Shown here: one piece after another, positions 1 to 64,000 of the stretch | How the letters are laid out: each line of letters opens with the position of its first letter | How positions within the stretch are numbered: the stretch's first letter is position 1 | Assembly: GCA_015069605.1 (NCBI GenBank) | Contig: SVII01000001.1 | Coordinates: 72,359 to 136,358 of the forward strand | DNA length: 64,000 nucleotides | Source: Clostridiales bacterium | GTDB lineage: Bacteria > Bacillota > Clostridia > Christensenellales > Borkfalkiaceae | Reading direction: 5' to 3' | Position numbers and translations under genes: made by a program | The notes under the pieces: generated by a model | Told to the model about the DNA's origin: nothing | What the model saw: the letters and a program-made list of their open reading frames with translations, nothing else | Database searches by the model: none

Positions 1-169
1 TTGTAAACGTCACCGCCAAAATCTCGTCTACGTTACAGCCCGATTTGATCAACCGTATAATTTTTTCAATCATGACCGTCGTTTTACCGCTGCCAGCAGA
101 GGCTGAAACGATCGTTCTGCCTTCCGCTTCAATCGCTGCACGTTGTTCCGCAGTAAATCTATCGCTCAT
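1..169 (-). CDS. addA: ATP-dependent helicase/nuclease subunit A, N-terminus (partial, runs off window)
   Basis: Minus-strand translation from ATG at 169 reads MSDRFTAEQRAAIEAEGRTIVSASAGSGKTTVMIEKII..., a UvrD-type Walker A; GAGGAGGTG Shine-Dalgarno; directly downstream of addB. Confidence 0.85.
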   Translation of the reverse strand, partial: MSDRFTAEQRAAIEAEGRTIVSASAGSGKTTVMIEKIIRLIKSGCNVDEILAVTFT

Positions 170-221
170 TTCCACACCTCCTCACCGCCAAATTTTATCA
201 TTTGTTGCATACCTGCCCCTA

Positions 222-3200
222 TCATTTCTCGCTCCCTTCTCGTTTTTCACGAGCAATTTGCGCAATCGCCTTGGGGGTGATATCTTTCTCTTTTCTTATC
301 GCAAAGCAGTCCGCATTAAACCCGCACATACCGCCGTATTTACAATAAGCGCAGCTCCCTTCATACGGCGAAGGTGCGATATATCCTTCTTGGAGTTCCT
401 TACAGCCTTGACGGGCTACGTGTACGGAATAGTCCAAGAAATCTCGGAACGTTTCCTCATCCATTACCCTTGATGACCTCGAATTGTTTTTCAAAGACGC
501 AGGGAAATAATCACTCTTTTTATCCACGGGCAGATACCGATCCCCGCAAAGCAACGCGTCCTCGTCACCGTTCAAAAAGCCTTGCATACGGAATTTTCCT
601 TCCATTCCATCGCTATATGAAACGGATGCAGGGAAGTAAAACACCCCAGCAGGTACGCGTTCACCCTTGAGTTCGGACATATACAACTGCATTTGCATCT
701 TTCTGCCCGTATAATAGGACGCCGCGGTATCGTCAATCGAACCCGTCTTGTAATCGATTACGCGGACGTATTTTTTCGAGCCGTCCACTCGATCCACTTT
801 ACCGTGGAAATATTCCCCCACAATCGTCTTTTCAGTGGCTTCCACTTTAAAATCAGAGTTTTTTATCTGTTGATATGCCGCCACAGCAACGTCCGCACCC
901 TCTTTTAAGAGTTTTTCAGAAAAATACAAACCCGACGCCGTATCCTGCTGCATTGCATACACCGATTTTTTTAAAATTTCCGCGCCGATGGTCGTTGCCA
1001 GCACACGCATTTCTTCTTCTGTCGCGATCTCGTCCGCAACCACCGTCGTTCTTTCCAACAATTCGTGAATAAAGTTTCCCGTATCCACTGCTAGCACCGC
1101 CGCCTCTTCGCGTTCTTTTAATTTTAAACCGCGTTCCACGAAGTGTTTAAACGGGCAAGAAAAATAATTCTCCAACGCCGTCGGGGAGATTTTCCCATTT
1201 TTAAAAAACAGCTCTTCCCCACGTTCAACGCATACCTGCCCCTCATATTCCGCCAAATAATCGTCTTTTTCCTGCACGCCCAGCTTGTCCAAAGCAGAAA
1301 ACAAAGACGAATATTCAAACCGCGTATCCTCACGCTTGGTTTCATACTCATTCTTCTCTATCAAAAGCTGACGGACTGCAGGTGCAAGTGCCGAGCATTT
1401 ATAGGCAAATTCCTGTGGCGAAGTCTTTTTCTTCCGCAAAAGTTTCCCGCCCGTTTCCTCGCAAAACAGTCTATCTAAATAACGGAAGATTTCACTCAGG
1501 GAAGGTTCACTGCCATCCGCCGCCAAAGGATAGGATAAATACAACCCGTCTGTAAACGAACATAAATTCAAACAAACGCTTTCGCGGCTGCGGAGATTGA
1601 CTTCGGCAACCGTAGGTTCTAATATCGCTTTGACATCTTTCAAACGCGCGATTTCCTTGTCGGAAATAATCGCCGTATCCGTTGCATTTGCAGGCACGGA
1701 TTCCGTCATCCCCAACGCAAAAACCGTATGCAATTTTTCAATACGGCTGTTCGTAATATCCCCCACGAACACCGCGTCCGTCTTTAACGGTATCAAGGAA
1801 ATTTCCGTCGCTTCCAAACCGCTGCCAAGCACCGTTTCAAACTCTCCAACCGTCATTTCTATATCGCCCGTTAGAAATTCCGCCTCAAAAAGCACGCGCT
1901 CTAACGCTTTATAAATCTGTGAAAGATAGCTTTTTTGTGCTACGTCGTCAATCGAGTCTTCCAAAGCTGCCAGCCGTTCTCTCGCCGAAAAATCATTTAA
2001 AATTTTCAGCACTGCTTGGCAGTATTCTCGACCCGTCCCCTTTGCTTTGATGTTTTCAGTCGCCAAAAGCATACGTTGACGACCGCTTTCAAGCGCCACG
2101 ATATCATAGATACTTTCTACCGCTTCGCCCGTCTTAATCGCACGTTTCGCGCCACCGCGATAGTTGGCAAATTTCAATAAATAATTGCGGTATTCGTCGC
2201 TTTCCCCGAAGAAGTAGTTTTGTGCTAACGATTGCGTGGCAATCGGTGAAAACCGTTCTCTGACACAACGAAAACAATCCAGCAAAAACGTGCTTAACGG
2301 ATGCTGTTTTAAAGATTTTTTCTCATCTATAAAATAAGGAATCCCATATTCCCCCAACGCCTTTCTAATGGCAAGCGAATACTCTTTTACCGTCGGCGTA
2401 AAAATAGCAAAATCACGATAACGTAAGCTTGAATTTTCCGACATGATACGCTTGATTTGCGTAGCCACGTATTCTGATTCCGCCGTTTTATCTTCCGCCT
2501 CGAAAATGTGGATATTTTCTGTTGGCATTTTCTCCTGCGCCGAGCGTTCGGGATCAAACAATCCCCTACGCAACACTTCCGCTTCGCCACTGAGCGGCGT
2601 TCCCACGTCGCGAAGCTTTACCTTTCCGTATTCTTCGCATACTTTAACGAAAGTCTTTACACCGCTATTCGCATAAATTTCCTCTTCGCCTGAACAAAAA
2701 ATCCCGATCACGTTTTTGGCGGTTTCCAGCGTCGCGCGAATGGTTTGCGCCGCCTGCGCGGTGAAGGACGTAAAACATAAAAAGAATACGTTGACGTCTT
2801 TTAAATCCTCCCGACTTCTGATCTCGTCGGGCAATAAGGACAAATATTTGCTTTCGTCAATCAACGCGCGCTCGCTTAAAAATTCCGTATAGTTTTCGTA
2901 AATTGCCGCAAGATCGGCAACCTTCTTTTTTAACATATCATCGGGAAGCAAATCCAAACTTTCCCGCAATAACTCAGGAGTAATTTCGGATGCGGAAAAT
3001 TGCGCTAATGTTTCGTAAATGCATTTTGCGTTATTCCCAATCCCCGTCGCCGTCGTAAAACATTGCAACTTCTCCTCACGTTGCAAACGAGTCATCACTT
3101 CGCCAACCGCCATTACTGAGCCTTGTTTACTGACCGTATGGCATTCCGTTTTTAAAAATCGCGCAAACGTGGATACAGACGATAAAAACGTACCGCCCGT

Positions 3201-3350
3201 TTTGTTTACAAGAGCCCGCTCGGCAAGAAGTGTCAAACGATCTTCGCAAAAAATTAAATTTTTCTGCCCCAACTGCTCGTACGCCGCGGCATATTCAGCC
3301 ATCACTTCCATACATTGTGACAACGTGTAGGCTTTTAAGACTGTATTCAT
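222..3350 (-). CDS. addB: ATP-dependent helicase/deoxyribonuclease subunit B
   Basis: Long ORF with C-terminal PD-(D/E)XK region (VRVIDYKTGS) and Cys cluster (C..YC.YGGMCGFN); start MNTVLKAYTLSQ with AGGAGA upstream; adjacent to addA. Confidence 0.85.
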   Translation of the reverse strand: MNTVLKAYTLSQCMEVMAEYAAAYEQLGQKNLIFCEDRLTLLAERALVNKTGGTFLSSVSTFARFLKTECHTVSKQGSVMAVGEVMTRLQREEKLQCFTTATGIGNNAKCIYETLAQFSASEITPELLRESLDLLPDDMLKKKVADLAAIYENYTEFLSERALIDESKYLSLLPDEIRSREDLKDVNVFFLCFTSFTAQAAQTIRATLETAKNVIGIFCSGEEEIYANSGVKTFVKVCEEYGKVKLRDVGTPLSGEAEVLRRGLFDPERSAQEKMPTENIHIFEAEDKTAESEYVATQIKRIMSENSSLRYRDFAIFTPTVKEYSLAIRKALGEYGIPYFIDEKKSLKQHPLSTFLLDCFRCVRERFSPIATQSLAQNYFFGESDEYRNYLLKFANYRGGAKRAIKTGEAVESIYDIVALESGRQRMLLATENIKAKGTGREYCQAVLKILNDFSARERLAALEDSIDDVAQKSYLSQIYKALERVLFEAEFLTGDIEMTVGEFETVLGSGLEATEISLIPLKTDAVFVGDITNSRIEKLHTVFALGMTESVPANATDTAIISDKEIARLKDVKAILEPTVAEVNLRSRESVCLNLCSFTDGLYLSYPLAADGSEPSLSEIFRYLDRLFCEETGGKLLRKKKTSPQEFAYKCSALAPAVRQLLIEKNEYETKREDTRFEYSSLFSALDKLGVQEKDDYLAEYEGQVCVERGEELFFKNGKISPTALENYFSCPFKHFVERGLKLKEREEAAVLAVDTGNFIHELLERTTVVADEIATEEEMRVLATTIGAEILKKSVYAMQQDTASGLYFSEKLLKEGADVAVAAYQQIKNSDFKVEATEKTIVGEYFHGKVDRVDGSKKYVRVIDYKTGSIDDTAASYYTGRKMQMQLYMSELKGERVPAGVFYFPASVSYSDGMEGKFRMQGFLNGDEDALLCGDRYLPVDKKSDYFPASLKNNSRSSRVMDEETFRDFLDYSVHVARQGCKELQEGYIAPSPYEGSCAYCKYGGMCGFNADCFAIRKEKDITPKAIAQIAREKREGSEK

Positions 3351-3468
3351 TGTCCGTCTCCTTTGCCGATTTTTCGACCAAAACTTTCGTATAACTCTAT
3401 TATAGCATACTCTATGGGAAATTTTCAGCTTTTTTTCACAATTATTTTTTGTAAATCTCAATTTTGTT

Positions 3469-3497
3469 TTTACAATTTAAAAATTATGTGTTATAAT
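3469..3497 (+). promoter_or_regulatory. sigma-A-type promoter (TTTACA-N17-TATAAT)
   Basis: Hexamers at 3469-3474 and 3492-3497 with 17-bp spacing, upstream of the 330-aa lipoprotein ORF. Confidence 0.7.
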
Positions 3498-3571
3498 AAT
3501 AGTATCGATTGTAAAAAACTATTACACAGTGCAACTTTCTAGATCGTTTGGGAGTTTGCGCGGAGACGTTT

Positions 3572-4540
3572 ATGAAATTCAAAAAAATTATCCCTATAAC
3601 CGCTTTGGCGTTAAGCGCGATTTTCCTTTCCGCTTGTACGCAAAACAATAACAAAGTAGTTTTCAGCGACTACTGGGCAAAGGACGCTACCTTGACGGTG
3701 GATTCCATTTCGGAAACGTTGGAATACGACGTGACGACAGACAAAGCAGAATTGCAAGCGCAAAACTACTTCTTCTCCTATTCCAATGGTAAATACACGA
3801 CTAGCCTTTCCACGGAAGTTTCTGAGGAAGGCAAGACTGTTTACGTTTTGGAAAGTACGTTGACCATCGACGTCACCTACCGCTACGGCGTACAGGCTGA
3901 AAAGACGTTCAACGACCGCGTGTATTCTCGCGTGAAATTCCACAAAGCCGCAAACGCTTTGCAACCCATTTCTTCCCATAAGGAAGTCAAGAGCACAACG
4001 CCCGCCAACAACGAAGCAGTGTCTTTAGAAAGTTGCTATCTGCAATATGATTATACGATGGACGTTACGTACTCGGGTACGGACGTAAAATCGGTAATGG
4101 TAGAAAACAAAGAAGGTTCGACTCTTTCCGAAAACACGTATTCGATTGACAATGAAAAATACACTTACCTCGACAACGAACAGCTGTTATTCGCCCTGCG
4201 CGGAGTAAAGCCCACGGCAAATGGTTCGAACACTTTTCTTGTGTATAACCCGTTTTTGAACGCGGCACAAAAAGTGAAAGCGACGTACAGCGCGGCAACG
4301 GGCGCGGACACCAATTTTGCCATCGACGGTGTTACAGGCAAACAAACGGTGCAGTATATTCCCGTCAAAATCGAACTGGACGAAAAGAACCCTGGGCAAG
4401 CGCAAACAGCATGGATTGCAGAAACGACGGATTCCACAAATAATAAATACCGCAATGTAATGTTGCGCTTGGAAACCCCTCTTTCGTACGGTTATGGCAC
4501 GTTGATTTATACGTTGAAAAACGCAAACTTCTCCAAATAA
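3572..4540 (+). CDS. putative lipoprotein of unknown function
   Basis: Signal peptide with lipobox (MKFKKIIPITALALSAIFLSAC). Confidence 0.7.
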   Translation: MKFKKIIPITALALSAIFLSACTQNNNKVVFSDYWAKDATLTVDSISETLEYDVTTDKAELQAQNYFFSYSNGKYTTSLSTEVSEEGKTVYVLESTLTIDVTYRYGVQAEKTFNDRVYSRVKFHKAANALQPISSHKEVKSTTPANNEAVSLESCYLQYDYTMDVTYSGTDVKSVMVENKEGSTLSENTYSIDNEKYTYLDNEQLLFALRGVKPTANGSNTFLVYNPFLNAAQKVKATYSAATGADTNFAIDGVTGKQTVQYIPVKIELDEKNPGQAQTAWIAETTDSTNNKYRNVMLRLETPLSYGYGTLIYTLKNANFSK

Positions 4541-4547
4541 TAAATAC

Positions 4548-4577
4548 TCCCTCGGAAATTCCGAGGGATTTTTCTTT
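4548..4577 (+). terminator. rho-independent terminator
   Basis: CCCTCGGAATTCCGAGGG-type hairpin (ctccctcggaaattccgaggg) followed by atttttctttg. Confidence 0.8.
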
Positions 4578-4667
4578 GTTTATTTACTATTTTTGCCGTT
4601 TGAATACAGTCTTCTCCACCGCCTTGCACGCTTTGTGCTATATATGTGTATCAGTCTAACAACTCTT

Positions 4668-5984
4668 TCAATCCTTTTTTATCAACGCGATATACAGCGT
4701 TTGTTTCGTATCCACCGTCACTTTGACTTTCTCGGAAAGTTCTATGCCGCAAACCACGTACACTTCCCCACTGTCCTTTTCTGCAATTAACGGCAAATAT
4801 GCGCGCTCTTGTACGGGCGTCTTTTTTTCATTGAAAAACTTTTTCAATGATTTCCTACCACCCCCGAACCGTTCAATCTCGTCACCTTCTTGACGGAAAC
4901 GAAATACGCAATTTTCGGGCAATTTTTCCTCGTCAACCTTTAACACCGGATATTCAAATTGTTCCAAAACAGGTTCTTGCAAAAACACTTTCACCTCATA
5001 CCTGCCCACATCAAAGCCCTTTTCGTCAAACGGTTTTTCTTGCGGCTTTTCCTCAAAAATTTCCTGCGTTTTTCGATAGAACAAAATACCCTTTTGCGTT
5101 TTTTCTGCAAGCACGCCTTGTGGTAAACAAAGCACCGAGCCGCGCTCGGAATGTTGTAAAGCAAACACGCCGTCCAAATGCGCCGCCGTATAATCCTTTT
5201 CAATCCCCAACGCTTTCATTGCCAACAAACAGGCGCGTGTAAAAAGCGGTTTTTTCTCGCAAAACGCTACCAAAAATCCGTCCTTTTCTTGCGACAACAA
5301 CGAGCGGCTGTATTCATATAACAACTCGTCATCTTCCGCAGCCCGAGCCGCAAACTTCACTAAATTTTCCGCAGCGCCCTCCACCGCTTTTTCCAAAGCA
5401 GGCAACACGTTTAAGCGCAACTTATTCCGCGTAGCGTCCATTTCATAATTCGTTTGATCGACGCAATAAGAGAGCCCGTTTTTCGCGGCGTATTCTTCAA
5501 TTTCCAACCTTGACCAACTTAAAAAAGGCCGCAAAAAACTTCCGTTCATCTCGGACATGCCCCTTGCGCCCGACAAAGAAGATCCGCGCGACAAGCGAAA
5601 CAGTACCGTTTCCGCCTCATCGTTTTTATGGTGCGCCAAAGCGATAAAATCCGTTTTATTTTCCGAAATCAAAGCCGCAAAACTTTCATATCGAAAATCC
5701 CGCGCTGCTGTTTCCAAACTCATCTTTTTTTGCCTTGCCCGCGCAGGACAATCTTCGAAAAAGGTGTACAGCGGTACGTCCCATTCCTTGCAAATTCTCT
5801 CGACAAACTTCGCGTCGGAAATACTCTCTTCCCCTCGAATGCCGTGTTCACAATGCACCGCACAAACCGCGTATCCGCACTCCTTTTCACGACTTTTTAA
5901 ATAATGCAAAAGCGCTGTCGAGTCCACTCCACCCGACGTCGCTACGCATATCCTTTTGTCTTTGAATTTACTAAGATCTAACAT
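4668..5984 (-). CDS. tilS: tRNA(Ile)-lysidine synthetase
   Basis: N-terminal ATSGGVDSTALLH PP-loop, TilS-like length and C-terminal domain. Confidence 0.9.
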   Translation of the reverse strand: MLDLSKFKDKRICVATSGGVDSTALLHYLKSREKECGYAVCAVHCEHGIRGEESISDAKFVERICKEWDVPLYTFFEDCPARARQKKMSLETAARDFRYESFAALISENKTDFIALAHHKNDEAETVLFRLSRGSSLSGARGMSEMNGSFLRPFLSWSRLEIEEYAAKNGLSYCVDQTNYEMDATRNKLRLNVLPALEKAVEGAAENLVKFAARAAEDDELLYEYSRSLLSQEKDGFLVAFCEKKPLFTRACLLAMKALGIEKDYTAAHLDGVFALQHSERGSVLCLPQGVLAEKTQKGILFYRKTQEIFEEKPQEKPFDEKGFDVGRYEVKVFLQEPVLEQFEYPVLKVDEEKLPENCVFRFRQEGDEIERFGGGRKSLKKFFNEKKTPVQERAYLPLIAEKDSGEVYVVCGIELSEKVKVTVDTKQTLYIALIKKD

Positions 5985-6004
5985 AGATATTCATTTCCGT
6001 TAAA

Positions 6005-7435
6005 TTATTCCGCTTCCGTTTCCACAGTTTCCTCTTGCGTGCAACCTACTTTTACTTTACGTTTAAAAATTTTGGAACGGAACAAAATCACGTTCATCAC
6101 CGCAAAGAATGCAAACAAGATGATCCACGTCAGCATCGGTTCTTTAGGGGCGAGCGTCGCCAACAGCATCAATGGGAAACCAAATACGATTGCAGGTAAC
6201 GTTTGATACACGAGATTGTCCGACGCAGGCGTTTTAAATTCGCCGTCCAATTCACGGAGCAAAATGATACCCGTACTTGCCGTACCCGTCAACATACCAT
6301 ACATCGCCAAGAACTGTTCTTCGGCGTATTCGCCAAACAGCGTTTTTGCTACGAATTGATTATAGATATACGTAATCACCAAGCCAACCGCGCCGAGGAT
6401 CAACAAAATCCACCAATACTGTTTCAAAAGATCTAAACGAATTGCCGCAACGCCCGCTACGACCATGATATCGAAACAGAACCCGCTGATACGATTCATC
6501 AAGAAATTGTTTACGTATTGTCTATGTATGATATTTTTCTTATGAAAAAATTGTACGATTCCCTTGAATGCCGTCGCAATCATAACACCGAACAAAAAGT
6601 TGAACCCATAAATTACCGAACGCATCCCCGGCAAAATTTCACCCAAGCCAAGCATCAAAAGATACGCCACTACGTACACAATCGCCACAAATGCAAACTG
6701 CACCGTCAATTTATCAATACTCCCATTCATAGGAATTTCGTTAGAACCCTGCACGTTCTCACTCGACAGCGCGCCTTCGCTTTCGCCAAGCGATACAATT
6801 TCACGTTTGCGTTTTAAAATATTCATATAGATAACGCCACCGATACTTGCGCTCAAAAAGCCGAGTGCCGCAATCGTCAAGCCAAAACTTCTGCCGCCGA
6901 CAAAGCCGTAATCGGTTTCGTAAATATTGCCGTAATTGAGTGCTTGTCCCGTACCTTGCCCGAACCCAAACGGCAACAACACGCCCGCCGCAGGGAAGAA
7001 ATCGGTGACGACAAGCGCCAAAAGCATCGTAATTCCAAGCCCAAACACCGCCTGCAATAAATACGTTGCAACCGTCGTCACACCCGAATCAAACACTTCC
7101 ACCGCGCGTTTTTTCGTCAATTTTTTATTCGAAATTTTCAACGCCGAAGCGATAAACCCAAGCCCCAGCATATGATAGGTGATGACTTCCATCGTCGCCA
7201 TACCATTGTAACCAAAAAACGAAGTGTTAAACATCAAATCGCCCGTAATCGCCTGATACACCGTTGAAATGACGAGCAAAATCGTCCCACCCAACACAGA
7301 CGTTGGAATTAAGGATTTTTTTAAAAAAGTAATTGATCTTTTGAGCATATTTGCTACGACAAGGCTCAGCAGCAACACGCCTATGAGGTTGATCAACCCC
7401 CAAACGCTAGATTCCCAAAAATTTATCATCTTCAC
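6005..7435 (-). CDS. sodium:glutamate symporter-like (GltS family) membrane protein
   Basis: Multi-TM protein with GQGTGQALNYG and GTGTASTG-like (GMLTGTASTGIILLRE) repeats typical of GltS-like transporters. Confidence 0.65.
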   Translation of the reverse strand: MKMINFWESSVWGLINLIGVLLLSLVVANMLKRSITFLKKSLIPTSVLGGTILLVISTVYQAITGDLMFNTSFFGYNGMATMEVITYHMLGLGFIASALKISNKKLTKKRAVEVFDSGVTTVATYLLQAVFGLGITMLLALVVTDFFPAAGVLLPFGFGQGTGQALNYGNIYETDYGFVGGRSFGLTIAALGFLSASIGGVIYMNILKRKREIVSLGESEGALSSENVQGSNEIPMNGSIDKLTVQFAFVAIVYVVAYLLMLGLGEILPGMRSVIYGFNFLFGVMIATAFKGIVQFFHKKNIIHRQYVNNFLMNRISGFCFDIMVVAGVAAIRLDLLKQYWWILLILGAVGLVITYIYNQFVAKTLFGEYAEEQFLAMYGMLTGTASTGIILLRELDGEFKTPASDNLVYQTLPAIVFGFPLMLLATLAPKEPMLTWIILFAFFAVMNVILFRSKIFKRKVKVGCTQEETVETEAE

Positions 7436-8630
7436 CGCTCTCCTGATTTATTTTCCGATAATAAAGATTCATATATTTCAAAGCGTTAAAATGTTTATCT
7501 CCTTTGAGCTGATAAATCTTATCCCCGAAATAAATATTTAATTTATTTCTGCCCAGCACCGTAATAACGTGTGTGTCTTTAAAGGGCATTTCAATTTTCT
7601 CTTTGTCCGTAATAAGCGTCAAACGGTCTTGATACAACGACACTTTCGCGCTCTTTGCCATACGTTTTTTCTTCTTGTATAAAACGACTTCAAACAGCTT
7701 GGTTTCGTCTTCGTAAATGGGTTTATCCCCAAATTGCGAAAGGTCTAAATTGCTGACGTATTCGCATTGATAATCATACCATTCCGTCGTGAAACGAAAA
7801 GGAAAATCACAGTTTACCCCTTGCAATTCCTTGGTAGGCAAATAACGAATTTTCTTGCCGCAACGTTTACATTCGATGATATCCTTTTCACTGTGGAAGA
7901 TGGAAAGTCCGCAATCGGGACAAACGTACATAGCTCTGTCTAAATATTCCGCAGCGCGTTTGTGACGGTATTCGCCGTCCACACAGCCCTCGTCCACGTA
8001 CAAGCCTTCTTCAATGACCGCCAACAATTCCTCGTCGGTCATATTTTTATATTCCTCAGGCTCGATCACTTTGGATACGTACGTACGCATTTTCCCTTTA
8101 CGCACTGTATCCGACCAGCGCGGTTGCACACCGTAACCACCTTCGATACGGAATAACGCAAGCGGCAATTTCAATACGCGCACAAACCCCACGATTGCCG
8201 ATTTCATATACCCCGTTTTTCCGCTATACGTTCTGTTGCCTTCGGGCGCAAGCGCAATCGTACCGCCTTCTTTGGCTACGCGCATACACGTACGCACCGC
8301 CCCAATATCCGTTGCTTGCTTTTTAATCGGAATGGGAGCAACCGCCCAACGCAACAACTTGGATATAAAACCGTTGGAGAACAAATCCTCACTGGCTACG
8401 TAATACACGGGGCCTTTGAACGCCAGACCGATAAAGAATTGGTCGAATGCCGTCTGATGATTCATAACGATACAATACTGTCTACCGTTTTGTTCCTTAA
8501 ACCTCTCGATTTTTACGTGATATTTTAAAGTTATGTAAGGGCGCAACACCAAGGATGCCAGACTGCTAATGATCCTATGACGGAGCTTCACCCATTTTTG
8601 CCGTTTTTGCGTCTTCTGTTTTTTTGCCAT
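7407..8630 (-). CDS. 1-acyl-sn-glycerol-3-phosphate acyltransferase-like protein with C-terminal zinc-ribbon-like extension
   Basis: MNHQTAFDQFF (NHX4D) and APEGNRTYSG motifs; CPDCGLS...CKRCGKK. Confidence 0.75.
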   Translation of the reverse strand: MAKKQKTQKRQKWVKLRHRIISSLASLVLRPYITLKYHVKIERFKEQNGRQYCIVMNHQTAFDQFFIGLAFKGPVYYVASEDLFSNGFISKLLRWAVAPIPIKKQATDIGAVRTCMRVAKEGGTIALAPEGNRTYSGKTGYMKSAIVGFVRVLKLPLALFRIEGGYGVQPRWSDTVRKGKMRTYVSKVIEPEEYKNMTDEELLAVIEEGLYVDEGCVDGEYRHKRAAEYLDRAMYVCPDCGLSIFHSEKDIIECKRCGKKIRYLPTKELQGVNCDFPFRFTTEWYDYQCEYVSNLDLSQFGDKPIYEDETKLFEVVLYKKKKRMAKSAKVSLYQDRLTLITDKEKIEMPFKDTHVITVLGRNKLNIYFGDKIYQLKGDKHFNALKYMNLYYRKINQESGEDDKFLGI

Positions 8631-8708
8631 TCTTACCTCATTTTTTGTTCTTATAGAACAAACTCTTATTTTTATTATACCTTAAAAAAATCTCCTTTGC
8701 AAACAAAA

Positions 8709-8736
8709 ACCCCCACTTTTCCAAAAAAGTGGGGTA
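8709..8736 (-). terminator. rho-independent terminator downstream of the ABC permease
   Basis: ccccacttttccaaaaaagtgggg hairpin; minus strand continues into GGTTTTTGTTT. Confidence 0.75.
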
Positions 8737-8753
8737 AGTTTATGTAAATTATA

Positions 8754-9815
8754 TTACAATAATGCCTCGATTGTCGCAAACATCTGCTCAGGCGGGTTGA
8801 CAATCGGCGGTTGCGTCCATTCCGTCAACAGTCCTAAAAACATTCCTAAAATGATACTTCCTGCGATCATCACCCAGTATTTCCAAGAAAAACCGAACTT
8901 ATTTCGATACACGATTGTCACCACGATTGCCGCTACGATAATCAAAATGTAATCAAGCAACGCGCCGTACGTATTCGTACCCATAATCAATGCCGTGTAC
9001 AAAGGAATCAGCAATTTATACCCAAACCAAGTGTCGGAAATTTGTTCCGCGTTTTCACCCTTTTCAAAGCGGAGCAGATAAAACAACAGCGCGTACGCCG
9101 CTACCCCAAAAACGGGTGGCACAACAAACATCCAAGCGTTCCATTGTGGACTGTCGTCCATATTGCGAATGAGATATTCCATAAACCGACCGAAATTTGA
9201 AATCGGGCCAAACGTCATAAAACTTTCACTAACATAAAAAGAAATACTCTGATGAATCACCATTTCAATATATGCAAGCCCCAACACACCGATAAAGGCG
9301 TACCCGATCATAAATACGATCCCGTCCCAAATACGGTTCGCACGAGTATAGACGAACGCATTGACGCCAAACAGCAACACCGCATACACGACAAGCCCGA
9401 AATATGCAGGCACGTACCAACCCATATCGTAAGGGTTATTCGGCCGAACAAGCAACGCTAAAAATCCCGTCCAATACGCAATCGTAAACGGCGCAAGAAT
9501 TAAAAACAAGCCTACCAGGGTCTTGATGAAATACAATTTCTCCTTTCGCAACGGCAAGGAATAGTAAGCATCCACCCCCCGTTTATTCATCTTAAACGAA
9601 TAGGTAAAAAGGGGTACGATAAAGGTCAACAAAATGAGTTCCGTCACCAAAAACATTAAGTTGGGTGAATAAACGATTTCACGATATTCGTATTCATACT
9701 CCCAAGTCATCGTCAGTGTGGATACGTTGGCAACGTAGGGAATGGCAATAATCCCCGTCAGCAATACAAATAGCCACAAATTCTTTTTTAATTCGTATTT
9801 GAGATATTTGATCAT
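8754..9815 (-). CDS. ABC transporter permease (YtrC/ABC-2-like)
   Basis: Multi-TM ORF overlapping the start region of an ABC ATPase; GntR-ATPase-permease operon. Confidence 0.7.
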   Translation of the reverse strand: MIKYLKYELKKNLWLFVLLTGIIAIPYVANVSTLTMTWEYEYEYREIVYSPNLMFLVTELILLTFIVPLFTYSFKMNKRGVDAYYSLPLRKEKLYFIKTLVGLFLILAPFTIAYWTGFLALLVRPNNPYDMGWYVPAYFGLVVYAVLLFGVNAFVYTRANRIWDGIVFMIGYAFIGVLGLAYIEMVIHQSISFYVSESFMTFGPISNFGRFMEYLIRNMDDSPQWNAWMFVVPPVFGVAAYALLFYLLRFEKGENAEQISDTWFGYKLLIPLYTALIMGTNTYGALLDYILIIVAAIVVTIVYRNKFGFSWKYWVMIAGSIILGMFLGLLTEWTQPPIVNPPEQMFATIEALL

Positions 9816-10693
9816 TGTAAATACCCCCTTGATTCCACTTCCCCGATAAACAGCTCTTCAAAATCCACTTCAATTTCTTCCACGAACAAAGGATTTTTCT
9901 CCCAAATCGCTTTTTCTAATTCTCCTGAATCTCCTTTGGCGATCAAACGCACCACTTTTCCTGTTTTGGTGAACGACATACAAGGGAAAGAAAAATCTTC
10001 CGCCGTAATCTCCGCATCAAACGCCGCTTGGAATTTATGCAATTTTGCCAAATCGTTTTCCAAATCCCCCGAACAAGTGATATCACCGTGATCCAAAATC
10101 CCGTAACTGTCGCACACGTCCTCTAATTCACGCAAAGAATGGCTTGAAATAATCACCGTCGTGCCCTTTTCTTCCACAAGCTCGACAAGTCCTTTCTTAA
10201 ACACCATACGAGCCAAGGGATCCAGCCCGTCAAACGCTTCGTCTAAAAGCAAATATTTCGGTGCGATTGCAAGCGCAAGCGCTACGAACACCTGCCGTTT
10301 CATGCCCTTGGAAAAATTGCGAATGGGCGCTTTTGCATTGAGTTTAAATTTATCTAAATAGGTGGCAAACACCTTTTCGTCGAAATTATACGCCGCTTGG
10401 TACATTTGCGCTAACGCATTCGCGGACACGTTAAAGGTATAAAACGGATCGTCGGGCAGGAAAAACATCTGCCGTTTTGCCTTCTCATTTTCATATACGT
10501 CCTCGCCGTCAACGCATACCTGCCCCCCTTCTCCGCGCAAAACCCCCGAAATCAAACGAAGCAGCGTGGACTTACCCGCGCCATTAATCCCTACAAGTCC
10601 AAATACCGTTCCGTCGGGGATCGTCAAATTGACTTCTTTTAATACCTCTTTTTTATCTTCGTAACTTTTCGTTAGATTTTTTATCTCAATCAT
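9812..10693 (-). CDS. ABC transporter ATP-binding protein
   Basis: GINGAGKSTLLR Walker A, FSKGMKRQ signature, LLLDEAFDGLD Walker B. Confidence 0.9.
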   Translation of the reverse strand: MIEIKNLTKSYEDKKEVLKEVNLTIPDGTVFGLVGINGAGKSTLLRLISGVLRGEGGQVCVDGEDVYENEKAKRQMFFLPDDPFYTFNVSANALAQMYQAAYNFDEKVFATYLDKFKLNAKAPIRNFSKGMKRQVFVALALAIAPKYLLLDEAFDGLDPLARMVFKKGLVELVEEKGTTVIISSHSLRELEDVCDSYGILDHGDITCSGDLENDLAKLHKFQAAFDAEITAEDFSFPCMSFTKTGKVVRLIAKGDSGELEKAIWEKNPLFVEEIEVDFEELFIGEVESRGYLQ

Positions 10694-11055
10694 ATGTTCT
10701 CTCCGTCCTTTTCCGCTTCACCGTACACGCAAGCCAACGCCTTACATATCGCCTCTTTAGAAATTCCTAATTCTTTCCAAAGCCCCATCGTGCGTATTAC
10801 TTCTTCCGCGCAGTCTGTCTTCTCCGCTTGCCCATTTGCAACGTACGCGCCCTTTTTTGGCTGCACTGCAATCAAGCCTTCCTCTTCCAATGTTGCGTAC
10901 GCTTTCGCTACCGTATTTGGATTGACTTTTCTCTCCACTGCATACGAGCGCCCCGACGGCAATTTATCCCCAGGCAGCAACGCGCCGACCGCTATCAATT
11001 CCTTAAATTCGGCTACGATATTTTCATATACGTTCGCCTTTCCGTTCAACCGCAT
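10690..11055 (-). CDS. GntR family (YtrA-like) transcriptional regulator
   Basis: wHTH ...LLPGDKLPSGRSYAVERKVNPNTVAKAYATLEEEGLI; operon with ABC genes. Confidence 0.85.
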   Translation of the reverse strand: MRLNGKANVYENIVAEFKELIAVGALLPGDKLPSGRSYAVERKVNPNTVAKAYATLEEEGLIAVQPKKGAYVANGQAEKTDCAEEVIRTMGLWKELGISKEAICKALACVYGEAEKDGENI

Positions 11056-11125
11056 TTCGCTCTCCTAAAACTGTATTATCTGTATTATAACACGATAGAT
11101 AGGACTTGTCAATAGTTTTTTAGAA

Positions 11126-11166
11126 AAAACAAAAAAACGGCGAAACGTTTTTCACGCACCGCCGTT
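11126..11166 (-). terminator. rho-independent terminator
   Basis: ACGGCG...CGCCGTTTTTTT hairpin on the minus strand downstream of the TlpA-like gene. Confidence 0.7.
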
Positions 11167-11184
11167 TATCTATTCATTTTTATA

Positions 11185-12384
11185 TTAGAGCAAAGGCGAG
11201 ATGATACCATCCAGCATTTCGTAAGAAAGACCCCCCAAGCCAAAATACACGACATTCCCTTCTTGATCGATAATCGCCGTTGCGGGAATGGCGTCTGCAA
11301 AACCAAACAATTTATACAAATCCGTTTCATTCGTGCCGTAGTGCGCAAACGTCAACGAATAATCCGCAAAGCCGATTTTATAACCATCGTCATTCAGCCA
11401 ATTAGCGATTTGTTTCGCTGTTTTTTCTGTTTCTTTATTGATTGCAAGCATCACTACGTCGTCTTTGTGTTCGGATTGGAACTTGTCAAACGCAGGCAAT
11501 TCGTTAAGGCAAGGCCCGCACCATGTCGCCCAGAAATTGACCACCACAACTTTACCGCGCTGTTCCTTGATATCAAACGTAGCGCCGTCCGTGCTGTAAT
11601 ATCTATTCTTGCATTTAAGGGTGTTTACCGTGAAATCGGGACATTGTTTCGGTTGCATTAAGGAATCGATAACGCCGTTCAACACGTGCGAATACATAAT
11701 GTATTTTTGAGAATACACGATTTCGCCTTCCGTATTGACGATTACCGTTGACGAGAAGTGCTCCCCTTCAAAATCAAATTTTCCCCACAAATCCTCCGCC
11801 AAATCGCCTTGTGCAAAGTACATATCATAGCCGTTCCAACCCGAAGCAGGCGCGCTTTCATTCAACCATGCGCAAAGTTCTTCTGACGTTTTATCCAAGT
11901 TGATATTCAGCACCACTACGTCTTCTTTGTGTTTTTCTTTAAGGCTGTTAAACAAAGGAATTTCCGGGGTGAAGCCTTGGGGTATCAACTGCATTTCTTC
12001 CGTAGCAATCCTCGTTGTCCAAAAATGAATGACGACTATTTTGCCAAGCTGTTTGGTTATCTCAAACGTTTCCCCATCCATCGAAAATCCATCATTTTCA
12101 TTTTTCAAAAGCTGCACGGAAAAATCAGGGCAAGGTTTTCTTGTCACCACCACTTCTTCTTTTTCGTCCGTCGAAGAAGACGTTTCTTCCGTTGACGAGG
12201 TTTCTTCCAATGAAGAACTTTCTTCTACCAAAGAACTTTCTTCACTTATGCTACTGTTTTGGCTTTGCGGCGTAGCGTTGTCCTCATTTTTATCCTTACA
12301 CGCCGCCAACGCCGCACCACTGCAAAGCAACGTCATTGCCATCGTCGCCGCCGTTATTTTTTTAAGAATTTCTTTCATACGCAT
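11185..12384 (-). CDS. lipoprotein with two tandem TlpA/thioredoxin-like domains
   Basis: Lipobox-like LLCSGAALAAC; second domain has NFWATWCGPCLNELP; first has HFWTTRIATEEMQLIP. Confidence 0.75.
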   Translation of the reverse strand: MRMKEILKKITAATMAMTLLCSGAALAACKDKNEDNATPQSQNSSISEESSLVEESSSLEETSSTEETSSSTDEKEEVVVTRKPCPDFSVQLLKNENDGFSMDGETFEITKQLGKIVVIHFWTTRIATEEMQLIPQGFTPEIPLFNSLKEKHKEDVVVLNINLDKTSEELCAWLNESAPASGWNGYDMYFAQGDLAEDLWGKFDFEGEHFSSTVIVNTEGEIVYSQKYIMYSHVLNGVIDSLMQPKQCPDFTVNTLKCKNRYYSTDGATFDIKEQRGKVVVVNFWATWCGPCLNELPAFDKFQSEHKDDVVMLAINKETEKTAKQIANWLNDDGYKIGFADYSLTFAHYGTNETDLYKLFGFADAIPATAIIDQEGNVVYFGLGGLSYEMLDGIISPLL

Positions 12385-12498
12385 AACTCCTTTTGCTCGT
12401 TTTTATTTATTTTTTATTTACGTTCATTATAGCATGAAAAAACGAATATTGTCAAGTATGCGCGCGTGTTTTCTTTTTTGTAAAAAACTGACGTATTT

Positions 12499-15141
12499 TT
12501 ACTTTTCAACTCGACCATGGTATGCCCGAAGATACATTTCTTTTATCTCCGACACCAAGGGATAGCGAGGGTTTGCGCCCGTGCATTGATCGTCGAACGC
12601 ATCACGGCTCATTTTGTCAAGCGAATCCAAAAACTCTTGTTCCGTCACGTGTGAGCCAAGCGCATCTTTGATCGTTTTGGGGATTTCCAACACAGTTTGC
12701 AACTCCTCGATTTTTTGGATTAAGTTTTCTAAAGATTGCGCATCCGTTTCCCCTGCGCAACCGATGAGTTTCGCTACTTTCGCATACCGCGCCAAACAAT
12801 CGGGATAGGCATACTGCGGAAACGTGCCCATCTTTTCAGGCGAGGGCGCAGCGTTAAATCTCATCACTTCCACAAGCAACAACGAATTCGCCATCCCATG
12901 CGGCAAATGCCATCTTGCGCCCAGCTTATGCGCCATAGAATGACACACTCCCAAAAATGCGTTTGCAAAAGCCATGCCCGACATGGTGGCAGCGTTTGCG
13001 ACCTTTTCTCTTGCGACAATGTCCTCCCTACCTTTTGTAAATGCGGCAGGCAGGTATGCGATCAACAGAGAAATTGCCTCGTACGCAAGCCCGTTTGTAA
13101 AGTCGGACGCAAGCAGGGACGCCACCGCTTCCATCGCGTGCGACAACGCATCAAACCCTGCGTACGCCGTCAATTTTTTAGGAATATCCATCATTAAATC
13201 AACGTCGCAAATCGCCATCGTCGGCATCAATTCATAATCGGCAAGCGGATACTTTTCCCCCGTGCCCTCGTCAGTGATAACGGCAAACGGCGTCACTTCA
13301 CTGCCCGTCCCTGCCGTTGTAGGAACAGCAATAAAAATCGATTTTTTACCCATTTTCGGGAAACCGTACACTCGTTTTCTAATATCCATAAAGCGCATAG
13401 CAAGATCGGCAAAATCCACGTTTGGATGTTCATACAGCACCCACATCACCTTCGCCGCGTCCATCGGTGAACCGCCGCCCACGGCAATAATCACGTCGGG
13501 GGAAAATTCCTTCATCCTTTCCGCGCCCATCTTCGCGCAAGCCAACGTCGGATCGGGCGTTACATCGAAAAATTCTGTATGCGCAATCCCCTGCGCATCT
13601 AAACTTTTCATAATCTCATCCAACATACCATGGTCGTATAAATATTGATCGGTGACGATAAAAGCGCGCTTTCGATCGTACCCATCCCTGCCCATTTCTT
13701 TCAAAGCCGTATCCAAACACCCACGTTTAAAATACACTTTTTCAGGCGCACGAAACCAAAGCATATTCTCTCGCCGCTCCGCCACCGTTTTCACGTTGAT
13801 AAGTTCTTTGATCCCCACGTTTTCGCAAACGCTGTTGCCGCCCCACGAACCGCATCCAAGCGTCAGCGACGGCGTTAAACGGAAATTGTACAAATCTCCA
13901 ATCCCACCTTGTGCCGCGGGTGTATTTACTAAAATACGGCAAGTTTTCATTTTTTCATAAAATTTCGACAGCCGTTCAAACGCTTTATCCGAATCAATAT
14001 AAATCGCTGCCGTATGCCCAAACCCGCCGCCACGCACTAACTCGTCCGCTTTTTCTAACGCGTCGCCAAAATCCGTCGCTCTATACATCGTCAATACGGG
14101 AGACAATTTTTCTTTGGCAAATTCCTCCTCTTGTTCGTTGGAAGACTCCGCTTCTACGACTAAAATTTTACATTCGTCGCGTACCTGTATGCCACAAAGC
14201 TCTGCAATCCGTTTTGCTTTTTGTCCAACGACCTTAGAATTTAACACGCCGTTTTCAAACATTACACCGCGCAATTTTTCCTTTTCGTCTGCCGTTAAAA
14301 ACTGACAGTTTAACGCCTGCAATTCCTTTTTAAAAGCATCGTAAACATCCCGCAAAACAACCACCGATTGCTCGGATGCGCATATCATCCCGTTGTCAAA
14401 CGTTTTGGAATGCACAATAGATGCCGCCGCCAAACGCAAATCGCAGGACACGTCGATTACGGCAGGCGTATTCCCCGCCCCCACACCGATTGCAGGCTTT
14501 CCCGAAGAATACGCCGCACGCACCATTTGCGGTCCACCCGTAGCCAAAATGATATCCGATTCTTTCATAAGCTCGGCTGACAGCGCAACGCTGGGTTCTT
14601 CAATCCAGCCGATAATGCCTTTGGGCGCCCCTGCTTTTTCCGCCGCTTCTAATACAATCCGCGCCGCTTCGATTGTGCAGCGTTTCGCGCGCGGATGCGG
14701 CGATAAAATCAACCCATTCCGCGTCTTTAAACAAATTAAGGCTTTAAAAATAGCCGTCGAAGTAGGATTCGTGGTCGGTATCACCGCCGCCGCAACCCCA
14801 ATCGATTCGGCTATCCTTGTGTAACCGCCCGCCTCGTCGCGTTCGATCACACCGCAAGTTTTCTCATGCTTATATCGGTTGTAAATATACTCGGCGGCGT
14901 AATGATTTTTCAGCACTTTGTCCTCAAAAACGCCCATACCCGTTTCTTCTACTGCCATCTCCGCTAGAATAATCCGAGCGCTGTTTGCCGCCGTTGCCGC
15001 CGCCTTAAAAATCTCGTCCACCGTTTCCTGCGAATAGGTAGAAAATTCCACTTGCGCGGCTCGCACTTGTTTTAAAATTTCTTTCAATTCTTTCGCGCCC
15101 TTATCCTCGCGCGATTGCATCATCGTAACGTTTTTTGTCAT
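12499..15141 (-). CDS. adhE: bifunctional acetaldehyde-CoA/alcohol dehydrogenase
   Basis: N-terminal ALDH-like domain plus C-terminal iron-ADH (VGGGSPMDAAKVMW, HSMAHKLG, PHG); start with AGGAGG upstream. Confidence 0.92.
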   Translation of the reverse strand: MTKNVTMMQSREDKGAKELKEILKQVRAAQVEFSTYSQETVDEIFKAAATAANSARIILAEMAVEETGMGVFEDKVLKNHYAAEYIYNRYKHEKTCGVIERDEAGGYTRIAESIGVAAAVIPTTNPTSTAIFKALICLKTRNGLILSPHPRAKRCTIEAARIVLEAAEKAGAPKGIIGWIEEPSVALSAELMKESDIILATGGPQMVRAAYSSGKPAIGVGAGNTPAVIDVSCDLRLAAASIVHSKTFDNGMICASEQSVVVLRDVYDAFKKELQALNCQFLTADEKEKLRGVMFENGVLNSKVVGQKAKRIAELCGIQVRDECKILVVEAESSNEQEEEFAKEKLSPVLTMYRATDFGDALEKADELVRGGGFGHTAAIYIDSDKAFERLSKFYEKMKTCRILVNTPAAQGGIGDLYNFRLTPSLTLGCGSWGGNSVCENVGIKELINVKTVAERRENMLWFRAPEKVYFKRGCLDTALKEMGRDGYDRKRAFIVTDQYLYDHGMLDEIMKSLDAQGIAHTEFFDVTPDPTLACAKMGAERMKEFSPDVIIAVGGGSPMDAAKVMWVLYEHPNVDFADLAMRFMDIRKRVYGFPKMGKKSIFIAVPTTAGTGSEVTPFAVITDEGTGEKYPLADYELMPTMAICDVDLMMDIPKKLTAYAGFDALSHAMEAVASLLASDFTNGLAYEAISLLIAYLPAAFTKGREDIVAREKVANAATMSGMAFANAFLGVCHSMAHKLGARWHLPHGMANSLLLVEVMRFNAAPSPEKMGTFPQYAYPDCLARYAKVAKLIGCAGETDAQSLENLIQKIEELQTVLEIPKTIKDALGSHVTEQEFLDSLDKMSRDAFDDQCTGANPRYPLVSEIKEMYLRAYHGRVEK

Positions 15142-15202
15142 ACCCCTCCTTGTACGGTCGCGCCCACCGCAAACCGCAGCAAGAAAATACGACGCGCCGT
15201 TG

Positions 15203-15844
15203 TTACGAATCGCCCGTGTTGTAAATCTTTCCCGCAAGCATCGCAAGCGACGCCGCCAAATCCTCCGTTTTTAAGACAACTTCTTTAGGAGCGCGAAGAG
15301 GTGCAGGCGCAAAATTCCAAATCGCTTTGATTCCCGCCGCTACCATTTTATTTAAAACGCCTTGCGCAGCCGCTTTGGGTACAGTGATAATCCCGATACG
15401 GATTTTGTGCTCAATGACAAATTTTTCCATATGTGAAATGGGTAAAATTTCCTTCCCCGACACCTTATGGCCAATCAACTCATCCGAAATATCAAACGCC
15501 GCAACGATATTTAAGCCATTGCTTTTGAACCCTTCATAGCCCAAAAACGCTCGTCCCAGGCCGCCTGCGCCGACAATGATTGCGTCCGATAAATTGTCGT
15601 ATCCTAAAAACTTTTCAATGTCAACAATCAAACGGCTGATGGCAAACCCCAACCGCGGCCGACCTGCTTCGGAGGACACCAGAGCGAGATCTTTACGCAC
15701 TAGCACCGACGATACAGAAATATTTTGTGCAATAACCGTCGAAGAAATGTATTCCGCGCCCTTAGAACTTTCTTCCTGTAAAAAATGTAGATACAGCGGC
15801 ATTCTCGCCAACGTCGCTTTGGAAATCTCTTTTGTATCCATCAT
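15203..15844 (-). CDS. rex: redox-sensing transcriptional repressor Rex
   Basis: N-terminal wHTH (ISSVLVRKDLA-like VSSVLVRKDLAL) and Rossmann GAGGLGRAFLGY; next to adhE. Confidence 0.9.
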   Translation of the reverse strand: MMDTKEISKATLARMPLYLHFLQEESSKGAEYISSTVIAQNISVSSVLVRKDLALVSSEAGRPRLGFAISRLIVDIEKFLGYDNLSDAIIVGAGGLGRAFLGYEGFKSNGLNIVAAFDISDELIGHKVSGKEILPISHMEKFVIEHKIRIGIITVPKAAAQGVLNKMVAAGIKAIWNFAPAPLRAPKEVVLKTEDLAASLAMLAGKIYNTGDS

Positions 15845-15935
15845 AATCTCCCTTTACGTTTGTTTTCTTACAAAGAATATTATACACTCTTTTATCGATA
15901 AAATCAAGCGATTATAGAAAAATGTTTAAAAAAAA

Positions 15936-15964
15936 GAAAACGCTTGTAAAAACGTTCTCTTTTA
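15936..15964 (-). terminator. probable rho-independent terminator
   Basis: AGAACG...CGTTTTCTTTTTTT hairpin on the minus strand downstream of the ABC cassette. Confidence 0.55.
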
Positions 15965-16049
15965 CACTTGCACAACTTTGCATTTTTACATAAATACATA
16001 AGAACAAAACCGCATACGTAATATAAAATTTCCGTTCCCCGAAAATCGT

Positions 16050-16733
16050 TTAACGTGTTTTAGAAATTTCCTCACCTAAAAGCGCCGACAATATTTGTGT
16101 TTTTTCGACGCTGTCTTTTCCATATTGTCGTGGCAATTCTTCGTTTGGTAAACGAATATCCAAAGCAATTTCCCCCTTTTTTAACACCACAACTCGATGT
16201 CCCAACATCAAAGCTTCTTCTACGTCATGCGTTACAAACACCGCCGCCCTAGGTTTTTCTTCCCACATTTTTGCAAATACACTCGCAAGCCGCAATTTCA
16301 GCGCCGTATCCAACGACGAAAACGGCTCGTCTAATAACAACAGGGGTGCATCCGATAAGAAAGCGCGCGCAATCGACACTCTTTGTTTCTCACCGCCCGA
16401 CAATTCGATCGGACGTTTTTTACGGAGCGGAAACAGCTCTGTTTTTTGTAATATTTCTTGAATATCCTCACTCTTACCCCCCGCGTAAGCTAAATTTTGT
16501 TCTATGGTAAGGTTAGGCAACAAACGAGGTTCTTGAAAAATATACCCCACGTTTTGTGGAGGGTTTTCTATACTTCCGTCATAGGAAATTAAGCCCGCCA
16601 AAGCGTTTAATAATGTTGTTTTTCCACCTCCCGATTCCCCTAAAATACATAAAATTTCTTTATCGAAAATTTCGAGAGTTAAATTCTCGAATACTGTTTG
16701 CGCGCCATAGGCCTTGGATATATTCAGTTTCAT
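16050..16733 (-). CDS. ABC transporter ATP-binding protein (SsuB/TauB/ThiY type)
   Basis: GESGGGKTTLL Walker A, LSGGEKQRVSIARAF signature. Confidence 0.85.
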   Translation of the reverse strand: MKLNISKAYGAQTVFENLTLEIFDKEILCILGESGGGKTTLLNALAGLISYDGSIENPPQNVGYIFQEPRLLPNLTIEQNLAYAGGKSEDIQEILQKTELFPLRKKRPIELSGGEKQRVSIARAFLSDAPLLLLDEPFSSLDTALKLRLASVFAKMWEEKPRAAVFVTHDVEEALMLGHRVVVLKKGEIALDIRLPNEELPRQYGKDSVEKTQILSALLGEEISKTR

Positions 16734-17527
16734 TTCACCCTCCTTTCGACAAATTCCGCTAAAATATTACCTGCCGTTTCCAAAATTAAGCCAACAAAAA
16801 AGGTGATACTAACGAGTGCAAACAACGTCGGCATTTCTAAAAACAGTCGGGCGTCCTGCATTAATCCACCCAAACTTTTATACGTACTTGCCAACACTTC
16901 CGCCGATACAACCAATTTCAAGGAAAACGCCAACGCCGCCGCCGACTCCCGCATGGCATACGGAGCAGCGGACGGAAGATACAAAGACAAAATTCGACGT
17001 TTTAAAGGCACGTTATATACACGACTCATTTTAATCAAATCTTTGTCCACTTGACAAAGCGCCGCTAAAAAACCTGCGTACAGCATCGGGAATAAGGATA
17101 AAAATGCCACAATCACGGGCGCAACGCCTGCGCCGGAAATCACCAAGATAATCAATAGTACAGCCAGCACGGGTAAAGATCGAAGCGCGGACAGCATAGG
17201 CGACAAAATTCGACCAAACCAAGGCACCGTGTACGCGATTACCGCAAAAAATGCCGCCGAAACAAAGGAGAGCGTAAACGCCAAAAACACTCTGCCCAAC
17301 GTATGCAAAAACCCCATCCAAAACTCGCCGTCTATAAGCAAGCCCCCCAACTGGTTCAAACAATCGGAAAGCGCGGGGACGAGCAACTCGTTCCCGACGA
17401 CAACGTATGCAATCAGCCACAGCGTCGCCATCCCAAACAATGCCGCTGCCGTTTCTCCTAATCGCCGCAATAGTATTTTCCACGTTGTTTCCCGTGTCTT
17501 GTTTAACGTTTTCGCGTTTTTCGACAT
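16730..17527 (-). CDS. ABC transporter permease (NitT/TauT type)
   Basis: SsuC-like multi-TM protein (LRSLPVLAVLLIILVISG...), operon with ATPase and substrate-binding protein. Confidence 0.8.
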   Translation of the reverse strand: MSKNAKTLNKTRETTWKILLRRLGETAAALFGMATLWLIAYVVVGNELLVPALSDCLNQLGGLLIDGEFWMGFLHTLGRVFLAFTLSFVSAAFFAVIAYTVPWFGRILSPMLSALRSLPVLAVLLIILVISGAGVAPVIVAFLSLFPMLYAGFLAALCQVDKDLIKMSRVYNVPLKRRILSLYLPSAAPYAMRESAAALAFSLKLVVSAEVLASTYKSLGGLMQDARLFLEMPTLFALVSITFFVGLILETAGNILAEFVERRVK

Positions 17528-17558
17528 AATTTCTTTTCCTGTTTTTTCGACTTTTTTC

Positions 17559-18656
17559 TTATTTTTCTGATTTCCAAGCAGTATAGAAAAATCCTTCGCT
17601 AAACGGCGATACCGAAGATTGCAAAACGGAAATTCGATTCAAATACGTCTGCACCGCATCTTTGGACAATGCGCTTTCCGAGAAATACGCGCGGCAACGG
17701 CCAATCGTTTCCTTCGTCAACACTGTCGCATTCAAAGTTGTTGCGTATGCAGGATCTTCCAAATGCGATTTAATCGACGCTACGATTTTTTCACCCGTAG
17801 CCCAATCCGTTTGCAACACCTGTGACGAATCCTTTACCTGCGACATGAAATCTTGTAACCATTTTTCATTTTCCTTAATTAAGGATTTTTTCGCCACAAG
17901 CACCGCTTGCGGATACCCCGTGTACGATTCTTCCGTGCAATTTTCAGGAATCGCGCCATGATAATACATCTCCTCGATACTACCTACGTACGAAAAACCT
18001 TTCTTTTTCACTTGTACGCTCGCCGCAGGCTCTGCCACCAAATAACACGACACAGTTTTGTCACTTGGATCGATCGCCGTCGCGTCCGTGATTGCTTTCA
18101 AATTGACTTTATCCGCCGCAATCTCGCCATCATTTTTCACTTCTTGCCAAGGCATACCATAATCGTCAAGAATGGATTTCCAAGTCAGCCCAGGCATATC
18201 GTTGATCTTCATAACGCCAACGACTTTACCTTTCAACGCATCCATGTACCCATCCTTTGCCGCTTCGCCTACCCCTAACGCCGCAATTATCCCCTCGTCT
18301 TTTGATAAAAGGCACAAGTTACCGCTCGTCAAAACCCCAAGCGCTTGATAATCCTCCCTCTTTCCCAACAGCTTACTTGCCGCTGTCACAGGCAAAGCGC
18401 AAATGTCCGCATTTTTTACCGCATCCGCATTCGTAACTTTAGAGGCGATCACCGTAGGGTTGACCACGCGATAAGTCACCCCATCATCCTCTTTATCTTC
18501 TTCCATCATTTTCGCAAACGCCATCGCAGGCGCGCCATCAGGCATATATACAAACACTTCATTTTCAGGAGTCTTTTCTCCGCAACCAACGAAACCAACC
18601 GCAGACATCGCCAATGCCACTGCCAATACACTTATACCGATTTTTTTCATATCCAT
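17559..18656 (-). CDS. ABC transporter substrate-binding lipoprotein (NMT1/SsuA-like)
   Basis: Lipobox MSAVGFVGCGEK; periplasmic-binding-like sequence; operon context. Confidence 0.8.
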   Translation of the reverse strand: MDMKKIGISVLAVALAMSAVGFVGCGEKTPENEVFVYMPDGAPAMAFAKMMEEDKEDDGVTYRVVNPTVIASKVTNADAVKNADICALPVTAASKLLGKREDYQALGVLTSGNLCLLSKDEGIIAALGVGEAAKDGYMDALKGKVVGVMKINDMPGLTWKSILDDYGMPWQEVKNDGEIAADKVNLKAITDATAIDPSDKTVSCYLVAEPAASVQVKKKGFSYVGSIEEMYYHGAIPENCTEESYTGYPQAVLVAKKSLIKENEKWLQDFMSQVKDSSQVLQTDWATGEKIVASIKSHLEDPAYATTLNATVLTKETIGRCRAYFSESALSKDAVQTYLNRISVLQSSVSPFSEGFFYTAWKSEK

Positions 18657-18669
18657 TTACTTCCTTTTA

Positions 18670-18933
18670 TTATATTTTCCCAAACAATGCCTTAACGGAC
18701 ACATTTTCTATCCGTCCCAGTTTTCCCGTCAATGCATTCGTCACTTCCACAGGCGCATCCACCACTACCGACAACACCGACACCTTTTTCTCCTTATACG
18801 GTATCCCCATTCTACCCAAAATGTATTCTCCATATTCAGAAAGCAAAGCGTTTACCTTATCGCTTACTCCTCGATCTGACACCAAAATACTCACCACCGC
18901 CACACGAGTTTCCGCCGTTTTTAGTTCATTCAT
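18670..18933 (-). CDS. TM1266-family small regulator (putative iron-only hydrogenase system regulator family)
   Basis: ETRVAVVSILVSDRGVSDKVNALLSEYGEYILGRMGIPYKEKKVSVLSVVVDAPVEVTNALTGKLGRIENVSVK; GGAGG Shine-Dalgarno. Confidence 0.7.
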   Translation of the reverse strand: MNELKTAETRVAVVSILVSDRGVSDKVNALLSEYGEYILGRMGIPYKEKKVSVLSVVVDAPVEVTNALTGKLGRIENVSVKALFGKI

Positions 18934-19189
18934 CGCGTACCTGCCACCTCCTTTTATAAAAAAATACTCCCTACCAATGGTAAAGAGTAACCAAAATTTT
19001 TCCTTAAACGCTCCCTGCGCAAGGAATATCATACAAAACCGCATAACGGAAGGACTTCCCGCCGCGTTGCACGTCTTGTTTATGTACTCTTTTCACCGTT
19101 AGAAACCACTTTCGGCTCAAATTTCTTTGTTCTATTTTTTGCAAACGCCAAACGATAAAACCGACATTCAACGCATACCTGCCTGCCTA

Positions 19190-19879
19190 TTAGCCTTTAA
19201 AAACAGCTTCGACACGATGAATCGGCAAGCCTCTCTCCACCCATTTTTGTTCGTATTCCGTCACGATATTCCATTCGGGATTACCGTTCTCGTGTAAATT
19301 GTACGTCACGTTTTCCAAATCAAAGCCGCAAGCCTTGTATTCTTCCAACGAAAAATCAAAAAAGTCTCGATCGTCCGTTTTTTGTAAAATCCTGCCACCT
19401 TTTTTCAGCAGCTTTTTATATACTTCCAAAAAGTTACGGTGTGTCAAACGTTGCGTCGCGTATCCAAGTTTAGGTAACGGAGTCGAAAAATTCAAATAAA
19501 TCGCATCCAAACTTCCCTCAGGGATATAACAGGGCAGACATTCCGCGCGAATGTTGAGAAAACGAATATTCTCAATCCCTTGTTTTTTCACTTCTTCCAT
19601 AGGTGTCAAAATGACGTTACTCATCTTTTCCAAAGCCAAATAATTGACGTCGGGGCTCGTTTTTGCCAACGCGCAGACAAACCCGCCTTTACCGCAACCG
19701 ATTTCCAAAGCCACACCGTTATCGTTTCCAAACGCCGCTTTGAAATCAATCAACGCACGATAACTTTCCGCCGCTTCTTTCATATTCAAAATCCCGTTCG
19801 CGCCACGTGCCAACAAAAGATCTCCACACGCGTCCATTCTCGCGTCAAAATTCCGCTTTTTCCTCATTCTCATCGACAT
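19190..19879 (-). CDS. trmB: tRNA (guanine-N7-)-methyltransferase
   Basis: LEIGCGKGGFVCALA SAM motif, TrmB-like C-terminus (TEYEQKWVERGLPIHRVEAVF). Confidence 0.9.
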   Translation of the reverse strand: MSMRMRKKRNFDARMDACGDLLLARGANGILNMKEAAESYRALIDFKAAFGNDNGVALEIGCGKGGFVCALAKTSPDVNYLALEKMSNVILTPMEEVKKQGIENIRFLNIRAECLPCYIPEGSLDAIYLNFSTPLPKLGYATQRLTHRNFLEVYKKLLKKGGRILQKTDDRDFFDFSLEEYKACGFDLENVTYNLHENGNPEWNIVTEYEQKWVERGLPIHRVEAVFKG

Positions 19880-19928
19880 AACTTTTTCTCCAAATCCATC
19901 ACAATGTGTCTAAACGAACGCCTTTTTA

Positions 19929-20369
19929 TTATTTCGATCCCGTACTTCCAAACCCGCCTTCACCACGAACGGTATCCGTCAATTCTTCCGCTTCTAAAAA
20001 CTCCGCTTTCAAGAAAGGAGCAACGACCAACTGTGCGATACGCTCACCTGCCGCCACCGTTTGCGCGATAGAAGAATGATTATGCAAAGCCACCATCACT
20101 TCTCCGCGGTAATCGGAATCGATCACCCCCACCTTATTCGCAGGTGCAAGCCCACGTTTGCAAGCCAACCCACTGCGCGCGTAAATCAAACCTGCATACC
20201 CTTCGGGAATTTCCATCGCAAGCCCCGTGCAGATAAATTTCGTTTCACCGGGCGCAATCACCACGTCCCCGTCCGCCAAAGCGTACAAATCCGCCCCAGC
20301 CGCCGCCACCGAACCATACGTAGGCAACACAGCTTTTTCGTCCAATTTTTTTACAGCAATCGTTGGCAT
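19929..20369 (-). CDS. dut: dUTP diphosphatase
   Basis: dUTPase motifs (YARSGLACKRGL, GVIDSDYRGE, GERIAQLVV, RGEGGFGSTG). Confidence 0.92.
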   Translation of the reverse strand: MPTIAVKKLDEKAVLPTYGSVAAAGADLYALADGDVVIAPGETKFICTGLAMEIPEGYAGLIYARSGLACKRGLAPANKVGVIDSDYRGEVMVALHNHSSIAQTVAAGERIAQLVVAPFLKAEFLEAEELTDTVRGEGGFGSTGSK

Positions 20370-20464
20370 AATTTTCTCCATTTTAAAAAATTTTCGTCAT
20401 TTCACGACATATTATACCACACCCAGTTCACCTTGTCAAGCATTGCACTCGTCCATATAAAACA

Positions 20465-20516
20465 AAAACGCTCTTGAGAAAATCGCTGTTTACCACGATC
20501 CATCAAAAGCGTTTTT
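20465..20516 (-). terminator. hairpin terminator bounding the phage-head module from dut
   Basis: aaaacgctcttga ... tcaaaagcgtttttt inverted repeat with T tracts on both strands. Confidence 0.65.
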
Positions 20517-20558
20517 TACACCGATACGTTATGCCATTACTTCACACGTCTATTTGCC

Positions 20559-21041
20559 TTACACCTTTTCCAATAAATAATCGTATAACGTTCTGTAATA
20601 TTCCCCTAAATACTGCGGAGCAACCTCATCCGCCTTGAACATATTAAAACGCTCCGAGGCATTCGTGTACGTGTTCATATAATAATCTCGCACCGCATAG
20701 TAACGATCCGGGTACTCCAACGAATAGTCCACTTCGTATGGCGCGTCCGTCGCTTCCGTTTCCTCCACTTTTGTCGAGAAACGCAAATAAAACAACAACG
20801 CATCGCGCACCGCCTCCACTTCCTGCTCGTATTCCGCCCGCAATTTCGTCTGTATCAACGGCCACATATCCGAAAGCAAAGTACCGTTTTCCACCAAACG
20901 CTCCTTTTCCTTTTGCAAATTCTCTTGCAATTTCGCCGTCAGTCTGTTTTTATCCAACTGCGCTTCTTTCACCTGCAAAATTTGTTCTTCCGTCAATGCC
21001 GCGTATTGTTTATCGGTGTACGTGATAATATCAATTTCCAT
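20559..21041 (-). CDS. hypothetical protein, last gene of phage-head module
   Basis: 160-aa intact ORF co-oriented and compactly placed with head genes. Confidence 0.6.
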   Translation of the reverse strand: MEIDIITYTDKQYAALTEEQILQVKEAQLDKNRLTAKLQENLQKEKERLVENGTLLSDMWPLIQTKLRAEYEQEVEAVRDALLFYLRFSTKVEETEATDAPYEVDYSLEYPDRYYAVRDYYMNTYTNASERFNMFKADEVAPQYLGEYYRTLYDYLLEKV

Positions 21042-21097
21042 ATTCTCCTCCTAACCTTTATCGCGCCCCATTACGGTTCATTTTATCATTTAGACTT

Positions 21098-22459
21098 TTA
21101 AGCCGTGTATGAAATCGCCAACTTTCTAACGATCGCGCCCTTTTTCAAAGTGAAACGTAATGCAAAACTTTCTCCAACAAGCCCCATTCTAACCACTGCT
21201 TTCCCGTCAATAAATTTCACCGCTTTTTGCTTGACGGTTTGTCCATCGTCCACCTGAACAGTCATTTCACCTTCACCCTCAAAACACAACGACTTTAAGT
21301 TCTTTTTACCAACAACCCCAAAATCTAAACATTCCGTTTGAAAGCAATATTCCTCGCCGCCGTACAAATCGCCGTCGCAATCCACGTATTTCACTACCCC
21401 TTCCGCCACGCACATAGCGTATTGATCCGTCCTCGACAAGCCGTTGAGATAGGAACAAAAATACCCACTTTTACCATCTGCCGCAAGCACCAACGTCACC
21501 GCGCCTTTCACCTTGTCTGCATAGCGAATGAGCACTCGATCTCCTACGCACGCCGCGCCGCATTGTACCGAATACATCGGTTTGACGTTCAATTCCTGAC
21601 AAATTTTTTGCAATGTTTTTCCGTCGAATGTATACACCCCATCATCCGCAAGGAAAAACAGCTTTCCGCCGCACTCACAAACGGTTTCACCAAGGACATG
21701 CCCCCCTGCATACGCCAAGGGCACTTGTTTAAAATCACGCGCCGAACCAGCCGGAATTAATCTCGTGATACCATATTCGTAGAAAATGCAAATCTCGTTG
21801 CCGAGTTGTTTCATTGCGACAATCTTCCCCGCCGCTGATGGTAAATGTATCTTACCGCTGTCATCAATTGTACTTTCAAAATTTAACGTTTCCAATGGTT
21901 TGGAATACGCCACGGTAAATGGTTCGATTACAACAAATAAACGATCGTGAAACACACAATTTGCCAAACCCGCCTTCGTCAAAATCGATCGCGTGTATCC
22001 TCTATCAGGATCGTAACGTGTCACGCCAAGCCCACCGATAAACAGAGTTTCCACTTCCAAGTCCGCATTTATGACGCCAACAACGTTCGTTGCACCGCCA
22101 AACACCAACGTTTTCACAAACGCACCCGTTGTATGGTTGTATAAATAATACTTCCCATCCTCCAACATATACCCTAACTGATTGTTATATACTCCGTCCG
22201 AATGTTTTGTTCTATGCAAATAAAACGAACGCACTGCCGCGCTTTCCATTACATACGTTTTCTCATACGGAGTGAGATAATTTTTTAATCCCAACCCCGT
22301 TTTTATTGTTCCGTCCGCGCAATCGCAATTTCTCCCATCTACGCCAAACAGCGTACCCTTTTTATCCCTATCCACGAGGGAAAAATTCTCAAAACGCACT
22401 ACCCGTGTCCGCGCCGAACGTTTTATAGGTTGTTTTTTTACCCCGACCATTACGCCCAC
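21098..22459 (-). CDS. phage neck/hub-like protein, beta-propeller-like (P22 gp10-type by position; tentative)
   Basis: 453-aa repetitive beta-rich sequence (FHDRLFVV.., LFFLADDGVYTFDG); placed after capsid and adaptor genes. Confidence 0.45.
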   Translation of the reverse strand: MGVMVGVKKQPIKRSARTRVVRFENFSLVDRDKKGTLFGVDGRNCDCADGTIKTGLGLKNYLTPYEKTYVMESAAVRSFYLHRTKHSDGVYNNQLGYMLEDGKYYLYNHTTGAFVKTLVFGGATNVVGVINADLEVETLFIGGLGVTRYDPDRGYTRSILTKAGLANCVFHDRLFVVIEPFTVAYSKPLETLNFESTIDDSGKIHLPSAAGKIVAMKQLGNEICIFYEYGITRLIPAGSARDFKQVPLAYAGGHVLGETVCECGGKLFFLADDGVYTFDGKTLQKICQELNVKPMYSVQCGAACVGDRVLIRYADKVKGAVTLVLAADGKSGYFCSYLNGLSRTDQYAMCVAEGVVKYVDCDGDLYGGEEYCFQTECLDFGVVGKKNLKSLCFEGEGEMTVQVDDGQTVKQKAVKFIDGKAVVRMGLVGESFALRFTLKKGAIVRKLAISYTA

Positions 22460-22998
22460 CTTCTCGAACGCATCCTCTCACACGGTTTTGCGTGATACGC
22501 AGCTGCGATCGCCTCTTTGTATTTTTTATCCCATACCGCCGCGTCCTCAAACAAACAGGACGCCGTTGCATATTCCGCCGCCACCCCGTACGTAAACAAT
22601 CGTACCGAAGCCTGCAAAACGTAATCGCTAACCCCGTCGACATTTTTCTTATCCGGCGTGTACGTGTACGTAATTTTCACCTTACCTGCCTGCGTCTTTA
22701 CGTAATCAGGAAAGAGTTTGAATTTCACCGAATTTCCCCACTCATCCGTTACACGCAAAATTCGAACAACGGGTTTTGCCAAACGAGAAAACTCGATCGC
22801 ACCCGTTTCCGAGATCATCTCATCCTCTGCATACAAAGGCAGATAATCCAGTGCCAATTCATTTTCCACTATATTAAAACAATGTAAAAGCAACTCCGTT
22901 TTTTGTCCATCCGTACTTTCGCCGTTGACGTACGCTTGTACTTCTTCCTCAATCCCAAGCACCGTCGCCGCAGACAAAATAATTTCTTTTACCGTCAT
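22450..22998 (-). CDS. head-tail adaptor/connector-like phage protein
   Basis: Helical sequence MTVKEIILSAATVLGIEEEV... with GGAGG upstream, immediately after capsid gene. Confidence 0.5.
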   Translation of the reverse strand: MTVKEIILSAATVLGIEEEVQAYVNGESTDGQKTELLLHCFNIVENELALDYLPLYAEDEMISETGAIEFSRLAKPVVRILRVTDEWGNSVKFKLFPDYVKTQAGKVKITYTYTPDKKNVDGVSDYVLQASVRLFTYGVAAEYATASCLFEDAAVWDKKYKEAIAAAYHAKPCERMRSRRWA

Positions 22999-23036
22999 TT
23001 TTACCTCCTTTTCGCGTTGATCGCATATTTGTAAAA

Positions 23037-23074
23037 GGTACCCGTTATTACGGTTCAACGCGTACACGGGTACC
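23037..23074 (-). terminator. perfect 9-bp-stem hairpin directly after capsid gene (putative attenuator)
   Basis: GGTACCCGT (23037-23045) and ACGGGTACC (23066-23074) with 20-nt loop; minus strand continues TTTTAC. Confidence 0.55.
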
Positions 23075-23106
23075 CCAAACAACTATTTAGACGTCTTCAC
23101 TAAACA

Positions 23107-24282
23107 TTAAGATTCGGTAACGCCATAAATCTTACCCTGACCGCAAGGACGTTCGCAAATGAGTTCCGCATATTTCACAAGCGTCGCGGTATATACAGGT
23201 TTACCAGGCACCTGCTTCAAGATTTTACCGTCTTCGCCTTCCAACCATTGCCAATCGCAAAGCTGATGCAATTTGAAATCGTTGGTATTTAAGAAATACA
23301 TTGTTCCGTTCGTGCAAAATCTATCCGCAATAATGGGAATACCGTGGAAATCCAATGCTTTATAGCCGTGTACGTCCATCGTAGGAAGCGTAACCCCTGC
23401 CGTACGGAAAAATTTCACAATCGAACGTCTTACACCGGGGGAACAAAGAATAACGTTAATTTGACTGCCCGACGTTGCCTCGATTTCGTCGATTGCTTTT
23501 TGAATGATTTCTTCCGTAATCGCACCAAGATCCCCTTTCACATACGGCGTCATATATTGATTACTATTCTTTTCCACGCCGTAAAGATTGTCTACGTCCC
23601 CCGAAAATAATGCTTCAACGCCCGTGATTTCATTTCCCCAACAACCATGCATTGCCGCGTACGCGCCGATGGTAATCGCACCTTCGGGGATGGTAGGGCC
23701 GCCAAACGTAACCGTTCTATTCACTCTATCCACAGCAACTACTTTACGTTTTGTTGCCTCCTCAACGGGTCTTTTAAGCGCGTCGTAAAAATCTACTTCC
23801 ATGCCCTCGATCATCGCTCTAACCGTTTCAAAGGTAAATGTGTTATTTCCACCAACCGCAAGAACTCTACCGATCGTACCCGTACCGTCACTGTATAACA
23901 TTCTACCAAAGTTATACTGCGAATTCTTCAACAAAGACTCCATTTCTTCATTGAGAAGATTGACAAACGAACCTTCATTGTTCGCTGACGCGCGCAATGC
24001 TTTATCGGAAATTTCAATCGTGCCGTAAAGGTTCTTTAACGTCGCCACGAACTGCATGTAATTGCCATCCAACGCCTGAGGAAGATTCCCCGTTTCCGTA
24101 CCCGCGCCAATACCGCCGCTGATACCACTTTTAATCGTTTTTCTGATATCTTTTCCCACCACGTTAGACGTAGTCTGTTGAATCATCGCCATCAAAGGGT
24201 TTGTTTTCATATTTAACGCGTCTTTCACCGCGTCAAGATAATAAGATTTCAATACGCTATCTGCTGTTTGCACTGTTACCAT
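23107..24282 (-). CDS. phage major capsid protein-like
   Basis: 391-aa ORF (NLYGTIEISDKALRASANNEGSFVNLLNEEMESLLKNSQYNFGRMLYSDGTG...) of phage coat type, between scaffold-like and adaptor-like genes. Confidence 0.75.
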   Translation of the reverse strand: MVTVQTADSVLKSYYLDAVKDALNMKTNPLMAMIQQTTSNVVGKDIRKTIKSGISGGIGAGTETGNLPQALDGNYMQFVATLKNLYGTIEISDKALRASANNEGSFVNLLNEEMESLLKNSQYNFGRMLYSDGTGTIGRVLAVGGNNTFTFETVRAMIEGMEVDFYDALKRPVEEATKRKVVAVDRVNRTVTFGGPTIPEGAITIGAYAAMHGCWGNEITGVEALFSGDVDNLYGVEKNSNQYMTPYVKGDLGAITEEIIQKAIDEIEATSGSQINVILCSPGVRRSIVKFFRTAGVTLPTMDVHGYKALDFHGIPIIADRFCTNGTMYFLNTNDFKLHQLCDWQWLEGEDGKILKQVPGKPVYTATLVKYAELICERPCGQGKIYGVTES

Positions 24283-24296
24283 AAATTAATTTCTCC

Positions 24297-25142
24297 TCAC
24301 ATTTGATTATTTGATTTAAAAAATCGAAGTGCCATATCCCCTGCATCTAAAATAGATTTTGCTTTTAACGGAGGCGTAGTCACCACGCCGCTGCCCGCAA
24401 ACGTTACGGGCGCGCCCGTTTTTCCAATCGACGCAAGATATTCTCCAATGATACGCAACCTCGTTTGTTCGTCACAGCTCACCTTTTGATACAGTTCTTC
24501 GGACGAAAGCGCCGTTTCTCCCTTTTCTGCAAACGTACGGACGCCCTCTCCCTGCGTGTTCGTGAAATGGTTTTCACTCGCGTCCTTCGCTTCCGCTTTC
24601 GCCTTCAAACTGCTTTCTTGGGTTGCCGCAACCGTATTTTCACCAACTTCCTTTTCGTTTTCCGAAGATTTTGCATCCACAGCTACAGCCGTTTCCTCTT
24701 CGGACGAACACTCGTTAGCGCCGCTTTCCGCCTTTTGAGCGTAAGCCTCTTCTTTTGTTTCCTCTGCGGGTTCATCCACTTTCGCCTGCGTTTCCACGTT
24801 TCGATTGTTTTCCATATCAAACACAAAACTATCAAACTGCTTCGCCGCCGCCTTTCTCGCCTGCGCATTCTTACGGAGCTTTTCCGCCCCCAACTCACCC
24901 AAACGAGCCTTTTCCATTTCCGAATTTTCCGCCTGCCGTTCCAATTCTTTCAAACGCTGACTTCGTCTTGTAAACTCCGCCTGCAAAGAACTGTAAGCCC
25001 TCGCAAGGGCGTCTACGTCCTTAAACTTCCCCAAAACCGCCGAGGCATCTTCCTTGCGCGCTACCTCTTTCGCCGCATTTTCTACCGTCTCCGTCGCCTC
25101 CGTTGTTTCCGTTTCCGCGTAAACGTTCTCCTTTTCGATCAT
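24297..25142 (-). CDS. phage scaffold-like protein
   Basis: Highly charged coiled-coil-rich Glu/Lys/Ala protein between portal and capsid genes. Confidence 0.6.
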   Translation of the reverse strand: MIEKENVYAETETTEATETVENAAKEVARKEDASAVLGKFKDVDALARAYSSLQAEFTRRSQRLKELERQAENSEMEKARLGELGAEKLRKNAQARKAAAKQFDSFVFDMENNRNVETQAKVDEPAEETKEEAYAQKAESGANECSSEEETAVAVDAKSSENEKEVGENTVAATQESSLKAKAEAKDASENHFTNTQGEGVRTFAEKGETALSSEELYQKVSCDEQTRLRIIGEYLASIGKTGAPVTFAGSGVVTTPPLKAKSILDAGDMALRFFKSNNQM

Positions 25143-25167
25143 ACTTTCTTTCCTCCTATTCTCTCTT

Positions 25168-27054
25168 TTACATTTCCTGTTGTGTTTTCAAAGCCTTTTT
25201 ATGCGCTTTGATGTGAGCCATAAAACGTTTTTTGATTTCCTCTTTATTACGACTTCTCTTAAATTCCGCAGACAAAAGGAATCGAATATGCTCGGAAACG
25301 TGTAAATCGTGGTCGTCGTATTCATCCACCTGCATATCCGCTTCCTTCATATCCAAATTCTCCTCACCTGCTTTCGCGATATGTAACGAAGAAATATCCT
25401 TCGCGTTTTCATAGCTACCAAACCCAAACGCTTCCAAAATACGGTTTTTACTTTCCGCCGTCAATTTTCCATCGTCGTTTGTCAATACGCCAGCTTCAAA
25501 CAATCTTAACAGCGTCGCCTTTTTCTCCGCAGGCGTGGACGTTTCTTGCGATTCAAACTGAATATCGTTCACCGACAAATTTTTCGCATTGAAATAATAC
25601 GCCTGCGCACGTTTGTTTTCCCCCGTCAGCGTCATCAATCTCGCCGTTCCCGCAAATTGACGATACAATCGCAAAATCTGTCTGCCAACCTCTTTCATCG
25701 CTCTTTCAATACTGCAAACGGTAGCCGACAATCTCGACTCGTCCTGCGAAAGCAACAACTGTAACCCCGTCGCGCTAGTGACGCGCATTGGACTGGAATT
25801 TTGCGACAACTCGCTAACACCGCTAATCAACGCAAACTCGTTTTCCAACCATTCTTCCTCATCCTTAAACTCGCTGGGTACGTTACCGCAATCGAGCATT
25901 TCAGGCGCTTTTCCACCCTGTCTATACACAAGAATTTTCCCTGGCAACAAACCTTCTTCCGCCAACTCGTCCGTATCCACCGAACCGTCCTCCACCGTCA
26001 ACACCCCCATCGACAAACGATTCAAAAATTCGTGTTTTCTGTTACGAACGGCATTGTACGCACGCTGCACGGGAATCAAACGATCGACAACGCTGCTCGC
26101 AAAAAACGCACCGGGCAAACGCAAGCAATCCTGTTTCACAAAAGGCAACCCTCTCACGCCGCGTTCCTCGTTGATAAAGGGCAACGGCCCGCGATAAAGT
26201 AATTTTCCACCTGCAACAATTTCCAATCTCCCATCAGGATTTTGCGAATCAGGACGAGTATAACGCTCGATTAAAATCTCACTGTCCTTTACCACCGTCG
26301 ATTTCATACCGCCAAACTCCGAAGGCAGCTTCGCCGCCGACGGTTCACTGTACCCAAAAGACGAAGGAATTTCTCTACCGGGCAACGCCACGCCAAATCT
26401 TTCAAAAATATACCCAACCGACACCGCTTGCGCGTGAATAATACTCGTCACCGCTTCCATATCCTCTGCGTTTAAACGATCAGGAAATATCTCAAACGGC
26501 GACACAGCGGTAACCTGAGTTTCTCCCTCATACACAGGCTCACCAGCCTCGTCAACGCATACCTGCCTGCCACCTTTCTCATCCCAAACGATTTTATAAA
26601 AGGCACTGCCGCACGTTTCCGACCAAATCGTAGCCTTGGAAACCGTCTGTGCGAAATCGATACGTTCCAACGCGTATTTCAAAACGCCCGTCGCAAGTTT
26701 CGCCGCTTGCAAATCCCCATCCTCATCGGAAAACGCACGCACTTTGAGTTCGGGTTTCATCTTTTCCAACTTCGCAATTCTAGAATCGATGGTTGGCGCG
26801 ATATGGTTAAACACTCTTCTCGCCTGCCAGTAAAAACGCTTATCCTCCTCTACAATCCCCCCAAACGGAGAAATATCACAATACTGATTTCCGCTGAAAA
26901 AGTTGATATTCAATAACCAACCGTTTTCCACCGCGCGCCTTTCTTCTCTGCGTTGCAAATAATCCTCCGTCACCTCTTTTGCAAGTTTTTCTTCCTCTCT
27001 CTGTTTGGCTTTTTCCTGTTCTTCTCTTGTCATTTTTTCCTCAAAAAGCTCCAT
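25168..27054 (-). CDS. phage portal protein (podoviral/P22-like type)
   Basis: NHIAPTIDSRIAKLEKMKPELKV..., VSPFEIFPD, RVTSATGLQLLLSQDESRLS; position after terminase. Confidence 0.8.
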   Translation of the reverse strand: MELFEEKMTREEQEKAKQREEEKLAKEVTEDYLQRREERRAVENGWLLNINFFSGNQYCDISPFGGIVEEDKRFYWQARRVFNHIAPTIDSRIAKLEKMKPELKVRAFSDEDGDLQAAKLATGVLKYALERIDFAQTVSKATIWSETCGSAFYKIVWDEKGGRQVCVDEAGEPVYEGETQVTAVSPFEIFPDRLNAEDMEAVTSIIHAQAVSVGYIFERFGVALPGREIPSSFGYSEPSAAKLPSEFGGMKSTVVKDSEILIERYTRPDSQNPDGRLEIVAGGKLLYRGPLPFINEERGVRGLPFVKQDCLRLPGAFFASSVVDRLIPVQRAYNAVRNRKHEFLNRLSMGVLTVEDGSVDTDELAEEGLLPGKILVYRQGGKAPEMLDCGNVPSEFKDEEEWLENEFALISGVSELSQNSSPMRVTSATGLQLLLSQDESRLSATVCSIERAMKEVGRQILRLYRQFAGTARLMTLTGENKRAQAYYFNAKNLSVNDIQFESQETSTPAEKKATLLRLFEAGVLTNDDGKLTAESKNRILEAFGFGSYENAKDISSLHIAKAGEENLDMKEADMQVDEYDDHDLHVSEHIRFLLSAEFKRSRNKEEIKKRFMAHIKAHKKALKTQQEM

Positions 27055-27070
27055 TCCTATCTCCTTTCGC

Positions 27071-27448
27071 CTATTTCTTTTTCGTGCGTTTCACCGCCGC
27101 GCCCGTCTTTGCTTTTACTGTCTTCTTCCGTTCTTCCTTTTCAACGCCTGCCTTACTTTCTTCCAACGCCGCCAGCAGCCTTACGCGTTCTTTTTCAAGT
27201 TCCTCATCCGTCCAAGCCCCGTATTCGTCATTGCCTTCGTTCGCGAGTAGCATCTGCACCGCTTTAAGATCGGGCGGCACGTCCTTTTTCGTCTTTTTAC
27301 GCTTCGTCAGCTTCAATTCCCCATCCACTTCCGCGTATTCTTCCGTGACTTCCGCCACCTGATACCCAAGCGCCACTTTCAAGAGCGCGTCGTTGATTTT
27401 TTCATCCGTCTTCTCTTTCTTTTTTTCGTTTCTTTTTTTCTCGGCCAT
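27071..27448 (-). CDS. small phage protein, terminase-small-subunit-like (tentative)
   Basis: Lys/Glu-rich with VPPDLKAVQMLLANE...WTDEELEKERVRLL motif; next to the large terminase gene. Confidence 0.45.
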   Translation of the reverse strand: MAEKKRNEKKKEKTDEKINDALLKVALGYQVAEVTEEYAEVDGELKLTKRKKTKKDVPPDLKAVQMLLANEGNDEYGAWTDEELEKERVRLLAALEESKAGVEKEERKKTVKAKTGAAVKRTKKK

Positions 27449-27522
27449 GCCTCTTCTTCACCTCTCTCTTTTTTCACTCAACGCATACCTACCCCCTTCC
27501 TTTGAAATAGTTACCCGAAAAT

Positions 27523-28959
27523 TCAGAATTTGATGTTGCCTTGTTTTAACCTTCTTAAACGTTTCTCTTTATCCCGCTGAATTTCCGATTTTGCGCCACT
27601 GCCAAGCGAGCCTTTCGGTCTTGTCATTAAATAATACCGCATCTCATCCAAACTGTGATCATCCGCCTTTCGCGGCGCGTCGCCGCTGCCCCAATAATAT
27701 CCTTTCAACTCCCGAATTAGGTTTACACAACTTTTGAAAATGTAAATATTCGGCAAACCGTTTTTTTGGTTTAAGTAACTCTTGACTCGCGATATACCCG
27801 AAAACAAATCCTTTTCCACGTCGGGATTGACCAAAATCCCCCGTTCGTAAAACAACTCCACAACACTCTTCACACCCGAAAGTGTCCGCTGCTTCGCCGC
27901 GCTGTCAATCAAAGCGCAAATCCTTCCCCTCGAATCCGTTTTCCAACGCAACCTCTCGCAAATCCGCTTAATTGCGTCCGCATGGTAATCAATGTCCCTT
28001 CCTGCCTCAAAGTGTTCATAGACCACGTACACGTTATCGTCAAAATCCACCGCGTACCAATGCGCCGACAAGGGATTGTTCAGTCCTGGGTCAATGGAAA
28101 TGGTATCCTGCCATTCCATAGGTACGTCAAACGGCTCAATCACGTGTATTCCCTCGTCAAATTCCGGATATACCAACCCCTCTGCCGCCGACGCAAACCT
28201 ACCGTATCGCCGAGCCTGCAACGTCCGCTCGTCCATACTGCCCTCCAAGAGCAAAATTTCCTTTTCGTCCAGATAGGGATTATCACTCCATTCCACGAAC
28301 TCATACCACACTTCAGGGTCATTCCGTCTATTGATAAAAATCTCGTTATACACAAACGTCAACCCTTTCAGCGGCGTCATCGTTCCAAACACGTCTCCGC
28401 GCCTATCCATAACACGCATACGGCATTCCCGATAAATATCCTCAGGCGGTTCTTCGTCAAACCACACAAAATCCAACGACGCGCCCTGAAATTTTTCTCG
28501 CCCTTGATCGCAACTTTTAAATCCAATCACCGAGCTCCCACCCAAAGCATTTTTCACACGGATAAAATCAATAATCCCGCTTTCAGGAGAATCCTTTCTA
28601 CCGCTGAGCATCACAATTTCCTCAATCCAATCCCGACGTAAATACCGCAAAATCTTCTTTTGTGCCACGTCGCGCTGTACCTGCAAGGATAGCGATACCA
28701 CCCAGCCACACACGTCTTGCCGATTTTCACGGTACGGATGAATCCCACGAGCCATATACACACACTCCACCGCGCCGCATTCCGTTTTCCCCGAACGGTT
28801 TCCGCCGAATACCCAACGGTTACGCTTTGGACATTTATGAAACGCCAACTGTTTTTCGTGTTTGACTTCGCCCGTGTTGTACGCCGCCAAATGATCGTTT
28901 TCTCTTCTACGCCGCAGTTCCGTTTCGATTTTATATAACTTTTCTACAATTTCTCTCAT
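27523..28959 (-). CDS. phage terminase large subunit
   Basis: FGGNRSGKTECG Walker A, LDFVWFDEEPPEDIYRE Walker B, nuclease-domain Asp motifs (SIDPGLNNPLSAHW). Confidence 0.9.
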   Translation of the reverse strand: MREIVEKLYKIETELRRRRENDHLAAYNTGEVKHEKQLAFHKCPKRNRWVFGGNRSGKTECGAVECVYMARGIHPYRENRQDVCGWVVSLSLQVQRDVAQKKILRYLRRDWIEEIVMLSGRKDSPESGIIDFIRVKNALGGSSVIGFKSCDQGREKFQGASLDFVWFDEEPPEDIYRECRMRVMDRRGDVFGTMTPLKGLTFVYNEIFINRRNDPEVWYEFVEWSDNPYLDEKEILLLEGSMDERTLQARRYGRFASAAEGLVYPEFDEGIHVIEPFDVPMEWQDTISIDPGLNNPLSAHWYAVDFDDNVYVVYEHFEAGRDIDYHADAIKRICERLRWKTDSRGRICALIDSAAKQRTLSGVKSVVELFYERGILVNPDVEKDLFSGISRVKSYLNQKNGLPNIYIFKSCVNLIRELKGYYWGSGDAPRKADDHSLDEMRYYLMTRPKGSLGSGAKSEIQRDKEKRLRRLKQGNIKF

Positions 28960-29118
28960 AAAATTTTAAAATCTCCCACAACACGTCCCCACAACTTCTT
29001 TATAATAGCTTATGTCGCTTTCATCAGCGCCCGCCGTTGCCAAATGCAACAACACACAACGAATACCACAAAAAACTTAGGCAACCACCTTTGACCTCTT
29101 TTCTTAAAGAATTACGCT

Positions 29119-29871
29119 ATGAAAAATTTCAAACTCACTCTTTTTACGTTTATACAAATCCTATTACTGTTGCTTTTGTGCGCACGCCCAACCGCTCTTT
29201 CCAACGCTTTCGACGTTCGATTTGCGCTCGCGGACACTGTTACCGCACAACCGACCGCAGGTTCGTACGCCTGTATTCTTTCGGATACGACGTATTTCTA
29301 TTCCGCGCCCGATCTTCGTCGCGGCGTGTTCGTCCTACCCAAAACCTACTACGTCAAACTGCTTTCCTACGACAGCGATTTTTGCAAGATCGAATACCTC
29401 TACGACGATAACGATTGCCGTAAACTCATCGGCTACGCCCAAACGGATAAACTCACGTTCGTGGATTATATCCCAAACCGCCCGTACTTGTACTACCTTT
29501 TCGACGTACAATATTACATAGACGATACCGCACCGAGCGACTCTTCCTTTTTAAACCAGCTCACCGTCACCTGCGTGTATTACGGCGATTATAAAATCGG
29601 TTCAGAAACCTATTGTTACGTTTTGCGCGGCGAGTCTTTCGGCTATATTCCAAAACCCTCAACCCTTATCTACGAAGAAAACACGGAATACGCCGACCGT
29701 TTCCTATCCACCCTTCCCGACACGCCCACGCAATCCACGCCTTTAGAAGAAGAAAAAAGTTCCTCTCCTGCGCAGATTGCCATTCTCATTACGCTGTGCC
29801 TGCTTGTCCCCATTCTCGCCGCGCTCATCTTAAAACCGCCCCACCGTCCCCCTTACGAAACCAACGAATAG
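29119..29871 (+). CDS. secreted/membrane protein with SH3-like region and C-terminal TM
   Basis: N-terminal signal peptide, C-terminal TM (IAILITLCLLVPILAALIL), GESFGYIPKPS segment. Confidence 0.6.
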   Translation: MKNFKLTLFTFIQILLLLLLCARPTALSNAFDVRFALADTVTAQPTAGSYACILSDTTYFYSAPDLRRGVFVLPKTYYVKLLSYDSDFCKIEYLYDDNDCRKLIGYAQTDKLTFVDYIPNRPYLYYLFDVQYYIDDTAPSDSSFLNQLTVTCVYYGDYKIGSETYCYVLRGESFGYIPKPSTLIYEENTEYADRFLSTLPDTPTQSTPLEEEKSSSPAQIAILITLCLLVPILAALILKPPHRPPYETNE

Positions 29872-29872
29872 C

Positions 29873-30388
29873 TCAGCGTATCCAACGCCGCTCGTCCTGC
29901 GACACCTTTCGATCCTTCCCCTCGTGAACAAACGTATGTATCTTTGCAAAAATCTCCAAAGTGGCGTAATCACGTAAATAGATATCCTCAGTAATCCCCG
30001 CGCTTTTCAGCATAGCCCCTACTTTTTCGGACAATCGTTGCTGACGTCGAAAATACGCACGCTCTCCTCTCGCGGAATCCACCAAAGGATTTTTCTCCGA
30101 AGTAAACCGAAATTTCTTAATCTTTCGCTTTTTTCCAAAATATCGAATGGAAACCAACGTCCTCTCCACGTCGTCCAACCTTGCCAATACCTCTTCAATT
30201 TTCCCTTTCAGCCATTCCAGCTTTCGTTTACGGAGAATTTCCTCCGCCAGATATTCCGCCAACTTTTCCGTCGAAAGCGAACTGTCATACGATAACAACG
30301 CCTTATTTTTAATATGTTCCGCGTAATCCTCGCCAACCGTTTTCAACATCGGATACGCATACAGCACCACTTTTGTATAATTCTCCAA
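29873..30388 (-). CDS. ArpU/RinA-like phage transcriptional regulator (sigma region-4-like; tentative)
   Basis: DVERTLVSIRYFGKKRKIKKF...ERAYFRRQQRLSEKVGAMLKS resembles the HTH of late-gene activators; upstream of head genes. Confidence 0.45.
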   Translation of the reverse strand: MENYTKVVLYAYPMLKTVGEDYAEHIKNKALLSYDSSLSTEKLAEYLAEEILRKRKLEWLKGKIEEVLARLDDVERTLVSIRYFGKKRKIKKFRFTSEKNPLVDSARGERAYFRRQQRLSEKVGAMLKSAGITEDIYLRDYATLEIFAKIHTFVHEGKDRKVSQDERRWIR

Positions 30389-30496
30389 AAAAACTCACCT
30401 CCCGATCGCCACACTGCTTGCCGAAGCGACGCGCTTATTATTACATTAGCTCCCATTTTTTGCAAGAGATTTATGCCAACTTTTTGTGAAAATACA

Positions 30497-30510
30497 CGAA
30501 CATTTGTTCG
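30497..30510. promoter_or_regulatory. LexA (SOS) box
   Basis: CGAACATTTGTTCG matches the Gram-positive LexA operator (CGAAC-N4-GTTCG); 109 bp upstream of the start of the 171-aa regulator. Confidence 0.75.
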
Positions 30511-30729
30511 CTTTTTATATGTTTTTATGTTTTAATTATGACATATGTATGCCTATATAAAAACAATCGACAAAAATCGACTTTTTTCGCATTTTTGAGC
30601 CAAAAAATACATATAGGCTTGACGTAGTCAAGCCGCGTTCAAAAAGAGAAGAAAAACCTTTTCAAGTCAAGCGAAAAATTTCACCGAAAACATTGCTTTT
30701 TTCTTAAAAAGGTGTTATAATAAAAACGT

Positions 30730-33186
30730 ATGAGAAAAATTGCGAGAACAATTTTATTCCTTTGTCTTGCCACCGCGTTCGTTATGCCGAAAAGCGCGGG
30801 TTTTTGCGTACAAGAAAAAAACGCCCAAGCGGACGGCGCAAAACATTCTTTCACGGCGCAAACGGACAATGAAAAAACGGAACTTGTTTCCCCCTCGTCC
30901 TATCGTCAGTATTTGTCGTTGAACGATCCGTCTGACGTAGCGGTTTCAGAGGATTACACGGCAATCGCAGACGGAAACATAATCTACGTATATGACGAAG
31001 CGGAAGAAACGTATTTGCAATACGAACACGACAAAAACGCCGAAAGTTCGTATAACAAAGTGACAAAATTGCAATTCGACGCCACGGGAAATTTGTATTT
31101 CCTCGACGCATCCACGCATTTGTACGTACTCGATCCCACTACTGTGGACGAAGACGGTGAGGCTGCGGACACACAATTTACTTGCAGTACGTTTGCTATT
31201 CATGACGAAACGTTGTATTTCACCAACGTCACAACGCAAACTCCGCTTTCCAAAGTCGCCCTCTCCTCTCCCGACATCAGCAAAGCAACGACGCTGGTGG
31301 ATAAATTATCTTCCAAACCGACGATTACGTTTTGGGAAGACGAGCTGTACTATACGGACGGCGGAAAATATTTGAATAAAATCAATCCCTATGACGAAAA
31401 GCCCACACCCGTATTTCTCGCGGCATTCCCTGCCGAAATCGTGTCTATGACTATGTACGGCGGCAGCTTTTTCGCCTCGGATATCGACGGCAACTTTTTC
31501 GCTTATAATTTATCCGAATTGACGGAAACGGCGTCGGCGGACAAACTCATCCCCACGCATTTTTCCTCAGGCGGATATTCTTCCCTTTCCAAGTTCGGAA
31601 ACGAAATCTATGCCGTAAAAAATCATACGATTAAACAATACTCTATCGACGCCGTAGCTTTTACCGATTTTGAAATCGGCAACGCGTCGGATGCCATCAA
31701 CCGTTTAGACGGAGCGACGGACGTTTGCCTTTCAGGGCATAAACTGTTTATTGCAGATGAAAACAACGCTCGAATTTCTGTGTACGACACCACTACGCAA
31801 ACGTTTGATGCGCCCATTTCCACAACCATGTCCCCTGCGTTTATGACCTCGGACGGTGCAACGTTGCTTTTGGGTAACGAAGCCGCCGTCGCTTTATACG
31901 ACCTGTCCGCAGAAAATTACGGCAACGAACTGTTGACGGAAAAACATTTCAGCGGCGACGTGGCAGGCGCGGCTTGCGTGTACGGAACGTATTATATCCT
32001 CACCGAGCGCGGCTATTTTTATCAACTGACAAACGCCGAGGGAACGAGTGAATGGACGATTACGCAAACGCAAAAATCCTTGACGAAAACTCCTCGGTTA
32101 TTGACGTCAGATGCTTACGGGAATTTGTACGTAGCGTTCGATAACAACTCCGTATTTTGTTACAGCGAAGAAGAATTTATGATGCCTGCGGCAACGGGAA
32201 AGGAAATTTTAGAAACTCTGCCCGCGCAAACAAAAAAATTGGCGGTAGATTACCGCGGTAATTTGTACGCATTTGCGGAAAACGCTTTGCATAAATTCAC
32301 AAAAGCCGAAAACGGCGACCACGTAGAAAATACAAGCTATTCTTTGGACGGCGAATACGTGTACCAAACGCAAGCGATTGCAAAATCTTTCGCTTTCGGC
32401 ATCGAAGAAAACGCAACCTACGTGTTATACGAAGGCAATTATTTAATCAAGAGCGCAGCGCTTGAGCTTCCCACAGTAAAAAACATCCCTGTCAACAGCG
32501 CAGACGAATACATTTTCAGCGCGGAAAGCGCGGAATTTTCCGTTGTCAAAACCAAGCCCAACGCTCTGATTGTGGAATTTGACATCAACGCCTTGCAGGG
32601 CGCAACCGAATTCCCTTATCTCGCTTTTGAACGTAGTGAAACGCCGAAAACGGCTTTGCAGATTGGACAAACGGACGAATACAACATTCTCGCCGTGTTT
32701 GACGAAACGAAGAAACAATACTCCACCTATCTTGTCGAAACGGAGTATTGTGAAAGCTATCCTGATGAAGAATACCGCACGCAGTACGCGGAAGAAAATC
32801 GCGTAGCGGCGTATCTTATTAACGATATTCCCTTGTACAAATTCCCCTATTTAACTTCCCTTTTGACCGTTTGCAATATGCCGCGCGGAACGGAAGTGAC
32901 GTTGCTTGGAGAGATTGATAAACTTGACCACGCCTATTATCAAGTCGCCTATACAGACGAGAATGGGGAAATCAAAACGGGGTACATTCCCAAAGTCTAT
33001 GTAACGCTTTTCAACGGCGAACCGCAACCCGAAACCATTGTTTTGGGTGAAACGGAAAGCGACCACGATGCCTTGTGGCGTTGTGCATATATTTTACTTG
33101 GGTTAGGCGCAATTTGTATTTTAGTCGATTATCTATTGCTTCGAAAACCCAAAAACGACGACGATAACAACGCCCCCACCGCTTAA
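30730..33186 (+). CDS. membrane-anchored extracellular beta-propeller-like protein with SH3-like C-terminus
   Basis: Signal peptide, repeated NHL/propeller-like blades (FDATGNLYFLD, DAYGNLYVAFD, DYRGNLYAFAE), C-terminal TM. Confidence 0.65.
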   Translation: MRKIARTILFLCLATAFVMPKSAGFCVQEKNAQADGAKHSFTAQTDNEKTELVSPSSYRQYLSLNDPSDVAVSEDYTAIADGNIIYVYDEAEETYLQYEHDKNAESSYNKVTKLQFDATGNLYFLDASTHLYVLDPTTVDEDGEAADTQFTCSTFAIHDETLYFTNVTTQTPLSKVALSSPDISKATTLVDKLSSKPTITFWEDELYYTDGGKYLNKINPYDEKPTPVFLAAFPAEIVSMTMYGGSFFASDIDGNFFAYNLSELTETASADKLIPTHFSSGGYSSLSKFGNEIYAVKNHTIKQYSIDAVAFTDFEIGNASDAINRLDGATDVCLSGHKLFIADENNARISVYDTTTQTFDAPISTTMSPAFMTSDGATLLLGNEAAVALYDLSAENYGNELLTEKHFSGDVAGAACVYGTYYILTERGYFYQLTNAEGTSEWTITQTQKSLTKTPRLLTSDAYGNLYVAFDNNSVFCYSEEEFMMPAATGKEILETLPAQTKKLAVDYRGNLYAFAENALHKFTKAENGDHVENTSYSLDGEYVYQTQAIAKSFAFGIEENATYVLYEGNYLIKSAALELPTVKNIPVNSADEYIFSAESAEFSVVKTKPNALIVEFDINALQGATEFPYLAFERSETPKTALQIGQTDEYNILAVFDETKKQYSTYLVETEYCESYPDEEYRTQYAEENRVAAYLINDIPLYKFPYLTSLLTVCNMPRGTEVTLLGEIDKLDHAYYQVAYTDENGEIKTGYIPKVYVTLFNGEPQPETIVLGETESDHDALWRCAYILLGLGAICILVDYLLLRKPKNDDDNNAPTA

Positions 33187-33248
33187 AATATGCGTTGGGC
33201 GTAACCGTCCATGAAGAAAAACGATAAAATGAAAGGAGGAACGATTGT

Positions 33249-33335
33249 ATGTCTGATTATCACCCAAGCGTAGACCCGCTAAGTCGGATGTTTGTCACCG
33301 ACCGTTCTTCCCACGCTTTTTTCACGGAAGAATGA
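33249..33335 (+). CDS. 28-aa putative leader peptide upstream of mgtE
   Basis: AGGAGG Shine-Dalgarno followed by ATG; MSDYHPSVDPLSRMFVTDRSSHAFFTEE-stop; 78 bp before mgtE. Confidence 0.5.
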   Translation: MSDYHPSVDPLSRMFVTDRSSHAFFTEE

Positions 33336-33413
33336 TCGTTGCTTGATCCCACCTTCGAGGATACGCTACCCTTAAATTTTTTTCTATTTATAAAATTTCG
33401 GAGGTAGAGTATT

Positions 33414-35093
33414 ATGGAAAAAGAACTCTTGGACCTATTAACAATTGAAAATTACGAAGAAGCGGCCGCGATCGCGAATAAACTTACGCCCGAAGAACTT
33501 TCCAAAGTCTTAAAAGAAACGGACGAAAAGCATTTGGCGGCGTTTAGTGCCGCAATCGATAGCGACCTGCTAGCCGAAGCGTTGGTCATTTTGGATGCTT
33601 CCGTGCAGGAAAAAATTATTGTCGGCTTACACGACGACGAACTGGAAAAAGTCATGGACGAATTGTCCGTTGACGAAACAGTAGAACTCATTGAAGACCT
33701 ACCGCAGGAAATCGTGCACCGTCTTGCAGAAAGCGAAGAAATCGTGAAATTGTTACAAGAACGCAATTTCTCGGTATTAAAGCCCCTGCTTGCCTCTATG
33801 AACGCCACCGACCTTGCGGAAGTTTTTGAAAGCATAGAAAACGATGCCGAACTTTTGTTAATGTTCCGCATCATGCCCAAAGATCTCGCCGCGGAAACGT
33901 TTGTGGAAATGGACAGCGACGTCAAAGAACGTTTGATTGCAAAGCTCAACGACCGCGAATTAAAAGCGGTCATGGACGAACTCTTCCTCGACGATACTGT
34001 TGACCTCGTCGAAGAAATGCCCGCCAGCGTTGTCAAGCGTGTGCTTGCACAAAGCGACAGAGAAACACGCGCTTATATCAATGAAATTTTAAAATATCCA
34101 AAAGATAGCGCCGGCAGTATTATGACGATTGAATTCGTTGCCTTACACCCGTCCATGACAGTGGACGACGCCTTTGAGCGTATTCGTAAAACGGCAATCG
34201 ACAAGGAAACCATCTACACCTGCTACGTCACCGACGCCGCGAAAAAGTTGTTGGGGCTTGTCACGGCGAAAGATTTGATGCTGGCGAAAAAGGATGCAAC
34301 GATCGAAGAGATCATGAACGAAAACGTCATTTACGCTTTCACCGAAGAAGACAAAGAAGACGTCGCGAGAAAAATTACCGATTACGGCTTCCTTGCTCTT
34401 CCCATTGTAGATAGAGAATTGCGGCTTGTCGGTATCGTTACCGTTGACGACGCAATCGACGTCTTGCAGGAAGAAAACACTGAAGACATCGCGAAGATGG
34501 CGGCTGTCACCCCCACCGACAAACCGTATTTGAAAACGAATATTTGGCGTATTTGTTTAAACCGTTTGCCTTGGCTGTTGTTGCTATTGCTCTCCTCCAC
34601 GTTTACAGGTCTAATCATCTCTGGCAACGAAGCCACCTTAAATATGCCCGTATATGGGATTATTTTAACGGCTTGTATGCCCATGTTGATGGGTACGGGC
34701 GGTAACGCAGGTTCGCAGGCGTCCGCTATGGTCATTCGCGGTATCGCCTTGAAAGAAGTGGAATTTTCCGACCTTGGAAAGGTCGTTTGGAAAGAAATCC
34801 GTGTATCCTTACTCCTCGGCGCTATTTTGTCAGTCGCTTGTTTTGTAAAACTGCTTGCCATTGATAAACTGTACGCAGTCGAAAACGGTATGTTGGTCGC
34901 GCTCGTCATTTGTCTTTCCATGTTCGCGACCGTGCTTTTAGCCAAACTCATCGGTGCAATGTTGCCCTTGCTTGCTAAAAAATGTCGCCTCGACCCCGCC
35001 GTCGTCGCCTCCCCTTTTATTACGACGATCGTGGACGTCCTGTCTTTGACCATTTATTGCGCGGTAGCGGTAGCTCTGCTTGGCACATTGTAA
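33414..35093 (+). CDS. mgtE: magnesium transporter MgtE with duplicated N domain
   Basis: MgtE_N repeats, CBS pair (SAGSIMTIEFVALHPSMTVDDA), TM domain with MLMGTGGNAGSQ. Confidence 0.92.
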   Translation: MEKELLDLLTIENYEEAAAIANKLTPEELSKVLKETDEKHLAAFSAAIDSDLLAEALVILDASVQEKIIVGLHDDELEKVMDELSVDETVELIEDLPQEIVHRLAESEEIVKLLQERNFSVLKPLLASMNATDLAEVFESIENDAELLLMFRIMPKDLAAETFVEMDSDVKERLIAKLNDRELKAVMDELFLDDTVDLVEEMPASVVKRVLAQSDRETRAYINEILKYPKDSAGSIMTIEFVALHPSMTVDDAFERIRKTAIDKETIYTCYVTDAAKKLLGLVTAKDLMLAKKDATIEEIMNENVIYAFTEEDKEDVARKITDYGFLALPIVDRELRLVGIVTVDDAIDVLQEENTEDIAKMAAVTPTDKPYLKTNIWRICLNRLPWLLLLLLSSTFTGLIISGNEATLNMPVYGIILTACMPMLMGTGGNAGSQASAMVIRGIALKEVEFSDLGKVVWKEIRVSLLLGAILSVACFVKLLAIDKLYAVENGMLVALVICLSMFATVLLAKLIGAMLPLLAKKCRLDPAVVASPFITTIVDVLSLTIYCAVAVALLGTL

Positions 35094-35113
35094 CGTTTTA
35101 TTATTTTGTATAG

Positions 35114-35156
35114 AAAAACGGACTTGGAATCTCTCCAAGCCCGTTTTATTTTTTAT
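35114..35156 (+). terminator. rho-independent terminator
   Basis: aacggacttggaatctctccaagcccgtt hairpin followed by ttattttttatg. Confidence 0.75.
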
Positions 35157-35164
35157 GTTGCTAT

Positions 35165-35815
35165 TTATATCACGCCGCAAACAGAAAGCAATTCCAGTGG
35201 CTCATCCGCAAACGTTGTTCCGCCGTTTTGCAATAAAAAGTCTTTATCCTTAAAGCCCCAAGTAACCGAAATACAAGGGATGCCGGCGTTTTGCGCCGTT
35301 TGAATATCCACCTCGGAATCCCCCACGTACACCGTAGTTTCTTTGCTTACGCCAAGTTCTTTCATCACCGCAAACAACGCGTCGGGCGCAGGTTTTTTGC
35401 GAATCCCCGCCTCCTCGTTTTCCCCAACTGCCGCCATCAACAAATCCCCAAAATACGTTTCGGCAAGCGTTTTCACAGCAAAATCCGCCTTATTGGAAAG
35501 TACCGCAGTTTTTATTCCTTTTTCACGCAACACCTGCAACAACGCCATCACCCCTTCGTAGGGTTGCGTCTTGTCCGCACAATGCACTCCGTAATATGTC
35601 TTAAACTCTTTTAACACCAGTGCAAAGTCGTCCGTTTTACCGCCCAAAGCGCGTTCCATTAGCTTTACAATACCGTTCCCGATAAAGCTACGCACGTCCT
35701 CTCTCGTCCGTGTTTTATAGCCATATTTTTCAAGCGCCGCGTTAACTGCGTCCGTCAAATCATCCAGCGTATCCAGCAACGTTCCGTCTAAATCAAATAT
35801 AATCGCCTCGTACAT
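35165..35815 (-). CDS. HAD-family hydrolase, phosphoglycolate phosphatase-like
   Basis: IIFDLDGTLLDTLDD, YVGDSEVDIQTAQNAGI. Confidence 0.85.
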   Translation of the reverse strand: MYEAIIFDLDGTLLDTLDDLTDAVNAALEKYGYKTRTREDVRSFIGNGIVKLMERALGGKTDDFALVLKEFKTYYGVHCADKTQPYEGVMALLQVLREKGIKTAVLSNKADFAVKTLAETYFGDLLMAAVGENEEAGIRKKPAPDALFAVMKELGVSKETTVYVGDSEVDIQTAQNAGIPCISVTWGFKDKDFLLQNGGTTFADEPLELLSVCGVI

Positions 35816-35846
35816 GGTATGCTCTTTCTCCTTTTTTGCGTGATTT

Positions 35847-36497
35847 TTACAAAACTTCTTTGATTGCTTGTACCGCTTCCGCGCGGTTTTCGCTGTTGGT
35901 TTTGATATAGATTGCGGACACGTAATTTCTCGTCGTACCTTCGGAAAGTTTCAACGCCGCGGAAATTTGACGGTTGGTAAAACCTTCGTACATCATCAAT
36001 GCAATCTCGATTTCTCTATCCGACATTGAAAACGCACGTGCAAGTTTGATTTCTCTATCCGCCTCGATATTTTGCGCTGCCTGCGCAATTCTCCGCGCAA
36101 TTTTCGCAGGCAAAATCGTATCCCCGTCGTATGCGTTTTTGATCGCGTTGATCAACGCCGCGCTCGATACGTCTTTCAATAAATACCCACTCGCGCCGTT
36201 GTTGATGGCGTTAAGGATATAATCGCTGTCGTCAAACGTTGTCAAAATCACCACTTTCACGTCAGGATAATCCGATTTAATGCGTTGCGTCGCCACTACA
36301 CCGTTCATATTCGGCATACGGATATCCAACAACACCACATCAGGATGCGCCTCAGGCATTTTTTGTAAAGCTTCTACGCCATCATACGCCATCCCAACCA
36401 CCGTGAGTTTTTCATCCGTTTCCACAACGCTTTTCAGTTCTTCCGCCAATTCTTTTTGATCGTCCACAATCATCACTTTAATTTTTGTTTGTTCCAT
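35847..36497 (-). CDS. LuxR/NarL-family response regulator
   Basis: IKVMIVDDQKE receiver, C-terminal LuxR HTH-like (YEGFTNRQISAALKLSEGTTRNYVSAIYIKT). Confidence 0.88.
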   Translation of the reverse strand: MEQTKIKVMIVDDQKELAEELKSVVETDEKLTVVGMAYDGVEALQKMPEAHPDVVLLDIRMPNMNGVVATQRIKSDYPDVKVVILTTFDDSDYILNAINNGASGYLLKDVSSAALINAIKNAYDGDTILPAKIARRIAQAAQNIEADREIKLARAFSMSDREIEIALMMYEGFTNRQISAALKLSEGTTRNYVSAIYIKTNSENRAEAVQAIKEVL

Positions 36498-36525
36498 ATT
36501 ATCCACCTTTTTCATCAAGGATTTA

Positions 36526-37839
36526 CTATTTCAACTCGGACATGGGTAGGGTTAAATGAATTTCAAACCCTTCCTCTTCCTCGCTTTCAAACCAACATTT
36601 TCCGCCCAAAGATTTTACTCGATCCTGCATTGTCGTTAAACCAAACCCCATTTGCAACGGCTTGCCACTGAGCCCTTTCCCATTGTCGGAAAGCAAAAAC
36701 AAAATATTGTCGTCCTCTTTTTTCAACTCAAACCAAAATGCCGTCGCACCGCCATGCCGCAACCCATTAGAAATCCCTTCCTTAAGTGTATTACAAAGAA
36801 AACGATACTTTTCTTCCGTCACGGACACGTCCTCAATCTCCGAACGAATCTTGATCCCAGTTCCGTCCGTAGATTCCTGAATGACCTCTTCCAACGCCGT
36901 TTTCAGTGTTTTATTGCCCGAAATCCCCGACAACAAATGTACGCTGTCGCGCAATTCTTCCAACGCGTGTTTTGCTTGCAAGTTCGCGGACACAATTTTA
37001 CTTTTCGCCTCATCAGGATTGCTTTCCAAGATTAGTTTCGCCGCCTCCGTCTGCATAATCACCGTCGTAATCGAATGCCCTGCAGTGTCGTGAATTTCTT
37101 TCGCAATACGTTGCCGTTCTTCCAAAGCCGTCACTTCCGCTACTACTTCATACGCTTTTTCCAACTCTTGCTTACTTTCATCCAATTCCTTTAACGCTTT
37201 ATCCAAACGCAAAAACTGTCGATAGAACGCCAAAGCAACGTTAACGAGAACAAAATGTGCTACAAGGAAAAATACCGCCCCGATCGTTTCCGTCAAAACG
37301 GGGTATAATTCAAACCCGTCCCCGCGCAAAATAAAAGTTTTGACAACGTAACTACCCAAATATAACAACACGCTACAACCCAAAATCGCTACCGCCGTTC
37401 TCGTGCGATCGGTACTCATATACAACTCCGTCAAAATGAGTACGTACACCAAAATGGGATAAACACCGTCGGTAAAAAAGATAATCAAACTCGCTGCGAC
37501 AGCATCAATCACGTAGAAGATTGTTCTCACGCCACCGCCTTTTACGGCAAACAGTTTCATTCCTTCTGAAGCTGTCAACACCATTGTCAATGCTGCGATA
37601 TGGACAAACGGCCGCCATTCTCCCTGCGCAATCCAATGCTCGATCGCATCCAATAAAACGAAAGCTTCTACGATCAGCAACAAAGCAAAAATTAGCCATT
37701 TGCAAAAATAAACAAATCGTGCTTCGTTACGAATATCGTATTTTCCGAACAACTGTACGAAATATACGCGCAGTTTATTTTCTTCCGTTTTCTTGGGGCT
37801 CTTATCTTTTTTATGGATTTTTATAGAGCCTTTTTTCAA
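36526..37839 (-). CDS. sensor histidine kinase (HisKA_3 type)
   Basis: ERQRIAKEIHDTAGHSITTVIMQ and LLSDNGKGLSGKPLQMGFGLTTMQDRVKSLGG. Confidence 0.88.
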   Translation of the reverse strand: MKKGSIKIHKKDKSPKKTEENKLRVYFVQLFGKYDIRNEARFVYFCKWLIFALLLIVEAFVLLDAIEHWIAQGEWRPFVHIAALTMVLTASEGMKLFAVKGGGVRTIFYVIDAVAASLIIFFTDGVYPILVYVLILTELYMSTDRTRTAVAILGCSVLLYLGSYVVKTFILRGDGFELYPVLTETIGAVFFLVAHFVLVNVALAFYRQFLRLDKALKELDESKQELEKAYEVVAEVTALEERQRIAKEIHDTAGHSITTVIMQTEAAKLILESNPDEAKSKIVSANLQAKHALEELRDSVHLLSGISGNKTLKTALEEVIQESTDGTGIKIRSEIEDVSVTEEKYRFLCNTLKEGISNGLRHGGATAFWFELKKEDDNILFLLSDNGKGLSGKPLQMGFGLTTMQDRVKSLGGKCWFESEEEEGFEIHLTLPMSELK

Positions 37840-38570
37840 CGTCCTTCTTCCTCCTTAGCTTGTTGGAATACGCCTTGTACGGAATAATGAGAACTGATTT
37901 CTTTCATCTTCCCGCTGTGATAATAGCTAAACACGCCGTTCGGTGCATATATTACGTGTTCACAAAGAATAATGTTGTGAATACTGCAAAGCATCTGACA
38001 TTTCGATGTCATCAAATCGTCCGTTTCAGATGGTTTCGCAACCCCGAATGGATGCGTATGCACCAAAATAACACCTTTTGGATTGTATTTCATCAAGGAC
38101 GCCGTGAACTCTTTGGGCTCTACTTTTACATCGTAAAAACTTTCCTGTGAAAAACGCTTTTTCTCAAACAACCGACCATCTTCGCCTAAATAATACACGT
38201 CCAACACTTCGCGGTTGGTATTGCGATATTTCATCTTCACATAGCTGACAAATTCATCCGCATCGAAATCCATAGGAAATTCCTGCGATTCCACGTCCGC
38301 CTTGAAATATTTATAGCAAAATTGCCCGATTACACGCAAATATGCCGCAATACTTTTCCCTATGCCTTCTACTTTTTCAATTTCTTCCATCGGTGCAGCT
38401 AAAAGCGCAGGGATTGAACCAAACGCATTCAACAATCTATGCGCTAAATCGTTAGTATTGCGCCGAGGCACGGCATTGAACAGCAACACCTCCAACAATT
38501 CGTGTTCCTGCAATACTCCGCTGTCTAATTTTTGAATGATACGCCCACGGTGGCCAGAATGTTCGTGCAT
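37836..38570 (-). CDS. radC: RadC-family JAB-domain protein
   Basis: MHEHSGHRGRI..., ILVHTHPFGVAKPSETD (RadC-type HxH...D). Confidence 0.85.
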   Translation of the reverse strand: MHEHSGHRGRIIQKLDSGVLQEHELLEVLLFNAVPRRNTNDLAHRLLNAFGSIPALLAAPMEEIEKVEGIGKSIAAYLRVIGQFCYKYFKADVESQEFPMDFDADEFVSYVKMKYRNTNREVLDVYYLGEDGRLFEKKRFSQESFYDVKVEPKEFTASLMKYNPKGVILVHTHPFGVAKPSETDDLMTSKCQMLCSIHNIILCEHVIYAPNGVFSYYHSGKMKEISSHYSVQGVFQQAKEEEGR

Positions 38571-38803
38571 ACGCCCCTCTCCATCTTTGTTTCTTTTATT
38601 TTTTGTTATTATGTTTCTCATTTTAACATACTTTATCCGAAATGTCAAAGGCTATGTAAAAAAATTTATTTTTTTACAACAATCCCCTTGATTTTGTTTA
38701 CGAAATCCGATAAAATGTGTATAATAATAGTAAGCATTATGCGCGCCGTTTTTTTGATGAATTTTCTAAAAACGCGGCGATATCTTTAAAGGCAGGGAAA
38801 AAT

Positions 38804-40309
38804 ATGGAACATTCTATGAAAAAATATTTTGACGAAATCGTTGCTTCAATTTCTGATATTTTGAAAATTGACTCTTCATTGAAAGAAGCAGAAGACGGCT
38901 ATCCTTTTGGTAAAGAAACGGCGGATTGCCTCGCATCTTTCCTTTCGTTAGCGGAAAATATGGGCTTTGAAACCCGCAATTACGACAACTACGTCGGCGA
39001 AGTCATTTTCGGAGAAGGCAAAGAAATGGCAATTTTGGCGCACTTGGACGTCGTACCCGCAGGCAACGGCTGGAAATATCCCCCCTTCGGCGGCGTCATC
39101 AACGACGACGTTTCCGACGGCGGCGTGGAAGGTATGAAAATTTGGGGCAGAGGCGCTATGGACGACAAAGGGCCTGCAATGGTTTGCTTGTACTGTTTGA
39201 AAGCGTTAAAAGACGAAGGATTTATGCCTTCGCGTAAAATCAAGCTCATCGTTGGTTGTAACGAAGAATGCGGTTGGAAATGTATCGAACATTACAACAA
39301 AGTAGCGCAAATGCCTGAAGAAGGTTTTACTCCCGATTCCGATTTCCCTGCAATCTACGCAGAAAAAGGCATTTTGCATTTCACGACGAAATTCCCCATT
39401 GAAAACTCGCCTATCACCGCCCTCAAAGCAGGTGAAAGAGCGAACATGGTATGCGATTACGCAGAAGCAATCTTAACAAGAGCGGCTGGGAATAAACTCG
39501 TTGCGTATGAAAATCCGATTGAAGGCACTACCTTCTCCTATGATAACACGACGAATATTTTACGCGTACGCGGTAAATCCGCGCATGGTTCAACCCCCGA
39601 TAAGGGCGCGAACGCTTTGCAAGCAATGTTGAAATTCTTCTCCACCTTTAACGAAGATTGTAAAAAAGCGTACGATTTGTTATTCGACGACGTTATGGGG
39701 TTAAAGACAATGCAGGACGAAACGGGATACTTGACGATGTCCCCTGACGTTGCGTCCTTCAAAGACGGTGTGTTGAACATCACAACGGACATCCGTTTCC
39801 CCTCGACGCATAAGAAAGAAGAAATCGAAACTGCATTGACGGAATTCGGCGTAGCGTTTACAATCGATAATTATCAAGCTCCCCTTTACAACGATCCCAA
39901 CGGCAAGTTCCTTTCTACGTTGATGCAGGTATATAACGAGGCTACGGGCGGCAACGAAAAGCCCATCGCAATCGGCGGCGGCACGTACGCACGTGCTTTG
40001 AAATGCGGTTGCGGTTTCGGTCCTGAAATGCCTGGCGCGGAAGCCACCATTCACCAAGCAAACGAGTATATCACGTTCGATTGTATTCAATTCATGAGCG
40101 AAATTTATTACAATGCAATCAAGGCATTGTGCTGTGAAGCGTGTGAAGAAACGGAAATGCCTACCGCTACGCAATGCGCAAGCTGTGAAGAAAGCGAAGA
40201 ACCCGCGGTAGAAGAACCTGCAACAGAAGAAGTTGTTTGCGAAGAAACGGAATGCAAGCCTACGACGTATAAAATCGCAACGATCACCGTTCGTCGCGTT
40301 TTGAAATAA
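38804..40309 (+). CDS. M20-family dipeptidase (PepV-like) with Cys/Glu-rich C-terminal tail
   Basis: ILAHLDVVPAGNGW, GRGAMDDKGPA, GCNEECGWKC; tail CCEACEETEMPTATQCASCEESEEPAVEEPATEEVVCEETECK. Confidence 0.85.
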   Translation: MEHSMKKYFDEIVASISDILKIDSSLKEAEDGYPFGKETADCLASFLSLAENMGFETRNYDNYVGEVIFGEGKEMAILAHLDVVPAGNGWKYPPFGGVINDDVSDGGVEGMKIWGRGAMDDKGPAMVCLYCLKALKDEGFMPSRKIKLIVGCNEECGWKCIEHYNKVAQMPEEGFTPDSDFPAIYAEKGILHFTTKFPIENSPITALKAGERANMVCDYAEAILTRAAGNKLVAYENPIEGTTFSYDNTTNILRVRGKSAHGSTPDKGANALQAMLKFFSTFNEDCKKAYDLLFDDVMGLKTMQDETGYLTMSPDVASFKDGVLNITTDIRFPSTHKKEEIETALTEFGVAFTIDNYQAPLYNDPNGKFLSTLMQVYNEATGGNEKPIAIGGGTYARALKCGCGFGPEMPGAEATIHQANEYITFDCIQFMSEIYYNAIKALCCEACEETEMPTATQCASCEESEEPAVEEPATEEVVCEETECKPTTYKIATITVRRVLK

Positions 40310-40330
40310 AGTCCCCCCAAAAAAATATAC

Positions 40331-40366
40331 GCCTTGTCGTTTTTAGCGACAAGGCTCTTTTTTTGC
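40331..40366 (+). terminator. rho-independent terminator
   Basis: ccttgtcgtttttagcgacaagg hairpin followed by ctcttttttt. Confidence 0.8.
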
Positions 40367-40942
40367 TTATAAATAAGAAAACAAACCATTCAACACCAAG
40401 CGACCGACGTCTTTTGAGAGTTCTTCCAACGATTGTTTGCGATCAGAATTAAACCATTCGCGATAGACGGAGAACAAACCCATCGTGATAAACGAAGCGC
40501 AAAGACGTTGTTTATCACTCGGAACAAAGTTCAAATTTTCAATCGCTAATAAAATCTTTTGGTGTAAAAAATCGATAGTATTGAAAATAAAACGTGAATT
40601 GTGCTCCATTTTCATCAACGTTTCGCATACATCCCAGTTTGCTGTGAGGTAGTTTGTCAACGCTTCAAACAAAATATAGACGTTTTCCACACCGTATTCC
40701 ACGTTTTCCATCGCCTTTTCAAATCCTGCCATCAACTCGTTTTCCAACTCATCTAAAATACTGTGCACACCATCGTAATAATTGTACACCGTCTTTCTGT
40801 CCACGTCGGCAAGCTCCGCCACTTCTTTGATGGTGATTTTTTCAACTTCTTTTTCTGTCATCAAATGTAACAATGCACCGCGGATGGCCCGTTTTGTTTT
40901 CGATATGCGACGATCTGTTTTTCCTTGATTTTGCTTTTCCAT
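40367..40942 (-). CDS. TetR-family regulator
   Basis: KITIKEVAELADVDRKTVYNYY HTH. Confidence 0.85.
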   Translation of the reverse strand: MEKQNQGKTDRRISKTKRAIRGALLHLMTEKEVEKITIKEVAELADVDRKTVYNYYDGVHSILDELENELMAGFEKAMENVEYGVENVYILFEALTNYLTANWDVCETLMKMEHNSRFIFNTIDFLHQKILLAIENLNFVPSDKQRLCASFITMGLFSVYREWFNSDRKQSLEELSKDVGRLVLNGLFSYL

Positions 40943-41041
40943 CTTTTTTCCTCTCGGTATGGATAATTCCACACATATGGAATTATACCACATTTTAGGG
41001 AAAATTGCAACTCATCCCCACAAATAATTTCTTTTTTTGTA

Positions 41042-41069
41042 TAAAAACGACGTTGTATCGTCGTTTTCA
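41042..41069 (-). terminator. rho-independent terminator
   Basis: aaaacgacgttgtatcgtcgtttt hairpin with T tract on the minus strand, downstream of degV-like gene. Confidence 0.7.
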
Positions 41070-41076
41070 CTACACC

Positions 41077-41985
41077 TTATACTTTAAAGGTTTTTATTAA
41101 ATCAGTTCTCGTTTCGCTAGAAAACCAACCGCAAGATACCGATCCTGGTCCTACGTGCGCTCCGATCACGGGCCCCATGCTTGTCACAAACGGCTTTATT
41201 CCCGTCTTATCTTCAATCATTTTCGCAAGCTCTTCCGCGCCTTTTAAATTGTTGGTATGCACCACCACAACGTAATTCAACGCAGACATGGGTGCCTTAT
41301 CCATACATTCCAATACCTTAGCAAACGCTTTTTTCATCCCTTTGCATTTTTGCACGACGACCAACTTTCCCTCTTCGTCAAAAGTCAGCATCGGTTTGAT
41401 ATTCAGCATTGTTCCAAACGCCGCGCTTACAACCGAAACCCGACCGCCTTTTTGCAAATAAAACAAATCGTTGGGAATAATACAATGTTGCAAATACTGT
41501 CTTTGCCCCATTATATACTCATACGTTTCCTTCGCCGTCATGCCTTTATCTCGACAATCCGCCGCCAAAATCACCAACGCACCCTGCCCAGCCGTCGCCG
41601 TCAAAGGATCAACCGCATATACGTTGAAATCGGGATACTTCGCTTTTACGTCCTCCGCCGCTTGCCGAGTAATTGTAATCGTGTTCGCAAGCCCCGACGA
41701 AATAGTGAAATGCACTACGTCTTTTACCCCCGCCTCCGCCATCTTTGTAAAATGGCGAATATGCGCCTCATAATTGAGTTTCGATGTCCGTGGAAAGTAC
41801 CCATTCGCCACTTTCTCATAAAAAGCGACGTATTCCTCCTCACAAGAAAAATCGTCCAATCCCTCTTCCAATCGTCCGTTTTTTTCCATGGTAAACGTCA
41901 ACGGCGCAAACCAAATGTTTCGCTCCGTTACGTAATCCTTTTTTAAATCACAAGTAGAATCGGTGGAAACGTCAAATCTTCTCAT
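41077..41985 (-). CDS. DegV family (fatty-acid-binding) protein
   Basis: STDSTCDL, TSKLNYEAHIRHF, SSGLANT, GPVIGAHVGPGS. Confidence 0.88.
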   Translation of the reverse strand: MRRFDVSTDSTCDLKKDYVTERNIWFAPLTFTMEKNGRLEEGLDDFSCEEEYVAFYEKVANGYFPRTSKLNYEAHIRHFTKMAEAGVKDVVHFTISSGLANTITITRQAAEDVKAKYPDFNVYAVDPLTATAGQGALVILAADCRDKGMTAKETYEYIMGQRQYLQHCIIPNDLFYLQKGGRVSVVSAAFGTMLNIKPMLTFDEEGKLVVVQKCKGMKKAFAKVLECMDKAPMSALNYVVVVHTNNLKGAEELAKMIEDKTGIKPFVTSMGPVIGAHVGPGSVSCGWFSSETRTDLIKTFKV

Positions 41986-42253
41986 TTCTCTTCCCTCGCT
42001 ACATAGTATTCTTATATTTTCCAAAGTATACTACATTTCCCTATGTTTGTCAAGTGCAACAAACAAAATGTCATATTTTTTCATTACATTTTCACATTCA
42101 AGAAACTCCTGAGATTATCTTTGGAAAAAAATCGAGAACTGGTAATTTTTTTATAGCAAAAGACTTGAAAAAAAGTGATAAACTCGTTATAATATATATT
42201 AGGTCGCATAGGCGCACACACGCGTACGCGAACAAAAAAACGAGGAGTTCTTT

Positions 42254-43861
42254 ATGACATTACAAGATTATCTCCGTTTGAAAAATGGATCCGACGTTCG
42301 CGGCGTTGCCTGCGAAGGTGTAGAAAACGAACCAATTACCCTTACGGAAGAAGCCGCTGAAAATATTGCAAAAGCCTTTTGCGTATGGCTGATCTCCCAC
42401 ACGGGCAAAACCAAAGTTACCATAGCAGTGGGATACGATTCCCGTATCACTTCCCCTACGCTCTGCGAAGCTGTTGTGAAAGGGATTACCTCCACGGGAC
42501 ACGACGTCATTGTGACGGGGCTTTCGACGACGCCTTCTATGTTTATGCTCTTAAAAGACGAAAAGCGAAACGCGGACAAGCCCTGCCAAGGTTCTATTAT
42601 GATTACGGCAAGCCATTTGCCTTTTAACCGCAACGGTTTAAAATTCTTCTTTAAAAACGGCGGTTTGGAAGGATCGGACGTACAAGAAATTTTGTCCCTT
42701 GCTTATTCCTATCATTTCGCTTGCCCTGCTACGCCCGGCGAAAGAACGGACAGTTCTTATTTAGACGAATACGCGGCTTCCCTCGTTGCCCTCGTTCGTG
42801 AGGCTACGGGTGAAGAAACTCCGCTTTTGGGAAAACGCATTATCGTAGATGCAGGCAACGGCGCGGGTGGATTTTTTGTAGATAAAGTGTTACAACCTCT
42901 TGGCGCAAACACCGACGGCTCTCAATTTTTAGAACCTGACGGTACTTTCCCCAACCATATTCCCAACCCCGAAAACAAGGACGCAATGCGCTCCGTTTGC
43001 GAGGCTACGGTAGCCGCGAACGCGGATTTTGGTATCATTTTCGACACGGACGTGGACAGAGCAGGTGCTGTGGACAAAGACGGTTCGGAAATCAACCGCA
43101 ACCGCTTGATCGCTTTAATTTCCGCGGTGTTGTTGGAAGAAAGAGCGGGTACGATTGTCACCGACTCCGTCACTTCGGACGGATTAGCAAAATTTATTCG
43201 CGAACGCGGTGGCGTGCACCACCGTTTTAAACGCGGTTATAAAAACGTTATCAACGAGGCCATTCGTTTAAACGAATGCGGAGAATATACCCCCCTCGCT
43301 ATTGAAACGAGCGGACACGCGGCACTCAAAGAAAATTACTTCTTAGATGACGGCGCATACCTCATTACGAGGCTTTTGATCGCGCTTGCCAAAGCGGCAA
43401 AGGAAGGAAAATCTCTTTCCGATTGGATCGCTGATCTCGCTATGCCGCAAGAGGCGGTAGAAGTGCGTTTATCTTTCGCGGCAGGTTGTGATTTCCAAAC
43501 GATTGGAAAAAACGTCATTGAAGAATACAAAACGTATGCCAAGAGTGTATATTACGCAGAACCTTCCGCGCAAAATTATGAGGGTTGCCGTGTCAATTAC
43601 GACAAAAAGCACGGCGACGGATGGGCTCTCCTTAGAATGAGTTTACACGATCCCATTCTACCCATGAACGTGGAAAGCAACTCTTTCGGCGGCAATTTTA
43701 AAATTTTAAAAGATTTGTATTATTTCTTGCGTCAATATAAAGAACTTGATTTGACGGCATTGAAAAATGCGATTGCTGTGGAAAGACAAAAGCTTGTAGA
43801 TTTCCTCAAAACGGCATATCAGGCAAATCCTTGGATTTTCCACTTTACCCCGAAACAATAA
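42254..43861 (+). CDS. phosphomannomutase/phosphoglucomutase family protein
   Basis: VGYDSRITSP, ITASHLPFNRNGLKFF, FDTDVDRAG, ETSGHAALKEN. Confidence 0.9.
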   Translation: MTLQDYLRLKNGSDVRGVACEGVENEPITLTEEAAENIAKAFCVWLISHTGKTKVTIAVGYDSRITSPTLCEAVVKGITSTGHDVIVTGLSTTPSMFMLLKDEKRNADKPCQGSIMITASHLPFNRNGLKFFFKNGGLEGSDVQEILSLAYSYHFACPATPGERTDSSYLDEYAASLVALVREATGEETPLLGKRIIVDAGNGAGGFFVDKVLQPLGANTDGSQFLEPDGTFPNHIPNPENKDAMRSVCEATVAANADFGIIFDTDVDRAGAVDKDGSEINRNRLIALISAVLLEERAGTIVTDSVTSDGLAKFIRERGGVHHRFKRGYKNVINEAIRLNECGEYTPLAIETSGHAALKENYFLDDGAYLITRLLIALAKAAKEGKSLSDWIADLAMPQEAVEVRLSFAAGCDFQTIGKNVIEEYKTYAKSVYYAEPSAQNYEGCRVNYDKKHGDGWALLRMSLHDPILPMNVESNSFGGNFKILKDLYYFLRQYKELDLTALKNAIAVERQKLVDFLKTAYQANPWIFHFTPKQ

Positions 43862-43971
43862 ACAATCACCAACGAAACCTTTTATAGCATGGCTTGGGTC
43901 ACGAGAAAATTTATTTAAAAACGTGTCAGAGCCATAAATAGAATATAGAAAAAATTTTTAGGAGAACGATT

Positions 43972-45972
43972 ATGGACGTACAGAAAACCACCATCAACGC
44001 GATCAGAATTTTATCCGCGGAAGCCATTGAAAAAGCAAAATCCGGTCACCCCGGTCTGCCTATGGGTTGCGCGCCAATCGCGTACACGTTATTTCAAAAT
44101 CATTTGAAATTTAATCCCAAAAATACGAAATGGGAAAACCGCGACAGATTTATCTTGTCCGCAGGTCACGGCTCTATGTTGGATTATTCCCTTTTCTACC
44201 TCTATGGTATGGGTTTAACGAAAGAAGATTTGATGAACTTCCGTCAGCTCGGTGCAAAAACGCCCGGTCACCCCGAATACGGCCACACGGCAGGCGTAGA
44301 AACGACCACAGGTCCCTTGGGGCAAGGTATCGCCAACGCCGTAGGTATGGCGCTTGCAGAAGCGCATCTTGCCGCAAGATACAACAAACCCAACTTTAAC
44401 GTAGTCGATCACTACACCTACGCAATTTGCGGCGACGGTTGCTTGGAAGAAGGTATTTCTTACGAAGCGTGTTCGTTTGCAGGCACGAATAAACTTGGTA
44501 AACTCATCGTTTTGTATGATGATAACGATATCACCATCGAAGGTGACACCGACGTTACTTTCAAAGAAGACGTAGCGGCTCGTTTTGAAGCGCAGAATTG
44601 GCAAGTATTGAAGGTGAACTTCGTAGAAAATCCTGACGACGTCGCTCTCCTTTCCAAAGCGATTGAAACGGCGAAAGCGGAAACGGAAAAACCCTCTATC
44701 ATTATCTGCCGCACCCACATTGGTTATGGTTCCCCTTTGGAAGGTTCTGCAAAATGCCATGGCGCGCCTTTGGGAGCGGATAACCTTCAAAAATCTAAAG
44801 AAAACCTCGGTTGGACGTACGCGCCTTTTGAATGTCCTCAGGAAGTATTCGACCACTGCGCTGTAAAAGCGGCGGCGGGCGCAAAAGACGAAGCGGCTTG
44901 GAACGAATTGTTTGCAAAATACGAAGCGGCTTATCCCGAACTTGCAAAAGAATACAAATCGGTAATGGCAGGCGAAAAGCCTAACTTTGACCAAATGCCC
45001 GAATTGTACGATTTTGAAAAGCCTATGGCAACTCGTCAAACATCCGCAAAAATCCTCAATCAAATCGCAGCAAAAATGCCTGGTCTTATGGGCGGTTCGG
45101 CAGACCTCGGCCCCTCCAACCTTTCGGAAATGAAAGATACGGACGAAATCAAATACGGCACGTTCTCCGCGGATTGCTTCGCAGGCAGAAATATGCACTA
45201 CGGTATCCGTGAACACGCAATGGCGGCAATGGCGAATGGTATGCAGCTCCACGGCGGTATTCAAGCGTATTGCGCTACTTTCTTCGTATTCTCCGATTAT
45301 TGCAAACCCGCTATGCGTCTTTCTGCGTTGATGAAATTGCCCGTAACGTATATCATGACGCACGATTCCATCGGCGTTGGCGAAGACGGCCCTACCCATC
45401 AACCCGTTGAACAGTTGATTATGCTCCGTTCGATTCCCGGCATCAAGGTATTCCGTCCCGCAGACGGAAAAGAAACAGCAGCGGCTTGGGTATCCGCAAT
45501 GAGCGGCGAAGAACCCACTGTGTTAGTTCTTACCCGTCAAAACTTGCCTCAATATGAAAATAGCGGCAAAGTGGCTATGAAAGGCGGCTACGTATTGGAA
45601 GATTGCGAAGGTACGCCCGACGTACTTTTGATCGGCACGGGTTCGGAAGTGGAACTTTGCGTGAAAGCAAAAGCCGTTTTGGCTGAACAGGGCGTTAAAG
45701 CAAGAGTCGTTTCTATGCCTTGTATCGAAGAATTTGAAAAACAGAGTTGCGAATACAAGAATTCGGTTATCCCTGCAAACGTAAAAGCAAGAGTTTGCGT
45801 TGAAGCAGGTTCGCCTTACAGCTGGTATAAATACGCAGGCGAAAACGGCGAGATCGTAGGTATGTCCACCTTCGGCGCATCTGCTCCTGCAGGAGTGTTG
45901 TTCCCCCACTTCGGTTTCTCCGTAGAAAACGTTGTAGAAAAAGCGTTGGTTTCCGTAAAAAAATGTAAATAA
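43972..45972 (+). CDS. tkt: transketolase
   Basis: SAEAIEKAKSGHPGLPMGCAP, GDGCLEEGISYEACSFAG, GVGEDGPTHQPVEQL. Confidence 0.95.
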   Translation: MDVQKTTINAIRILSAEAIEKAKSGHPGLPMGCAPIAYTLFQNHLKFNPKNTKWENRDRFILSAGHGSMLDYSLFYLYGMGLTKEDLMNFRQLGAKTPGHPEYGHTAGVETTTGPLGQGIANAVGMALAEAHLAARYNKPNFNVVDHYTYAICGDGCLEEGISYEACSFAGTNKLGKLIVLYDDNDITIEGDTDVTFKEDVAARFEAQNWQVLKVNFVENPDDVALLSKAIETAKAETEKPSIIICRTHIGYGSPLEGSAKCHGAPLGADNLQKSKENLGWTYAPFECPQEVFDHCAVKAAAGAKDEAAWNELFAKYEAAYPELAKEYKSVMAGEKPNFDQMPELYDFEKPMATRQTSAKILNQIAAKMPGLMGGSADLGPSNLSEMKDTDEIKYGTFSADCFAGRNMHYGIREHAMAAMANGMQLHGGIQAYCATFFVFSDYCKPAMRLSALMKLPVTYIMTHDSIGVGEDGPTHQPVEQLIMLRSIPGIKVFRPADGKETAAAWVSAMSGEEPTVLVLTRQNLPQYENSGKVAMKGGYVLEDCEGTPDVLLIGTGSEVELCVKAKAVLAEQGVKARVVSMPCIEEFEKQSCEYKNSVIPANVKARVCVEAGSPYSWYKYAGENGEIVGMSTFGASAPAGVLFPHFGFSVENVVEKALVSVKKCK

Positions 45973-45990
45973 GTTTCCCTAAATAGGAAA

Positions 45991-46024
45991 AGACAGCGTA
46001 GCAAAATTGCTACGCTGTTTCTTT
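45991..46024 (+). terminator. rho-independent terminator
   Basis: acagcgtagcaaaattgctacgctgt hairpin followed by ttcttttt. Confidence 0.85.
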
Positions 46025-46903
46025 TTATGTTTTGTTCTTCTTTTCAACTGGCAACCAGATTTCGCAACGATATTCCGCGCTGCTTACGTCGCCGTCGGGA
46101 TACGCCTCAATATCCAACTCACGCGTTGGCTGATATGCGGAATGTGGGAAAAATTCCGTACAAATTTTCTTCCAAGTGTCCTGAATAGCGTTGGGCATCG
46201 CGCCGACACACGCAAACACCGCCCACGTTCTCGCAGGAATGAAATTCCGTCTATATCCTTGCGGAATGGGGGTATCTTTATCGCAAGCCGCCGCAATGGA
46301 ATATTCAAACGTCTTTTCATTTTCGTTCTTATTCGCATAACAAACACCAAAAAGATACGTTTTCTCCGACGCAAGCGATAACAATTCGTCCGAAGTTCCG
46401 TCCGCGTTGGCTCTGTCCCAAAACGCAGGCACGGATTTGAGGTTTGCCCCGTTTTCCGTGGTATGTATCTCCACTTTTTCTATTACCTCAAACGCTTCTT
46501 TTTCCACAATTTTGTAATCCATTAGACTACCTCCACTAACAGTAATTTTTACGGAAATCCGAGAAAATGCTTTTAATTTTGATCCGTCTTTCTTCGCTTC
46601 AGACGGAGTGATGCCGTGAAATTTGGAAAACGCTCTTGTAAAGCTTTCCGGACTTTCATACCCATATTTTAAAGCAATGTCAATTACTTTCACATTAGAA
46701 GAATTTAATTCGTTCCCCGCAAGCGTTAGACGCCTATTTCGTATATATTCACCAAGCGACATACCGCAAACCGCGCCAAAAATTCGTTGAAAATAAAACC
46801 CCGAATACGATGCTTTTTTTGCGATTTCCTCATAATTAATATCTTCGGCGATGTGTTCTTCCACGTAGTCGATTGCGTTTTGTATTCCAATCCACCAATC
46901 CAT
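46025..46903 (-). CDS. AraC-family regulator with GyrI-like effector domain
   Basis: AraC double HTH (KKASYSGFYFQRIFGAVCGMSLGEYIRNRRL) and C-terminal GyrI-like region. Confidence 0.85.
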   Translation of the reverse strand: MDWWIGIQNAIDYVEEHIAEDINYEEIAKKASYSGFYFQRIFGAVCGMSLGEYIRNRRLTLAGNELNSSNVKVIDIALKYGYESPESFTRAFSKFHGITPSEAKKDGSKLKAFSRISVKITVSGGSLMDYKIVEKEAFEVIEKVEIHTTENGANLKSVPAFWDRANADGTSDELLSLASEKTYLFGVCYANKNENEKTFEYSIAAACDKDTPIPQGYRRNFIPARTWAVFACVGAMPNAIQDTWKKICTEFFPHSAYQPTRELDIEAYPDGDVSSAEYRCEIWLPVEKKNKT

Positions 46904-47100
46904 TGTCTTTTACCTCCGACATCTATTATATCGAAAAATATCTTCTTTTTCCTGATTTTTTGTGCTTTTATACGCAAGCATTTTTTTAATTTTCGATAAA
47001 TTATCACAGTTTGAAAACAAAAATTACGCAAATAGAGATTATAATAGGATTGTAAATCTAGCTCATCCATTTCCTTTACAGGAAAACCTCCATAAATTAA

Positions 47101-47142
47101 GGCAAAAGCGCGCGTACCCCTTACGCGTGCTTTTGTTTTGCC
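47101..47142 (-). terminator. hairpin terminator downstream of S41 peptidase
   Basis: aaaagcgcgcgta cccct tacgcgtgctttt inverted repeat. Confidence 0.65.
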
Positions 47143-47213
47143 GTTTCTAAAGGATATTCGACGCATACATGTCTATGGGTAAATTACTTCAACACGTACC
47201 TGCCTGTCTCATT

Positions 47214-48596
47214 TTAAGAAAACAACTTTTCAATCGCCGCTTTGGTTTCTTTTTCCCAATCCCTATCTTCTTCCATGGATACCGCTCCGTCCTCAGGCAA
47301 TATGCCGCGATCGTGAATACAAGTATCCGATACAGGCCAACGAATTTGCGCCGTAGTTAATTTAATCGCTCCGCCACTGATATAAAAAGGATACGTCGTT
47401 TGCATAATCCCTTTCCCAAACGTTTTGGCTATGCCACCACGCTCCGCCAAGCAAATATCCGTATAGTTCACCGCCCCGTAATCAATCATAGCCCCGATTA
47501 AACATTCCGAGGCGGACGCCGTCATTACATCCGCTAACACACAAATACGGCTCTCATCTGTGAAATATCGATAAAAATCATTGCCCGTAGCTTTAAATTC
47601 CCGACGCTTTTCTCCATAATCAGCCACCATCACCACAGGTTTTTTCTGTTTCGCCGTTTTACAAAAATACGAGGAAATCTCGCGCATAACATCTAAATAT
47701 CCACCACCGTTGCCACGAAGATCCAACACAAGGTTTATCTTTCCTTCCTCTTTAAAAACGTCCATCGCTTGTTTAAATTCATCCGCCGCGCCGCCGTTGA
47801 ATTGCGTCAAGCGGATATATGCCGTTGTTGCGTCTAAATAGGTGAATGGATCTCCCCCAACCGTCAAATCTTTCGCGTCATCACCTTGAAAACGATATGC
47901 CGTCGTACTCGTGTGATAAAAGACGTAATTTTCCACGTATTTCTCTTTCGATAAGGACACGGTAGCCTCTTTTTCCCCGTCACGTACTTTCACCACAAAC
48001 GGTTCCCCCGTTGCCCGCTCACTTACAAACGTGAGAAACTCGTCGAATATAACGCTTTCTTTGATATCGTCAACTGTTTTACCAAACCCGATCACGTAAG
48101 ACCCTGCTTTCACCCCCGCTTTCTCCGCAGGTGAGTTGCCTGCAACGCGAGAAATATACATTTGATCCGCCCCATCCACGCTCTTAATCGTAAACACTAA
48201 CCCAAGACCGCTTCTCTTGCCTTTGGACGCCGCCGTGTTTGTTACAAACTCATCTGCCGTCATATACATGGAATAGGAGTCCAACAACCTTCCGTTAATC
48301 GCGTCATAGATTACGCCGTAAAACTCCTCATCGCTGATCGAATAATAATAATCGTTATCAATCCTATTTTTAATTCTATCCAGCGCCCGCAAATCTTTAT
48401 CTACCGTCAAACGCCCCACAAAGCCGCCGATTGCAAACGAACCCAACGCAATCGCGAGCATAATTGCAACCGTTTTCGTCAAATTGCGTCTTTGAGAGCT
48501 TTCCGTTGTTAAATCCGACCCATTATGCGGCATTTTAATATTTGCGTCCCTATCCTCTATTATATTTTTTTTATTTTCATCGCTATTTTTTCGCAT
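47214..48596 (-). CDS. S41 (CtpA-like) PDZ peptidase
   Basis: TM, PDZ (YISRVAGNSPAEKAGVKAGSYVIGFG), catalytic TASASECLIGAM. Confidence 0.85.
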   Translation of the reverse strand: MRKNSDENKKNIIEDRDANIKMPHNGSDLTTESSQRRNLTKTVAIMLAIALGSFAIGGFVGRLTVDKDLRALDRIKNRIDNDYYYSISDEEFYGVIYDAINGRLLDSYSMYMTADEFVTNTAASKGKRSGLGLVFTIKSVDGADQMYISRVAGNSPAEKAGVKAGSYVIGFGKTVDDIKESVIFDEFLTFVSERATGEPFVVKVRDGEKEATVSLSKEKYVENYVFYHTSTTAYRFQGDDAKDLTVGGDPFTYLDATTAYIRLTQFNGGAADEFKQAMDVFKEEGKINLVLDLRGNGGGYLDVMREISSYFCKTAKQKKPVVMVADYGEKRREFKATGNDFYRYFTDESRICVLADVMTASASECLIGAMIDYGAVNYTDICLAERGGIAKTFGKGIMQTTYPFYISGGAIKLTTAQIRWPVSDTCIHDRGILPEDGAVSMEEDRDWEKETKAAIEKLFS

Positions 48597-48708
48597 TACG
48601 CGATCCTCCCCACTGTCAAAAAGGCAGTCATGAAAATATATCCTTTTTTGCGTTCATTTATACCCATTAATGGGCAAAACGCCGAATTCCTTCGACGTTT
48701 TTGTTTTT

Positions 48709-49735
48709 TTACTTATTCAATAATCGATACAACACCGTCAATACACGGAATGACACTGCATCTGAGAACAATCGAATATTCAACCCTGTTGCCTTTTCAA
48801 TTTTATCCAGTCGATACAACAACGTATTGCGGTGCATATACAAATTTCTCGACGTTTCGCTGACGTTCAAGCTACTTTGCAAAAACGCTTCGGCGGTGTT
48901 CAACATCTCCTCTTCTTCAAATATCTCTTTAAATGATTCGTCCGTAAGATCAGTGAAATATTCTATCAATTTCCCTTCGGGAATATCCTCTAACATCTTC
49001 ACAAGCACAAATTCCCGATAGGAATGCACGTTGCCGTTTATCTCGAATACATCCGCGTATCGAAGAGCATTCGAGGCACCCGTGTACGAGGTTGCCACGT
49101 CTTTCAAGTCTCGAACAATCGACCCAACACCTGCCTTTGCTTCCACTCCAAGCTCCTCTTGTAAGGAGTGCACTAAAAACTCCGCATAGTCCACAGCAGA
49201 ACGATATTCCTCACTCTCCGTATCCATAAATTTCACAAGTACGCATTCTTCTTCGCTTATTTTTACGGCAGTGTCAAGGCTATTGCCTCCATACTGTTCT
49301 AAAACAGCAAGTGTTTCTTCCATCATTTTAGGCACGCGCAACGCAATCGCGAAACACGCGCGCCCACGCAAGGAATATTTCGTCGCGTATTTATAGATAC
49401 TCATAGACGAGCATTCGCCAAGCAGGATGCGCTTTAAATATTCTGCTTTCGTAAGGTCAGTTTCTTTTTCCGAAAAGCTCTCCACATAAGAGGGTAACAA
49501 CGCCGCATAGTTGGTTATTTCCGTACCTACCCCCTTCAAAATGCCGATATACCCCGTTCCTCTAAACCAAAAACGGAAATAGGTGTATTCCCCGTCGTCC
49601 GTGACGCCTTCAAATTGTCGATCGCACACAGGTACGCCTTCAGGACGAGTATTTTCTGCATAATAGGTAAAAGGCAAATCGAGTTTTTCCGAAATTCCTT
49701 TAATGATTTTTTGCAATTCGGACATAACGTATCCC
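48709..49735 (-). CDS. PucR/CdaR-type helix-turn-helix regulator
   Basis: C-terminal AEAFLQSSLNVSETSRNLYMHRNTLLYRLDKIEKATGLNIR; GGAGG upstream of MSELQK. Confidence 0.8.
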
Positions 49736-49935
49736 TCCGTAACCGCTCCTACGCTCAAAACGCGATGGCTTATTTTCATAGGTTGTTTCCTACCCATTAT
49801 ACACCAAAACAATTTTTTTTTCAAGGCTTTTTAGGTGTTTTTTGATTTTCCTCGATTTTTATAAAAAACTCTTCTATATTTTAAAAAAAACTTGAATTTT
49901 TTCAAAGAAAATACCAAAAAACAATCGCTTATGTA

Positions 49936-49964
49936 TTGACAACAACTTTTAAAAGTGATATAAT
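49936..49964 (+). promoter_or_regulatory. consensus sigma-A promoter (TTGACA-N17-TATAAT)
   Basis: Exact consensus hexamers with 17-bp spacing upstream of the membrane protein gene. Confidence 0.85.
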
Positions 49965-50052
49965 ACTGTAAAATGAATAGTTTAATTCCGCCTGTTTGCG
50001 AAAAACACACGGAAAAGCAAATTCAAAAATCACTTTCAGGAGAGATTTGTTT

Positions 50053-51090
50053 ATGAGCAAAGTCAACCAGGAAAACATGGAACGTAGCGCTGCAAATGAA
50101 AACGCTGCATCCAACGCGCCGGAAACCCCGGCAAAGCAGAAGAAAGGCGCTGTTGTCGTACGTTGGATTAACTACGTTATCGGCCTTGCATTTGTTATTG
50201 TTGCAATGTACAGCCTCACCCAACCTAGCATGCAAATGGTCGGCATCGTCGGTCTTGTTGTTACCGCAATCAGCGTTGCGTTGGCTACCTGCCTTGCAGT
50301 TGCTGCGATCGGTAAAACAGCTTGGCTGAATGGCTTGCAAGTACTTCTTACCGTTGTTTACGCTATTTTGTTTGTAACCGCAGGCGCGGTGTTAAGTGAC
50401 CTTAACGGTTTGATCTTCCTTATCCTTGCTGTTGTTGTTGCATTGGTTATCGCTATTGGTTTGGTTCGTATCTATGCTGACAGAGCATATGCATCCGACC
50501 TTGTTCGTTACATTTTAGAATTGATCGTTGCATTGGTTCTTGCAGTCGTACTTGTATTGGAAAAACTTGATGACAACAAATATCAAATTTTCGCGTTGGT
50601 CGCAGCGGCTGTTACCATCCTTCAATTGATCTTGGTTGCAGCGCAAATCAAAGCAAGCAGCAAGAAAGAAGTTGCAGAAGCAAGAGAAGCAACCGAAAAA
50701 GAAGTTACCAGCGGTTTCACTGTTGAAGAATACGCTGTTGCTTATCCCTATGAAGGCGGCCCCGTTGCAGGTGTTGAAATGGCTCAGGAAGTTAACCCTA
50801 CCTACACCCCTGGCAAGGTGCAGCCCGTTGCTACTGCAGGTTATGATTTCTACAACTGCAAGAGCTTTGACCCCTTCATTGCTACGCTTGACAACGAAGA
50901 AAGAAATCAGTTCACCGAACTCTTCATCTTGAAATATAAAGGTGTTATGCCCGAAATTCCTGATTATGAAGTAGGCGGCGACAACCGTGAATTCTTCCGC
51001 AAGGTATTCATCTACCTTGGTCAGTACAGAGATAGAATTCCTAACGGATTGCTTACCAAGATGTATAACTTCTCGGTAAAACTTTCCTAA
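50053..51090 (+). CDS. hypothetical integral membrane protein with C-terminal cytosolic domain
   Basis: Six or so TM segments; AGGAG upstream of ATG at 50053. Confidence 0.7.
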   Translation: MSKVNQENMERSAANENAASNAPETPAKQKKGAVVVRWINYVIGLAFVIVAMYSLTQPSMQMVGIVGLVVTAISVALATCLAVAAIGKTAWLNGLQVLLTVVYAILFVTAGAVLSDLNGLIFLILAVVVALVIAIGLVRIYADRAYASDLVRYILELIVALVLAVVLVLEKLDDNKYQIFALVAAAVTILQLILVAAQIKASSKKEVAEAREATEKEVTSGFTVEEYAVAYPYEGGPVAGVEMAQEVNPTYTPGKVQPVATAGYDFYNCKSFDPFIATLDNEERNQFTELFILKYKGVMPEIPDYEVGGDNREFFRKVFIYLGQYRDRIPNGLLTKMYNFSVKLS

Positions 51091-51111
51091 TATTCTCTTG
51101 AAATTATATTG

Positions 51112-51143
51112 AGCCGACGTGTACAACGTCGGCTCATTTTTTA
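51112..51143 (+). terminator. rho-independent terminator
   Basis: gagccgacgtgtacaacgtcggctc followed by attttttat. Confidence 0.85.
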
Positions 51144-51175
51144 TCTCTTTATATTTATTTTCATGTTTTAAGACA

Positions 51176-51207
51176 AAAAAAGGCAAGCCATCAGGCTTGC
51201 CTTTTTA
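51176..51207 (-). terminator. bidirectional terminator-like hairpin
   Basis: aaaaaggcaagccatcaggcttgccttttt. Confidence 0.8.
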
Positions 51208-51573
51208 CATTTCCGCATTAATCTTGATTTGTACCCGTACCCCATCTTCTTCGATGTAGATACGTTCTTCACAAAGTGTTTTTACTAAAAACAATCCCCT
51301 ACCGTGTTCGGCAAATAGGTCAGCATTTTTCACTTCCGCCGTTGGCGCAATCACGTGATCGGATATAATTTTTAATTCCACAAACCCATCCAACACCGCA
51401 CCTTGTAATCTCGCTTCACCGTTTGCGTGCCGCAATACGTTACCAAGCAATTCGCACGCCACCAAGCGACTGTCAAACACACTGTGTTCAGGTACGTTCT
51501 CTTTTGCGAGAAAGACGCACAGTTCCCGTAACGCCGCCTGCAACGTGTCGGTATCTTTAATTTTTATCACCAT
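51205..51573 (-). CDS. HATPase_c anti-sigma-type protein (RsbT/RsbW-like) with intact N and G boxes
   Basis: VACELLGNVLRHANGEA and HGRGLFLVKTL. Confidence 0.7.
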   Translation of the reverse strand: MVIKIKDTDTLQAALRELCVFLAKENVPEHSVFDSRLVACELLGNVLRHANGEARLQGAVLDGFVELKIISDHVIAPTAEVKNADLFAEHGRGLFLVKTLCEERIYIEEDGVRVQIKINAEM

Positions 51574-51592
51574 ACGCCCCCTCCTTTTCTTT

Positions 51593-52327
51593 TTACATCG
51601 AATCTTTCAACGTTTCCTTGAGTTTGGACAGCAATTTTCTCTCCAACCTCGACACAAACATTTGTGAAACCCCTAATTTTTTTGCTGTATCACTCTGCGA
51701 CAATTCGTCCATATATCGACATTTGATTAACAGCTTTTCCGTTTCCGTAAAATCCCGCATTGCCGTGCGCAGCGTTTCTTTCATTTCAAAATCTTCGTAC
51801 TTATCCTCATCGTCAGCGATTAAGGAATACAGCGAACCAGTCTCTCCGTCTTCGCTGCTCGCCATGCCGTCCAACGATACCGTTCCACCGATTTCCAACG
51901 CTTGCACAACATCTTCGGCAGATAAATGCAATTCCTCAGCGATCAATTTCACGCTAGGCTTCACACCGTTTTGCGATTCGTATTCCAAGGAAAATTTTTT
52001 TACTTGCGTACTAATTTCACTGAGTCTTCTCGGCAATTTCACCATCCTCGATTTATCGCGGAAATAATTTTTAATCTCCCCCGTAATCGTAGGTGTGATA
52101 AACGTGGTGAATTGCATGCCAAGATCAGGCTCAAAACGATCAATTCCACGCAAAAGCGCGTACGACGCAACCTGTTTTAGATCGTCATACTCCACCCCTC
52201 TCCCGACGAATTTTTTAGCAAGAATGTCGGCTATGTAGAGATACTTCTCAGCGATTTGGTTTCGCAACGCAATATCGCCCGTCTCTTTGTAGCGCTTAAA
52301 CAGCTCGGTTGTCTTTTCGTCCGTCAT
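51593..52327 (-). CDS. SigB/SigF-type RNA polymerase sigma factor
   Basis: DDLKQVASYALLRGIDRFEPDLGMQFTTFITPTITGEIKNYFRDK and sigma-4 SQSDTAKKLGVSQMFVSRLERKLL. Confidence 0.9.
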   Translation of the reverse strand: MTDEKTTELFKRYKETGDIALRNQIAEKYLYIADILAKKFVGRGVEYDDLKQVASYALLRGIDRFEPDLGMQFTTFITPTITGEIKNYFRDKSRMVKLPRRLSEISTQVKKFSLEYESQNGVKPSVKLIAEELHLSAEDVVQALEIGGTVSLDGMASSEDGETGSLYSLIADDEDKYEDFEMKETLRTAMRDFTETEKLLIKCRYMDELSQSDTAKKLGVSQMFVSRLERKLLSKLKETLKDSM

Positions 52328-52335
52328 TACCTATA

Positions 52336-52704
52336 TTAACCCTCGAAAGCAATTTTTTCTACTACGCCGTTTGCATTTTTGCAAAATTCTACTTCTTCAC
52401 CGACCAACGACAACAACAACGCACGCGAGATTTCATTCTCGATAGAGTCTTCTATTGCGCCCTCGTGCTCCGCGCCCTCCGCCACGCAAGCCAACGTTTC
52501 ACCTATCGTAAAGGTAATTGTCGCAGACAAAAAGCCACCGCGTTTTAAGATCAAAAGACTCTCCGTTACGCAAACCTTAAAATCCTCGGTCGAATCCACG
52601 TCAAACCCTGCGAGCGCGCAAAGTCCACCCGTTGTCAAACGCACCGTCGTTAAATATTCACCCGTAAGGGGCAACGTTACAGAAAATTTTTCCATATCAC
52701 GCAA
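52336..52704 (-). CDS. RsbW-like anti-sigma factor with degenerate ATP-binding motifs
   Basis: Position between STAS and sigma genes; RsbW-like length; FKVCVTESLLILKRGG in place of the Asn-containing N box. Confidence 0.65.
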   Translation of the reverse strand: MRDMEKFSVTLPLTGEYLTTVRLTTGGLCALAGFDVDSTEDFKVCVTESLLILKRGGFLSATITFTIGETLACVAEGAEHEGAIEDSIENEISRALLLSLVGEEVEFCKNANGVVEKIAFEG

Positions 52705-53011
52705 TCTCCATAATGGAATCCAATGAACAAATTACGAACAATTTCTTAATCTTCGGTTGCAAGTTGACAAGTTTCATACTAAACCCATCTGTTTTCAATG
52801 CCTTTAAAATTTTTACAAACGTACCCAGCGTCGTGCTGTCGATAAAATTTAATTCCTTGCAATCAAACACTACGTTTGCAGGAGTCGTTTTATACCCATC
52901 CAAAACCGCCTGGTAAAAAGCGTCCGCATTGCCCAAATCGATATCGCCAAATAAAGCGATTTTCAACACGCCTTCTTCCAAACCGATAATTTTTACTTCT
53001 TCCATCGTCAT
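52697..53011 (-). CDS. STAS-domain anti-sigma factor antagonist (RsbV/SpoIIAA-like)
   Basis: NVVFDCKELNFIDSTTLGTFVKILK. Confidence 0.85.
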   Translation of the reverse strand: MTMEEVKIIGLEEGVLKIALFGDIDLGNADAFYQAVLDGYKTTPANVVFDCKELNFIDSTTLGTFVKILKALKTDGFSMKLVNLQPKIKKLFVICSLDSIMEIA

Positions 53012-53048
53012 TCCTCCGCGGAAAATTACTTCCTTATATTATATATAA

Positions 53049-53082
53049 AACAAAACCGTCTGTTTTTAAACGGTTTTGCTTA
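53049..53082 (-). terminator. rho-independent terminator
   Basis: aaaaccgtctgtttttaaacggtttt hairpin, T tracts both sides. Confidence 0.7.
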
Positions 53083-53090
53083 ATTTTTAT

Positions 53091-54032
53091 TTACATAGCG
53101 ATGGGCAACAAATTACAGAGCAACCCGATCACAACAGAAAGTACATAGCAAAATACAATCAAAATCACATTTCGTTTCCACTTTCTTACGTTTTTTAACA
53201 ACACGACAAACCCCATGCCTGCATTCGCGCAAAGTCCCGCCACGCAAGAACCAAATGCGATACCGCCGCTTAAAAACGCTTCCGTTAAAACTACGCTGGA
53301 CGCACAATTAGGAATCAGCCCGATTGCACAAGTGATAAGGGGCTGTAAAAATTTGCTTTTATTCATAAATTCTACGAATGCAGCTTCGCCAACAGAATGA
53401 ATCGCCCACGTCAACACAAAATTCACAAGAAAAATTAATCCTGCTACTTTCAAGGCATGCAACACGGGATAGACGATATAATTCATCCAAGGTCGCGCCT
53501 CGTCGTGCGTACGCCCACAGGAACAGTTTGCCTCGACGTCGCGCTCGGATAAAAATTTTTGCATAAAGATTTCGTGGACAGTATCGGGAGTTTGTCCATA
53601 TGTCGCAGGCATTTCCACTTGCATTTGTTTGCGACCGATTAAACGCAAAAATCCATCCACACCATACCCGATCGCAATACCTAAAAGGATTTTCAGTGCG
53701 AGCATCGGTAACACCCATACTGCGCCTTCGCCCGACGAAATCATGATGATAAACGCTTCGTCACTCGTCGCAAAAAAGATCGCAAGCAACGTGCCGACGG
53801 TGATATATTTTTGTTCGTATAATTTCGCCGCCATGACGGAAAAACCGCATTGCGGAATCACACCCGTCGCCGCCCCCACCAAAGGTCCTAACTTTCCGCC
53901 CAAACGGTGGGAACGTTTTAAATCCGTTTTGTTTTCTAATAATTCAATGATGATATAGATAAACAGCACCCACGGCAACAACGGCAGAGTATCTTTGACT
54001 GCATGTAAGAATATTTCCCAAAAATGATCCAT
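53091..54032 (-). CDS. putative permease (arsenic-efflux / manganese-transporter-like family)
   Basis: Two related TM halves with GVIPQCGFSVMAAKLY and GLIPNCASSVVLTEAFLSG. Confidence 0.65.
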   Translation of the reverse strand: MDHFWEIFLHAVKDTLPLLPWVLFIYIIIELLENKTDLKRSHRLGGKLGPLVGAATGVIPQCGFSVMAAKLYEQKYITVGTLLAIFFATSDEAFIIMISSGEGAVWVLPMLALKILLGIAIGYGVDGFLRLIGRKQMQVEMPATYGQTPDTVHEIFMQKFLSERDVEANCSCGRTHDEARPWMNYIVYPVLHALKVAGLIFLVNFVLTWAIHSVGEAAFVEFMNKSKFLQPLITCAIGLIPNCASSVVLTEAFLSGGIAFGSCVAGLCANAGMGFVVLLKNVRKWKRNVILIVFCYVLSVVIGLLCNLLPIAM

Positions 54033-54035
54033 ATT

Positions 54036-55127
54036 TTACACTTCCTTTTTCTCTTTCGCCGCTTTGCTTTGCACCGTTTCCAACGTCGCCGCCAAGGGAA
54101 TAGACGCCTTTGCATTCAAAGACATATCCGCAAAATTTCCTAAACGGAACTGTACCAAGCCCTCGGATGCGATCATTGCCGCATTATCCGTACAATATCT
54201 TTTTTCAGGCAACACCAATCGCAACCCATATTTATCGCAAGCCGCTTGCAACGATTGCCGCAAATAGCCGTTTGCCGCTACGCCGCCGCCAACCGTCACG
54301 CATTTTGAGCGTTTTTCCTTCGCCGCCGCGATGACTTTTTCCACCAATACGTCCACTGCCGCACTTTGAAAAGATGCCGCTACGTCCGCTTTGGAATATT
54401 CCTCGTTCTTTTGCTCCTTAGTATGACAATAGTTGATAACCGCCGTTTTTAAACCGCTGTACGAGAAATTGTACCCACCGCCGCCTTTCAGCATCTTGGG
54501 CATAGGAATATTCGCCTGACCATTCAATGCGCAACGTTCAATATTCGGCCCACCAGGATATTTCAACCCCAACACACGAGCCACTTTATCAAATGCTTCA
54601 CCTGCCGCATCGTCCAATGTCGCGCCGAGAATTTCAAATTCCGATTCCGTTTTCGTGTATAAAATCGCGGTATGCCCGCCGCTTGCCAACAACGTGACAA
54701 AAGGCGGTTTTAAATCAGGCGAATCCAAATACGCCGCCGCCAAATGCCCACGAATATGATTGACTGCAATCAACGGCTTATTCAAAGCATAGGCAAACGC
54801 CTTCGCAAAGGACACGCCCACAAGCAATGCGCCTAGCAATCCCGCTCCGTACGTTACGGCTACCGCGTCAATATCCTGATAAGAAATCCCTGCGTTTTTA
54901 ACTGCGCGTTCGACAACGTCCGCAACGTAATCGGTGTGTGCGCGCGAAGCGATTTCGGGTACAACTCCGCCGTATAAGGCTTGTATGCTGGCAGAAGACG
55001 CAATTTCGTCGGATAAAATTTTTCTACCGCAAATCACCGCCGCTGCCGTTTCGTCGCAGGACGTTTCAATCCCGAGAATAATCGGGTCTTTTTTATTCAA
55101 ATCAATATTCTTTAACGGATCGTACAT
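54036..55127 (-). CDS. tsaD: tRNA N6-adenosine threonylcarbamoyltransferase
   Basis: ILGIETSCDETAAAV, NHIRGHLAAAYLDSP, YPGGPNIE, GGGVAANGYLR. Confidence 0.95.
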   Translation of the reverse strand: MYDPLKNIDLNKKDPIILGIETSCDETAAAVICGRKILSDEIASSASIQALYGGVVPEIASRAHTDYVADVVERAVKNAGISYQDIDAVAVTYGAGLLGALLVGVSFAKAFAYALNKPLIAVNHIRGHLAAAYLDSPDLKPPFVTLLASGGHTAILYTKTESEFEILGATLDDAAGEAFDKVARVLGLKYPGGPNIERCALNGQANIPMPKMLKGGGGYNFSYSGLKTAVINYCHTKEQKNEEYSKADVAASFQSAAVDVLVEKVIAAAKEKRSKCVTVGGGVAANGYLRQSLQAACDKYGLRLVLPEKRYCTDNAAMIASEGLVQFRLGNFADMSLNAKASIPLAATLETVQSKAAKEKKEV

Positions 55128-55196
55128 AATTTACCAACTTAATGCTTATATCAAACAAAGGGGCGGTCATTGCGTACCTGCCCCCTTCCTTTTATG

Positions 55197-56294
55197 TTAA
55201 GACTTCTTCAAGTAATCGATAATAAAGCCGTGAAGATCCCCGTCCATTACCGCCTGAATATCACCTTTTTCGTAACCCGTACGGTGATCTTTCGCCATCG
55301 TGTACGGACAGAATACGTAGGAACGAATCTGCGCGCCCCATTCAATCTTCTTCACGTCGCCTTTCATTGCTGCCGCTTCCGCTTGACGCTGTTCAATTTT
55401 CTTTTCGAGCAATTTAGAACGCAACATGTTGAAACACATCGCTTTGTTTTGAAGCTGTGAACGCTCGTTTTGACACTGCACCACGATTCCTGTCGGGAAG
55501 TGCGTGATACGCACAGCCGAAGCAACTTTGTTTACGTTCTGACCGCCTGCGCCGCCTGAATGGTAGATGTCGATACGGATATCGTCGTCGTTGATTTCTA
55601 CTTCGTCGTCTTCTTCAACTTCTGGCATAACTTCCAAGGAACAAAAGGAAGTTTGACGGCGTTTGTTCGCATCGAAAGGCGAGATTCGCACCAAACGATG
55701 TACGCCCATTTCCGCTTTCAAAAACCCGTACGCATTTTCCCCTTCCACACGGAAATCGACACTCTTAAACCCAGCGCCGTCCCCTGCTTCACGATCAAGT
55801 TCGTACACCTTAAATCCCATCTTTTCGCAATATCTGCAATACATACGGTAGAGCATTTGACACCAGTCACAAGCTTCCGTACCGCCTGCGCCTGCGTGCA
55901 GAGCCAACATAGCGTTGTGGTTGTCGTACGGCCCTTTCAAAATCGCGCGGATACGCATATCTTCAATATCCTTTTCCGCCACCGTAAGCATTTCATCTAA
56001 TTCAGCAATCAAACTCTCGTCTTCCGTTTCCTCGATCAAATCGATAACGTCTTCCGCATCTTTTAACGCCGTTTCGCCCTTTTCATACGCGGCAATTTTA
56101 TTGCGGATTGCGGACAGTTCGCGCCCGATTTTCGTCGATCTTTCCAAATCTTGCCAAACGTCGGGGCTTTCCTGTTCTTTTTCTAACTCCGCAGCACGAG
56201 GTCTTAAATGCTCGATATCCAAAGCGTATTCCGCTTCTTTCAACGTCGCGCGCATCGCTTGAATTTTTAATCTGTAATCGTCTGCTTTAAACAT
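55197..56294 (-). CDS. prfB: peptide chain release factor 2
   Basis: GAGGTEACDWCQMLYRMYCRYCE, SGGAGGQNVNKVASAVRI. Confidence 0.93.
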   Translation of the reverse strand: MFKADDYRLKIQAMRATLKEAEYALDIEHLRPRAAELEKEQESPDVWQDLERSTKIGRELSAIRNKIAAYEKGETALKDAEDVIDLIEETEDESLIAELDEMLTVAEKDIEDMRIRAILKGPYDNHNAMLALHAGAGGTEACDWCQMLYRMYCRYCEKMGFKVYELDREAGDGAGFKSVDFRVEGENAYGFLKAEMGVHRLVRISPFDANKRRQTSFCSLEVMPEVEEDDEVEINDDDIRIDIYHSGGAGGQNVNKVASAVRITHFPTGIVVQCQNERSQLQNKAMCFNMLRSKLLEKKIEQRQAEAAAMKGDVKKIEWGAQIRSYVFCPYTMAKDHRTGYEKGDIQAVMDGDLHGFIIDYLKKS

Positions 56295-56339
56295 ATAACT
56301 TTCCTTTTTTCTTCTTTTCTATGCGATGAACGCGTTCTT

Positions 56340-59306
56340 TTATTTGTTTTCGTTGTTATTTTGTTGCGCTCTTTCCTGTGCTTCCTTGAACGAGGACATA
56401 CTCGACAAAGGCGAAGGCATTTGACGACGGAAAGGTCTTGCAGGAGCCGCTTGTGCGGGAGCAGGCGCTGCGCCGCCATTTACAACCTGCGCCGCAGGCG
56501 CGTTGCCGCGAACCACTTGCACAGGAGCGGGACGAGCTTCAATACGCACTTTCAAAAGCGTACTGATTGTCGTGCGTTGAATACGCTCAACCATTTCGTC
56601 GAACATATCAAAACCTTCTTTCTTGTACGAGATGATGGGATCAACCTGACCATACGCGCGAAGACTGATACCTTTTCTAAGCTGATCCATCGCGTCGATA
56701 TGATCGATCCAGTTTCTATCTACCGTCATAAGAAGCACTCTGCGTTCCACCGCCGAGAAATCCACTTGCATTTCTTGAAGTTCTTCAATCTTCTTCTCGT
56801 ATTCTTTGGTAACCTTTTTGGTAATCTTTTCGATTGCCTTATCGTAATCCCACTTTTCCAATCTTTCGCGAGTGACGTAGTTCGTGCCTTCGGGCAACAA
56901 TTTCGCTTCCAACGCCGCGTTGAGATCGCTTTCGTTCCAACGTTCGGGCATTGCGTCGGTGTTGACCGCCGAGCGCACCGTATCCACAACGTAATCGGGG
57001 ATATATTTCAAAATTTGTTCGTGAACGTTTTCGCCGCGCAATACGTTCATACGTTCCGCGTACATAACTTCACGTTGTTTGTTCATAACGTCGTCGTACT
57101 GCAAGACGTTCTTACGGATACCGAAGTTCCTGCCTTCGATTGTCTTTTGCGCGTTTTCAATACCATGCGAAAGCATCTTGGATTCCAAACACGTATCCTC
57201 GTCGATTTTGAACATATTGTACAAGGACTTCATTCTCTCGCCGCCGAAACGCATAACGAGATCGTCCTCCAAGGACAAATAGAACACGGAATCGCCCACG
57301 TCACCTTGACGGCCCGCACGACCGCGGAGCTGGTTGTCAATACGACGGGATTCGTGACGTTCCGTACCGATAATACAAAGACCGCCTGCTTCGATTACCT
57401 TCGCTTTTTCTTCGTCCGTTTCCTTCTTATAATGCGCGTACACGAATTTATATCTGTCACGGAGCGTTTGAATTTCTTCACTGATGTCCGTGATGTACAT
57501 ACTCATCGCCAAATCAATATCTTCGGGCGTGTTGCCTTCTTCACGCAAACGCTTCTTCGCAAGATATTCCGCGTTACCGCCGAGCAAGATGTCCGTACCA
57601 CGACCTGCCATGTTGGTGGAAATGGTTACCGCACCAAGTCTACCTGCCTGCGCAACGATTTCCGCTTCGCGTTCGTGGTTTTTCGCGTTCAAAATATTAT
57701 GTTTTACGCCGTTTTTCTTCAACAAACGAGAAATTTCTTCCGATTTATCTACCGACGACGTACCCACGAGTACGGGCTGACCCTTTGCGTGGCGTTTCAT
57801 AATTTCTTCAATAATCGCACGTTTTTTACCATTAACCGTAGAATATACTCTATCGGGTTGGTCGATACGCTGAATGGGACGGTTGGTGGGAATTTCCACA
57901 ACGTCCAACGAATAAATAGTTCTAAATTCTCCTTCTTCCGTTTTTGCCGTACCCGTCATACCCGACAATTTCTTGTACAAACGGAAATAGTTCTGGAAGG
58001 TAATCGTTGCATACGTCTTGTTTTCGCTACGTACTTCCACCCCTTCTTTCGCTTCGATTGCCTGATGCAAACCGTCCGAATAACGACGACCAATCATAAG
58101 ACGACCCGTAAATTCGTCAACGATAATAACTTCCCCTTCGCTTACGATATAATCTTCGTCCAACTTAAACAACTTATGTGCTTTCAACGCCTGTTGAATG
58201 TGGTGGTTGAGATCCGCGTGCTCGATTTCCGCAATGTTGTCGATGTGGAAGAATTTTTCCGCCTTTCTTGCGCCGCTTTCGGTAAGTTCCACCGTCTTGT
58301 CCTTACGGTTGATGATATAATCCCAATCCCTTGCCGCAGCCATCGAACGTCTGCCTTCGGGCGCCGCCGCCAAAGCTGCCGCTCTCTTTTCTTCCATTTC
58401 CGCTTCGTAGTTTGCCTGTTCTTCCAAGGTCATCTTGGTATAATCCACGAAATCGTCGTCCTCTTCGTCGTCTGCAATATCCACAACCTTTTTCTTCTTA
58501 TTCTTTTTATTCGCGCGAGCCGCTTCCAAAGCCGCATCCTCTTCTTCTTTCAGCTCGTCATCAAAGCCGCCCGAAAGAGTACGAACAAGTCTGTCAACCT
58601 GCACGTACAAATCAGAGGATTTTTCCCCTTTACCCGAAATAATCAAAGGAGTTCTTGCTTCGTCGATCAAAATGGAGTCAACTTCGTCGACGATTGCAAA
58701 CGTAAGATCGCGTTGCACCATTCTGTTGATGTCCGTTTTCAAGTTATCACGAAGATAATCGAACCCAAACTCATTATTTGTACCATACACGATATTACAC
58801 TTGTACGCTTCACGCTTTTCGTCGTCTTCCATACCAGGCACAACAACGCCGACGGTAAGACCCATGAACTTATGCACTTTTCCCATCCATTCCGCGTCAC
58901 GTTTTGCAAGGTAGTCGTTGACGGTTACAATATGCACGCTTTTCCCAGAAAGCGCGTTCAAATAAGCAGGGAGTGTAGATACGAGAGTTTTACCTTCACC
59001 AGTTCTCATTTCCGCGATACGGCCCTGATGCAAACAGATACCGCCGATAATCTGCACGCGGAAGTGGCGCATACCAAGTACACGCTTACCAGCCTCTCTC
59101 AACGCTGCAAACGCGTCGTATAAAATATCGTCCAGAGTTTCCCCATTTTCCAAGCGGCCCTTTAAAACTTCCGTCTGCGCCTTCAAAGTTTCGTCGTCCA
59201 TCGCTTGATACTTGCTCTCCAACTCCTCCACTTTGTCTGCCATTTTGTTTAAATTTTTCAGGCTTCTTCTTCCGTCGCCGCCTTTCAAATACTTGATCAG
59301 TCCCAT
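56340..59306 (-). CDS. secA: preprotein translocase subunit SecA
   Basis: MRTGEGKTLVSTLPAYLNAL, VDEVDSILIDEARTPLIISG, ATISTNMAGRGTDI-like VTISTNMAGRGTDILLGG. Confidence 0.95.
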   Translation of the reverse strand: MGLIKYLKGGDGRRSLKNLNKMADKVEELESKYQAMDDETLKAQTEVLKGRLENGETLDDILYDAFAALREAGKRVLGMRHFRVQIIGGICLHQGRIAEMRTGEGKTLVSTLPAYLNALSGKSVHIVTVNDYLAKRDAEWMGKVHKFMGLTVGVVVPGMEDDEKREAYKCNIVYGTNNEFGFDYLRDNLKTDINRMVQRDLTFAIVDEVDSILIDEARTPLIISGKGEKSSDLYVQVDRLVRTLSGGFDDELKEEEDAALEAARANKKNKKKKVVDIADDEEDDDFVDYTKMTLEEQANYEAEMEEKRAAALAAAPEGRRSMAAARDWDYIINRKDKTVELTESGARKAEKFFHIDNIAEIEHADLNHHIQQALKAHKLFKLDEDYIVSEGEVIIVDEFTGRLMIGRRYSDGLHQAIEAKEGVEVRSENKTYATITFQNYFRLYKKLSGMTGTAKTEEGEFRTIYSLDVVEIPTNRPIQRIDQPDRVYSTVNGKKRAIIEEIMKRHAKGQPVLVGTSSVDKSEEISRLLKKNGVKHNILNAKNHEREAEIVAQAGRLGAVTISTNMAGRGTDILLGGNAEYLAKKRLREEGNTPEDIDLAMSMYITDISEEIQTLRDRYKFVYAHYKKETDEEKAKVIEAGGLCIIGTERHESRRIDNQLRGRAGRQGDVGDSVFYLSLEDDLVMRFGGERMKSLYNMFKIDEDTCLESKMLSHGIENAQKTIEGRNFGIRKNVLQYDDVMNKQREVMYAERMNVLRGENVHEQILKYIPDYVVDTVRSAVNTDAMPERWNESDLNAALEAKLLPEGTNYVTRERLEKWDYDKAIEKITKKVTKEYEKKIEELQEMQVDFSAVERRVLLMTVDRNWIDHIDAMDQLRKGISLRAYGQVDPIISYKKEGFDMFDEMVERIQRTTISTLLKVRIEARPAPVQVVRGNAPAAQVVNGGAAPAPAQAAPARPFRRQMPSPLSSMSSFKEAQERAQQNNNENK

Positions 59307-59559
59307 AAAAACTCCGATAAAATTATTTTTGTGATTTTTTGTTTTGATTTTGCTTGCTGAGCGCACACTCAGCCATCATATCGTCACTTTATATTTTACA
59401 ATATTTCTCTTGAAAATCAAAGCGTTTTCACGCCGTTTTATAAAATTTCTCTTATAAATAACGTCGCGCGTGCGAAAAACTTTTTAAAATCATATTGTAT
59501 ATACCCGTTTTTTCGTCCTTTGACACAGATTTTACGGAATTTATTCATTTCTGTTGCAA

Positions 59560-59592
59560 AGAAAAATCAGCAAGCCTTTTCACCTGCTGATC
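59560..59592 (-). terminator. rho-independent terminator downstream of metK
   Basis: atcagcaagccttttcacctgctgat hairpin; minus strand continues TTTTTC. Confidence 0.7.
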
Positions 59593-59624
59593 TTTGATAC
59601 GTTTTTCACGCCGTTTGATTTATT

Positions 59625-60791
59625 TTATTCTTGAATGTATTTACTCAATTTTTCCGCTCTATCCGTCTTTTCCCACGAGAAACCTTTATAACCGAAATGC
59701 CCGTACGCCGCCGTTTTCTTGAAAATGGGGTTGCGCAATTCCAGTTCTTTGATAATCGCATAGGGACGAAGGTCGAATTCTTTCTTGACAATTTCCGCCA
59801 ACGTTTCGTCGTCAAGTTTGCCCGTGCCGTGGCTGTCCACGAAAATAGAAACGGGGTTGGCTACGCCGATTGCGTAAGCGACTTGAATTTCCAACTCGTC
59901 CGCAAGCCCTGCCGCTACGAGATTTTTCGCGATATATCTGCAATAATACGCCGCGGATCTATCCACTTTCGTAGGATCTTTGCCCGAAAACGCACCGCCG
60001 CCGTGCGCGCATCTACCGCCATAGGTGTCAACGATAATCTTTCTACCCGTCAAACCGCTGTCGCCTTCCGGCCCACCGATTTCAAATCTGCCCGTGGGGT
60101 TGATATAAATTTTCGTATTTTTATCCATCAACCATGCGGGAATGATTTCATCAATGATATATTTTTTTACGTCCTCGCGGATTTGTTCTTGCGTAACTTC
60201 CGCGTTGTGTTGCGTGGAAATGACTACCGTATCCACTCGTTTTGCTACGCCGTCCACATATTCCACCGTCACCTGCGTTTTTCCGTCGGGACGAAGATAA
60301 GGCAATAAGCCCTGTCTGCGCACGTCCGTCAAACGTTTCGCCAAACGGTGTGACAACGACAACGTCAAGGGCATCAATTCCTTGGTTTCGCGACAAGCAT
60401 AACCGAACATCATACCCTGATCGCCTGCGCCGAGAAGATCTGCTTCGTCACCGCCTGCTTTGTGTTCCATCGACGCATTGACACCCATAGCGATGTCGGG
60501 GGATTGCGTGTGGATTGCCGTAATAATCTTACATTTGTCGTAAGCGAACGTACCAAAATCATAGCCGATATCACGGATAATTTCACGCGCTGTCTTTTCA
60601 TAATCAACCTGCGCCGTCGTCGTTACTTCGCCCATAATCAGGAGCGTATCAAACGCTGCGGAACATTCCACCGCCGCGCGCGCCTGCGGGTCGATTGCTA
60701 AAATCGCGTCCAAAATACCGTCGGAGATATTGTCGCATACCTTATCGGGATGTCCTTCGGTGACGCTTTCACTGGTAAAAAACTTTTTCAT
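59625..60791 (-). CDS. metK: S-adenosylmethionine synthetase
   Basis: [51 protein letters not shown]. Confidence 0.95.
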
Positions 60792-60804
60792 GTAAAAAAT
60801 CCTC

Positions 60805-61085
60805 TTAGCCTGACAAGAAGCGAACAAAACAAGGTTTTATCGGCAAAAAATACGTTGATACCGCAGAATTCTCTTTTATAATACTTGAGTATAATTGCAA
60901 TCGAATTCTTTGTCTGAACGAATTTTTTGCTCGTTAAAACTGCCTGCACCTTAAAAGATGTATTTTTTAGCGAATTTTGAGCAATGCGGCTGCAGTTGTA
61001 TTGAACATACTACAAAGACGCATGGATCATAAGGCGCAAAAAAGACACTTTTAAGGCTTGCTCGGTTCGCTTCTTGTCAGGCTAA
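60805..61085. repeat. 281-bp element with 21-bp perfect terminal inverted repeats (MITE-like or structured leader)
   Basis: ttagcctgacaagaagcgaac (60805-60825) and its exact reverse complement gttcgcttcttgtcaggctaa (61065-61085); TA at both inner boundaries; no ORF inside. Confidence 0.7.
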
Positions 61086-61178
61086 CATAGTTCATCATTA
61101 CTGTTGGGATTTGTAATGAAGTTCCCACTTACGTAAAAAGCTTTCTCTTTCGTATAGGCTTTTTCATTCGGGACTTAT

Positions 61179-61207
61179 ATTATAGCGAATAAAAACACCT
61201 TTGTCAA
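61179..61207 (-). promoter_or_regulatory. consensus sigma-A promoter toward metK (TTGACA-N17-TATAAT)
   Basis: Minus strand TTGACAaaggtgtttttattcgcTATAAT. Confidence 0.85.
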
Positions 61208-61232
61208 GTTATTCTGACTGCCGTACACACGC

Positions 61233-61261
61233 TTGCAAAAATTTTTCGTCCGTGGTATAAT
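61233..61261 (+). promoter_or_regulatory. sigma-A promoter of radical SAM gene (TTGCAA-N17-TATAAT)
   Basis: Hexamers at 61233-61238 and 61256-61261. Confidence 0.75.
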
Positions 61262-61291
61262 AAAGCGTAGATCTTTTCAAGGAGTGCGCAA

Positions 61292-62176
61292 ATGACAGGC
61301 GAATCCCAACGCTTATTGCAAAATTGCAAAATGTGTCCCGTAGAGTGCGGCGCAAATCGTTTGACGGGCATCGGCGCGTGCGGCGTGTCGGGCTTGCATA
61401 TCGCAAAATATTATTTGCACGCCTTTGAAGAACCTTGCATTTCTTTTCAAAACGGAAGCGGCACGATCTTTTTTACGGGCTGTAATCTGCGTTGCGCGTT
61501 TTGTCAAAATTACGAAGTGTCGCGTGCGCAACGAGGCAAAGCGATTACCGCGCAAGAGCTTGCGGACATTTTCAAAGAACTGGAAGACATGGGTGCAGAA
61601 AACATTTCTCTCGTCACTCCGTCCCATCTCGTTGCGTACCTGGTGCCCGCATTTGAGATTTATAAACCTAAAATCCCCGTTGTTTACAACAGCGGCGGTT
61701 ATGAAAAAATCCAAACGCTGAAAATGATTGATCCTTACGTGGATATCTATCTTCCTGACGCAAAATTCTATTCTTCCGCTCTTTCCAAACGATATTTAGG
61801 CAAAGAAGATTATTTTGACGTAGCTAGCGAGGCCGTAGAGTTTATGGCGAATGCAAAACCATTAAAAATGACGGAAGACGGAAAAATGCTGTCGGGGTGC
61901 GTCGTTCGGCATTTGGTAATGCCCCTTTGCACCAACGACTCCAAAGCAATTTTAAAATGGTTCGCACGTACCCTGCCCCCTACGACGTATTTGAGTTTGA
62001 TGAGTCAATACACCCCATTTGGCGATATTGAAAAATACCCCGAACTCTCCCGCTCCATCACAGCGCGGGAATACGACGCGGTCGTGGATACCGCAATTGC
62101 GCTTGGAATTGAAAAACTATTCACCCAAGAACGAAAATCCAGCGCCACGAAATATATTCCCGAATGGGATTTTTAA
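61292..62176 (+). CDS. radical SAM protein, PflA-like
   Basis: GTIFFTGCNLRCAFCQNYEVS (CxxxCxxC), N-terminal CKMCPVECGANR. Confidence 0.85.
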   Translation: MTGESQRLLQNCKMCPVECGANRLTGIGACGVSGLHIAKYYLHAFEEPCISFQNGSGTIFFTGCNLRCAFCQNYEVSRAQRGKAITAQELADIFKELEDMGAENISLVTPSHLVAYLVPAFEIYKPKIPVVYNSGGYEKIQTLKMIDPYVDIYLPDAKFYSSALSKRYLGKEDYFDVASEAVEFMANAKPLKMTEDGKMLSGCVVRHLVMPLCTNDSKAILKWFARTLPPTTYLSLMSQYTPFGDIEKYPELSRSITAREYDAVVDTAIALGIEKLFTQERKSSATKYIPEWDF

Positions 62177-62407
62177 GGGATTTTCAGCCAAAACACCCAC
62201 CCATGTCCGCGTTGAACGCATTATTCTTTGTCAAACAGCGTGGATTTCAAACGCACGATCGAGCTGGTGAGGCGAGCAGCTTTCGTAGGTGAGGCGACAG
62301 CCAACTGATTTTCCAACTGCCTAATTTTTAACAACGTTTTTTCTATACTTTTCATCGTTTACATTGTGTGCGATGCAAAAGCGTATTATACTTTTTGAGG
62401 TTTTACT

Positions 62408-64000
62408 ATGTTGATTTCCGCAGACAATTTACATTTCGGATTTAACGGCGGTTCGCTTTTAGAAAGCGTCTGTTTTTCGCTGTCCGAGGGGGACAGGGTC
62501 GGGTTGATCGGCGCAAACGGCGAAGGAAAAACGACGCTTATCCGTTTGATTTTATCCGAACTTGAACCCGAAAGCGGCGTATTGTTCCGTAAAAATGGTA
62601 TCCGTATCGGATATTTGGCGCAAAACGGCGGTTACGATTCTTCTAACACCGTGTTTGAAGAAATGCGAGAAATTTTTACCGCAGACATTCGCGCCGTCAA
62701 CAATTTACGCGAAATCGAACAAAAAATTGCTTCTACGCAAGAAAACAGCGACGAATACCGCGTTTTGTCTGCAAAATATGAATCCTTAAATAAACAAATC
62801 GCCGCGCGGGATAGTTACAATTACGAAATTCGTATCCGCACCGTACTCAACGGTATGGGATTTGAAAACGTGTACGATCAGTCCATTTGCACTATGTCAG
62901 GTGGCGAAAAAACACGTTTGAAATTGTGCCGTTTGCTTTTGGAAGAACCTGAGCTTTTGATTTTGGACGAACCCACCAACCATTTGGATATGAAAACTTT
63001 GTTTTGGTTGGAAGATTATCTTGCGACGTACAAGGGTGCAATTCTTACCGTTTCGCACGATAGATATTTCTTAGACAAAATCGTTTCGCAAATCTATGAA
63101 ATCGAAAACAAGAAATTATCCGTCTTTAAGGGAAATTATACAAAATACAAAACTTTGAAAGCGGAAAAAACCGCGCATCTTTTGAAAGAATACGAAAAAC
63201 AGCAGGAAGAACGCGCGCATATGCAGGAGTACGTGGATCGAAACCTTGTCCGCGCGTCCACCACCAAAATGGCGCAATCACGCAGGCGCGCCTTAGAAAA
63301 AATGGAGCTTATCGAAAAGCCTGCCCTGCCCCCTACTCCCCCGCGGTTCGTGTTTACGTACACCGAAAAGCCGTACGAGAAAGTGTTGGAAGTATCGAAT
63401 TTACGCTTAACGGCAGGCGAAAAAACATTGCTTCAAAGTGCGTCATTCACCTTGATGCGTGGCGAAAAATGCGCCGTTGTGGGCGATAACGGCACGGGAA
63501 AATCCACACTAATCAAGGAAATCGTCAAAAACAAAAACACCGCAATCAAAACGGGACGTTTCGTCAAAATTGCCTGTTATGATCAAGAAAATGCCAACCT
63601 CGAACCCAACAATTCGGTGTTAGAGGAACTTTGGGGGCGACACGTGTCGTGGGATCAAACGCGCGTAAGAAATATCCTCGCGCAAGCCAAACTCGAAGCC
63701 GAAGACATGGACAAAAAAGTGCGTATGCTCTCAGGCGGCGAACGTGCCAAACTCGCACTCGCCGTGTTTGAATGTGAAAACGGCAACACGCTCGTTTTGG
63801 ACGAACCGACCAACCACCTTGACTTGCCCGCAAGAGAAAGCCTCGAAGCCGCTTTGAAAGAATTTGACGGCACAGTGTTATTCGTTTCGCACGACCGTTA
63901 TTTTATCCGCGCGCTTGCGGATAAAGTGTTGGAATTAGAAAACGGCGAAGCAAAAGAATTTAAAGGCAGTTATGATGACTACACCGCGTATAAAACTGCA
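62408..64000 (+). CDS. ABC-F family ATPase (partial, runs off window)
   Basis: Two ABC domains (GANGEGKTTLIRL, MSGGEKTRLKLCRLLL, LILDEPTNHLD; GDNGTGKSTLIKE, LSGGERAKLALA, LVLDEPTNHLD); open at the 3' end so absent from ORF track. Confidence 0.9.
   Translation, partial: MLISADNLHFGFNGGSLLESVCFSLSEGDRVGLIGANGEGKTTLIRLILSELEPESGVLFRKNGIRIGYLAQNGGYDSSNTVFEEMREIFTADIRAVNNLREIEQKIASTQENSDEYRVLSAKYESLNKQIAARDSYNYEIRIRTVLNGMGFENVYDQSICTMSGGEKTRLKLCRLLLEEPELLILDEPTNHLDMKTLFWLEDYLATYKGAILTVSHDRYFLDKIVSQIYEIENKKLSVFKGNYTKYKTLKAEKTAHLLKEYEKQQEERAHMQEYVDRNLVRASTTKMAQSRRRALEKMELIEKPALPPTPPRFVFTYTEKPYEKVLEVSNLRLTAGEKTLLQSASFTLMRGEKCAVVGDNGTGKSTLIKEIVKNKNTAIKTGRFVKIACYDQENANLEPNNSVLEELWGRHVSWDQTRVRNILAQAKLEAEDMDKKVRMLSGGERAKLALAVFECENGNTLVLDEPTNHLDLPARESLEAALKEFDGTVLFVSHDRYFIRALADKVLELENGEAKEFKGSYDDYTAYKTA

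Follow-up and report, generated by a model that had tools for sequence, protein, structure and literature searches.

Gene content of the locus

The window, a 64,000-nucleotide stretch of DNA from a Clostridiales bacterium, belongs to a MAG that is 84% complete, so that parts that seem absent may merely be unassembled. At positions 20559-30388 it carries a module of uninterrupted ORFs whose core genes are co-oriented. The initial annotation had placed intact genes at these coordinates, and family matches by PHROG and Pfam bore this out. The module encodes small and large terminases (TerS and TerL), a P22-type portal, a scaffold, an HK97/SU10-type capsid and, both of podovirus type, an adaptor and a tail nozzle. 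Further genes code for a short protein homologous to DUF7934, an activator of phage type and a divergently transcribed, secreted SH3-like membrane protein. The features, with the basis of each assignment, are as follows.

19190-19879, minus strand: trmB, flanking gene (synteny)
19929-20381, minus strand: dut, flanking gene (synteny)
20559-21041, minus strand: g160, short DUF7934 (PF25588) homologue (hhalign to full-length DUF7934, 98.3% probability)
21098-22459, minus strand: tail nozzle of the P22 gp10 / T7 gp12 type (phrog_3287 virion structural protein, E 1e-6; structure model)
22450-22998, minus strand: head-to-tail adaptor of podovirus type (structure model)
23107-24282, minus strand: major capsid protein (phrog_14242 major head protein, E 1e-43; Pfam SU10_MCP)
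24297-25142, minus strand: scaffold-like protein of variable length (placed between portal and capsid; profile at the same position in relatives)
25168-27054, minus strand: portal (phrog_156, E 6e-36; Pfam P22_portal, E 2e-18; SU10_portal)
27071-27448, minus strand: TerS (phrog_309, E 1e-6; found in relatives too)
27523-28959, minus strand: TerL (phrog_2, E 1e-31; Terminase_6N)
29001-29007, minus strand: TATTATA, -10-like and located upstream of TerL (seen when the TerL-sh3p intergenic region is aligned within the genus)
29119-29871, plus strand: sh3p, encoding a secreted protein that has SH3-like repeats and is membrane-anchored at its C terminus (sequence-only domain reading; no Pfam match)
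29873-30388, minus strand: g171, probable late-type transcription activator, RinA/ArpU, sigma-region-4-like (phrog_36, weak here, E 0.048)
30730-33186, plus strand: env818, flanking gene for a secreted, beta-propeller-like protein of 818 aa with a membrane anchor (weak Pfam propeller matches; synteny)

GC content is 46.5% within the module and 44.8% elsewhere in the window. No tRNA lies within the window, and an Rfam search found no RNA families. Neither the ORF list nor the PHROG and Pfam matches revealed integrase or replication genes in the module, and the window's family yielded neither a lysis gene nor a tail fibre. The module TerL is the only Terminase_6N gene detected in the assembly. 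On one side the flanks are trmB and dut, as the initial annotation had them; on the other, where it saw a cell-envelope gene, lie the secreted 818-aa protein and mgtE. Although env818 is a conserved neighbour across the genus in our synteny table, its membership in the module is uncertain, and the 786-813-aa proteins that adjoin TerL in f28, a family with reduced genomes, show no detectable relation to it.

The ATPase and nuclease motifs of TerL are intact. Its Walker A, Walker B and TMTP motifs were present in 119/119 relatives, and the catalytic Asp residues were invariant in the alignment. An encapsulin-like or empty shell was rejected on account of the conserved portal, TerL motor and nozzle.

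The description of the module as head-only did not survive, since it also encodes a short-tail nozzle and adaptor. The gene formerly labelled a propeller-like hub gave a confident AlphaFold2 model (pLDDT 93.9) that Foldseek matched to the tails of Pa223, VP1, GP4, SU10, P22 and T7 with E-values down to 1e-19, which makes it a podovirus tail nozzle. The adaptor had been read correctly: its model (pLDDT 92.9) matched the tails of KHP30, Pa223, SU10 and N4 in the PDB, and the gene probably starts at 22998 rather than at 23082. The portal family and the Foldseek matches also upheld the proposed P22-like order of portal, scaffold, capsid, adaptor and nozzle. In most families examined, DUF7934 directly follows the nozzle; g160 is coiled-coil-like and, by inference, perhaps a needle or plug.

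The weak match of g171 was strengthened by its orthologues in relatives (phrog_36, E 1e-8; Sigma70_r4_2, E 3e-6). The gene adjoins sh3p and TerL. In the divergent orientation from TerL, sh3p is part of the module, its profile also being matched beside TerL in other families and at the TerL locus of f28 genomes in which the module is split. Within the genus no conserved -35 accompanies the conserved TATTATA in the TerL-sh3p intergenic alignment, and a promoter function of this element is inferred.

Distribution, inheritance and selection

The capsid gene was detected in 142 of the 151 genomes of the window's family, always in a single copy, in 98/103 of those of high quality, and in every genus (18/18). 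TerL occurred in 35 of 36 same-genus genomes, mostly at one locus, with a gene order that was constant across the genus. The synteny search suggested in the initial annotation placed this single-copy module, near-universal in the family, at a conserved locus across most of the genus. No fewer than ten families of the order have the same gene set, and the capsid gene is found in 115 of the order's 201 high-quality genomes. The module is missing from several lineages of the order and is therefore dispensable over long time scales.

The chromosomal position of the module differs among genera and families. It is retained even in genomes of 0.8-1.2 Mb. In three small genomes of f28 it is split into two loci 39-104 kb apart, one with g171, sh3p and TerL and the other running from TerS to the holins, with all genes intact. 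In several families sh3p and g171 have stayed with TerL, also where this split has occurred. Trees of the module and of rpoB across ten families, both built with FastTree, agreed in 87.6% of quartets, compared with 33% (maximum 40%) after shuffling. The agreement held both between and within families, and the one well-supported conflict was found among deep branches. In a more distant control family (f48) the same capsid family was sporadic (3/38), as in true phages.

Purifying selection acts on TerL, portal and capsid, for which the median dN/dS values were 0.21, 0.22 and 0.34, respectively. The pairs compared came mostly from sister genera and, at dS 0.5-1, were partly saturated. The nozzle gene evolves faster than any other in the module (dN/dS about 0.75). 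Core ORFs were intact in about 100 loci, and broken copies were rare exceptions tied to inserted defence islands. A dN/dS near 1 with frequent pseudogenes, which would have spoken against maintenance, was thus not encountered: TerL and portal lie at about 0.2, and pseudogenes are rare.

The reported absence of lysis genes holds for the window's family, not for its relatives: related families have BhlA and Phage_holin_1 holins inside the module, and only the window's family and one sister family are without lysis genes. The BhlA holin was found once per genome in members of six families of the order, adjoining the module where it could be placed, and in 0/6 genomes without the module. A search of the window's own genome for a second operon with fibre and endolysin genes, limited to DUF7934 and BhlA, gave no confident match for either. 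ComEC was found both with and without the module and is therefore uninformative.

In phage databases, the best matches of portal and capsid were to Arthrobacter phages Jasmine and Adat, Microbacterium phage Shocker and Cellulosimicrobium phage DS1. Even these nearest catalogued phages share merely 23-28% identity over most of the protein and, unlike the module, are free phages of about 45 kb. An IMG/VR scan with a narrow capsid alignment likewise placed the nearest apparent free relatives, again phages, at about 27%, and no phage intermediate between module lineages was found in the phage-database and IMG/VR scans. IMG/VR fragments at 45-57% identity have the gene order of the module, some with sh3p, g171 and env818; a viral origin was rejected for them, as they seem to be pieces of bacterial chromosome wrongly catalogued as viruses. 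Dozens of module contigs are labelled as viruses in viral databases.

Origin of the module and alternative explanations

A gene transfer agent (GTA) has been defined as a particle built from caudoviricete-derived proteins whose genes are fully endogenised, often over several loci, and mostly inherited vertically in co-diversification with the host; it packages mostly random host DNA, cannot fully package its own genes because of its small head, and delivers the DNA (PMC9662315). The module meets the first of these points at the protein level only. It meets endogenisation, in that it has no mobility genes and is split over two loci in f28, and it meets vertical inheritance and co-diversification (quartet agreement 0.876 against 0.33; single copy family-wide). 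From the f28 split over 39-104 kb we infer that packaging of the whole gene set is unlikely. The module also satisfies what characterises the GTA of Faecalibacterium, FpGTA I, namely a compact operon of about 10 kb for TerS, TerL, portal, scaffold and capsid with short-tail genes, and what marks P22-like phages, a P22-type portal, adaptor and gp10-type nozzle in order, the latter as a sign of descent only and not of a virus.

An ordinary or decaying prophage without visible integration and lysis genes could be argued from the caudoviricete-like character of all structural genes and from a phage integrase gene that adjoins the module in one relative of the order (L366). No integrase was found beside it in the other families read, and the features of a temperate phage (integrase, replication genes, variable insertion sites) are not met. 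The occurrence of just one copy in almost all genomes of the family, the genus-conserved locus, the congruence of host and module trees and the intact core ORFs in about 100 loci all oppose this reading, as does the sporadic occurrence of phage-like relatives in f48, which the module does not share; we consider it extremely improbable. By the criterion named beforehand, domestication would have been refuted had tail, lysis and integrase genes occurred with the module at variable positions; the outcome favoured the GTA-like reading. A capsid-forming satellite that borrows helper phage tails is barely conceivable. The size of the packaging-plus-head module does resemble that of cf-PICIs, yet integrase, primase and alpA-type genes, mobility and dependence on helper tails are all lacking, inheritance is vertical throughout the family, and the module has its own nozzle and adaptor. 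On distribution, locus and trees, both the prophage and the satellite readings were rejected. The module belongs permanently to the chromosome and is passed down with the species.

That related phages were captured repeatedly, genus by genus or family by family, rather than domesticated once long ago would account for the differing positions of the module. These positions differ because it moves within genomes, as the f28 split shows. Repeated capture is very unlikely given that the module tree tracks rpoB between and within families, that sh3p and g171 stay linked to TerL, and that no intermediate phage turned up. Harder to dismiss, though still unlikely, is a domesticated capsid with another job, such as DNA-filled killer or DNA-release particles without gene delivery. 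In its favour, domestication and genes for DNA packaging are demonstrated without any demonstration of delivery, the window's family has yielded no tail fibre, and PBSX provides a known precedent (discussed in PMC12946183). A DNA store or killer would, however, have no obvious need of the portal-adaptor-nozzle channel that has been kept, and the TerL motor is fully conserved.

We conclude that the module is probably a domesticated, vertically inherited GTA-like element derived from a short-tailed, P22/SU10-like phage, with packaging and delivery of host DNA inferred. Gene identity, intactness, single copy, conserved locus, host co-diversification, purifying selection and the split in one family were demonstrated. 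The proposal of a domesticated capsid or GTA-like system kept by selection is supported accordingly by distribution, locus, trees and dN/dS, and carriage or delivery of host DNA has not been demonstrated. Most likely, by inference, the particle moves pieces of its own bearer's genome between cells. In such a scheme g171 would switch the operon on under some host condition, TerS and TerL would load pieces of host chromosome through the portal into the small capsid, and the adaptor, nozzle and DUF7934-type protein would close the short tail. Particles would then be released through lysis of a few cells and deliver their DNA to others; in the window's family lysis would have to come from elsewhere, the module holins being confined to related families. 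No particle, packaged DNA or transfer has so far been observed for any bearer identified here.

Comparison with known agents and significance

The closest parallel is FpGTA I, the first podovirus-type GTA to be reported (Nat Commun 2026), in one genus (PMC12946183). At 10.5 kb it is comparable to the module of about 10 kb, and both have TerS, TerL, portal, scaffold, capsid and short-tail genes and no replication genes. Like the module, FpGTA I is near-ubiquitous in its group, a genus of Gram-positive gut anaerobes; in some strains its lysis and fibre genes lie in a second operon elsewhere (PMC12946183). Particles, packaged DNA of 8.4-8.9 kb and proteomics have been demonstrated for FpGTA I (PMC12946183) and so far not for the module, which differs in being order-wide and in having a linked activator and sh3p. 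RcGTA and the RcGTA-like agents of alphaproteobacteria share with the module vertical inheritance, co-diversification, purifying selection and distribution over several loci. The RcGTA tail is long (49 nm; PMC9662315), whereas that of the module has a podovirus nozzle, and RcGTA neck proteins were merely weak Foldseek matches of the adaptor.

P22, SU10 and other short-tailed phages have the same portal-scaffold-capsid-adaptor-nozzle order, and P22/SU10/T7-type tails share the folds of nozzle and adaptor. Unlike these phages, the module is not mobile and has no recognised spike, ejection, replication, integration or excision genes. PBSX of Bacillus subtilis is likewise a domesticated phage in a Firmicute and packages host DNA. 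It differs from the module in its gene content and in having a contractile tail. It is a tailocin-like killer and not a transfer agent (PMC12946183). Our literature search found no paper describing the module locus.

GTA-type packaging of DNA from two Christensenellaceae genera has been detected in gut particles without identification of the locus (PMC12946183), and the module could be the locus behind it. Taken further, we think it reasonably probable that the module represents an old, order-wide GTA lineage of Christensenellales-type Clostridia that arose from a short-tailed phage, was domesticated separately from RcGTA, and possibly from FpGTA as well, has its own activator and a dedicated sh3p, and is the missing Christensenellaceae locus. 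Its inheritance across many families and its retention in genomes of 0.8-1.2 Mb make it a strong natural example in which to ask what kind of selection preserves such elements. Only a handful of GTAs have a known genetic basis, nearly all of them alphaproteobacterial. If confirmed, the module would be a second, much wider short-tailed GTA, present in hundreds of uncultured species from gut and rumen, and which locus produces the particles with Christensenellaceae chromosome fragments would become a directly testable question.

Gene content and the predicted particle

The window is part of contig 7 of a MAG (1.34 Mb, 84% complete). At 20559-30388 it carries intact minus-strand genes, from upstream to downstream g171, large terminase (TerL), small terminase (TerS), portal, scaffold, major capsid protein, adaptor, nozzle and a 160-aa protein; sh3p, between g171 and TerL, is the single plus-strand gene. 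The initial annotation had described the terminase, portal, scaffold, capsid, adaptor and hub genes as intact and co-oriented, and this was upheld.

19190-19879: trmB, flank
19929-20381, minus strand: dut, flank
20559-21041, minus strand: g160, the 160-aa protein
29119-29871, plus strand: sh3p, predicted from sequence as a secreted protein with SH3-like repeats and a C-terminal membrane anchor
29873-30388, minus strand: g171, probable activator
30730-33186, plus strand: 818-aa envelope protein, flank

Genes were assigned with PHROGs and Pfam, together with high-confidence AlphaFold2 models of the nozzle and adaptor. In Foldseek, the nozzle model matched the tail nozzles of the short-tailed phages Pa223, VP1, GP4, SU10, P22 and T7, and the adaptor model the head-tail adaptors of KHP30, Pa223, SU10 and N4. 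By these matches the module codes for a head together with the basal part of a podovirus tail, and the earlier term 'head-only' is inaccurate. Other families have two small conserved genes, a zinc-ribbon-like one between TerS and portal (L192 12703-12933, L028 9949-10188, L198 12171-12389) and one for a ~100-aa protein between capsid and adaptor (L192 8672-8992, L027 6063-6299); no counterpart of either was seen in the window module.

The best full-length phage matches of capsid and portal, among 50,697 phage records, were only 23-28% identical. IMG/VR held at least 126 relatives, and those at 45-57% identity share the gene order of the module and look like bacterial chromosome.

Orthologues of g171 gave matches to late activators of phages and to sigma-70 region 4. 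Upstream of TerL, most of the genus shares a conserved TATTATA element with no conserved -35, which is consistent with the inference that TerL transcription is activator-dependent.

Distribution, locus and inheritance

The bearers are mostly uncultured Clostridia of the gut or rumen. Named relatives found via the capsid include Candidatus Borkfalkia, placed by NCBI in Christensenellales, and in one same-genus genome (G007) the contig with the module matched a Candidatus Scatosoma pullicola record exactly over a 150-base probe. TerL was found in 35 of 36 same-genus genomes, with partial or second matches in a few; full-length matches were 75-84% identical and single in most genomes. Exceptions were one genome with only a fragment, two relatives among the less complete MAGs with none, and one genome in which two copies looked identical, probably through duplication in binning. 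Of 151 family genomes, 142 have the capsid gene, always as a single copy and covering 18/18 genera (two of the 142, in G061 and G206, being remnants); in the order, 139 of 248 sampled genomes have it. It was rare in the remainder of the class; its presence in 3/38 genomes of the class-level family f48 is the pattern expected of mobile phages and serves as an internal control.

Several unusual arrangements were also observed. G128 has two adjacent intact capsid genes (L193 7536-9880), and the single-contig genome G069 two capsid loci (C1 988376 and 2225465), each with a DUF7934 gene. Outside the order, capsid, scaffold, adaptor and nozzle genes lie among housekeeping genes in G393 (L181), with TerL elsewhere, as do intact capsid and scaffold genes in G617 (L183). 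A serC-like gene is near both sets, which are perhaps further domesticated ones.

A synteny search in related genomes, as the initial annotation had proposed, revealed a constant order (g160-nozzle-adaptor-capsid-scaffold-portal-TerS-TerL-sh3p-g171) in the same-genus neighbourhoods read. The reported flanks were also recovered: most of these neighbourhoods retain dut/trmB, the 818-aa envelope gene on the opposite side, or both; in the most divergent one, L038, both are missing. Genus-derived profiles found this core order again in at least ten families, located elsewhere on the chromosome. In three f28 genomes (0.8-1.2 Mb, 99-100% complete) the module is split into loci 39-104 kb apart with every gene open: one comprises g171-sh3p-TerL, the other TerS-portal-scaffold-capsid-adaptor-nozzle-short DUF7934-two holins. 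Because both stayed with TerL, g171 and sh3p are members of the module. TerL is likewise apart from the capsid genes in f76.

A TerL+capsid+portal tree agreed with rpoB in 87.6% of quartets (label-shuffle control: mean 33%, maximum 40%), and in 245/330 when only between-family quartets were counted. The groupings f1+f19, f18+f28 and f3/f6/f10/f24 are common to both trees, with one well-supported conflict among deep branches. Median dN/dS, another proposed check, was low in TerL (0.21) and portal (0.22), 0.34 in capsid and highest in nozzle (0.75); flanking trmB, for comparison, gave 0.11. dS was partly saturated, which inflates these values. In a set of 103 loci every capsid gene was full length, as were TerL and portal with a single exception each, counting for these two the genes that were present and that no contig end truncated; the TerL Walker A, Walker B and coupling motifs were retained in 119/119. 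The domesticated reading of the initial annotation is thus supported by vertical inheritance with an rpoB-congruent tree, low TerL and portal dN/dS, intact genes and a constant locus in most of the genus, and we consider domestication and vertical inheritance established with very little room for doubt.

Tail end, lysis genes and defence islands

The 160-aa protein is a short DUF7934 homologue (hhalign 98.3%). A DUF7934 gene follows the nozzle in other families, its product bearing a LysM domain in f33, and in an f18-type clade a pair of long fibre-like genes comes after the nozzle. Members of f3, f6, f10, f18, f24 and f28 each have a single BhlA holin gene per genome, beside the module where it was placed; none was found in six module-less genomes or in the sampled f1 and f19 genomes. 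The ancestral module therefore probably had its own holins, and any particle release in the window family must occur via genes elsewhere or not via holins. In one f6 genome (G041) a phage-integrase-family gene directly follows the holin (L366 11480-12394); in the other families read, no such gene was observed next to it. In the class-level relative G473, an Amidase_2-SLH endolysin gene (L185 14572-15285) and small membrane-protein genes separate the terminase-like gene from the portal gene, with housekeeping genes on the flanks.

Three family genomes share an interruption of TerL at codon ~267 by one and the same sequence end, AAAAGTCTAACCC...GGGCA, which occurs once in each and in no other of the 151 family genomes. 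In G061 this end bounds an island with a C5-methylase and Thoeris (ThsA), the opposite side of which falls within the capsid gene at about codon 340; the capsid remnant of G206 (G206:C36:15317-15451) is the same. Restriction-modification islands (type I, McrBC, and methylase plus Mrr-like) lie near capsid codon 380 in three gut contigs labelled viral, and contigs of several g28 genomes end at capsid codon ~380. A defence-island family targeting the particle genes of the element seems possible.

Islands and ends within particle genes
L365 5571-13780 (G061:C20): TerL cut
L324 and L326, contig ends (G218 and G206): TerL cut
L210 ~6480, L234 ~11150, L256 ~5525: capsid-inserted islands, each beginning with the same AAAAGTCTAA-type motif

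Proposed function of the domesticated particle

The main rival to a function like that of a gene transfer agent (GTA) is that the domesticated particle serves some other purpose. Of the published GTA definition (PMC9662315), the module meets the genomic items, namely phage-derived particle proteins, endogenised multi-locus genes and vertical inheritance with co-diversification; the experimental items, random host DNA, incomplete self-packaging and delivery, stand here as inferences. The nearest known system in plan, a likeness with no sequence comparison behind it, is FpGTA I of Faecalibacterium, whose 10.5 kb podovirus-like operon gives ~40 nm particles with 8.4-8.9 kb of host DNA (PMC12946183). 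GTA-type packaging was also observed there for two Christensenellaceae genera, but the locus was sought in other MAGs (PMC12946183). A GTA-like function, in which host-DNA packaging and delivery are inferred, is the best explanation of the module, and we consider it likely.

Follow-up and report, generated by a model that had tools for sequence, protein, structure and literature searches.

A conserved SOS-type palindrome as a probable LexA operator of a gene-transfer-agent-like phage-particle module in gut Clostridia

The analysis of a 64,000-nucleotide stretch of a Clostridiales genome (the window) points to the palindrome at 30497-30510, CGAACATTTGTTCG, as very likely a genuine operator for LexA in this clade, through which LexA would repress a gene-transfer-agent (GTA)-like phage-particle module until DNA is damaged. 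In an undamaged cell, LexA seated on the box would block transcription of the module to its left, while damage would lead through RecA filaments to self-cleavage of LexA and to expression of the module. Since a LexA box stands at the module promoter, phage-like particles are probably made upon DNA damage by these gut Clostridia. What the sequences show directly is that the box is conserved, that lexA and SOS genes carry it too, and which genes the module holds and in what synteny; LexA binding, damage induction, particle production and DNA transfer are steps that we infer from them.

The palindrome is the sole exact CGAAC-N4-GTTCG found by scanning the window, and the match to the Gram-positive LexA operator reported by a first-pass annotation is thus present. 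Annotated as a predicted SOS box without strand, it reads CGAACAAATGTTCG towards the module, and its end lies 108 bp upstream of the TTG start (30388) of a minus-strand gene for a 171-aa protein, which begins where it had been placed. The bare motif is not beyond chance in the window, where 37 sites were observed at up to two mismatches vs 44 expected, or in the whole assembly, where 3 palindromic sites compare with 9 for a reversed control pattern. The box is significant because it is conserved across orthologs and not because of motif frequency.

Conservation was investigated by scanning genomes with the terminase, which yielded 80 loci in Clostridia metagenome-assembled genomes (MAGs), mostly from ruminant, rabbit and chicken gut and including Candidatus Borkfalkia and Candidatus Gallimonas. 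Conservation in orthologous loci had been set beforehand as a refutation test, and the box proved strongly conserved: a perfect CRAACANAYGTTYG occurs in 58 of 74 regions upstream of the 171-aa gene against 0.05 expected from dinucleotide shuffles, and 8 further regions carry it with one mismatch. The strict CGAAC-N4-GTTCG form is found in 34 of the 74 (0.05 expected by the same shuffles). The box reaches far outside the genus, to terminase identities of ~70%, and many LexA-positive relatives outside the family are without it. An RNA hairpin instead of a DNA operator was rejected because many orthologs carry CAAAC...GTTCG, which breaks the stem. That LexA and the box were lost together beyond the family was also considered and dropped, as box-like sites in 0/7 LexA-negative vs 3/8 LexA-positive genomes are too few, and some of the sites in these 3 genomes sit far from the expected place.

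The identity of the regulator was examined through the other places at which the motif occurs. In 151 relatives, few places carry the AT-centred box repeatedly; at the genus level these are the module and a site ~200 bp ahead of mraZ, joined in some genus genomes by a RecD2-like helicase, a TtcA/TilS-like gene, mobile-element genes and others. At the lexA promoter, AAACATTTGTTTG lies over the -35 in 9/9 genus loci, with CAAACAAATGTTTA at lexA in 6/6 near-complete genomes, and the identity of the genus LexA protein is given by TIGR00498 (211 bits) and by structural matches to LexA structures in the PDB. The window's own assembly carries the motif, with no more than a single mismatch, before an rSAM_link_UDG repair gene (CGAACAAATGTTTG), the RecD2-like helicase (TAAACAAATGTTCG) and uvrB (CAAACGAATGTTTG, directly after the -10). 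Published Gram-positive boxes follow GAAC-N4-GTTC, with GAAC....GTTT at lexA and recA of C. difficile (PMC4234289). As the motif occurs also at lexA, uvrB, rSAM and helicase genes and fits these published boxes, the palindrome is the predicted SOS box of this clade, and it is very probably bound by LexA. Placement of recA under such a box was not found in two scans, the first of which mostly missed the recA start.

Two further settings of the box were observed. A perfect SOS-type box lies ~200 bp upstream of the mraZ-mraW cell-division cluster in many genus members (for example L163:5001-5014; further loci L151-L155, L157, L158, L160, L164, L166, L170 and L173-L175), where it abuts or overlaps a racemase-like gene at the 3' end of that gene. 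Relatives have the box also within phage-like regions or mobile elements (L147, L159, L171), where it directly follows a -10 and has a sigma-like gene or integrases as neighbours.

The promoter architecture was compared over 63 distinct upstream sequences, chosen for a box that departs from the motif by no more than one mismatch. In most orthologs, a promoter termed P1 has an extended -10 (TGnTATnAT) 5-12 bp before the box, on its upstream side, and no -35. At this distance the box covers the predicted P1 start site, which is where a repressor would usually sit. The window copy has an intact box and an intact dyad op2, described below, but its P1 -10 is degenerate, a remnant TAAAAA (30522-30527, minus strand; 4/6 match) set 12 bp from op2 as in the orthologs, so control is less certain there; the element is degenerate also in loci L034 and L036. 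A further -10 candidate of the window copy, TATAAA, is at 30514-30519. The promoter proposed earlier between box and gene, here P2, was found as described, with its -35 TTGCAA at 30465-30460 and its -10 TAATAA at 30443-30438 on the minus strand, separated by a 16-bp spacer. A similar -35 element occurs in most close orthologs and P2 counterparts are present in close relatives, but they are not evident in more distant orthologs, and the most conserved promoter is P1, upstream of the box. The box lies ~72 bp upstream of the expected P2 start, and a repressor would not classically act from there.

Where P1 would have its -35 stands a putative second operator, op2 (GGCATACATATGTC, 30540-30553, minus strand), a conserved dyad with consensus GGCA-N6-TGYC that rimO-recA promoters share and whose half-sites recur at a gene for a WYL-domain regulator. 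It lies 12-13 bp before the -10 in 46 of the 63 distinct upstream sequences, with no canonical -35. When 151 genomes were searched for dyad plus -10, the combination was found at the module and before rimO, ~3 kb upstream of recA, and full half-sites are present in 15/25 distinct rimO upstream sequences. Loci at which the dyad and an extended -10 precede rimO include L260-L263, L267, L269, L273, L282 and L283. The WYL regulator (HTH_11-WYL-WCX) is encoded in 52/57 genus genomes, the window's genome included, and its promoter carries G[AG]CA-N5/6-TG[CT]C in 8/8 distinct loci with a recovered start. In the window's own genome (L299:4436-5362) and in L290, L291, L293, L294, L296, L304 and L306, this GRCA-N5/6-TGYC dyad overlaps the -35 of the WYL gene itself, which suggests that the gene is under self-control.

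Because op2 also stands before rimO-recA and has half-sites at the WYL regulator gene, it suggests a second DNA-damage input, which would act through the WYL protein if that protein is indeed what reads op2. We entertain only tentatively, and with more doubt than confidence, the wider proposal of an undescribed, family-wide GTA lineage of gut Clostridia whose promoter joins the site of a WYL-type (PafBC/DriD-like, ssDNA-sensing) activator and a LexA box as independent damage inputs. A candidate tail-fibre locus beside the WYL gene was discarded, as the matching protein consists of collagen-like repeats and, in several genomes, a TyrRS-like gene is the divergent neighbour. Genes for collagen-like GxY repeat, lipoprotein-like proteins lie near the WYL gene at L300:4009-6000 and L306:4629-4985, and their tail-fibre matches are misleading.

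The module (20559-30388) combines a P22-like terminase-portal-capsid set with a short-tail nozzle, and all of its genes lie on the minus strand. Its first gene (29873-30388) encodes the 171-aa protein, which resembles phage transcription regulators (sigma region 4-like) by weak homology (phrog_36 in 19/40 members, phrog_248 in 12/40) and whose structure model is helical, with no PDB match. Next come the terminase large subunit, TerL (27523-28959; Pfam Terminase_6N, phrog_2 at 1.3e-31), the terminase small subunit (27071-27448; phrog_309, 1e-6) and a P22/SU10-like portal protein (25168-27054; PF16510 at 2.4e-18, phrog_156 at 6e-36). A probable scaffold protein (24297-25142) is assigned from position and charged composition and a probable head-tail adaptor (22450-23082) from position, both with no family match, and between them lies the major capsid protein (23107-24282; phrog_14242 at 1.3e-43, SU10_MCP). 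The module, earlier described as a phage-head or capsid module, is more than that, for it also includes the 453-aa short-tail nozzle protein (21098-22459), whose AlphaFold2 model (pLDDT 93) has podovirus tail proteins as its best Foldseek matches in the PDB, namely Pa223 (9nwi, 1.3e-18) and P22 gp10 (8eap, 4.5e-13). The last gene (20559-21041) encodes 160 aa and has no family match; it is co-conserved with the module.

Judged by copy number, selection, neighbourhood and gene content, the module is most likely a GTA-like relic, an ancient, inherited and domesticated podoviral particle set, rather than an ordinary or inducible prophage. The capsid gene is present in 54/57 genus genomes and 114/151 relatives, nearly always in single copy and with no stop codons, and open reading frames are intact in more than 100 relatives of an order. 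Values of dN/dS are ~0.03-0.17 for TerL and portal in most close pairs; purifying selection is clear for these two and weaker for the capsid gene. The module is flanked by housekeeping genes, and the closest phages are remote, with a capsid identity of 28% at best. Neither integration or replication genes nor fibre or lysis genes were seen among the module and neighbouring window proteins scanned, in agreement with the earlier remark that no integrase is encoded among the window proteins. The earlier link of the capsid module to DNA damage is supported, as the box is conserved and has the SOS motif, but the comparison with prophage induction is probably mistaken, because the module is single-copy, in a conserved place and without an integrase among the proteins scanned. 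A divergent, beta-propeller-like neighbour is kept beside the module in 57/62 loci. In the window this neighbour (30730-33186) has 818 aa; its start resembles a signal peptide, and its match to a beta-propeller is weak.

The window's own MAG is 84% complete, and profile and protein searches found no LexA in it; RecA was likewise not found, and the orthologous mraW is absent, the assembly offering only a 36%-identical MraW-like protein. Of the genus genomes with a completeness of 90% or more, nearly all encode LexA (exception seen, G021), and recA is present in 12/12 of those whose contamination is also no higher than 5%. In G022 and G016, a single contig holds the mraZ box, recA and lexA within ~92 and ~64 kb, respectively. 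The simplest reading of the own assembly, which looks like one with a missing block, is that lexA is absent probably because the assembly is incomplete. The objection that the box is meaningless for want of LexA was dropped, given LexA across the genus and the joint absence of lexA, recA and orthologous mraW here. Since the assembly has no lexA and the P1 -10 is degenerate, damage-dependence in the window's own genome is something we infer.

Several other explanations were weighed against LexA control of a GTA-like module. That the palindrome is a chance match would agree with a bare motif no commoner than expected in window or genome, but this has practically no probability left, being ruled out by a conservation far above the shuffled expectation and by a place fixed relative to the P1 -10. 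It is quite improbable that a regulator other than LexA binds the conserved palindrome. Such a regulator would suit the single orientation of the box to the gene at the module, mraZ, the helicase and the TtcA/TilS-like gene, when a symmetric dimer needs none, as well as a recA without a box and a 98% complete genome (G061) with a perfect box and no LexA match; against it stand the motif over the lexA -35 in 9/9 genus loci and directly after the uvrB -10, and its fit to GAAC-N4-GTTC and to the GAAC....GTTT variants of C. difficile (PMC4234289).

A more serious contender, unlikely as we hold it to be, accepts a true clade LexA operator and lets P2 drive the module here with little or no damage control. 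The degenerate P1 -10 in the window copy, L034 and L036 speaks for it, as do the retained P2 elements and a box placed likewise upstream of a TTGCAA -35 at the helicase and TtcA-like genes. Against this, the box is perfect in the window copy, from which selection on it seems to continue, and an upstream LexA may still affect P2. There is also a small chance that the module is a decaying remnant of an ordinary LexA-induced prophage and not a maintained GTA-like system. Boxes directly after a -10 in the clade's mobile elements noted above, and a module beside which the scanned proteins included neither fibre nor lysis functions, would suit such a remnant, but the reading frames intact across an order, the purifying selection, the conserved divergent neighbour and the lack of any close phage relative all argue for maintenance. 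LexA control of a GTA-like module is the favoured reading.

If it is true, damage, antibiotic damage included, would be tied to particle release and possibly to gene exchange in abundant uncultured gut Clostridia. That op2 is common to the module and the recA operon hints at a possible coordination of particle production with the capacity for recombination. Prophages under SOS control are familiar, and LexA also influences alphaproteobacterial GTAs, there indirectly; a direct, family-conserved SOS box at a GTA structural operon was not found in the limited open-access set of papers that was searched.

The SOS promoters that LexA controls in Bacillus and Clostridium are alike in box sequence, in lexA and uvrB as targets and in a box position over the start or the -35 (PMC4234289). 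They differ in that the target here is a conserved phage-particle module and recA is without a box. With regard to op2, mycobacterial PafBC is an ssDNA-sensing WYL activator that uses an element at -26 where no -35 is present (PMC11804915), and some PafBC targets, recA among them, also carry SOS boxes (PMC8223512). PafBC/RecA-NDp promoters thus share a TGTC element near -26, the want of a proper -35, a WYL-family regulator and a link to recA (PMC8223512, PMC11804915), whereas the element here is the dyad GGCA-N6-TGYC and the candidate regulator a single HTH-WYL-WCX protein.

Among phage-derived systems, PBSX of Bacillus subtilis is likewise a defective phage-like element, and it packages host DNA. 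It is governed by a repressor of its own and carries a long tail of contractile type, unlike the module here with its short-tail nozzle. PBSX was induced with mitomycin in one study (PMC12946183). Another comparable system is FpGTA of Faecalibacterium prausnitzii, reported in 2026, a ~10 kb podovirus-like capsid-portal operon of gut Clostridia that is near-ubiquitous in its genus and stands apart from complete phage (PMC12946183). FpGTA has been shown to form particles, to package DNA and to depend on a second operon with fibre and lysis genes as part of the system (PMC12946183), while the module here is known from its sequence and no second operon was found. Of the alphaproteobacterial agents, RcGTA is affected by LexA through CckA (PMC6363796), and the activators of CcGTA are repressed by the LexA-like RogA; the WYL protein DriD responds to CcGTA packaging and is not required for its benefit (PMC9632790). 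Both are, like the present module as interpreted here, domesticated phage genes under host regulators (PMC6363796, PMC9632790), but LexA or RogA acts on them indirectly, via activator genes, whereas the predicted LexA box described here stands directly at the structural operon.
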